A stretch of 29,933 nucleotides of DNA, from the IMG/VR virus record IMGVR_UViG_3300040815_000636, positions 1 through 29,933 of that record; one strand, given 5' to 3'. Both the position numbers and the translations under genes were made by a program. This DNA comes from a virus. The notes beneath the pieces were generated by a model that searched no databases, was not told the origin of the DNA, and saw nothing but the letters and a program-made list of their open reading frames with translations. This document shows, piece after piece, positions 1-29,933 of the stretch; within the stretch, counting starts at the first letter, position 1, and every line of letters starts with the position of its first letter.

Positions 1-51
1 AGCGGGCTTTCAAGATTTGCCTGAGCCTATGATTCTGCACAACCCAGATAC
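1..51. repeat. Terminal direct repeat, left copy (circular closure)
   Basis: The first 51 bases match 29883-29933 at 50 of 51 positions; the difference is T34 versus C29916. Joining the ends restores an open reading frame from 29848 through 778, so the molecule is circular or circularly permuted and the overlap is best read as an assembly overlap. The difference falls in an isoleucine codon (ATT or ATC). Confidence 0.93.
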
Positions 52-778
52 AGCAGCAATTACTTTAACCTTACAGCCTTCGCAAGCAGATTTGTTTAGC
101 AAACTAAAATCAAACATCGATGTCTTTGGTGCAATTAATGAGTTGCCTACGATGAAAAAAGCAGCGGCGATTGCTTCGTATGCAACGACAACAAGCGGAC
201 GGGGATCAGGTGGTAAAATTAAAGTCACAGTAACTGATGTACAGGGTGATTTGGTTGATGCTTTCCCCACAGCTACAGGGGTTGTGTTCGGAGTAAATCC
301 TCCAATAGGTGATGGTTTTCAAACGTATCGACCAACGACAGATGGAGACGGTGAAGGGCTTCAGATTACTATGAAAGTTACAGGAACTGCTGTATCACAA
401 ACTGTCGAAGTCACAAATCTTATCAAAGGAACAGGTTACAAATCGAGTGATGTGTTAACTTTTAAAGACGTTAATGGTGGGGCTGATTTTACTTATACGA
501 TACTCGCAGCCGACACGGAAGCATTGTTTCAACCGTCAGCGGCTATCGTAGATTCTACTGCTTTAGGAGCCAACTACCGTGTTGGTGATTGGTTATATAT
601 CACACTAACGGAAACAGTAGAAACAGTAGAGTACAGTTATCCTTTGCAGTTTCAAATTCCTGCGGCTGCGATTAATGAGACAGATATAACTTACGTGTTA
701 GGTGTAGGTGAATCAACGCCATTCAGCAATATTAGATTTAAAGTAGGAGCAACAACAGATATTTTAGCATTATCATAA
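1..778 (+). CDS. Head-associated structural protein, unknown family (main part; start codon at 29848)
   Basis: This is the larger part of a 270-residue protein whose ATG lies at 29848; the reading frame enters here at base 2. The N-terminus (MAFKFFDELT) runs into a segment ending FSKLKSN, and the rest is rich in Thr, Val, Gly and Asp with alternating hydrophobic residues, as in an all-beta virion protein. A motif of the type GTGYKSSDVLTF appears near the middle; similar glycine turns are common in phage decoration and fibre proteins. It sits two genes before the major capsid gene and directly after the protease region, so a role as capsid decoration or head fibre protein is inferred. No catalytic motif is seen. 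An internal TTG at 17 is in frame but only looks like a start because the contig is cut here. Confidence 0.7.
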   Translation, partial: AGFQDLPEPMILHNPDTAAITLTLQPSQADLFSKLKSNIDVFGAINELPTMKKAAAIASYATTTSGRGSGGKIKVTVTDVQGDLVDAFPTATGVVFGVNPPIGDGFQTYRPTTDGDGEGLQITMKVTGTAVSQTVEVTNLIKGTGYKSSDVLTFKDVNGGADFTYTILAADTEALFQPSAAIVDSTALGANYRVGDWLYITLTETVETVEYSYPLQFQIPAAAINETDITYVLGVGESTPFSNIRFKVGATTDILALS

Positions 779-779
779 C

Positions 780-1289
780 ATGAGACGAAAGTTTGAAGAA
801 GAAACGGTGGAAACTCCCGTAGAAGAAGTCCAAGAAGAATCTACCCCAGATTCTCATGAGCAGTTTATTAATATTTTAGTCGAGATGGGGTTATCGGCTG
901 AACAAGCAGAAGCAGTACACGAAATGGCTATGAATCTAGCACAAGGTTCTTCAGAAGAAACAGTTACTGAAGAAACAAAAGTAGAAGCGTCTCGATCACG
1001 ACGAGAAGAATTTGCACGTCGCAAGCGTCGCGGTTATTCACGTCGCAAGATGTCAGAAGAGCGCGGAGAGCGTCCAGCACGACGAACAGAAATGTCACGA
1101 GAAGAGATGCGTATGCGTCGATTGTCACGACAAAACCGAATGTTGCGTGAGCAGCTTCAAGAACTTGGTCAACAACCTGCGGCCAATCCAGTACGCAATC
1201 GCCCACAAGCGAAAGCGGAACAGCCTACTATCTCAGCAGAGGGAACGGCAAAAAGCAGGGTATTTGGTTACTTTAAAGATATGATTTAA
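780..1289 (+). CDS. Probable capsid scaffolding protein
   Basis: A 169-residue protein with extreme charge segregation. Residues 1-70 are very acidic and include a short helical, UBA-like segment (FINILVEMGLSAEQAEAVHE). Residues 70-130 are Arg-rich (RRKRRGYSRRK, MRMRRLSRQNRMLREQLQEL) and likely helical or coiled coil. The C-terminus ends in a short hydrophobic segment, SRVFGYFKDMI. The gene begins one base after the preceding stop and ends one base before the major capsid start. Position, size and charge pattern fit a scaffold that is lost during maturation, possibly cut by the protease encoded at 28112. This is inferred from context and not from a recognised family. A nucleic-acid-binding internal head protein is the alternative. 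Confidence 0.6.
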   Translation: MRRKFEEETVETPVEEVQEESTPDSHEQFINILVEMGLSAEQAEAVHEMAMNLAQGSSEETVTEETKVEASRSRREEFARRKRRGYSRRKMSEERGERPARRTEMSREEMRMRRLSRQNRMLREQLQELGQQPAANPVRNRPQAKAEQPTISAEGTAKSRVFGYFKDMI

Positions 1290-1290
1290 A

Positions 1291-2304
1291 ATGAGTATTT
1301 CACGTTATCAGCGTCGCCATCGTGCGTTCGCAAATCCAGCTCTTTCGCCTGATCCAAGCACGTATGCAGGTGAAGCAGCGGATTTTTATGTAGCACCAGC
1401 AATTCATGGTGCAGACACAGTAGCAAACAACTGGGTCACACAGTTAGACGGAATCCAAAACAAAGCCGTAGTATCAGGAGCGAGTGTTGCAAGCGACGTT
1501 ATTCAATCAGCAGGTTGTGATTTCCAAGACGGCAACAGCGTTACTGTCGATGAGCGAGTATTGACGCTGACCGATTTGAAAGTTAACGAAGAACTGTGCC
1601 GAGGTACTATTTTACCAACATGGCAAGGCATGACTGGCGCACGTCAATCAATGGATTGGTCGAACGACTCATTCCGTAATTTTGTTTTTGCTACAATCGC
1701 AGCTAAAACTGCTGAATCAGTAGAAAACAATATTTGGATTGGTGGTAAAACAGTTGGTTTCTTGTCAGACGACGGTGAATTTAATTCTGCTGGTTGGGCT
1801 GCTGGTCGTTTGCAGGGTGCTACAGAACAAGTAATTGTTACTATCACCAATGTAAATGCGACAGCGGAATTTAACAAGGTCTACACTAAGATGGCAGAAA
1901 CTACACCTGCTGTAATTACTAAGCCTGATGTTGCTTTCTATTGCTCGCCTAAGACATACGCTTTGTACTGCCAGCAATTGGCAGGTCTTGGAGTAGGATT
2001 GGCATCCAACGCGGGTCAAGGTATTAACAACCAAGGTGCAGCTCAGTCATTCACAGGGATGACATTCATGGGTATTCCAATTCACGTTTCAGGAGGTATT
2101 CCTAACAACTGTATTGTTATGGCTCAAGAGTCAAACTTGTACGTAGGTTCTAACTTGCGAACTGACTACACGCAAGCGGCTGTCATTCCCGTATATCAAT
2201 ACGACGGATCAGACAACATCCGAGTGACTATGCAGTTTGGATTAGGTACACAAGCTGGGCGTTTGACAGAGATTGTAGTTGGAGCATTAACTACCATTCT
2301 GTAA
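1291..2304 (+). CDS. Major capsid protein (HK97-like fold likely)
   Basis: A 337-residue protein. The N-terminal arm is basic (SRYQRRHRAFANP). The body has the alternating Ala/Gly/Thr/Val composition typical of capsid proteins, with the segment VNEELCRGTILPTWQGMTGARQ and a later region TFMGIPIHVSGGIPNN followed by MAQESNLYVGSNLRTDY. The FxGIPI element and the end of the chain (QAGRLTEIVVG) resemble Bacteroidota phage major capsid proteins with the HK97 fold. It follows the scaffold candidate and shares a TAATG junction with the tail-tube candidate. The N-terminal arm may be a cleavage target of the XkdF-like protease. The structural role is well supported by context and size; the fold is inferred. 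Confidence 0.85.
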   Translation: MSISRYQRRHRAFANPALSPDPSTYAGEAADFYVAPAIHGADTVANNWVTQLDGIQNKAVVSGASVASDVIQSAGCDFQDGNSVTVDERVLTLTDLKVNEELCRGTILPTWQGMTGARQSMDWSNDSFRNFVFATIAAKTAESVENNIWIGGKTVGFLSDDGEFNSAGWAAGRLQGATEQVIVTITNVNATAEFNKVYTKMAETTPAVITKPDVAFYCSPKTYALYCQQLAGLGVGLASNAGQGINNQGAAQSFTGMTFMGIPIHVSGGIPNNCIVMAQESNLYVGSNLRTDYTQAAVIPVYQYDGSDNIRVTMQFGLGTQAGRLTEIVVGALTTIL

Positions 2305-2894
2305 TGCCTATTAGCTGTACATTAGCAGCAGGTCGGTCTATTGATTGCACTGACGTAGTAGGCGGCTTGAAGGCCGTCTATTTCGCAGCCAGCTTTCAAG
2401 ATTTGAGCGTAGCAGCCAGCGTTACTGCTGGAGTTCTTGACGAGCTTCCAGATGACGATGGAGCAGCAACTGGTAACCTTACCATTTACCGCTACGACTT
2501 ACGGCCTGAGTTGTCAAGCATGACCATTAATGTACAAGCCGACACTAATAACGGAACAGTATTCTATGAGCAAACGCTCAGTTTGATGTTCCATAAATTG
2601 GCGAGTTCAGATGCAGACAAAATTGTTTCGTTGGCTAAGAGCCGTCTTAACACATTCGTGTTGGACAACAACGATCAAGTCTATTGTCTAGGTGCTGAAA
2701 ACGGCTTGGATGTTTCAGGTGGTAACTTGACGACAGGTACTAGCTTTGGCGATATGAACGGATTTCAACTTGACTTTAGTGGTCGTGAGTTGTTTCCGAT
2801 TTATTTCTTGCCATCTCCTACAGTAGGTGCAGCAGATTTCCCATTCAATGGGACTGACGCTTTAGCTACTGGCGTTACACTCGTTTTGAGTTAA
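2304..2894 (+). CDS. Probable major tail (tube) protein
   Basis: A 196-residue protein starting inside the stop of the capsid gene (TAATG), so probably translationally coupled to it. It begins MPISCTLAAGRSIDC, followed by VGGLKAVYF, a start I associate with tail tube-like proteins of Bacteroidota phages and prophages. The pattern after that is beta-rich, with a helix around MFHKLASSDADKIVSLAKSRL and a strand pair after NTFVLDNNDQVYCLG. It is the last gene before a strong intrinsic terminator, which suits a highly expressed capsid-tail tube transcript. It could also be a head-tail joining protein, but the length and the SSMTI...YEQTLSLMFHKL pattern favour a tube subunit. Confidence 0.65.
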   Translation: MPISCTLAAGRSIDCTDVVGGLKAVYFAASFQDLSVAASVTAGVLDELPDDDGAATGNLTIYRYDLRPELSSMTINVQADTNNGTVFYEQTLSLMFHKLASSDADKIVSLAKSRLNTFVLDNNDQVYCLGAENGLDVSGGNLTTGTSFGDMNGFQLDFSGRELFPIYFLPSPTVGAADFPFNGTDALATGVTLVLS

Positions 2895-2910
2895 CAGATT
2901 AAATGACAAA

Positions 2911-2950
2911 GGAAAAGGGGGTAGGCTTCGGTTTACCCCTTTTTTATTTT
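2911..2950 (+). terminator. Intrinsic terminator after the capsid/tail tube genes
   Basis: An inverted repeat pairs AAAAGGGGGTA with TACCCCTTTT around a short loop containing CTTCG, followed by a T-rich tract (TTTTTTATTTT). It starts 17 bases after the stop of the tail tube gene and ends just before the start of the metallophosphoesterase gene. Confidence 0.85.
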
Positions 2951-2957
2951 AGGTAGT

Positions 2958-3659
2958 ATGACATACCGCCCAAGACTCAACCCAAAACTGAAGCCAGCAG
3001 TAGACCATCTTAGGGAAAAAGAACGAAGAATTTTAGTCATAGGGGACATCCATGAACCATTTGTTCATCCAAACTATTGGTCACACTGCGTAGAGGCTTA
3101 TAAAAAGTTTGCTTGTAACCAAGTCATATTTATTGGAGATATAATCGACTCACATGCCAGCAGTCGCTGGGAATCAAACCCTGATGGTTATAGCCCAAAG
3201 ACAGAGTTAGAAATGGCTATAGAGGGTGTTGTAAAATGGCGTGAAGCATTCCCAGTCGCAGATGTTTTGATTGGAAACCATGATCGGATTGTTGCTCGTA
3301 GGGCATTTAGCAATGCGATTCCGAGCGTTTGGATTAAGAGCTTTAATGAAGTGTTAGGGACAAATTGGAATTGGGTTGAGAGCATAGAATACGATGATGT
3401 TTTGTATATTCATGGTGAGGGAGCTAGCGCTAAAACACGAGCAAAAAACGAGATGCAAAGCATTGTTCAGGGGCATCGACATACAGAAATGGAGGTTGTA
3501 CATTTGACTGGTAGACAAAATATATGGGGCATGCAAACTGGATCAGGAATTGATGCATCCTCTTATGCTATGGCGTACAGTAAACATTTTAAAAAACCTG
3601 CTTTAGGTTGTGGCATTGTCATTGGTGGCCACACGGCATTTAATTATGCTATGCAATAA
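2958..3659 (+). CDS. Calcineurin-like metallophosphoesterase
   Basis: A 233-residue protein with the full set of dinuclear metallophosphoesterase motifs: GDIHEP (D30, H32), GDIIDSH (D61), GNHDR (N107, H108, D109), HGEG (H152) and GHRH (H173, H175). These residues would bind two metal ions and cleave a phosphomonoester or phosphodiester. No signal peptide is seen, so it should act in the host cytoplasm. The substrate cannot be read from sequence: nucleic acid ends, cyclic nucleotides and phosphoproteins are all possible. It lies alone between a terminator and the tail fibre gene, with the ATG only 7 bases after the T-tract, which suggests an inserted accessory gene. Without its own promoter it would depend on read-through. 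Confidence 0.9.
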   Translation: MTYRPRLNPKLKPAVDHLREKERRILVIGDIHEPFVHPNYWSHCVEAYKKFACNQVIFIGDIIDSHASSRWESNPDGYSPKTELEMAIEGVVKWREAFPVADVLIGNHDRIVARRAFSNAIPSVWIKSFNEVLGTNWNWVESIEYDDVLYIHGEGASAKTRAKNEMQSIVQGHRHTEMEVVHLTGRQNIWGMQTGSGIDASSYAMAYSKHFKKPALGCGIVIGGHTAFNYAMQ

Positions 3660-3677
3660 ATCTTATATTATTAAGTG

Positions 3678-6600
3678 ATGATACAGTTAGCTAATTTCGA
3701 AGAGAGGGAGTTTTACATTGACCTAGGCGAACAGATTACAGCTTGTGATTTGACCTTGGTGTATCAAATGACTGAGGAGACTTTCTTGGTGCGGTTGACC
3801 GCTGATAAAACCAATGACCGAGCTACAAAATTTAGTTATACTGCTACAAATCTTCCTGAAGGTCAATATTTAGCTTCGTTTGCTAAGGTTGACGGTACGA
3901 AATTGGTAACTGTTGCTGCTTTTGTTACGGGCAATCCGATTTTTGCAACCAGCCAGTACAACACTTATAACGACGATGGAACAAGCACTACTTATGTCCC
4001 CAGCGACGATCAAGGTTTAGTTCCAAGTGTGTCACAGCGTCTAAGGGTTAAAACTGACGACGACGCTACCGACGTTTCTTATGTGCGTACCATCAATGTA
4101 ACTAATGGCACTCTTACCGATGATGGTAATGGAGCAATTACTTTGAACACAGGCGGCGGCGCGGAGACATTAAACGAACTAACAGACGTAGACATCATCA
4201 GCCCCGACCAAGGCGATGTTCTATCGTACAACTCAGGCGTTCAGAAGTGGATGGTCAACGGGGGGCTTCAAGAGCTTCTCGCACGCTTTAAAGCAAGCGG
4301 AACAGGGGCGCAAGTATATGATACACTCAACGACACAACGAAGGGATATATCGACATCCTAGCCAATAGCGCAAAGATGAAAGTCAACCTTTCGGGATTG
4401 ACAGTGACCGAAGCCTCTCCAGGGGTTATGTCGTTCTCGGTTGCAGCGGGTACCGAAGGGAACGAAGTCGAGTTCGAGGCGATGACCATCGAAGGGAGCG
4501 ACGCTATTTCTACGGTTGCAGACATCAACTTCAAGCAAGGCTCGCTGACGTATTGGGAAAACGCAACGGGCAAGATTTGGCTTCGTGCTCCGAACGCGGG
4601 AAATCTCACCGTTTTGCTTCCAAGCTCATCGGGTACGATCGCACTCACAACCGACATCCCGAATGTACCTGTCGACTCGGTAAACGGTCAAACGGGAGTT
4701 GTTGTTTTGGATACGGGAGACATTGACGAGAACGGCAATTTATACTATACCGAGGCACGGGTTGCAGCGAATAGCGCTGTCGCAGCGAATACGGCAAAGG
4801 TTGGAGTCATTGCGGGAGGTACTACGGGACAAGCTCTCGTAAAAGCAACGGGAACGGATTACGATGTTGAGTGGGCAGACATCGCAATTGATACCCAGTA
4901 TCACAATCGCTTTCAAACAGACGCGGAGACATTCCGAAGCGGAGCAACGGATACGGTGGAGCTTTATTACACGGCTAAAGCGGACGGAGACGGACTCGCA
5001 GAGAGCGCAAGCAGCGACACCCCAACAGCGGGCAAGATTATCCGAAGGAAGATATACTATTCAGAGGCGGCGTTCGCAGATCCCGACACGGGGACTTGGG
5101 TTGAGTTCACACCTGCACCCGCAGACGATGCTTCTTTCGCTACGGTGAAAGCGGCTCTTTTGGAATACCTCAAAGCGAGGACGGGCGGCACTGTTCCAAT
5201 TAGCCTCAAGCAAACGTGGGAGGAGGTGAGCGCAACTGCGTATCTTCTCGATGAGACCTTTGGCTCAGGCGCGGAAGCAGCTTATTCAACGCGACAACTT
5301 CGCTTCGCTCAAAACGACTGCATGGTTATCCGCAGGGCATCGGATAGCACGACCACAACAATCGGCTTTGACTCCGAAGGCAACATCTCGGAGGCAGATA
5401 TTGAATCGTTCTGCACGGGTACGAGTTGCACGGTCTATCAATGGCTTGACCAATCAGGAAACGGGAACGATGCGACAGCGGCAGCACCTGCAAACGAACC
5501 GACTATCTACACGGGTGGCGCGTTGGTGAAGGAGAACGGAAAGTTGGCTTTAGATTTTGATGGCTCAAATGATTTTTTAAGTACGTCAGACGGAGTTGCA
5601 AACGAAGCAGAGTTAACAATATTTCAAACAAGTCGAGCGTTAGGAACAAATGGCGGGGTTCAAGTTGCTTATGTTTTACCTCAAGCATCTGGAAGCCATA
5701 CAGTCCCCTATGGAAGGCTGTGGTTTATGCGCAGAGGTGTTGATGATATGAACGTCAGAATAAATGGTGTGAATACTAGCTTTAACAATAAATACCCGCA
5801 AAATCAAAGTTTATTTTGTTTAAATTCGAAACAAGGCTTTGTCGATGTTAGCGGTACGAATTCAGTAAATTTCACAGGTGCAGACATAACTTATCCCAAT
5901 TCTGTACCTTTTGTAATTGGTGCAAACGGTGGCGCGTTTGAAAATTGGCGAGGCAAAAATCAAGAACTCATATTGTACCCGTCTGACAAATCAACCACAG
6001 ACCAAACGAGCATCGAAGAAAACATAGGCGACTACTTCACCCAAAACACGCCACTGCTCGACACGTACACGGGAGCAGCAGCCGCGTATTCACTGCGTAA
6101 GCTCTCGAGTTCCTACGTTGGTTCAGCGGTAGAGGTTTACAACGGGAGCAGTTACGCTGACATCGGCTTCAACGTATTCGGTGAGTTAAATACGGTTGCA
6201 CTGGCTGACCACTGTGGGTCAAACGATGGGTTTGTATCAAAGTGGTATTCGCAAACGGGAAGCAACGACGCAGTTCAAACGAACACCGCGAATATGCCGA
6301 AGATTTATGACGGGACGACGGGCGTGGTGACGGAGAACGGAAAGCCTGCTTTACAGTTTGACAGTACCGACGGCTTCGCAACGACAGACACAGTTAACGT
6401 TACGCCTTTATTTTTTGCAGCGGTTGCTCAAGGGGTTGGTCGCAGGCAAATGTTTGCAATTGACTCCTTCAATACATTTGAGGCTAATATATGGGCGTCA
6501 AGCGGCTCGCAGCTTTATAATTTATTTGTAGGTGGGGTTGATTTTAATGGCACCAAATTGAATGACGCAAGCCAACACTTATTTACGGGTTCTTACGTCA

Positions 6601-6800
6601 CGGGAGCAATTGCTGGGCACGTTGACAGCGTTTCTGACATTTCTGGAAGTTCAGCCTATACAGGTAGCGGTTCTATTACAATAGGCCAACGAAACGCAAA
6701 TCAAATGAATTGCCAAGAGATAGTTATTTGGCAGTCTAATGCAGCGAACCGCGCAGGAATTGAAACAAACCTGAACACGTTCTACAACATATACTCATGA
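3678..6800 (+). CDS. Tail fibre / receptor-binding protein with two GH54-like domains
   Basis: A 1040-residue protein. ATG 3678 is preferred over the adjacent in-frame GTG at 3675. Residues 1-110 look like a virion-attachment domain (MIQLANFEEREFYIDLG). The middle has fibre-shaft signatures, including LNELTDVDI, PVDSVNGQTGVVVLDTGDI and YYTEARVAANSAVA. Two related domains follow, at about 530-775 and 795-1040. Each begins AAYS.R.L, continues to IGF....GE/N, has W.DQSGNGNDA or WYSQTGSNDA, then an ENGKLALDFD or ENGKPALQFD strand, and ends with a helix such as TSIEENIGDYF or AGIETNLNTFY. This matches the beta-sandwich of the GH54 alpha-L-arabinofuranosidase B family as found in phage fibres. Whether it binds or cleaves glycans is unknown. 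Base composition shifts along the gene, suggesting domain exchange. Confidence 0.85.
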   Translation: MIQLANFEEREFYIDLGEQITACDLTLVYQMTEETFLVRLTADKTNDRATKFSYTATNLPEGQYLASFAKVDGTKLVTVAAFVTGNPIFATSQYNTYNDDGTSTTYVPSDDQGLVPSVSQRLRVKTDDDATDVSYVRTINVTNGTLTDDGNGAITLNTGGGAETLNELTDVDIISPDQGDVLSYNSGVQKWMVNGGLQELLARFKASGTGAQVYDTLNDTTKGYIDILANSAKMKVNLSGLTVTEASPGVMSFSVAAGTEGNEVEFEAMTIEGSDAISTVADINFKQGSLTYWENATGKIWLRAPNAGNLTVLLPSSSGTIALTTDIPNVPVDSVNGQTGVVVLDTGDIDENGNLYYTEARVAANSAVAANTAKVGVIAGGTTGQALVKATGTDYDVEWADIAIDTQYHNRFQTDAETFRSGATDTVELYYTAKADGDGLAESASSDTPTAGKIIRRKIYYSEAAFADPDTGTWVEFTPAPADDASFATVKAALLEYLKARTGGTVPISLKQTWEEVSATAYLLDETFGSGAEAAYSTRQLRFAQNDCMVIRRASDSTTTTIGFDSEGNISEADIESFCTGTSCTVYQWLDQSGNGNDATAAAPANEPTIYTGGALVKENGKLALDFDGSNDFLSTSDGVANEAELTIFQTSRALGTNGGVQVAYVLPQASGSHTVPYGRLWFMRRGVDDMNVRINGVNTSFNNKYPQNQSLFCLNSKQGFVDVSGTNSVNFTGADITYPNSVPFVIGANGGAFENWRGKNQELILYPSDKSTTDQTSIEENIGDYFTQNTPLLDTYTGAAAAYSLRKLSSSYVGSAVEVYNGSSYADIGFNVFGELNTVALADHCGSNDGFVSKWYSQTGSNDAVQTNTANMPKIYDGTTGVVTENGKPALQFDSTDGFATTDTVNVTPLFFAAVAQGVGRRQMFAIDSFNTFEANIWASSGSQLYNLFVGGVDFNGTKLNDASQHLFTGSYVTGAIAGHVDSVSDISGSSAYTGSGSITIGQRNANQMNCQEIVIWQSNAANRAGIETNLNTFYNIYS

Positions 6801-7198
6801 ACGGATATATAATCGTACTACCAACGCCCACGCAGACAAGCGAAGCACGGGCAAAGCAAATCACGCGTGAGCTTTATAACATCTCTCGACCCGTTCTCAT
6901 ACAAGCAGAGTGGGAAGTCGATTCTGCCGTGTTCGGTATCGTGGTACACCCTGACGGAGTACAGAACGCTTTGCAAGTGGACACCGAGTATCTTATAAAC
7001 GTTCACCCAGCGGCAACGCTGGAACGCCTTGTTGCGTGCTTTCCTGAGCTTTCGAATGATGAGCGGTATAGCCTCAGCAGTTACGTGCAAGTCAATAAGA
7101 AGTTCCCCTTCGGGCATATCGTGCCGAGCGATGTCACAATTCGCGATCAAGAGTACATGGTTGAGAATGGTTGGTTCCCTGAAGACCCCGAATTATGA
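6797..7198 (+). CDS. Fibre-associated protein of unknown function
   Basis: A 133-residue soluble protein coupled to the fibre gene by an ATGA overlap. It begins MNGYIIVLPTPTQTSEARAKQITRELYN, a strand followed by a helix, then VDSAVFGIVVHPDG and a strand YLINVHP. The C-terminus carries a short HIVPSD...MVENGWFPE motif. There is no membrane segment or catalytic motif. Position suggests a fibre chaperone or a small fibre-tip protein. Codon and base composition resemble the GC-richer parts of the preceding gene, so the two may travel together. Confidence 0.7.
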   Translation: MNGYIIVLPTPTQTSEARAKQITRELYNISRPVLIQAEWEVDSAVFGIVVHPDGVQNALQVDTEYLINVHPAATLERLVACFPELSNDERYSLSSYVQVNKKFPFGHIVPSDVTIRDQEYMVENGWFPEDPEL

Positions 7199-7557
7199 AA
7201 GCAATGAAAATCCTCCTCCTCTTGGTTCTCGCAATCGTAGCGATCCCCGTTGGGATTGTTTACTCGGTTGGTGAGTCTCTTTACTTTATTACCTCAGATA
7301 TTCTCAGAAGCATTTGGAGGGCTATTTACGACCTCTTTCGGGACGTGTCGATAATTGTATCGGTCACAGCGTCAAAGTTCCTCAATCGGCTTCTAATGGA
7401 TTCGGGGGTTCCTTTCGGGAATCATTCCGTTTCGGCTGTCTTGGGAGCCAACCAACGGGAGCGCACTTTGACTAACTTAGGCAAATGGCTGACAGGTATA
7501 TTAGATAGCATAGAAAGCAACCACTGTCGCAAAGCATCTGAGCGAGCAGGAATTTGA
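7195..7557 (+). CDS. Single-pass membrane protein of unknown function
   Basis: A 120-residue protein starting in an ATGA overlap with the gene before it. Residues 3-24 form a strong hydrophobic segment (ILLLLVLAIVAIPVGIVYSV) that is either a signal anchor or a signal peptide. A second, amphipathic helix follows (SILRS-like region to LYDLFRDVSIIVSV). The C-terminal third has a motif of the form SVSAVLGANQRERTLTNLGKWL, then a helix LTGILDSIESNHCRKA, which I recognise loosely from other Bacteroidota phage proteins next to tail fibres. It may help lysis or envelope interaction, but nothing in the sequence decides this. Confidence 0.65.
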   Translation: MKAMKILLLLVLAIVAIPVGIVYSVGESLYFITSDILRSIWRAIYDLFRDVSIIVSVTASKFLNRLLMDSGVPFGNHSVSAVLGANQRERTLTNLGKWLTGILDSIESNHCRKASERAGI

Positions 7558-7564
7558 ATTTAAC

Positions 7565-9319
7565 ATGAGCAAAATGAAAATGAACTTAGGTGTAATTGAT
7601 TACGCCAGATATGAGCAACCCATGTTCACCGATCAAAGTAACAAGGACTGGGTGTTTTTTGGCGAAGACAATTTGTACCCGCTATACCTAGACGACTTGT
7701 TTATTTCATCTTCCATTCACGGTGCTATTGTGACTGGTACAGCGGATATGATTTACGGTGAGGGTTTAGAATGCGACACAAAAGATGACAACGTAGAGCA
7801 ATGGCTACGGCTAAAAAGCATGTTTCGGCACGATGCCTTAAGGCGTGCGGCTTTTGATTTAAAACTTTACGGTAACGCTTATCTTAATGTAATTTGGTCA
7901 CAAGACCGAAGCACAATTAGCGAAGTACATCATGTGCCAGCAAGCACAATTCGATGCGGTAAAGCAGATGACAACGATGAGGTTAAAATATTCTACCATA
8001 GCACCAATTGGATTGAGTCGAACCAATCTAATTTTAAGCCAAATCCTATTCCTGCATTTGACGTAAACGACCGTACAGCAGCCAGTCAGATTATTCACAT
8101 AAAAGAATACAGCCCCGTATCGTTTTTCTATGGCTTACCAAGCTACAAGGGAGCTACAGCGTATTGTGAGCTAGACAAAAACATAGCTGAGTTCCATCTT
8201 TCTAACATAAAAACGGGGCTTTTTCCCAGCCTTGCAATCAGCTTCAACAGTGGTATCCCGACAGACGATGAACGTAGAGATTTAGAGCGTTTGATTTATG
8301 ATAAGTTTGGTGGTGCAAGTAATGCTGGTAAAATTCTCATGACGTTCAACGATGGTCAAGATTCAGCACCTACCATTGAGCCGTTTAATTTGCCTAACCC
8401 GCACGAAACGTATGATTTTTTAGCAAAACAAGTATTTCAAGAAATCCTATCGGGACACCGTGTAACTTCTCCATTGCTGTTCGGCCTGCGATCAGAAGGT
8501 GGTGGGTTTGGTAGCAACGCAGATGAGATGCGTGACGCATACGATTTGTACAGCAAGACTGTTGTAGAACCATTTCAGCACACTTTGTTGCATGGCATCC
8601 AACCCATACTTTCGGCAAACAATATCATTTTAGATGTCTATTTTAAGGATTTAGTGCCTGCAAGTTTTATTGAGCAAAAGGAAGAAGAAGAAAAAAAAAA
8701 AATCTTTTCCAATCAGCCAGTTCGAATCAGCGAAACCCAAAGCTCAATTTGGTTAAATCACCTGTCGGACAAGGATGCGCCACTGCCAAAAGAATTCGTG
8801 CTACTGAAGGAAGAAATAGTCAATAACACGAATGATGATCACAGACTGCACAACAAATACGAATTTGGCTTAGAAGACTATTCCAATTACGATTTAGTTT
8901 CGGAGTGGGGTGATGTCGTGAGTCCACAAGGCAATTTGTTTGCGGTACGGTATCAGTATTTTAAGGCTACAAGTCAACAACCCAAAGGCGAGAGCCGAGA
9001 TTTTTGTGTTGAAATGATGGATTTGGCAAACGCAGGTGTTCAGTACCGTTACGAAGATATTGGCAACATGAGTTCTGATGGCGTAAATGGACAATTTGCA
9101 GCGGCAGGTCAAAGTAGCTATGACATTTTTGAATGGGCTGGAGGCAAGAATTGCTACCACGGTTTTAAAAGACTTATATATGTATATGTACCTGATGGTC
9201 TTCCAGACACAGCAGATGGTCTTTATGAGGATTGGGACGCTGTTATGCGTCGAGTTGGAAACAACCCTTACGTAGTCCAGAAAGGAGAGGAGGCAATCGC
9301 ACCAATAGACAAGCAATAA
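7565..9319 (+). CDS. Portal protein with C-terminal extension domain
   Basis: A 584-residue protein. Residues 1-375 match a portal: DLFISSSIHGAIVTGTADMIYGEGL near the start, FDLKLYGNAYLNVIW, a wing region ending FYGLPSYKGA, a stem helix, and a clip/crown part VFQEILSGHRVTSPLLFGL. A 12-A run at 8691-8702 encodes the EEEEKKK linker at the end of this core. Residues 376-584 form an extra domain with SRDFCVEM near 476, YRYEDIGNMSSDGVN, YDIFEWAGGKNCYHGFKR; this Cys/His-containing domain accompanies portals and XkdF proteases in Bacteroidota phages. The portal forms the dodecameric DNA channel at the head vertex. It is unusual that the gene lies about 9 kb before the terminase genes, on the other side of the lysis and early regions. 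Confidence 0.88.
   Translation: MSKMKMNLGVIDYARYEQPMFTDQSNKDWVFFGEDNLYPLYLDDLFISSSIHGAIVTGTADMIYGEGLECDTKDDNVEQWLRLKSMFRHDALRRAAFDLKLYGNAYLNVIWSQDRSTISEVHHVPASTIRCGKADDNDEVKIFYHSTNWIESNQSNFKPNPIPAFDVNDRTAASQIIHIKEYSPVSFFYGLPSYKGATAYCELDKNIAEFHLSNIKTGLFPSLAISFNSGIPTDDERRDLERLIYDKFGGASNAGKILMTFNDGQDSAPTIEPFNLPNPHETYDFLAKQVFQEILSGHRVTSPLLFGLRSEGGGFGSNADEMRDAYDLYSKTVVEPFQHTLLHGIQPILSANNIILDVYFKDLVPASFIEQKEEEEKKKIFSNQPVRISETQSSIWLNHLSDKDAPLPKEFVLLKEEIVNNTNDDHRLHNKYEFGLEDYSNYDLVSEWGDVVSPQGNLFAVRYQYFKATSQQPKGESRDFCVEMMDLANAGVQYRYEDIGNMSSDGVNGQFAAAGQSSYDIFEWAGGKNCYHGFKRLIYVYVPDGLPDTADGLYEDWDAVMRRVGNNPYVVQKGEEAIAPIDKQ
8691..8702 (+). other. A12 homopolymer, possible slippage site in the portal gene
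   Basis: Twelve consecutive A residues lie at the boundary between the portal core and its C-terminal domain. A -1 shift (or one added A) would end translation at TAA 8824-8826. A +1 shift (or one lost A) would end at TAA 8754-8756. Either would give a short portal lacking the C-terminal domain. A runs of this length are known to promote RNA polymerase slippage; use of it here is inference. Confidence 0.45.
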
Positions 9320-9882
9320 TGGCTACACTGTATATCAACGCATCGCGTATAAAGAAAGACACAGCACTTGGTTCTGCTGTAGACGACAATTTGTTGCACC
9401 CCTATATTCTCATTGCACAGGATCGGTGGATTCTACCAGCTCTAGGAACAGACCTAGACGCTAAATTGAAGCAGGACATAATTGATAGCACGTTAGTTGG
9501 CAACTACGAAACATTGGTCACTGATTACATCCAGCCGTGTCTTGTGCAGCTTGCATTTGCTGAAGTGGCCTTTGTCATGCGATTGCGGTTTTCAAACAAC
9601 AGCGTCACTTTGATTGACAACGAGCAAGGTACTAGCGCGTCAATGGGTGACATTAAGATGGTTGTACAAAAGGCTACGGAAATCGGTATGTTCTACCGCA
9701 GTCGTTTGGTGGATTATCTTTGTCACAACACAAGTTTGTTTCCAGAATATTCAAGCAACACGGGAGCAGATTTACATCCAAGCACACACAACTATTTTGG
9801 TAATCTCAATGTCGATAAAAACAGACTCAGGAGCAACAGAGAAATTCGTATCGCGCAAGGTATCGGCCTCAAAGATTTCTAA
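9319..9882 (+). CDS. Head-tail adaptor (DUF6712-like)
   Basis: A 187-residue protein. The ATG at 9319 overlaps the portal stop (TAATG) and gives the N-terminus MATLYINASRIKKDTALGSA; an in-frame ATG further upstream would add 29 residues that lie over portal coding sequence and look unnatural. The pattern VDDNLLHPYILIAQDRWILPALG, followed by long helices, is that of the DUF6712-type connector proteins of Bacteroidota phages, helical head-completion proteins that dock under the portal. The C-terminus is basic and Asn-rich. Function is from family resemblance and position directly after the portal. Confidence 0.75.
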   Translation: MATLYINASRIKKDTALGSAVDDNLLHPYILIAQDRWILPALGTDLDAKLKQDIIDSTLVGNYETLVTDYIQPCLVQLAFAEVAFVMRLRFSNNSVTLIDNEQGTSASMGDIKMVVQKATEIGMFYRSRLVDYLCHNTSLFPEYSSNTGADLHPSTHNYFGNLNVDKNRLRSNREIRIAQGIGLKDF

Positions 9883-9924
9883 GCGAATAAAGAACGAGGC
9901 GAAACTTATAGAGTATATAAAAAG

Positions 9925-10131
9925 ATGGACTACGATTTGATAGGTGTTGTTGTGGGGGCTTTAAGTGGCATCATTGCTACATGGGTGAAGCTCACTAACG
10001 AGGTGACAAAGATTAAGAGCCGTCTATTTTCTTTAGAAAAACAAGAAACCAAGGTGCAAGAAACTCTAGAGGTTTTAGTCAGCGGAATTAACGAAATCAA
10101 ATTGCTACTAGCTAAAAAAGGAATCGAATGA
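9925..10131 (+). CDS. Holin-like protein (XhlA-type)
   Basis: A 68-residue protein with an N-terminal hydrophobic stretch (LIGVVVGALSGIIATWV) followed by a coiled-coil-like helix with heptad spacing (VTKIKSRLFSLEKQETKVQE). This plan, with the hydrophobic segment placed N-terminally, fits small membrane proteins found next to endolysins, sometimes grouped with XhlA or haemolysin-type holins. It opens a lysis cassette: its stop overlaps the next mini-gene by ATGA, and an amidase follows. The holin function is inferred from topology and context. Confidence 0.65.
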   Translation: MDYDLIGVVVGALSGIIATWVKLTNEVTKIKSRLFSLEKQETKVQETLEVLVSGINEIKLLLAKKGIE

Positions 10132-10226
10132 AATCTCCAAGACAATACGAGGACAGTTTTCATCTTGTAAGAATCGGTTTTATTGGATTGGTTCTATGTG
10201 TAATTCTTCTGCTTTGCGAGATTTAG
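10128..10226 (+). CDS. Mini membrane protein of the lysis cassette (32 residues)
   Basis: A 32-codon frame starting in an ATGA overlap with the holin-like gene. The first 15 residues are polar (MKSPRQYEDSFHLVR) and the rest is one membrane segment (IGFIGLVLCVILLLCEI). Its last 31 bases overlap the start of the amidase gene in another frame. The coupling, the clear topology and the location favour a real gene, perhaps a small holin, antiholin or spanin-like subunit. No conserved motif supports a specific role. Confidence 0.5.
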   Translation: MKSPRQYEDSFHLVRIGFIGLVLCVILLLCEI

Positions 10227-10636
10227 ATAAAGTTATTCTGCATTGTTCAGCGACTATCGAAGGCGCGCACATTGATGTAGACACCATAAGAACATGGCAT
10301 AAGGCCAGAGGTTGGAACGACATTGGTTATCATTACGTCATTTACCGTGACGGATCAGTACACCAAGGAAGGGGTGTAGACAAAATAGGAGCGCATACCG
10401 CAAGTCAAAACAAAACATCTATTGGGGTCTGCTATGTTGGTGGTATATCGGCAAAGACAGGTAAACCAGCAGATACTATGACAGCGGAACAAGAAATGGG
10501 TTTTCTTGAATTGTGGCACGCTTTGAAAGTCTGCTTTGGGGAATTAGAATTGTATGGTCACAATGACTATTCGCGTAAGGCGTGTCCATGCTTTGATGTA
10601 AAAGAGAAGTATAAATTTTTAATAGAAGAGAAATGA
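10196..10636 (+). CDS. N-acetylmuramoyl-L-alanine amidase (endolysin, T7 lysozyme-like)
   Basis: A 146-residue Amidase_2/PGRP-domain enzyme, close to the 151 residues of T7 lysozyme. It cuts the bond between N-acetylmuramic acid and L-alanine in peptidoglycan. The zinc ligands H16 (ILHCSAT), H122 (GHNDYS) and C130 (KACPCFD) and the catalytic Y45 (GYHYVIY) and K128 are all present with T7-like spacing. There is no signal peptide, so it needs a holin to reach the wall, and a holin-like gene lies just upstream. The ATG at 10196 gives the expected distance to the first zinc ligand. T7 lysozyme also inhibits its own RNA polymerase, but no such polymerase is encoded here. Confidence 0.95.
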   Translation: MCNSSALRDLDKVILHCSATIEGAHIDVDTIRTWHKARGWNDIGYHYVIYRDGSVHQGRGVDKIGAHTASQNKTSIGVCYVGGISAKTGKPADTMTAEQEMGFLELWHALKVCFGELELYGHNDYSRKACPCFDVKEKYKFLIEEK

Positions 10637-10794
10637 TTTTTTTAACTGAATACTGGAGTGAAATTTTAAATGCTGTGCTTGTAGCAGCAGGGACGCTAAC
10701 AGCTTTGACCGAAACAAAAAAAGACGATCGTATCGTAAATATTTTGACACGCATTTTAAACGCGGTAGTGCTTGGTAAGAATCGCAAGAAATAG
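10633..10794 (+). CDS. Small amphipathic protein of the lysis cassette (53 residues)
   Basis: A 53-residue frame starting in an ATGA overlap with the amidase. The first half is a weakly hydrophobic helix (ILNAVLVAAGTLTALTE) after a short MIFLTEYWSE start. The second half is a helix with basic residues (RIVNILTRILNAVVLGKNRKK). This pattern recurs in short proteins beside phage endolysins. It may be a holin or antiholin partner. Termination structures follow directly, so it closes the cassette. Confidence 0.65.
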   Translation: MIFLTEYWSEILNAVLVAAGTLTALTETKKDDRIVNILTRILNAVVLGKNRKK

Positions 10795-10813
10795 TAAATT
10801 GCTGTATGAAAAA

Positions 10814-10860
10814 GCGATGCTTGTTCCATCGCGATAGGTTTTCCCTTACCTAGTTTTTTT
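10814..10860 (+). terminator. Hairpin pair with T-tract after the lysis cassette
   Basis: GCGATG (10814-10819) pairs with CATCGC (10827-10832). TAGGT (10835-10839) pairs with ACCTA (10848-10852) and is followed by G and seven T residues. The second stem is short, so by itself this is a weak terminator; it may assist the stronger one at 10873. Confidence 0.5.
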
Positions 10861-10872
10861 CATGTTGATTGG

Positions 10873-10899
10873 CCCCTGCCTAACGAGGTGGGGGTTTTT
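10873..10899 (+). terminator. Intrinsic terminator before the early promoter
   Basis: A 9-bp stem (CCCCTGCCT with AGGTGGGGG, two G-U pairs) closes an AACG loop and is followed by five T residues. It separates the lysis cassette from the early promoter 18 bases downstream. Confidence 0.85.
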
Positions 10900-10916
10900 C
10901 ATGCACATATATTTGA

Positions 10917-10948
10917 TTTGGAGCATCCAATAATTTTGTGTATATTTG
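10917..10948 (+). promoter_or_regulatory. Bacteroidota-type promoter for the early region
   Basis: TTTG at 10917-10920, a 20-base spacer and TATATTTG at 10941-10948 match the Bacteroidota primary sigma consensus (TTTG at -33, TAnnTTTG at -7). The first early ATG lies 20 bases further on. This would be read by the host RNA polymerase immediately after infection. Confidence 0.85.
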
Positions 10949-10968
10949 CATCAAATCAATATAAAACC

Positions 10969-11295
10969 ATGAAGATAAACAGGACAAAGGACAAGGTAAT
11001 CTACTTGCTTAAGCGGTATCCATCACTACGTGATGACGATAGCAAACTCATTGCAAACTATTGGAATTCAGAATTGCAGGCAAAAGGCACGAACACGGCA
11101 AAAGGCAAGATGTACGAGTTGTTGCAAATGATAGCTGCTAAAGAGTTGGCCACACCTGAAAGCATTGTTCGTATGCGTCGCAAAGTTCAAGAAGACATGA
11201 CCGAGCTGCGAGGCGTGCAATACAATCGTCGCCATAAAGAACAGAAGCAGGTACAACAGGACTTAGGTTATAACACACAATCTTACGCAAAATGA
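10969..11295 (+). CDS. Early protein, conserved in phages, unknown function
   Basis: A 108-residue protein. The start at ATG 10969 is chosen because it follows the promoter at the right distance; an in-frame upstream start would lie over the promoter. The first part, KVIYLLKRYPSLRDDDSKLIANYW, and the later part, TPESIVRMRRKVQED, form a pattern I recognise from short phage early proteins of unknown function, in which a YP.LRDDD motif is followed by a helical region ending in RRK.QE. The C-terminus is basic and Gln-rich. It may bind nucleic acid or a replication partner. Its stop overlaps the next start by ATGA. Confidence 0.75.
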   Translation: MKINRTKDKVIYLLKRYPSLRDDDSKLIANYWNSELQAKGTNTAKGKMYELLQMIAAKELATPESIVRMRRKVQEDMTELRGVQYNRRHKEQKQVQQDLGYNTQSYAK

Positions 11296-11573
11296 ATCAC
11301 AGTCAAGAAGAAAATTGGGTAACGGGAAAATTAGGCACTACAACATCTACAGCATACCGAACAAGTATATGGACACCTGTAGATGAAGACCATCTCCACA
11401 AGTATAGGCAGAAGTACATTGATGAAGGCTGGAAGTCGTATTGCTGGACAAAGGGATCATCAGGTTATGACAAGTATTTCTTATCTAAGCTACCGAAGGA
11501 CGAGTTTAAACACCTTTTGATGGTTGAAAAGGATTACGGATACTTCACTTTATTTTACGACATCAATGAATAA
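11292..11573 (+). CDS. Early hypothetical protein (93 residues)
   Basis: A 93-residue protein with ATGA coupling to the gene before it. The sequence is aromatic and polar, with Trp at several positions (ENWVTG, TSIWTP, EGWKSY, YCWTKG) and a C-terminal strand-like end (YGYFTLFYDINE). No known domain is recognised. Its stop overlaps the next gene start. Confidence 0.65.
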   Translation: MNHSQEENWVTGKLGTTTSTAYRTSIWTPVDEDHLHKYRQKYIDEGWKSYCWTKGSSGYDKYFLSKLPKDEFKHLLMVEKDYGYFTLFYDINE

Positions 11574-11766
11574 TCAAGAAATGAAAATGTGGTTGCAGTG
11601 GCGTAAAGAAATGGGTTTCAAGCCTGTACGACAAAGCATTCTCAACAATTTACTACGTGACAATGTAGTGTTGGAAATTAGAACTGAGCCTAAAATTAGA
11701 ATTTACAAGATTAAAACCTACCTATGGGGTTTAATCAAAATCTATAAACCTTTAAACATCAAGTAA
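11566..11766 (+). CDS. Early hypothetical protein (66 residues)
   Basis: A basic 66-residue protein. ATG 11566 overlaps the stop of the preceding gene by 8 bases; a longer reading from 11524 would lie over that gene and is less likely. It starts MNNQEMKMWLQWRKEMGFKP and ends with a short basic-hydrophobic stretch (YLWGLIKIYKPLNIK) that could be a membrane-associated or DNA-contacting helix. Function unknown. Confidence 0.6.
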   Translation: MNNQEMKMWLQWRKEMGFKPVRQSILNNLLRDNVVLEIRTEPKIRIYKIKTYLWGLIKIYKPLNIK

Positions 11767-11767
11767 G

Positions 11768-12220
11768 ATGAAAACAAAATCAGTTATTAAATCAGTTAAG
11801 CGCACCGATGATAATCCTTGGAATAAGGACGGTAAGACATTCTATCCATACTTCGTAGAAATGGAAGACGGTGTTGCAGGCAAGGCCAATAGCACAGGTG
11901 CGGATAAAACTCCGTATAGCGTAGGAGACGAAGTAGAATACACAAAGACGGAAAACACATATGGTGTTAGTTTGCGTATCTCTAAGGTCAATAAAGAGCA
12001 GGAGGACAAGCAGCGGTACTGGGAGGAGAAAGACGCAAGGATTAGCAACCAATGGGCTATTACAACGGCTTTAGAGTATTTGAAGATGACTGCTAATTCA
12101 GCTAATCAATTAACAGAGGATCAGATAAAAATTGAGGCTAAGAACATGTTGCACATGCGCGACAACTTGAACACGGTTGATACCCCTACATTTAGTCAGG
12201 ATGAAAAATACCCGTACTAA
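11768..12220 (+). CDS. Putative OB-fold single-stranded DNA-binding protein
   Basis: A 150-residue protein. The N-terminal half has a strand-rich pattern, FYPYFVEMEDGVAGKANS, then PYSVGDEVEYT and YGVSLRISKV, like the OB-fold SSB-type proteins I know from Bacteroidota phages, where a short strand pair is followed by VGDEVEY. The C-terminal half is helical (WAITTALEYLKM). If right, it coats single-stranded DNA during phage replication, which fits the initiator and nuclease downstream. The acidic tip typical of bacterial SSB is not obvious (it ends in SQDEKYPY), so the call rests on pattern and context. Confidence 0.55.
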   Translation: MKTKSVIKSVKRTDDNPWNKDGKTFYPYFVEMEDGVAGKANSTGADKTPYSVGDEVEYTKTENTYGVSLRISKVNKEQEDKQRYWEEKDARISNQWAITTALEYLKMTANSANQLTEDQIKIEAKNMLHMRDNLNTVDTPTFSQDEKYPY

Positions 12221-12498
12221 TGAACGAATTTATCACAAGACCTACGTCCGAGGACGAGTACAATGACATCATACATAACTTCTTTGCATGGTTAAAGCGT
12301 CAACCACAGATGCAAAAGCACATGAACAAGGACAATGTATCGACGTTGGTGTTTCAACTGGGTTATAGCCTTTTAGATGGTGAACATGGGCAAAAGTTTT
12401 TGTATCCAACTAAGACAGGGTACAGGCATGACCCTGATCACAAAGTTTATTGGGAAGAATACTTACCAAGTAAGAAATCTAAAAAGAAGAAAAAATGA
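12220..12498 (+). CDS. Early hypothetical protein with Lys-rich tail
   Basis: A 92-residue protein starting inside the stop of the gene before (TAATG). The core is helical (EDEYNDIIHNFFAWLKRQ) and a GYSLLDGEHG segment follows. It ends in SKKSKKKKK, probably disordered and able to bind nucleic acid. No family is recognised. ATGA overlap with the next gene. Confidence 0.65.
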   Translation: MNEFITRPTSEDEYNDIIHNFFAWLKRQPQMQKHMNKDNVSTLVFQLGYSLLDGEHGQKFLYPTKTGYRHDPDHKVYWEEYLPSKKSKKKKK

Positions 12499-12740
12499 CA
12501 TTACGCACATTTATCGAAATGCACTACAAGTCATTTTCCAAAATGGATAGGGAAATGAATTGGACAAACATGACTGCCAACAGGTACTACAACAATACAC
12601 CACACATGTTTCTGTACAAGATGGAAGACATTAAACATCACACAGGTGTCCATATTATCAGCTTGACCAAAATGATTGTAGATCGGATAGTAGAGCTACA
12701 AGAAGTTAAAAAGCATAAAACTGTACCCGATGGATTATGA
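12495..12740 (+). CDS. Possible HTH DNA-binding regulator
   Basis: An 81-residue protein. MTLRTFIEMHYKSFSKMDREMNWTN, continuing into TANRYYNN, has the helix lengths and turn expected of a compact helix-turn-helix regulator of the XRE/Cro type, with TANRYY as the possible recognition-helix start. The second half (DIIKH-like region to IISLTKMIVDRI) is helical. If a regulator, it could act on the early promoter. The similarity is only a pattern, so the function is tentative. Confidence 0.45.
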   Translation: MTLRTFIEMHYKSFSKMDREMNWTNMTANRYYNNTPHMFLYKMEDIKHHTGVHIISLTKMIVDRIVELQEVKKHKTVPDGL

Positions 12741-12909
12741 CGCAGATTGGTTTCACGAGAGAAGTATAATTGAGCTGCGACGTTATCGCAGACTGCTTTT
12801 TAGTTTAATTGCATCTATGCCTGCATGTAGCAAACGTGAGAAGTTAGAGCATACGCTTGACAGATGTAGGTTCGAATTAAATTTTAAAACAGGAGAAACC
12901 AAATACTGA
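12730..12909 (+). CDS. Small early protein (59 residues)
   Basis: A 59-codon frame overlapping the preceding gene by 11 bases and the next by one (TGATG). It encodes a basic helical protein (IIELRRYRRLLFSLIASMP) with two cysteines further on (C33, C46). The tight overlaps at both ends favour a real gene. Function unknown. Confidence 0.6.
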   Translation: MDYDADWFHERSIIELRRYRRLLFSLIASMPACSKREKLEHTLDRCRFELNFKTGETKY

Positions 12910-13037
12910 TGGAACGTTACATTTATGCCTATTTGGATGAGGAGGGATTGTTGCAGTGGACGGCAGATGTAACTGAAGCAGAAGAATTTTCAATAACTAC
13001 TTTCTATCAAATTGAAGTAATTTATGAGGCAGTTTAA
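12909..13037 (+). CDS. Small acidic early protein (42 residues)
   Basis: A 42-codon frame between two overlapping neighbours: TGATG at its start, and 14 bases shared with the replication initiator at its end. The product is acidic and strand-rich (MERYIYAYLDEEG, TTFYQIEVIYEAV). It is kept because it fills the gap exactly. Function unknown. Confidence 0.5.
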   Translation: MERYIYAYLDEEGLLQWTADVTEAEEFSITTFYQIEVIYEAV

Positions 13038-13665
13038 AGGGATCTGGATACCAAGGGTAATTCTTGAAAACCAGAAATTAGAGCCAATCGACAAAATATT
13101 GTGGGCTGATATTGATTCGTTTAATTGGGATAATCACACGTTCTTCAAATCGAACACATTGATTTCTGAAGACTATGGTGTTAGTGAGCGCACAATTAGC
13201 CGAAGCATCAAACGATTGCACGAGGCAAAGTTAATTAAGATAAAGACCGATGGCCGTAAGAGGACAATATGTCCAGCCAGCATAGACAATTTGTCTACCC
13301 AGCCTCGCCAATATGTCGATGCAGCCTCGCCAATATGTCTACAGAATAATAACAATATATCTAAACAATCTAAAAAAACAAGTTATAGTGGGAAAAACCC
13401 AAATTCGTTTGAAGAGGTAGAGGAATACTTTGCAGAGATACTACCTTCGACAGCAAACAGTGAGTTAGCCAAAGAGAGCCTGAGCTTTTACGATTACTAC
13501 ACGGCTAATGGTTGGGTGCAAGGCAAAGGCAAACCCTTAAAGGATTGGAAAGCTGCTGCTCGTAATTGGATACGCAACACGAAACAATGGAAAAAATCAA
13601 ATCATGGATTTAAAGGAGAAAACTTTAGCGTTGAGGCCGCAAACGAATTTATTACTCAAGGGTGA
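13024..13665 (+). CDS. Replication initiator with winged-helix domain; origin in its gene
   Basis: A 213-residue protein. It starts RQFKGIWIPRVILEN and KLEPIDKILWADIDSF, as in phage replisome organiser proteins. Residues 40-76 form a winged helix (SNTLISEDYGVSERTISRSI, then KRLHEAKLIKI). A low-complexity linker covers residues 80-127. The C-terminal domain, about 128-190 (FEEVEEYFAEIL, FYDYYTANGWVQGKGK, WKAAARNWIRN), is typical of phage initiators that recruit a helicase. The linker is encoded by four 22-bp iterons and an AT-rich stretch, as the lambda O gene holds the lambda origin. It should bind these iterons and start phage replication using host helicase and polymerase, since none is encoded here. 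Confidence 0.8.
   Translation: MRQFKGIWIPRVILENQKLEPIDKILWADIDSFNWDNHTFFKSNTLISEDYGVSERTISRSIKRLHEAKLIKIKTDGRKRTICPASIDNLSTQPRQYVDAASPICLQNNNNISKQSKKTSYSGKNPNSFEEVEEYFAEILPSTANSELAKESLSFYDYYTANGWVQGKGKPLKDWKAAARNWIRNTKQWKKSNHGFKGENFSVEAANEFITQG
13265..13339. repeat. Four iterons with exact 22-bp period (probable origin)
   Basis: The core CAATATGTC occurs at 13265-13273, 13309-13317 and 13331-13339, with CAATTTGTC at 13287-13295, all spaced by exactly 22 bases. The second half of the unit, CAGCCTCGC, is identical between copies two and three and partly kept in copy one. Copies one and two have dyad symmetry (GGACA-ATA-TGTCC and GACAA-T-TTGTC). Because 22 is not a multiple of three, the repeat is read in a different frame each time and the protein is not repetitive, so selection acts on the DNA. 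Confidence 0.85.
13340..13386. other. AT-rich stretch next to the iterons (probable DNA unwinding element)
   Basis: Directly after the last iteron core, about 47 bases contain only around 20 percent G+C by my count and encode a low-complexity Asn/Ser/Lys linker (QNNNNISKQSKK). Placement of an AT-rich region beside initiator iterons is the usual arrangement of a theta-type origin. Confidence 0.6.
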
Positions 13666-14170
13666 TTTACATTTGATCAAGCCAAACGACGCATGGAATG
13701 AAGGCACCAACATACAAAAGGCTGTAAAGGTCATGCCCGATTTATGTCGCGGTTGGATTTACTCACAGGTAGCTCAGTTGTGCAAGGATATGAACTGCAC
13801 TAAAACATTAAGCACAGATGAGGAGTTGCAGTTTACTTGCCGCGCAATATTGCAAGAGCATCCAACACTCAAGTTGGAAGAACTTAAGGTTTGTTTTGAC
13901 ATGATACGCATGGGTAAGTTTGGTAAACTATTTGAGCGTTTAAAGTCCGCAGAGATTCTAGAATTTTTAAGACGCTACGAAGGTGAGGTTAGAGCAGAAG
14001 TCTTAGAACAGAATCACCAGAAAAGTCAGCAAGAGGAATCAGAACGCATGGCCGATAAAATTGAACCACTGACATTAAAGCAATTTATTAGCGACAAAAA
14101 AGTTAAACTTAGACCCGAAGGAATCGGCACGCGATTAGCAAAGAAAAACGGATGGGATAAAGAATTATGA
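13604..14170 (+). CDS. Replication-associated protein, possible helicase loader-type factor
   Basis: A 188-residue helical protein. The ATG at 13604 overlaps the initiator by 62 bases; a TTG at 13673 is an alternative start giving about 165 residues and a shorter overlap. The stretch LSTDEELQFTCRAILQEHPTL, then LEELKVCFDMIRMGKFGKLFERL, resembles a family in Bacteroidota phages that follows the initiator, where an acidic helix pair is followed by G.FGK.... and a region like ILEFLRRYEGEV. The C-terminal part is charged and basic (KKVKLRPEGIG). There is no Walker motif, so it is not an ATPase loader of the DnaC type. A role with the initiator is inferred from position. Confidence 0.6.
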   Translation: MDLKEKTLALRPQTNLLLKGDLHLIKPNDAWNEGTNIQKAVKVMPDLCRGWIYSQVAQLCKDMNCTKTLSTDEELQFTCRAILQEHPTLKLEELKVCFDMIRMGKFGKLFERLKSAEILEFLRRYEGEVRAEVLEQNHQKSQQEESERMADKIEPLTLKQFISDKKVKLRPEGIGTRLAKKNGWDKEL

Positions 14171-14205
14171 GTATATTGTCATCGGTTTACTGGTTATAGC
14201 TAGAG

Positions 14206-14236
14206 AGGGGGAGGTTACACGGAGGCTTCCCCCTTT
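14206..14236 (+). terminator. Hairpin between replication genes and ninG-like gene
   Basis: AGGGGGAGG (14206-14214) pairs with CTTCCCCCT (14226-14234) across an 11-base loop, followed by a short T-run and an AT-rich stretch. The T-tract is weak, so it may attenuate or pause rather than stop transcription. The gene gap here (14171-14252) contains nothing else recognised. Confidence 0.5.
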
Positions 14237-14252
14237 CGTTATATTAGATAAC

Positions 14253-14669
14253 GTGAGCGAACGAACTAGAGCAGTAGCAAATTTAGACGCAGCGTATTCT
14301 ATATACGTCCGAAGACGGTATGCCGACACAACAGGCTACGTATCATGCTGGACTTGTGGCAAGAAGAAGTTTTGGGAGAAGGACGGTATGCAAGCTGGAC
14401 ACTTTCAAACTAGAACGAAGTACAGCACAAGGTGGCATCTCGAAGAAATTGACGGTAAGTTAGAAACCTTGAATTGCATGCCACAATGCGCACATTGCAA
14501 TATGGGTAATGGCGGTAGACAATTTGAGTTTGGCCGTAAACTAGACGCAGTTTATGGTGAAGGCACTTGTGATCGTTTGATACAAAAAAGCAATAGTACA
14601 ATGAAGTTCACAACGGTTGAGTTAAAAGAGTTAACCAGCCACTTTAAACAACTAACTAAAGACTTGTGA
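14253..14669 (+). CDS. ninG: NinG/Rap-like recombination endonuclease
   Basis: A 138-residue protein with a GTG start after the hairpin. Cysteine pairs C32-C35 (CWTC) and C79-C82 (CAHC), the GHF motif (H50) and N74-x-MPQC are those of lambda NinG (Rap), a structure-specific nuclease that resolves recombination intermediates such as D-loops and Holliday junctions. The zinc-binding HNH-like core is complete. Lambda NinG is longer; this compact form is common in phages of Bacteroidota. It probably resolves branched replication products before packaging. Its stop overlaps the next gene by GTGA. Confidence 0.88.
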   Translation: MSERTRAVANLDAAYSIYVRRRYADTTGYVSCWTCGKKKFWEKDGMQAGHFQTRTKYSTRWHLEEIDGKLETLNCMPQCAHCNMGNGGRQFEFGRKLDAVYGEGTCDRLIQKSNSTMKFTTVELKELTSHFKQLTKDL

Positions 14670-15193
14670 CCTGTATTGAAGAGTTTTTTAATGACCACTA
14701 TGACGAATTAAAACAAATAGCCAATATTTGCACGGGCGAAAAGTACGGCAATGATTTGGTTAATGACGTGGCAGTCAGTATCTTAGAGAGAGAGGACGAC
14801 AAATACATTGATATGTGTGAGCGAGGTGAGTTGCTCTGGTACGTACTGCGATGGCTTAAAATATGCTCGTTTTCAAAGACTACACGGTTTTACTACAAGT
14901 ACAAAAAATGGACGGAAAACGTGACGTTTGAATATCCAATGGGAGCGGTGGGTAACATGTCAGACAGCTACGCAGACATGAACCACAAGGAACAGTTGCA
15001 AGTGATCGACTCATTACTCGATGATTTAAACTGGTTCGAAGCCGAGATATTTAGAGTTTATTACATTCACAATCACAGTATAAATACGCTAACCAATGCA
15101 ACAGGAATCGGAAGAAAAACAATCCAAGAAAGTCTCAAAAAAGCCAAAGACCACATCCAAAAAAACAAGGAAAAAATCCAAGGGGCTGGGTGA
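14666..15193 (+). CDS. Sigma-70-like factor of the phage
   Basis: A 175-residue protein with GTG start in a GTGA overlap. Residues 1-65 (EEFFNDHYDELKQIANICTG, then DLVNDVAVSILE and LLWYVLRWLKIC) resemble sigma region 2, which binds core polymerase and the -10 element. Residues 115-165 (DDLNWFEAEIFRVYYIHNHS, then INTLTNATGIGRKTIQESLKKAKDHI) resemble the region 4 helix-turn-helix. Similar small sigma-like proteins occur in Bacteroidota phages. It could direct host polymerase to late genes, which mostly lack host-type promoters here. Its last 98 bases also encode the start of the next gene. Confidence 0.75.
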   Translation: MTCIEEFFNDHYDELKQIANICTGEKYGNDLVNDVAVSILEREDDKYIDMCERGELLWYVLRWLKICSFSKTTRFYYKYKKWTENVTFEYPMGAVGNMSDSYADMNHKEQLQVIDSLLDDLNWFEAEIFRVYYIHNHSINTLTNATGIGRKTIQESLKKAKDHIQKNKEKIQGAG

Positions 15194-15521
15194 TACGGTA
15201 GAAAAAATTACAGAGGCTACAGGTATTAAGAAGGTCGTCGAAGCAGTAACAGACGATTGCGGATGCACAGCTCGTAAGGATAAGTGGAACAAGTTATTCC
15301 CGTATGGCAAAACAATGACGGCAGACCAAAAAACCGTTTGGGAAGAACAAATCAAAGACCAATGGGGGAAAGGAACGCTAGATGCAAACGCACAAAAGGC
15401 AGCAAACACACTGTATCGAGACATCTATAGACTTAAAGCACGGTTCACTCGGTGTGGTGGATGCCTTAAGGAAAGGCTGAAGAAGTTAGAACACGCATAC
15501 GATGCGGCATGCGAATCTTAA
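15096..15521 (+). CDS. Lys-rich Cys-containing early protein
   Basis: A 141-residue protein whose first 28 residues (MQQESEEKQSKKVSKK onward) overlap the sigma-like gene by 98 bases. The conserved part starts KGLGDTVEKITEATGIKKVV and contains DCGC and CGGC pairs, which could bind zinc or form disulfides. The same KGLGD...TEATGIKKVV...CGC...NKLFPY pattern is known to me from other Bacteroidota phages, with unknown function. No other in-frame start exists until residue 74, so the long overlap is probably real. The Lys-rich N-terminus is probably disordered and DNA-binding. Confidence 0.7.
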   Translation: MQQESEEKQSKKVSKKPKTTSKKTRKKSKGLGDTVEKITEATGIKKVVEAVTDDCGCTARKDKWNKLFPYGKTMTADQKTVWEEQIKDQWGKGTLDANAQKAANTLYRDIYRLKARFTRCGGCLKERLKKLEHAYDAACES

Positions 15522-15868
15522 CGCAAGCAATACTTGACGGATACCAAAGAAGGAAAGACCGATCGGTAAGCGTTAGGTTCATAACACAAGAGAAGACCAG
15601 CACGGAAGTGATGGCAATAGATGAGCTAGTCGATACGTTTGGAGTGTTGTACTTTCGAGCTGCCGAAGAGATGAATCAGGATGAAATAGACGAACTAGAC
15701 AACCTAGAGCTAGACATCTACGATAAGCCAAAGACCCAAAGCCAAAGACTGCGAGGTGTATTGTTTAAGCTATGGGAGTCACAAGGCAAGAAGGGTGAGT
15801 TTAAATCATTCTACAAGCAGAAGACTGAATCAGTAATCGAACACTTTAAGCAACAGATAGATGAATAA
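15509..15868 (+). CDS. Conserved phage protein of unknown function (119 residues)
   Basis: A 119-residue protein beginning 13 bases before the previous stop. The N-terminus has a strand pair (SVRFITQEKTSTEVMAIDEL). The C-terminus has SQRLRGVLFKLWESQGKKGE followed by FKSFYKQKTESVIEHFK, a helical signature that I associate with a common unknown protein of Bacteroidota phages located between the early genes and terminase. Function unknown. Confidence 0.7.
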   Translation: MRILTQAILDGYQRRKDRSVSVRFITQEKTSTEVMAIDELVDTFGVLYFRAAEEMNQDEIDELDNLELDIYDKPKTQSQRLRGVLFKLWESQGKKGEFKSFYKQKTESVIEHFKQQIDE

Positions 15869-15998
15869 ATCTAACATGACCGATAAAGAGGTTTGGCAAA
15901 TCGTAAACATGTGGTACACTAAAGGTATGTATGCTGGAATTTTGCAAGACGAAAATGGCAAAGATTTAGAGGAGATTTGTGAAGACCATATTTATTAA
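15861..15998 (+). CDS. Small early protein (45 residues)
   Basis: A 45-codon frame overlapping the preceding stop by 8 bases. The product (MNKSNMTDKEVWQIVNMWYT, then KGMYAGILQDENGKDLEEIC) looks like a helix followed by a short strand and an acidic helix. Composition is natural for a coding sequence, and the overlap supports it. Function unknown. Confidence 0.55.
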   Translation: MNKSNMTDKEVWQIVNMWYTKGMYAGILQDENGKDLEEICEDHIY

Positions 15999-16075
15999 TG
16001 GATTCCCTGCTGTACATTATGCCATGTATGAAAACGCACTGCCAATGTTGTACAGTGGGGATGTTTTTATGTTAA
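15998..16075 (+). CDS. Possible Cys-rich micropeptide (25 residues)
   Basis: A 25-codon frame in a TAATG overlap with the gene before. The product has four cysteines in its second half (THCQCCTVGMFLC). It is very short and overlaps an inverted repeat, so it may be chance. I list it because it is coupled to the preceding gene and the gap to terminase holds no other frame. Confidence 0.25.
   Translation: MDSLLYIMPCMKTHCQCCTVGMFLC
16010..16055. repeat. Inverted repeat before the terminase genes
   Basis: CTGTACA at 16010-16016 is repeated in inverse as TGTACAG at 16049-16055 with a 32-base interval. A T-run follows at 16063-16067. It could be a weak terminator, an operator or part of a terminase recognition (pac/cos) site, as such sites often lie beside the small terminase gene. 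No function is shown by sequence alone. Confidence 0.35.
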
Positions 16076-16096
16076 AATAACACAGAATAACATACA

Positions 16097-16408
16097 ATGC
16101 CGTTTAAAAAAGGAAACACACAGGGTAAAGGAAGGCCCAAAGGAAAGAGTAACAAGGTTACAGAGGAGGCACGATCTATTTTCTCTGAAGTCATGGAGGG
16201 TGAGATGCAAAACATCAAAGACTCACTTCAAGTGCTGCGTGAAAACAGTGATGAGAAATACCTCAAAGCCCTTAGCAGTTTGATGCCTTATTTTATGCCT
16301 AAACAAACAGAGACAGAGGTGACGGTTAATGAAACGATGAGCGAACCGAGTTGGTTTAAGGAGGTGATTGACCATACCGATCAGACAGAAACAAAATTGA
16401 CTGAGTGA
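16097..16408 (+). CDS. Small terminase subunit-like protein
   Basis: A 103-residue protein. The start, FKKGNTQGKGRPKGKSNKVT, is the KGN..GKGRPKG signature of DUF5681-type small terminase-like proteins, which may contact DNA through this basic arm. Next come helices (EEARSIFSEVMEGEMQNIKD) and an acidic C-terminus (ETEVTVNETM). It ends in a GTGA overlap with the large terminase gene, as expected for a packaging pair. It would recognise phage DNA and pass it to the large subunit. The direct evidence is the basic motif plus gene pairing. Confidence 0.75.
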   Translation: MPFKKGNTQGKGRPKGKSNKVTEEARSIFSEVMEGEMQNIKDSLQVLRENSDEKYLKALSSLMPYFMPKQTETEVTVNETMSEPSWFKEVIDHTDQTETKLTE

Positions 16409-17571
16409 GACAACCCAAAACGTATTACGACCTAATCAACTGCAAAACAAGGATAGCAGTTTTTCAAGGTGGCACCCGTAGTGGCAAGACGTTCTCAATC
16501 ATCACAGTGTTATGTCAGTGGTGCTACGAGAACCAAAACGCTGGTTACCTCATCACTATAGTTCGTAAGAGTTTTCCATCACTTCGTGCTTCGGTCATGC
16601 GTGACTTCCTGTTTATCTTAGACAGGGAGGGGTGGTACGACGAACGCAACCACAACAAGACAGAAAACACGTATGCTCTATTTGGTAACACTATAGAGTT
16701 TATCTCAATTGACCAGCCACAAAAAATTCGTGGGGCTACTCGACAATTTTTCTTTGCAAACGAGGCTAACGAGCTGGATTTGGAGACGTACCGACAACTT
16801 GCACTAAGAACATCAAACAAGCTAGAAGGCCCAAGCATCATACTAGACTACAACCCAAGTGATGAATACTCTTACATCTATGATGACATCATACCTAGAG
16901 AAGATGCTACGTTTTACAAGTCTACCTACCTTGATAATCCGTTCTTAAACAAAGAAACGATTGATGAAATCGAACGGCTAAAAGAAACCGACGAATATTA
17001 CTGGACGGTTTACGGTTTAGGTGAACGAGGTGTAAGCAGGCAGACTATTTTCCGAAGTGACATTTATACTGAGCTACCAGAGCATGCCAAGTTCTTAGCG
17101 TGGGGTTTAGACTGGGGCTTTGCCAACGATCCTACAGCGTTAGTTAAGGTGTATGAATACGACAACGCCATATACATTGAGCAGTTCCTATACAGTGGTG
17201 GATTGACTAACGGTGATATTGCAGAGAAGATGCAGGAGCTGGGTATCACACGTCATGAAGAGATAATAGCAGACAGCAGTGAGCCGAAAAGTATTGAGGA
17301 GATTCACAGGATGAATTTCAATATTAAACCTGCTAAGAAAGGCCCAGACTCTGTACGTATTGGCATAGATTTGATGAGGCGTAAGAAGATATATGTAAAG
17401 GAAACTAGCCTCGACGCACAAAAGGAATTCCGCAACTACAAGTGGATGACGGATAAAAACGGAAAGGTGCTAAATACTCCACGAGATGATTGGAATCACT
17501 GTGTCGATGCTGTTAGATATGTATGCCTAAACAAGCTATTAAGACGAACTGGTAAATACTTTGTGCAATGA
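16405..17571 (+). CDS. terL: Terminase large subunit (packaging ATPase and nuclease)
   Basis: A 388-residue protein with GTG start. The ATPase has Walker A GGTRSGKT (residues 22-29) and Walker B with catalytic Glu in FFFANEANE (115-123). The nuclease has acidic residues D236 (GLDWGFANDPTAL), D290 (IIADSSEPKS) and D368 (DDWNHCVDAVRY), the layout of PBSX-type (Terminase_3/6) large subunits. It pumps DNA through the portal and cuts it into genome lengths. Size is at the short end for the family but both domains are complete. It couples to the next gene by ATGA. A PBSX-like terminase is compatible with headful packaging and the circular assembly. Confidence 0.96.
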   Translation: MRQPKTYYDLINCKTRIAVFQGGTRSGKTFSIITVLCQWCYENQNAGYLITIVRKSFPSLRASVMRDFLFILDREGWYDERNHNKTENTYALFGNTIEFISIDQPQKIRGATRQFFFANEANELDLETYRQLALRTSNKLEGPSIILDYNPSDEYSYIYDDIIPREDATFYKSTYLDNPFLNKETIDEIERLKETDEYYWTVYGLGERGVSRQTIFRSDIYTELPEHAKFLAWGLDWGFANDPTALVKVYEYDNAIYIEQFLYSGGLTNGDIAEKMQELGITRHEEIIADSSEPKSIEEIHRMNFNIKPAKKGPDSVRIGIDLMRRKKIYVKETSLDAQKEFRNYKWMTDKNGKVLNTPRDDWNHCVDAVRYVCLNKLLRRTGKYFVQ

Positions 17572-18143
17572 AGATTAAACTCACAATTCCCGAAAGCTAT
17601 GCAGACATTACGGTGTCGCAGTACAAAAAGATGCTGGACACATGGGAAGACAATAAAGGATCAGAAGCCGTACAAAAGGTCTTAGAGGTCTTCTGCGGAG
17701 CTGAAGAAGGTTTAGTGAACCGAATACATGTCGAGGAGCTTAATAAGATAACACGCGAGCTTACATGGCTTTTTCGTGAACCACAACTAACAGACTTCTA
17801 TTTGCATCAGTCGTTCGTCATGGATGGGGTTGAGTATGGTTTTATTCCAAACATGCAAGAATTAACCGTTGGAGAGTTTGCAGACATGGAGACATACATG
17901 GAAAAAGGAATGTACGAAAACATGCAAGAAATGCTCTCGTTACTGTACAGGCCAATTGTCAGAAAGAAGATGAAGCTGTATGAAATCGAGACATACAACC
18001 CTAGTCAAATTAAAGTAGATGCAATGGGTGAGTGCAAGATGGACGTGGCAATTGGTGCGGTGGTTTTTTTTTATCGTATCGCAAGTCAATTAGCGCAAAG
18101 TTTGCAGCACTCTTCACCAGTAGTGGCAGCACAGACAAAGTAG
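17568..18143 (+). CDS. Tail assembly chaperone, short form (gpG analogue)
   Basis: A 191-residue protein. KIKLTIPESYADITVSQYKK at the start and VDGVEYGFIPNM-like text in the middle (MDGVEYGFIPNMQELTVGEF) are typical of Bacteroidota tail assembly chaperones. It ends in an extra tail read in the zero frame after a T9 run. It binds the tape measure protein before tail tube assembly, as gpG does in lambda. The T9 run at 18064-18072 allows a -1 shift to the frame ending at 18310. The zero-frame tail after the shift site (RIASQLAQSLQHSS...) is Ser/Gln-rich and unstructured-looking, which suits a default short product. Confidence 0.8.
   Translation: MKIKLTIPESYADITVSQYKKMLDTWEDNKGSEAVQKVLEVFCGAEEGLVNRIHVEELNKITRELTWLFREPQLTDFYLHQSFVMDGVEYGFIPNMQELTVGEFADMETYMEKGMYENMQEMLSLLYRPIVRKKMKLYEIETYNPSQIKVDAMGECKMDVAIGAVVFFYRIASQLAQSLQHSSPVVAAQTK
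18064..18072 (+). promoter_or_regulatory. -1 frameshift site (T9) in the tail chaperone gene
   Basis: Nine T residues follow GG and are read GTT TTT TTT TAT in frame zero. This contains the T TTT TTT heptamer that fits the X XXY YYZ rule for tandem -1 slippage; polymerase slippage would give the same result. The -1 frame then continues without stop to 18310. Confidence 0.8.
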
Positions 18144-18310
18144 CGCAGAAGTGGGGATGGTATGCTATCATGTACCAATTGGCTGATGGTGACATCCTAA
18201 GAATGGAAAGCATTTCGCGTATATTAATAGAAGAGGCATTTACATTTTTAGCCTACGAAAAGGATCAAAACATGGCTAACAAAATTAAAATCAATGCAGA
18301 CAGTAAGTGA
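18071..18310 (+). CDS. Tail assembly chaperone, frameshift extension (gpT-like part)
   Basis: This frame has no need of its own start: fused after the T9 run it adds 79 residues, giving a product of about 247 residues in total. The extension includes KWGWYAIMYQLADGDILRME and ILIEEAFTFLAYEK, a signature (WGWY, then a helix ending in LAYEKD) found in the downstream part of Bacteroidota tail chaperones. The frame relation is -1, as in lambda G/GT. In other siphoviruses the extended form is made in small amounts and brings tube subunits to the tape measure. Confidence 0.78.
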   Translation, partial: LSYRKSISAKFAALFTSSGSTDKVAQKWGWYAIMYQLADGDILRMESISRILIEEAFTFLAYEKDQNMANKIKINADSK

Positions 18311-18755
18311 TATAAACGATGTGTTTGAGTCTATTGCAGACAACCACGAACAGCTCAAGTCATTCTACACACACTCAATTGATGAGGTAGATATAGATAA
18401 GTTGACTATCGATAAGTTCCCGCTGCTGTATGCTCAAGTGACAGAGGCAAACATCCTAGGTACTCACACGGAATATACATACGAGGTATTTGTGGCAACC
18501 GTCGTCTTTGAGGTGCAGCACGATTTTGTAACGCAGGTTTATACAGACACGTTTGGAATCATGCAGGATGTCATCGCAGCGTTTCACCTAGCGCAATCGA
18601 ACGTCAACAATTTTGTGCCGCCCGAATGGTCTTTTGAGATGCCTGTGTCGTGTGAACCATTTGCAGCACGAATGACTAACAGCCTAACAGGATGGTCAGC
18701 ATCATTTACCATTAAGTTACCTAGCTCAACCAATTTGTGTAATGCCCTCTATTAA
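18294..18755 (+). CDS. Tail completion/terminator-like protein
   Basis: A 153-residue protein overlapping the chaperone extension by 17 bases. It reads as a helical N-terminus (VFESIADNHEQLKSFY) followed by FPLLYAQVTEANI and a strand-rich core (TEYTYEVFVATVVFEVQHDF), then a helix after TFGIMQDVIAAF and the end GWSASFTIKLP. That order of LLY, EYTYE..V, D..GIMQD.I and GWSA.F.I is shared by short tail completion proteins of Bacteroidota phages, comparable in place to gpU/tail terminators. It likely caps the tail tube at the head-proximal end. Confidence 0.65.
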   Translation: MQTVSDINDVFESIADNHEQLKSFYTHSIDEVDIDKLTIDKFPLLYAQVTEANILGTHTEYTYEVFVATVVFEVQHDFVTQVYTDTFGIMQDVIAAFHLAQSNVNNFVPPEWSFEMPVSCEPFAARMTNSLTGWSASFTIKLPSSTNLCNALY

Positions 18756-19347
18756 ATACACGATAGAGATAGGTGGTAAACTGCATAAGCTAGACCTGTA
18801 CAGAACGCAAAAATCCTTTGATAAATATGCAAAGGCAGTCATAAAACGAGCGCGTGCAATCCTTGATGCAGAAGGGAAAAACGCTTCGGGGAATTTACGC
18901 AACTCAATGAATTATGAGTACGCAACAAAAAAGAATCAATTCTCACTGACGTTTACATTTGAAGGGGCTGACTACTGGGACATCGTAGAGCAAGGTGTGC
19001 AGGGTGCGGTAAACAATAAGAAAGCACCACAAAGCCCATTTAAGTTTGGATCAGGCACTGGCCCGAAAGGAAAGCTAATACCAGCCATTGATAAATGGGT
19101 TGTAGTGAAACCAATCAAAGACGCACGAGATGCCAAAGGCAGGTTTATTCCGCGTAAGAGTTTAGTTCGAGCTATATCCACTAATATTTACAAATACGGA
19201 ATAGAGCCGACTCCGTTCATACGTCCACCCATGCGTATATTGTTTGATAAGCACAGAGACAAAATAGCTAGAGCATTTGCTTCTGATGTGTACCACTTTT
19301 TTAAAAAAAGCCTACCGCTTAAGTTTAATATCGAATTAGAACTTTAA
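18742..19347 (+). CDS. Tail component / neck protein (HK97 gp10-like)
   Basis: A 201-residue basic protein with 14 bases of overlap with the preceding gene. A helix KAVIKRARAILDAEGKNAS leads to SGNLRNSMNYEY, then a strand pair and YWDIVEQGVQGA, followed by a Pro/Gly-rich loop and, near the end, IYKYGIEPTPFIRPPM. This order (helix, sGnLrnS, FvE.G, PTPFirP) is that of HK97 gp10-type proteins, which join head and tail or terminate the tail. The stop overlaps the next gene by TAATG. Confidence 0.7.
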   Translation: MPSIKYTIEIGGKLHKLDLYRTQKSFDKYAKAVIKRARAILDAEGKNASGNLRNSMNYEYATKKNQFSLTFTFEGADYWDIVEQGVQGAVNNKKAPQSPFKFGSGTGPKGKLIPAIDKWVVVKPIKDARDAKGRFIPRKSLVRAISTNIYKYGIEPTPFIRPPMRILFDKHRDKIARAFASDVYHFFKKSLPLKFNIELEL

Positions 19348-20615
19348 TGGCAATCACAATAACACAAGAGCCAACACCAACTTTGCTAGGCACAGCCGAT
19401 CAAATTGTTTACGTTGTAACAGAGGACACGAATACATCGCAACCTAAGTTTAGGTATATATGTCAAGTGATTCGCAACTCAGTTACAGTCGCGACATTAA
19501 AGCAACTGCCTAATGGTTCTGATTCTGGCGTTTTTAACGTCGCACGCATTTTGCAGTCGTATGTCTCGCAAGACCATAATAAACACGCTATAGGGTCAAT
19601 GACTACAGCTCCCAATTCAATGGATGCTTTTACCTTAAAGTTCTTTTATGAGTACGCAGCAACTGCAAATGACGAACCAACCCAGTACCCAGCGGCAGCG
19701 GTGACAACAACAGACTATGTGGTCAACGGCACGTTCACACCAGTCTTTAACGACTATGACACAACAAATGCGAGTAATTACATTCTTGATTCGAATACCT
19801 CAAAGTTGCTGTCAGTCTACAATCCACAGAAACTAGTTGCACAGCCAACTGATGAAGGAATTATAGCATTTATCAATGGAACGACTAATGCGCCTTGGAA
19901 TTCCAATCCAGCATACATCCATGTAGCGTACTATGAGAGTGACGGAACAGCTTTGCAAAGCGGTTACTTTACAACCAGCCCTTCGCCATCTTCAGCCAGC
20001 TCAGCGTTTGAGTTCTTTTTGTATTTCGGTATTTATCCAGCTAACCTAGAGACGCAAAGCGCAGACGCAAACCTAAAGCCTTCTGCCAATACAGGGTGGT
20101 CATACTATACGGTACAAACTGCAAGCAGCACAACGCTAAGCGGCAATGAAACCAGCGCACAATACAAGATTACACGGAAAGGTGCGTGCAAATACACTCC
20201 TATTCGTTTAGCGTGGTGGAATGAATTAGGAGGTTGGGACTACTATACTTTTTATTCTCGCAACGTACATAGACAGCGCATACAAAGATCGGACTATCGC
20301 GAGGTTACAGGTAATTCGTATAACGCAAACGGAACAAGCGTAGACTATGCGTCACAGCCATACGAGGGAGGTTTAAAAGTAAGCAATGTAAAAACTACGA
20401 ACACATGGCAGTTAAACACCGACGCAGAAGATGAGGAGTTTAATAGAGTCATTGATAGTTTAATGAGCAGTCCGACAGTGCTATGGTATTACGATAGTGC
20501 TTGGCGCGGATGCGTAGTGACAGACACAGGCATTGACTTTCAGACTAGCGTTAACGACAAGGGTATTGTCTACACAGTGAACATTGAAGAGTCACGTTAT
20601 AAGCCTACGATATGA
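19347..20615 (+). CDS. Baseplate / distal tail protein candidate
   Basis: A 422-residue beta-rich protein. MAITITQEPTPTLLGTADQI opens a strand pair (RYICQVIRNSVTVATL); later CKYTPIRLAWWNELGGWDYY and TFYSRNVHRQ form a motif I know from Bacteroidota phage tail-tip proteins, where P.RL.W.N..G.WDYYTF is followed by a basic stretch. The C-terminus ends IVYTVNIEESRYKPTI. It is coupled to the hub gene by ATGA, and it probably forms the ring at the tail tip below the tube. No enzymatic motif is seen. Confidence 0.68.
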   Translation: MAITITQEPTPTLLGTADQIVYVVTEDTNTSQPKFRYICQVIRNSVTVATLKQLPNGSDSGVFNVARILQSYVSQDHNKHAIGSMTTAPNSMDAFTLKFFYEYAATANDEPTQYPAAAVTTTDYVVNGTFTPVFNDYDTTNASNYILDSNTSKLLSVYNPQKLVAQPTDEGIIAFINGTTNAPWNSNPAYIHVAYYESDGTALQSGYFTTSPSPSSASSAFEFFLYFGIYPANLETQSADANLKPSANTGWSYYTVQTASSTTLSGNETSAQYKITRKGACKYTPIRLAWWNELGGWDYYTFYSRNVHRQRIQRSDYREVTGNSYNANGTSVDYASQPYEGGLKVSNVKTTNTWQLNTDAEDEEFNRVIDSLMSSPTVLWYYDSAWRGCVVTDTGIDFQTSVNDKGIVYTVNIEESRYKPTI

Positions 20616-23449
20616 CAGAAGTATTAGCTAAATCTCAAGACGGAGCAGATACGGTCAGCCTTGATTTAAAAGACCCGCGAGTTGAGTTAAACTTTGAGAT
20701 ACAGAACAACACCAAACTGTCAGAACGGAGCAGTCCGCATAGTTTGAGTTTTAAGTTGCCACGTACTAAAAAAAACAACAAGTTCTTTAATCATTACCAC
20801 GAAGTCAATATTGCAGAAGGCACATGGTCTGCATATAGCGAGACAACAGTAGAGGTTTTTGATGAAGGCATTGTAGTTTTAGTCGGTATCCTACAACTGA
20901 ACAACGTAAACAAAGACCAGTACAACGTCAATGTATTAGGCACAACTGCTGACTTTTTTCGTGCTATACGCGGTAAGTCATTTGATGATTTATTCGCCTA
21001 CCTCGGTGTTGATTTAGACCATGCACTTACAGTCGGTAACGTCAAAGATTCGTGGGATGTCAATAATGACATAACTAACGGATCGGTGGGTAATGGCACA
21101 ATCGTTTACCCTTTTGTTGACCACGGTTATTATCCGTTTGGCTGGTATCTATCTGGGTCAAGCGGTTATTTTACTGGGCTGAATTCTAACTGGAACATTA
21201 AAGTAGCTCACTTAAAGCCTGCAATTAGGGTGCAATTCTTAATGAATGCAATCTTAAAGTTTGCAGGGTACACTGCTGAATATTGTGCTGAATTAACAAG
21301 CACAAGATTTACTGAGTTGTACATGTTCTTGGCAACTGAGCAGAACGTAGTTTCAACAAGACCACTGTATGGAGCAAAGGTTGGGTTTACGTCGAATGTC
21401 ACGTTACCAGCAGCTACACCACAAGCCCTTGTTACGCTATTGCCAAGCAACGAATCAGCACCGTTTTTTGACCCTGACAATTTATTTACTACAGGTGTCT
21501 TTATAGCTCCGTTCGAAGGGACGTTTGTATTCTCTGTGCAGCTTGTTTTGTCTACAGCGCAGACCAATGATTACTATTTTTCTTTCAATGTAAGTAGCAC
21601 TACGCAGTCATTTAGCGACCAAGTTCTAATACCAGCAGCAAGTAACGCAGGATACGTTTACACGGGTACGTTTCAAATGACATGCACTGCATCCCAACAA
21701 GTTAACTTTCAGGCAGGCGCGGAAGGATCAAGCGATATAATTATCAATACGTCAATAAGTGGTGACAACTCATTTATTAGCGTTCCCTTATACGACACTG
21801 AGAATCCAACGGGTGCTGTCGTTGATATGGCAACTAACATGCCCGAGCTTACTCTAGATGAGTGGTTTAAAGCGATGGTAGACAAGTTTAATATTATTAT
21901 AGAGCCTGACATCGACTCACCTACAGTTTTAAAGGTTGAAACGGCTGTGGAATATTTTAACGGGGGAGTAAAAAAGGATTGGACAAAAAAACTAGATGTC
22001 AGTCAAGCCAAGGTCATTGAGCCAACAACTAGTTTACAAAAGAAACGGATCATCTACTCAGACGCAGAAGGTAAAGACCACAAAAACGAGTGGTGGCAAC
22101 GTAACTGGAATTGGGTAAAGGGTCAATTTATTTATGAAAACGCGAACGACTTTGCAGTTGAGGATGAAGAAATTGGAGATGTGTTTGTCCCACTAAGGAC
22201 ACAGGCAATTCGTAAAAACTCACAGACAGAAGAATCACTTGTGCCTAATGTCTTAGTAAGCCGACAATGGATTAACAGCGAAAATGGTGCAAAAAAAATC
22301 ACCAATAAACCAATCCTAGCTTACTACCATAGACTGCAAGACATTGGCAATGGGTATAATTTTGATATAGAGGGCGACACAATTACGCAGTACCCCTATT
22401 TTTCAGCATACAGCGCGACACCAATAGCGGCAGATACAGTAAGTTTAAATTGGGGTTATGACTACCCTGATGATGACACGCACCCATTAGTTAATGGCGT
22501 GCCGTTCTTTTTTATGTTTCGTAAATACTGGGCTAGTTACATTGATAACATATACAATGCGGACGCACGTTTAATGAACTGCTCTGTATTCCTAAGCCCT
22601 CAAGACGTAAGGGATTTACGGTTTAATGATAAAATATGGATTGATGACAGCTACTGGCGTGTATTAAGCGTGAATAATTACGTAGTTAGCGGCAATACAC
22701 CGTGTAAAGTCAAATTGCTTAAGGTTATTGATCAGGGGGACTGGGATTGCACGCAACGACCAGACACATACAATTCCGACGGAACAGTTGATTTTGTGTC
22801 AGTCACAGACGGAACAGCGGTCATAGTAAACAGAGAGTGTTGCGAACGCTTTGGGTACAAATACGACAGCGTAGATAGAGATTGCTTTTACAAATCGGTC
22901 AGCCCAACTATAGGGGGAAATCCAACTGTACCATCGTTTGAGACGGCTTATACCTTGAATGGAGGAGCAACGCCTACACCCAGTCCAATCGTTGACAGCT
23001 TTAATAAGAGTTTTTCTGCTTCAGATTACACCGTAAATGTGATGGAGTTTGGTATGGAAAAAACCACCACTGGCAACAAAGCAGTTAGCATGAATTTATT
23101 AAGTGGAGGCACCGATATAGAGATAGCACCCAATATGATTTATGCAGCCGAAATTGACATTGTTGCAATGCAAACGGGCGGTACATCGGGAACGGTTGGT
23201 GATGTAGACACTATGAAACTAACAGGTACAGTGAAAACATTTCGAGGAGGAGGAGGTGAGGTAGGTAGTTTTCATACAATTAGTCACCAATCCGATCACA
23301 CTAACGTTCACGGTGTTTCTTGGCAAATTGTTGTAGGCGCAAATAGACCTGCTGTTTTGAATTTAAGAATTACGGGTCAGGCTAATCATATCATTCGCTT
23401 TTTTGCACATGTACGCTTAACGGCAATGAGTGTCATTAAATTTATCTAA
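20612..23449 (+). CDS. Tail tip hub protein (Tal/gp27-like)
   Basis: A 945-residue protein. The first 130 residues have a hub signature: VSLDLKDPRVELNFEIQNNT, SSPHSLSFKLPRTKKNNKFF and VVLVGILQLNNV, close to known Bacteroidota tail hub proteins, where a mixed beta domain holds S.S..LP.T..N. A central beta-rich part includes QVNFQAGAEG. Around 425-500 lies ELTLDEWFKAMVDKFNIIIE, a second hub motif. The C-terminal 200 residues are Thr/Gly-rich and include two Cys (NRECCERFGYKYDSVDRDCF), a possible small domain for cell contact. It connects tail tube and fibres. No peptidase or lysozyme motif was found. Confidence 0.75.
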   Translation: MTEVLAKSQDGADTVSLDLKDPRVELNFEIQNNTKLSERSSPHSLSFKLPRTKKNNKFFNHYHEVNIAEGTWSAYSETTVEVFDEGIVVLVGILQLNNVNKDQYNVNVLGTTADFFRAIRGKSFDDLFAYLGVDLDHALTVGNVKDSWDVNNDITNGSVGNGTIVYPFVDHGYYPFGWYLSGSSGYFTGLNSNWNIKVAHLKPAIRVQFLMNAILKFAGYTAEYCAELTSTRFTELYMFLATEQNVVSTRPLYGAKVGFTSNVTLPAATPQALVTLLPSNESAPFFDPDNLFTTGVFIAPFEGTFVFSVQLVLSTAQTNDYYFSFNVSSTTQSFSDQVLIPAASNAGYVYTGTFQMTCTASQQVNFQAGAEGSSDIIINTSISGDNSFISVPLYDTENPTGAVVDMATNMPELTLDEWFKAMVDKFNIIIEPDIDSPTVLKVETAVEYFNGGVKKDWTKKLDVSQAKVIEPTTSLQKKRIIYSDAEGKDHKNEWWQRNWNWVKGQFIYENANDFAVEDEEIGDVFVPLRTQAIRKNSQTEESLVPNVLVSRQWINSENGAKKITNKPILAYYHRLQDIGNGYNFDIEGDTITQYPYFSAYSATPIAADTVSLNWGYDYPDDDTHPLVNGVPFFFMFRKYWASYIDNIYNADARLMNCSVFLSPQDVRDLRFNDKIWIDDSYWRVLSVNNYVVSGNTPCKVKLLKVIDQGDWDCTQRPDTYNSDGTVDFVSVTDGTAVIVNRECCERFGYKYDSVDRDCFYKSVSPTIGGNPTVPSFETAYTLNGGATPTPSPIVDSFNKSFSASDYTVNVMEFGMEKTTTGNKAVSMNLLSGGTDIEIAPNMIYAAEIDIVAMQTGGTSGTVGDVDTMKLTGTVKTFRGGGGEVGSFHTISHQSDHTNVHGVSWQIVVGANRPAVLNLRITGQANHIIRFFAHVRLTAMSVIKFI

Positions 23450-23450
23450 C

Positions 23451-23615
23451 GTGAAAGAGTTTATAAATAACGTAGGTCGAGGAGTTGTACCCACTATCGA
23501 TTTAATGAATCAGCGTATATATAAGGGTAGCCCACTGTACAAACAATGGTATGGTCGCTATTCATTAGACGGCAAGCTGTGGCGCAAAATTAAACTGACA
23601 CTAGAAAATGGCTAA
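23451..23615 (+). CDS. Small protein between hub and tape measure (54 residues)
   Basis: A 54-residue basic protein. GTG 23451, one base after the hub stop, is preferred; an in-frame GTG at 23430 would add seven residues over the hub gene. The product reads KEFINNVGRGVVPTIDLMNQ, then a SPLYKQWYGRYSLDGKLWRK motif with many aromatic residues. It overlaps the tape measure start by 8 bases. It may be a small tail-tip or tape-measure partner. Confidence 0.6.
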   Translation: MKEFINNVGRGVVPTIDLMNQRIYKGSPLYKQWYGRYSLDGKLWRKIKLTLENG

Positions 23616-25227
23616 ACCGATAAACGTAGAAGCGAAAGTTGTCGCAGAAGTTGAGGACGCAAAACAGAACATCAAAGAAGTAGGTGATGAGGTAGATGCG
23701 TTAAAAGAAAAAGCACGGGGCGCAGCAAAAGCCAGCTCTAAGGAATTCGGAAACTTTGCCAACCTGTTTAGTGGATTGTTGCCTCGCAACATTCAGATGA
23801 TGATTCGTAAGTTTCAGTCTACTCAACGGGCGGTGGGACGCTTAGGCCGTAGCTTAAAATTTCTCAAGGGTGCATTTGCTGGACTCGGTATCGGTTTGTT
23901 AATTCTAGCCTTAGAAGCACTAATTGAGAACTGGGAAAAAATTAGCAACCTGCTGACTGGCGTTGACGAAAAACAAGAAGCCTACAACAAACGAATTGAG
24001 GCAGGTACAAAAGCAGTAAATTCTTATGTCACAGCCAATCAGCAATATATTGACACGGTTAATGACAGTACAGCTAGTGCCGATTTACGCAATCAGGCTT
24101 TGGCAACAATGGGAGCGCGGCTGCGGGAAGTGCAGAATCTAGACATTACCACGGCAGAAGGTCTTGAACGTTTCAACTTAGCAATTGAACGCCAACTAAA
24201 ACTAGAGGATTTACAGGCCCAGCAACGTCACGTACTACAAGACATTGATGCGCAAAGAAACGAAGACGCACAAGACGCTATTAAATGGTACGATTTCTTA
24301 GCAAATAGTAAGTTTCGTTCGCAAAAGGTAGACGAGGCACAAACAGGTATTGATGAAAAAATAAATACTTTAAAATCACAATTTAACGCTCTTATTTTAG
24401 AGCAACTAGCAATTGAAACGGAGCGCACTTTAGAAATTGAGCGACAAAATGAAGCCGCTCGAATTCAGAGAGAGCTAGAGGCTCGGCGACTTAAGTTTGG
24501 AGACGAATTTGTACGGCAATTAGAGCGTGAACAAGAGGCAGAATTATGGGAGGATGACGGCTCTGACCCTATGGCTCAATTTAATGCTGACCAAGAATTA
24601 GCACAAGCACGTATAGATGCGGCAAAAGCAGAGGAGGCAGAGTTAGATGCTATTATTGACAGGCAAACAGAGAAATATTGGACTAATTATTGGGAAAAAA
24701 AGGCTGCTGAAGATAAAGCTCTTAAAGATAATTTAGAAAGAATAAGTCTTGAGGGTGCAGCTAGGCAAGCACAGTTTAGGGCGGCAGAGGATATAAGCAC
24801 TGGGTTAGAAAGGTTAGCGGCTGAAGGTTCTAATGCTCAAAAAGCATTTGCCATTACAAGTATCTTGTTGTCTCAAGCGCAAGCTGTACAAAGTGCAATT
24901 ACTGGAGCGTTAAAAGCAGCCGAACAAACGGGCGCAGCAGCACCGTTTACAGCACCGTTGTTTATTGCGCAAATGGTAGGTATTGCCATTAGTTCTTTTG
25001 CTCAAGTTAAAAGCATACTTGATCAAGCAGGATCAGGGGGAGGTTCGGTGGGTCGTGGTGGAGGCGGTGGTGGTCGAGGTGGTATGACAGGTGCATTAGT
25101 ACCTCAAGGTGTAGGTGGCCGTCAGTTGTCATTGCCTCAATCAAATCAGGCATTTATTGTACAGAGTGAATTGCAGGGTCAAATGCAGTCACAGGGTGCG
25201 CTCGAAAAAAGGTTACACCTACAGTGA
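23608..25227 (+). CDS. Tail tape measure protein
   Basis: A 539-residue mostly helical protein. Charged coiled-coil segments flank two hydrophobic helices: FAGLGIGLLILALEAL near residue 90-110 and FIAQMVGIAISSFAQV near 450-470. Long Glu/Gln/Ala-rich helices lie in the middle (ERTLEIERQNEAARIQRELE). A Gly-rich stretch (GGGSVGRGGGGGGRGG) precedes the C-terminus, which ends with the AFIVQSEL...EKRL pattern known from Bacteroidota tape measures. At 0.15 nm per residue the tail would be about 80 nm, short for a siphovirus. It is bound by the chaperones encoded at 17568 and sets tail length. Confidence 0.82.
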   Translation: MAKPINVEAKVVAEVEDAKQNIKEVGDEVDALKEKARGAAKASSKEFGNFANLFSGLLPRNIQMMIRKFQSTQRAVGRLGRSLKFLKGAFAGLGIGLLILALEALIENWEKISNLLTGVDEKQEAYNKRIEAGTKAVNSYVTANQQYIDTVNDSTASADLRNQALATMGARLREVQNLDITTAEGLERFNLAIERQLKLEDLQAQQRHVLQDIDAQRNEDAQDAIKWYDFLANSKFRSQKVDEAQTGIDEKINTLKSQFNALILEQLAIETERTLEIERQNEAARIQRELEARRLKFGDEFVRQLEREQEAELWEDDGSDPMAQFNADQELAQARIDAAKAEEAELDAIIDRQTEKYWTNYWEKKAAEDKALKDNLERISLEGAARQAQFRAAEDISTGLERLAAEGSNAQKAFAITSILLSQAQAVQSAITGALKAAEQTGAAAPFTAPLFIAQMVGIAISSFAQVKSILDQAGSGGGSVGRGGGGGGRGGMTGALVPQGVGGRQLSLPQSNQAFIVQSELQGQMQSQGALEKRLHLQ

Positions 25228-25272
25228 TAGGTATATTTATAAGTAGAGGGTTTTGTGAATGCAGCTTATTTG

Positions 25273-25305
25273 CTTGTATATATGTATAAATTTATGTATA
25301 TTTTG
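25273..25305 (+). promoter_or_regulatory. Probable promoter for the small-gene array
   Basis: CTTG at 25273-25276, a 20-base spacer and TATATTTTG at 25297-25305 copy the architecture of the early promoter, with one mismatch in each box. The first array gene starts 16 bases after it. Inside the spacer, TATGTATA occurs twice (25281-25288 and 25293-25300) and ATAAATTTAT (25286-25295) is a perfect palindrome, so a regulator could bind here. Confidence 0.5.
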
Positions 25306-25321
25306 CTATAAACATAAAGAA

Positions 25322-25513
25322 ATGGATATTTTAGTACACGAACACTGGCGCGACGTAGAGCATGTATTGAAGCTGCACGATCTTGACGTGTATGTTTTGC
25401 ACTACAGAAGCAAAGGCATGATGGCATGTGTTGTAGAGGCTGATAGTATTATGGCAGCTCAAGACATTCTAGAGGTTATGCACGCAAACGGATTTGACGC
25501 AACACAAGTTTAA
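25322..25513 (+). CDS. Array gene 1: small His-containing protein (63 residues)
   Basis: A 63-residue protein. ATG 25322 is chosen because it lies just after the promoter; the in-frame upstream ATG at 25259 would lie across it. It reads as a helix with several His (VHEHWRDVEHVLKLH), two strands (DVYVLHY and MMACVVEA) and a helix (IMAAQDILEVMHANGF), an alpha-beta-beta-alpha order that could form a half ferredoxin-like fold. No family is assigned. It is the only array member not preceded by the repeated junction. Confidence 0.7.
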   Translation: MDILVHEHWRDVEHVLKLHDLDVYVLHYRSKGMMACVVEADSIMAAQDILEVMHANGFDATQV

Positions 25514-25524
25514 ACAACAGAGAT

Positions 25525-25752
25525 ATGGATTATGTAAGACGATTTGAACAAGCATACGATGTAAACCTTGTTGCCCGTATGTATGATTCAGGCAGAAATT
25601 ATAAACTAGCTGATATTGGAAATTTTGCACAAGATTTAGGAATTGATGTGCGGGAAGTAATGGATGCTATCTACGACATCGAAGCGGTATACAATATTGT
25701 ATTAGAAGTTGATTCATATAAAGACGTCGTTGTTAATCCATACGGCTATTAA
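25525..25752 (+). CDS. Array gene 2: small acidic helical protein (75 residues)
   Basis: A 75-residue protein, mainly helical (NYKLADIGNFAQDLGIDVRE, then VMDAIYDIEAVYNI), ending in a strand VLEVDS and a short PYGY tail. It has about twice as many Asp/Glu as Lys/Arg. The LADIGNFAQDLGIDVREVM part has the spacing of a short HTH or UBA-like three-helix unit, but no family is clear. The junction before it is ACAACAGAGAT. Confidence 0.7.
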   Translation: MDYVRRFEQAYDVNLVARMYDSGRNYKLADIGNFAQDLGIDVREVMDAIYDIEAVYNIVLEVDSYKDVVVNPYGY

Positions 25753-25763
25753 ACAAAAGAGAT

Positions 25764-26048
25764 ATGGCATACGCAAACGATAGAGCGCAAGAAGCATTTG
25801 GTGACTTCTTAGCAGATGAAACTGATTTTGAGTACATAGGTTATTTACCAAGCGAAAGGGCAAGTGCGTTTTACGTAAGCAAGTTTGCGCTTGACTATTT
25901 TATTGATGACATTAAAAGGTTTGAATTAGATGCTTTCGTTAGAGAAGAATTTCCTGAGTGGATGGAGAACGACGAGTATTATGATTTTGGCTATTGGACA
26001 GAAGACGATAACGGAGACTTTATCGTTTATGTGCAATTATTTGTTTAA
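25764..26048 (+). CDS. Array gene 3: highly acidic protein (94 residues)
   Basis: A 94-residue protein with about 24 Asp/Glu against 6 Lys/Arg, rich in Tyr and Phe. It begins helical (RAQEAFGDFLADE), has FALDYFIDDIKRFELDAFVR and ends with a strand pair around WTEDDNGDFIVYVQLFV. The charge density could mimic DNA, an idea not supported by any motif. The junction is ACAAAAGAGAT, one base different from the consensus. Confidence 0.7.
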   Translation: MAYANDRAQEAFGDFLADETDFEYIGYLPSERASAFYVSKFALDYFIDDIKRFELDAFVREEFPEWMENDEYYDFGYWTEDDNGDFIVYVQLFV

Positions 26049-26059
26049 ACAACAGAGAT

Positions 26060-26311
26060 ATGACATTAAATCAACTACAAGAAATAATTGAGGACTACGC
26101 ACCACGTGAACGCGAAGGTTACAACTATCAAAAAAACTACGACATTATTTACTGCGAATGGTGGTTGCCTTTTGATTTTCCAGAGCGAGAAATTGACGAC
26201 ATTATCGACAATATGCAAGATGAAGTGGGAACGCGCATTATCTACGACATTCGCGAAACGAAAGGTGCTACAATCGTTTTAACGTTTGACGTGTCTTTGC
26301 CTACTTACTAA
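26060..26311 (+). CDS. Array gene 4: acidic alpha/beta protein (83 residues)
   Basis: An 83-residue protein. An N-terminal helix (LNQLQEIIEDYA) leads to a strand (YDIIYCEWW), then a helix (EREIDDIIDNMQDEV) and two strands (TRIIYDIRE and ATIVLTFDV). The order helix-strand-helix-strand-strand is the clearest example of the plan shared with array genes 8 and 11, the gene at 29326 and the protease C-terminus. The preceding junction is ACAACAGAGAT. Confidence 0.7.
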   Translation: MTLNQLQEIIEDYAPREREGYNYQKNYDIIYCEWWLPFDFPEREIDDIIDNMQDEVGTRIIYDIRETKGATIVLTFDVSLPTY

Positions 26312-26322
26312 ACAACAGAGAG

Positions 26323-26472
26323 ATGAAAAAAATATCAATAGCAATAAGTGGCGCAATCTCGGAATTAGATGTTGCGATTTATGAGGCAAAAAAAGTGGGA
26401 GACACATTGCTTGCCGAAAGGTTAGAAGAAATATTTGAGGAATTGGACAGAATTGAGCGTAGCCTGTATTAA
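26323..26472 (+). CDS. Array gene 5: short helical protein (49 residues)
   Basis: The shortest member, 49 residues. It reads MKKISIAISGAISELDVAIY, then a charged helix (AERLEEIFEELDRIERSL). A two-helix hairpin or coiled coil is likely. It is supported by sitting exactly between two copies of the junction. The junction before it ends GAGAGATG instead of GAGATATG. Confidence 0.7.
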   Translation: MKKISIAISGAISELDVAIYEAKKVGDTLLAERLEEIFEELDRIERSLY

Positions 26473-26483
26473 ACAACAGAGAT

Positions 26484-26702
26484 ATGAGAGGTGAAAGTAA
26501 CGCAGACTACGAACTGAATCTAATTAAAAAACAAGCACAAGATTTAACCTCTACGCTTGAAATTTTATTAGAACACTTCTATTCTGAAGTAGATAGAGGA
26601 GCAGGCTATGACGCGGAAAACGCAGCAGAAGGCATAGAAGATTTAATTGAAGGAGTTGAGGGCATACACGACCAAGCCCAATACTATTACCGTTCATACT
26701 AA
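26484..26702 (+). CDS. Array gene 6: acidic helical protein (72 residues)
   Basis: A 72-residue, almost all-helical protein (YELNLIKKQAQDLTSTLEIL, then NAAEGIEDLIEGVEGI) that ends in an aromatic tail, QAQYYYRSY. The short Tyr-rich end recalls the RSLY end of the gene before it. No known domain. The junction before it is the consensus ACAACAGAGAT. Confidence 0.7.
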   Translation: MRGESNADYELNLIKKQAQDLTSTLEILLEHFYSEVDRGAGYDAENAAEGIEDLIEGVEGIHDQAQYYYRSY

Positions 26703-26713
26703 ACAATAGAGAT

Positions 26714-26992
26714 ATGACGCAGGAGCAATACGAAAACCATTTTCGAGACATTTTCCAATCTGATAAATATCAGGGGTTTATGGAAATGGTTTATGAAGGT
26801 GCTGTTATTGCAATGGATGAAGGCGCATACGAATTGCAATACAGAATTGAAGAGGCTGGAGGACGAAGCGAAAGAGATAAACGTGTTGCTACAAATATGG
26901 TTGAAGACCTAATACCACTAGCGGAAGACAAGTTTCCAGACTTAGTTCCTATGGTAGAAGCGTTACGATATATGATGATACGTTTAAGATAA
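26714..26992 (+). CDS. Array gene 7: acidic helical protein (92 residues)
   Basis: A 92-residue helical protein (QEQYENHFRDIFQSDKYQGF, later NMVEDLIPLAEDKFPDLVPM) with many Met. Charge is less extreme than in its neighbours, and the C-terminus is basic (RYMMIRLR). No known domain. The junction before it is ACAATAGAGAT, one base different. Confidence 0.7.
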   Translation: MTQEQYENHFRDIFQSDKYQGFMEMVYEGAVIAMDEGAYELQYRIEEAGGRSERDKRVATNMVEDLIPLAEDKFPDLVPMVEALRYMMIRLR

Positions 26993-27004
26993 AACAACAG
27001 AGAT

Positions 27005-27286
27005 ATGTATACAGAAAACGAAATTGTTGATTACGCTTATGACCTAGCGGAAGAATGGGGGAATTATTTTGATGAACAAACAATGTCTTATTCATCTAAT
27101 CGGGGGGCGGTTCTCTTTTTCTACCCTGACGTAAGAGAACTAGAAAGCGAGTTTAATTACCTCGATAATTTTACGGTGTCTTTTCCTATGGCAGAAGTAG
27201 ATGTTGATCTTGTTGAGGAAAACATTCAAACAAGAAACAGGAGTTACGGGAGGTATGAAATCATTCAGGTAAACTTACGATTCTAA
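27005..27286 (+). CDS. Array gene 8: acidic alpha/beta protein (93 residues)
   Basis: A 93-residue protein. The start MYTENEIVDYAYDLAEEWGN resembles the start of the gene at 29326 (MTYKEAVEEIAYELE). A strand (AVLFFYPD), a helix (VRELESEFNYL), further strands (FTVSFPMAEVDV) and a final strand (YEIIQVNLRF) follow, consistent with a small alpha/beta sandwich. The junction is one base longer than usual (AACAACAGAGAT). Confidence 0.7.
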   Translation: MYTENEIVDYAYDLAEEWGNYFDEQTMSYSSNRGAVLFFYPDVRELESEFNYLDNFTVSFPMAEVDVDLVEENIQTRNRSYGRYEIIQVNLRF

Positions 27287-27297
27287 ACAACAGAGAT

Positions 27298-27525
27298 ATG
27301 AAGCGATTTGACACAAAGATTTTTGTAAGTGGCTTGAGTACAGAATCAGGTTATTTTTGGGAGGAGGAATTAAGACAAGAGGGCTTTGAGGTAGTTCTTA
27401 TGCCAGATAGACATGGGCGATTTTTGGATATGGAAATTAGTGTAGAAGGAATTGACAACACTATGTACTCTATTCTTCAAGATATATTGTCTGAAATGGA
27501 ATCAGAAGGAATTGTTATTAGCTAA
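27298..27525 (+). CDS. Array gene 9: alpha/beta protein (75 residues)
   Basis: A 75-residue protein with strand TKIFVSGL, helix WEEELRQEGF, strand EVVLMPD and strand MEISVEGID, then an acidic helix (MYSILQDILSEMESEG) and a short last strand. This is a near-complete beta-alpha-beta-beta-alpha-beta order, suggesting a ferredoxin-like small domain. The junction is consensus. Confidence 0.7.
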   Translation: MKRFDTKIFVSGLSTESGYFWEEELRQEGFEVVLMPDRHGRFLDMEISVEGIDNTMYSILQDILSEMESEGIVIS

Positions 27526-27536
27526 ACAACAGAGAT

Positions 27537-27788
27537 ATGGATTTTAACCAATTAGATAATTTAATTTCTGAAATATATGAGCAAGTGCGAAACATACCTG
27601 CTCATTTGGATTGGGCAGAAGATGTTGTGTCTAAACTTGCCGATGCACTATACGATGACACACCAATGCGTATGCACTTAATTTTAAATGAGTGGAATGC
27701 ATATCGGTTTTTAACTCCTCAGTTTCTCCGTCAATTAGAAGATGCCATTGAAGATTACGCTTACACAACCAGCAACTATGGCATTTAA
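27537..27788 (+). CDS. Array gene 10: acidic helical protein (83 residues)
   Basis: An 83-residue helical protein (FNQLDNLISEIYEQVRNIPA, later FLTPQFLRQLEDAIEDYAY) ending in SNYGI. The same NYGI ending, with the same TATGGCATTTAA end of the DNA, closes the gene at 29604. The junction after this gene is longer (18 bases, CATTTAT then ACAACAGAGAT), the main exception in the array. Confidence 0.7.
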   Translation: MDFNQLDNLISEIYEQVRNIPAHLDWAEDVVSKLADALYDDTPMRMHLILNEWNAYRFLTPQFLRQLEDAIEDYAYTTSNYGI

Positions 27789-27806
27789 CATTTATACAAC
27801 AGAGAT

Positions 27807-28100
27807 ATGAGATTTCAAGATTCTGCTATACTTGATATTGAGGACATTATTGTGCGCCAAATGGACATTTACTCGATAGAAGGCAAATTAAATTTTATTT
27901 CAGGTGGTCGCATTCAAAGTTTCGAAATAGAAAATTTCCGTGTAGACCTAGATTATCAACCTGCAAATTTTGACTATTACATTCAAGACTTTACGTCAGA
28001 ACTAGGTGATGAGTTGCAGGATTATTTAAATGAGTGGTCTTATTATGACGTGCATATAGATGTAGAGCGAGGCACAATTTTTATTGAATTCACCAATTAA
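27807..28100 (+). CDS. Array gene 11: acidic beta/alpha protein (97 residues)
   Basis: A 97-residue protein, the longest of the array. A helix (ILDIEDIIVRQMD), strands (GKLNFIS, IQSFEIENFRVDLDY), a helix (ELGDELQDYLNEW) and a final strand hairpin (YDVHIDVERGTIFIEFTN) are predicted by pattern. Its end matches the helix-strand-strand end of array gene 4. It is followed by ACAACGGAGAT and then the protease start, so the protease is read as the next cassette. Confidence 0.7.
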   Translation: MRFQDSAILDIEDIIVRQMDIYSIEGKLNFISGGRIQSFEIENFRVDLDYQPANFDYYIQDFTSELGDELQDYLNEWSYYDVHIDVERGTIFIEFTN

Positions 28101-28111
28101 ACAACGGAGAT

Positions 28112-29314
28112 ATGGAGCGTAAGCTAATTGAACTACTTATTGGTGACGAGTCTGAGGTCGCGGTTGAAGCTATCAGTTTAGTAAAGCACCCAGCCATTGA
28201 GGAAAATTTTATCTTTTTCTCTAAGGAGGGTAAGAAAGACAAGTTTGTTTCTTTAGCCAGCGTAGAGGACGAAGAGAAGCGCATGCTCATTGGCCCTGCT
28301 CTAATTCCTGACAAGCACATCCCACGATACGATGAGCTTAAAGACGAAGAGTACGACGTTTACTTTTCTAAAGACACAGTAAAGCAGGCTGCTGAAATGT
28401 ACCTCAAGCAGAACCGCACCAACGATCACACTTTTGAGCATCAGGACGCAATCGACAATGTGTCTGTAGTCGAGTCATGGGTTGTTACAAATCCAGAGAT
28501 GGATAAATCAAAGCATTATGGACTAAATGTACCTGAAGGCACTTGGATGGTTCGAGTCCACGTTGCCAACGACGAGATGTGGAAGTTTGTCAAGGAGCAA
28601 GAGGTACAAGGCTTCTCGATCGAAGGTTATTTTGTAGACAAAATTGAAAACATGAGCAAACGAGCAAATCCAATTATGGACACCCTGAACGAGATTAAGA
28701 ATCTTTTGACAGGCAAGCGCAAGCTATATGCAGAGGCAAAGCTAGAAGACGGTCAGATGCTGGTTACTGACGCGGAAGAACTAGCTGCTGGAGTGGAGGT
28801 TAAGACCATTGACGAAGAAGGCCAGCCAGTAGAAATCCAAAACGGCAAGTACACCACAGAAGCAGGTGTAGAGCTTGAGGTATTTTCAGGCGTTCTGACG
28901 GAGTATAACGGAGAAGTAAAGGCTACGGAAGAGAAGGTAGACGAAGAGGTAAAGAAGGAGGAGTTAAGCCGAAAAAAAACGCACGTTAAACACCGTCTAG
29001 CTTTAAGAAAAATGGTAATGGAAAAATACGGCAACATGGCTGAGTTGCGAAAACTAGGTCGTCAAGAAATGCGGACGTTGACACATGAGCTGGTGGTCTT
29101 TTTTGAGAATCCAGACCCTACATCATCTCGTGCTGACGAATTACTTGAATTTTGCGAACGTGTAGTTGATCCGCGCGGCAACATTGAGATTGTTACCGTT
29201 GGCTACGTAAATAGCTATGAGGTAGAAATATTGTTCTACAACGCTAATAATACTGCGGTAGAAGAAGTTGAGGCGGCTTTATATCGTGCAGGTTACAACG
29301 TAGAATACGCATAA
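28112..29314 (+). CDS. Prohead protease (XkdF-like) with extra C-terminal array-type domain
   Basis: A 400-residue protein. Residues 1-175 match the XkdF-type phage serine protease: AISLVKHPAIEENFIFFSK at the start, MLIGPALIPDKHIPR, then NDHTFEH (H106 and H110) and GFSIEGYF (S169), the probable catalytic His and Ser. Residues 180-290 are an acidic, scaffold-like part (GQPVEIQNGKYTTEAGVELE) usual in Bacteroidota homologues. Residues 292-400 are not usual: helices, then IEIVTVGYVNSYEVEILFYN and a helix (VEEVEAALYRAGY), similar in plan to the small array proteins. An A8 run at 28972-28979 sits at the boundary. The protease matures capsid and scaffold; its gene uses the array junction as its start. 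Confidence 0.8.
   Translation: MERKLIELLIGDESEVAVEAISLVKHPAIEENFIFFSKEGKKDKFVSLASVEDEEKRMLIGPALIPDKHIPRYDELKDEEYDVYFSKDTVKQAAEMYLKQNRTNDHTFEHQDAIDNVSVVESWVVTNPEMDKSKHYGLNVPEGTWMVRVHVANDEMWKFVKEQEVQGFSIEGYFVDKIENMSKRANPIMDTLNEIKNLLTGKRKLYAEAKLEDGQMLVTDAEELAAGVEVKTIDEEGQPVEIQNGKYTTEAGVELEVFSGVLTEYNGEVKATEEKVDEEVKKEELSRKKTHVKHRLALRKMVMEKYGNMAELRKLGRQEMRTLTHELVVFFENPDPTSSRADELLEFCERVVDPRGNIEIVTVGYVNSYEVEILFYNANNTAVEEVEAALYRAGYNVEYA
28972..28979 (+). other. A8 run between protease core and C-terminal domain
   Basis: Eight A residues encode the KK of SRKKTH. A -1 shift here ends at TAA 28987-28989 after about three codons. A +1 shift ends at TAG 28998-29000 after about six codons. An in-frame ATG at 29012 could start the downstream domain separately. 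Slippage would produce a protease of normal size. Confidence 0.4.
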
Positions 29315-29325
29315 ATAGACAAAAC

Positions 29326-29604
29326 ATGACTTACAAAGAAGCAGTCGAAGAAATAGCTTACGAATTAGAGGTAGGCATGAATTGCAAACTAGGAAAAATA
29401 TCTAGCAGCGGCAATCATTTTGTAATTGATGTCGAAGATCCAAACGGTTTTCCTCCAGCGGATTTTGAAGACATGGCTTATGATGGGCTAGAGTATTTGT
29501 TAGAAGAAAAGGCTCACAGCACCTTTGTGAGCGTAGGGTGGGATGTTCTGTCAGGTGAAGTAGTACAGGTATCCATAACCTTTGAATCCTCTTTACGTCG
29601 GTAA
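29326..29604 (+). CDS. Small acidic alpha/beta protein related in plan to the array (92 residues)
   Basis: A 92-residue protein after an 11-base gap of different sequence (ATAGACAAAAC). It starts MTYKEAVEEIAYELE, has a strand (NHFVIDVED), a helix (FEDMAYDGLEYLLEE) and two strands (FVSVGWDV and VVQVSITFES), the same order as array genes 4 and 8. It is probably an array relative located after the protease. The next gene starts on its stop codon (TAATG). Confidence 0.7.
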   Translation: MTYKEAVEEIAYELEVGMNCKLGKISSSGNHFVIDVEDPNGFPPADFEDMAYDGLEYLLEEKAHSTFVSVGWDVLSGEVVQVSITFESSLRR

Positions 29605-29858
29605 TGTGGGATAGAATCTACGATATATGGATTGGTGACGAGGACGCAGAGCTTCGCAATATGATTGACGAGTTTCGAATGGACTATGTTCTGAATCGAA
29701 AGTTCATGGTTGCTTTAGACCTCATCGAGTCGGCTGTAGCCAACTGGGATTACACAGAGGCTGAAACTTTATTTCAGGAGTATGCACCAGCAGAAATGGA
29801 CTACTATGACAAAAGACTTTTTACAACACTTTTAAGAGACGCTAATTATGGCATTTAA
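29604..29858 (+). CDS. Small acidic helical protein (84 residues)
   Basis: An 84-residue all-helical protein (AELRNMIDEFRMDYVLNRKF, then AVANWDYTEAETLFQEYAPA), rich in Asp, Glu and Tyr, ending LRDANYGI. The TATGGCATTTAA end holds the ATG of the next head gene (29848), an 11-base overlap. Its ending is shared with array gene 10, so the two may be distant paralogues. It may be a small head component or array relative; no family is recognised. Confidence 0.68.
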   Translation: MWDRIYDIWIGDEDAELRNMIDEFRMDYVLNRKFMVALDLIESAVANWDYTEAETLFQEYAPAEMDYYDKRLFTTLLRDANYGI

Positions 29859-29933
29859 ATTTTTTGACGAATTAACAGCGGCAGCGGGCTTTCAAGATTT
29901 GCCTGAGCCTATGATCCTGCACAACCCAGATAC
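29848..29933 (+). CDS. Head-associated structural protein (start; continues at base 2 of the window)
   Basis: This is the N-terminal part of the 270-residue protein described for 1-778. ATG 29848 lies inside the last codons of the preceding gene. The first residues are MAFKFFDELTAAAGFQDLPE. Reading across the closure adds 17 residues before the in-frame TTG at 17, so the gene is not truncated in the real molecule. Confidence 0.85.
   Translation, partial: MAFKFFDELTAAAGFQDLPEPMILHNPD
29883..29933. repeat. Terminal direct repeat, right copy (circular closure)
   Basis: Matches 1-51 except C29916 in place of T34. The change is silent, so it is a real variant in the sequenced population or a sequencing error; it does not argue against circularity. 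Confidence 0.93.

Follow-up and report, generated by a model that had tools for sequence, protein, structure and literature searches.

In bacteriophages T4 and P1, the head contains anti-restriction proteins that are processed by the prohead protease, and the proteases T4 gp21 and phiKZ gp175 also undergo cleavage close to their own C terminus (PMC9026906, PMC12810830, PMC12373910). In T4, IPI-IPIII are variable small accessory proteins tied to head assembly that undergo prohead protease processing, are injected with the DNA and block restriction enzymes (PMC9026906, PMC12373910). The anti-restriction Dar proteins of P1 are likewise head components that the prohead protease cleaves (PMC12810830). 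In polyvalent proteins, anti-restriction domains including ArdA are fused to other proteins travelling with the invading DNA, some of which have a protease domain (PMC5512222).

Here, we describe a capsid protease gene in the window, i.e. the whole 29,933-base stretch of viral DNA in record IMGVR_UViG_3300040815_000636. Its product shares with XkdF (PF14550) proteases a profile-matching core, conserved His and Ser residues, and an acidic region followed by a helical tail, but it has an appended small acidic domain (cassette X), and relatives have other domains at the same place. Whereas the T4 IPs are basic products of separate genes and bear an N-terminal capsid targeting peptide, these domains are acidic and fused to the C terminus of the protease, and their packaging is putative. 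The P1 Dar proteins are not fused to a protease, and no sequence relation between them and the window was seen. Polyvalent proteins are large multidomain effectors with metallopeptidase domains, unlike the structural capsid protease plus one cassette found here; they are recognized by two or more effector domains, and only the protease and X were seen in the window protein. ArdA (PF07275) occupies the same slot behind the protease in relatives, but X is not ArdA and the window is without an ArdA-like gene. A literature search found no paper describing a fusion to the capsid protease, which does not prove that none exists.

The protease gene and cassette X

The window has a terminal repeat of 51 bases (1-51 and 29883-29933, one mismatch) and is thus a circularly assembled tailed-phage genome. 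In agreement with the first-pass annotation, a single frame at 28112-29314 encodes a protease core (PF14550) and additional array-type C-terminal sequence. The PF14550 Peptidase_S78_2 (XkdF) match covers residues 50-173 (E 8e-18) and scores 65.1 bits, above the Pfam gathering cut-off of 24 bits, and the PHROG matches are head maturation protease families. The candidate catalytic residues H110 (TFEH) and S169 (GFSIEGYF) are invariant in nine aligned relatives. Scaffold-like and capsid genes follow downstream, across the circular joint. Elsewhere in the window, a tail-region protein of 1041 aa (3675-6800) matches an alpha-L-arabinofuranosidase B catalytic domain (PF09206, E 9e-12) and is a candidate receptor or glycan-binding module. 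The features of the locus are as follows.

25511-28114, plus strand: array of about ten small acidic ORFs upstream of the protease (pI 4.1-5.0), with 11 copies of the junction TAAACAACAGAGATATG
28112-29314, plus strand: XkdF-type capsid maturation protease with C-terminal cassette X, a single open frame of 400 aa
28112-28970, plus strand: protease core and acidic linker, 94% identical overall to relative L001, with 100% identity across the core columns from which the tree was built
28971-29065, plus strand: conserved basic helical protease tail (pI 9.1), from the nine-protease alignment; an exchanged allele here
28972-28979, plus strand: A8 run in the tail codons R-K-K-T (CGA AAA AAA ACG), which coincides with the left border of the exchanged module
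28987-28989, plus strand: TAA of the -1 frame within the V-K-H codons (GTT-AAA-CAC); the same GTTAAACA codons occur in L012
29012-29014, plus strand: ATG encoding the tail-helix Met (LRKMVMEKYG), no conserved start in the nine-protease alignment
29069-29314, plus strand: cassette X, 81 aa, net charge -10, pI 4.2, own start Met in frame; stand-alone homologues 49-75% identical
29326-29604, plus strand: MTYKEAVEE, a small acidic cassette that follows X in L012 and L013 as well
29604-29858, plus strand: conserved ORF MWDRIYDIWIGDED, closing the exchanged module as judged by comparison with relatives
about 28975-29603, plus strand: exchanged module of about 630 bp (tail allele, X and MTYKEAVEE), replacing the tail and ArdA of L001, L002, L004 and L006

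The 11 copies of the array junction compare with a chance mean of 0.14. Among relatives, the 11-base spacing is exact in 76 of 148 small-ORF junctions. Array cassettes also change position, with window 27522-27809 being 96% identical to L004 8711-9007.

Searching viral contigs for relatives of the protease yielded 12 other loci, and an alignment-based search yielded 80. The protease had been proposed to end near residue 290, with a domain boundary at the A8 run. Instead, a tail with the motif SRKKxxxKHRxxLxxMVxxKYGxLxxLKxLG is kept in frame in ten relatives, which stop at about residue 315-320. The same motif is found in the window tail, SRKKTHVKHRLALRKMVMEKYGNMAELRKLGR, which reads in frame before and after A8 and stops close to residue 317. 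Because the conserved tail continues through A8 to about this residue, the run lies inside a helix. In line with this, an AlphaFold model of the 400-aa protein (pLDDT 62 overall) shows helices at 283-306 and 309-318 and a separate domain from 323, so that the first helix crosses A8 (residues 287-289). The true junction between protease and X is at 29066-29069, about 90 bp downstream of A8, and contains no homopolymer. The array-type unit is accordingly about 81 aa (29069-29314), not the approximately 108 residues first assigned to it. The A8 run, the -1 frame reading AAC GCA CGT TAA, the TAAACA that begins with this stop and the ATG at 29012 are all present as originally reported, yet TAAACA and the ATG are ordinary codons of the conserved tail helix rather than cassette signals.

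Other endings exist among related proteases. Thirteen of them (L031, L033, L034, L036-L038, L040-L042, L047-L049 and L057) have another terminal module of about 42 aa (YPWDECIADQMKRYGNKETAEKICGSIKAKYG), and in a more distant group of proteases (L083-L095) the first half closes with a similar motif. The L003 protease gene (1295-2239) is intact apart from an in-frame TAG following VQGF, possibly a sequencing error.

Cassette X runs from the ATG at 29069 (MRTLTHELVVFFENPDPT...YNVEYA). A single-query scan for homologues found none, and an alignment query found six loci. X is a stand-alone ORF in four other lineages (L004, L012, L013 and L015-17). One additional ORF separates it from the preceding protease in L013 (700-942) and L012 (11234-11473). 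The L004 copy (9995-10237) belongs to the array upstream of the protease and follows an array junction, and that of L015-17 (6995-7237) sits in an array located downstream of a protease with only 53% identity. Synonymous sites are saturated among these homologues whereas dN is 0.18-0.5, which indicates that X is a conserved protein. When modelled alone, X is predicted to form a beta-alpha-beta-beta-alpha-beta, ferredoxin-like fold (pLDDT 80), for which Foldseek returns generic ferredoxin-like folds at E about 1e-3 (ribosomal protein S6 permutants, designed proteins, ACT and PII-like domains). We considered whether X is a relative of a known anti-defence protein and rejected this, having obtained no Pfam, PHROG or PADLOC match. 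Pfam gave no ArdA (PF07275) match in the fusion protein containing X, and an ArdA profile built from the relatives had no match anywhere in the window.

Cassette exchange and fusion behind the protease

The window fusion has a close unfused counterpart. In L001, whose protease core is identical to that of the window at the protein level in the tree columns, the protease stop is overlapped by the ATG of an ArdA gene. BLASTN matches between the window and L001 are restricted to 28108-28974 (96.3%) and 29604-29933 (98%), with none at 28975-29603, and matches to L001-L006 stop at 28974-28977. Considering that DNA identity to L001 is present on both flanks and lost between them, the exchanged module occupies the place of L001's tail and ArdA. 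The left edge of the swap falls in the A8 region, which is probably why A8 seemed a boundary. In L012 and L013, the order is protease, YEQWGEG ORF, X and MTYKEAVEE; the window is without the stop and the YEQWGEG ORF that part protease from X in these relatives, and X follows in frame behind the tail.

This comparison with relatives, which the first-pass annotation had suggested, found X separate in L004, L012, L013 and L015-17 and fused in the window. Its idea of a separate cassette fused by a one-base change is thus right about the fusion and wrong about the mechanism, since tail and cassette were swapped as a module and the junction is not at A8. As these homologues show, X was an independent cassette before it became part of the protease frame in the window. 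A search by junction pattern found no other fused copy and no donor carrying exactly the window's junction.

Fusion at this position is recurrent. In a comparison set of 59 protease rows, 48 of them distinct, seven small acidic cassette families are fused at the protease C terminus in eight lineages, as follows.

Window: X
L044/L045 and, separately, L065: ArdA
L052: DUF7249 protein
L069-L071: YEQWGEG family
L032/L075: a family that is free in L040, L041 and L031
L073: a family that is free in the arrays of L001 and L068
L064: a family without a known free copy

Six of the seven families have free homologues in other relatives. ArdA is free at the slot in most relatives, and both its states are recognized by Pfam (E 3e-12 free, 4.5e-11 and 3.3e-8 fused; 47.8 bits in L004, 44.0 in L044 and 34.7 in L065 against a gathering score of 27). 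DUF7249 was similarly confirmed by Pfam in free and fused copies. Parsimony on the protease tree requires at least seven changes of fusion state, four of which are forced by well supported branches. None of 148 distinct cassette-cassette junctions is fused, as against eight of 48 proteases (Fisher p 8e-6), a comparison in which both control and baseline are rough. Six of the eight lineages (window, L032/75, L052, L064, L069-71 and L073) retain the cassette's start Met in frame where it joins the protease. L064 and L069-71 have one tail and junction in common and different cassettes, as if a slot that was fused already had exchanged its cassettes at the start codon. In L069-L071, the fused YEQ domain has a dN of 0.04 and a dS of 0.18-0.20 (dN/dS about 0.2), indicating that it has been kept under selection after fusion; the corresponding values for the core are about 0.005-0.007 and 0.25-0.27.

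Some candidates were discarded. What seemed an N-terminal fusion in L061 comes from reading the tail gene out of frame, several fusions flagged by an automated screen are instead split portal or protease frames, and a 210-aa ORF from a Rhizobium phage, recorded as 'DNA methyltransferase/prohead protease', is not long enough to reveal a fusion. No fusion was seen in cultured phages, where only distant proteases were found (Nonlabens phage P12024S/L, 36% identity).

Taken together, and at the level of sequence comparison, these findings show an exchange slot with recurrent fusion and conserved acidic cassettes, ArdA among them.

Possible roles of the fused cassettes

Our favoured reading, which we rate at slightly less than even, is that the 3' end of the protease gene is an exchange slot for small acidic anti-restriction-type cassettes that fusion may bring into the prohead. 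A capsid protease is built into the prohead, and hence a C-terminal partner would be carried inside, riding along as the protease enters. The domain would then survive maturation cleavage or be freed by it, and would be ejected with the DNA, where a protein of anti-restriction type could be useful at once. The in-frame start Met of the cassette may in addition yield a free copy by internal initiation; in the window, fused and free X could both be made in this way from the ATG at 29069, not by slippage. The complete scheme, in which the protease C terminus would be a modular cargo dock with interchangeable anti-restriction-type cassettes, exchange at start codons, carriage into the prohead as fusions and delivery with the DNA, is put forward tentatively. 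Several points count against carriage as cargo. X is without detectable homology to a known anti-restriction protein. The cassettes are separate in most relatives, so fusion is not required. Known from one sequence and lacking a fused sister, the window fusion is hence perhaps young. Moreover, the protease may destroy its own C-terminal domain at maturation.

The main rival, which we regard as a real possibility, is that the fusions are neutral. Rapid gain and loss of cassettes behind the protease gene would occasionally remove an in-frame stop, and the disordered linker and helical tail would tolerate the added domain, which would work, if at all, as before, once freed by proteolysis or by internal initiation at 29069. 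Indeed, cassettes behind the protease turn over fast even between proteases that are more than 90% identical, genes there overlap by 4-8 bases or sit 1 base apart, most fusions retain the cassette start Met, and the window fusion is unique and recent. Neutrality accounts less readily for the concentration of fusions at the protease, with none seen between cassettes, and for purifying selection on the fused domain of L069-71, although the latter is also expected if the domain is active only once freed.

It is unlikely that the C-terminal domain instead acts on the protease or scaffold, e.g. on protease incorporation, timing or capsid size. Such a role would fit the opposite character of the basic tail (pI 9.1) and the acidic appended domain (pI 4.2), and the protease does work at prohead assembly. 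However, this position is occupied by proteins that differ widely in fold and family, ArdA and DUF7249 among them, many relatives are without any appended domain, and AlphaFold shows no confident contact between core and X (pTM 0.42).

A programmed -1 frameshift or transcriptional slippage at A8, making both a short protease and the fusion as originally suggested, is very improbable. The elements that invite this reading are an in-frame A_AAA_AAA heptamer (28972-28978), an SD-like AGGAGG 10 nt upstream (28956-28961) and a -1 stop three codons on. However, at the same residues, relatives sharing the tail have no A8 (CGC AAG CAG in L001, CGC AAG AAG in L002, CGT AAA AAG in L006, CGA AAG AAA in L009), and no conservation of the slippery site was found among L001, L002, L006, L009, L012 and L013. 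AGGAGG is conserved KKEE coding, present also in relatives without a slippery run, and the short product would stop within the conserved helix. RNA folding downstream of A8 does not stand out (z -0.66, 42 of 200 shuffles equally good). Comparable in-frame heptamers number nearly 50 genome-wide, many with a -1 stop within four codons, and the run is not enriched over shuffles (10 matching positions against 6.4 +/- 3.5, approximately chance). Slippage at A8 is therefore unsupported, the run consisting of ordinary tail codons.

The portal gene offers a contrast. In the window (7565-9319), it has an A12 run at 8691-8702, and A10-A12 runs are found in the portal gene of 16 other loci (L004, L009, L017, L043, L051, L055, L056, L062, L065, L078, L079, L082, L083, L089, L091 and L093). 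Of 18 runs of at least ten A in 827 kb, 17 fall in 48 kb of portal sequence, and in L043 and L065 the portal frame is broken at an A10 run and needs one additional A for full length. The portal run looks like a real transcriptional-slippage or frameshift site, a far better one than A8 in the protease.

An assembly or sequencing error, by which the true sequence would have a stop or another A-run length and a protease separate from X, is hardly credible: the window is one metagenomic record, but the conserved tail is in frame on either side of A8, the junction is without a homopolymer and independent fusions of the same kind occur in relatives.

Possible meaning for phage anti-defence genes

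The interest of the locus is the recurrent fusion of cassettes, an anti-restriction protein included, at the capsid protease. The known head-packaged anti-restriction proteins of T4 and P1 are encoded by separate genes, and fusion to the protease, if it does serve carriage into the prohead, would be a different loading route. If so, arrays of unnamed small acidic phage genes would likely have an early anti-defence role, and genes fused to, or overlapping, the capsid protease would offer a rule for finding anti-defence candidates. Should the fusions prove neutral, the slot would still merit mining as a point of exchange.
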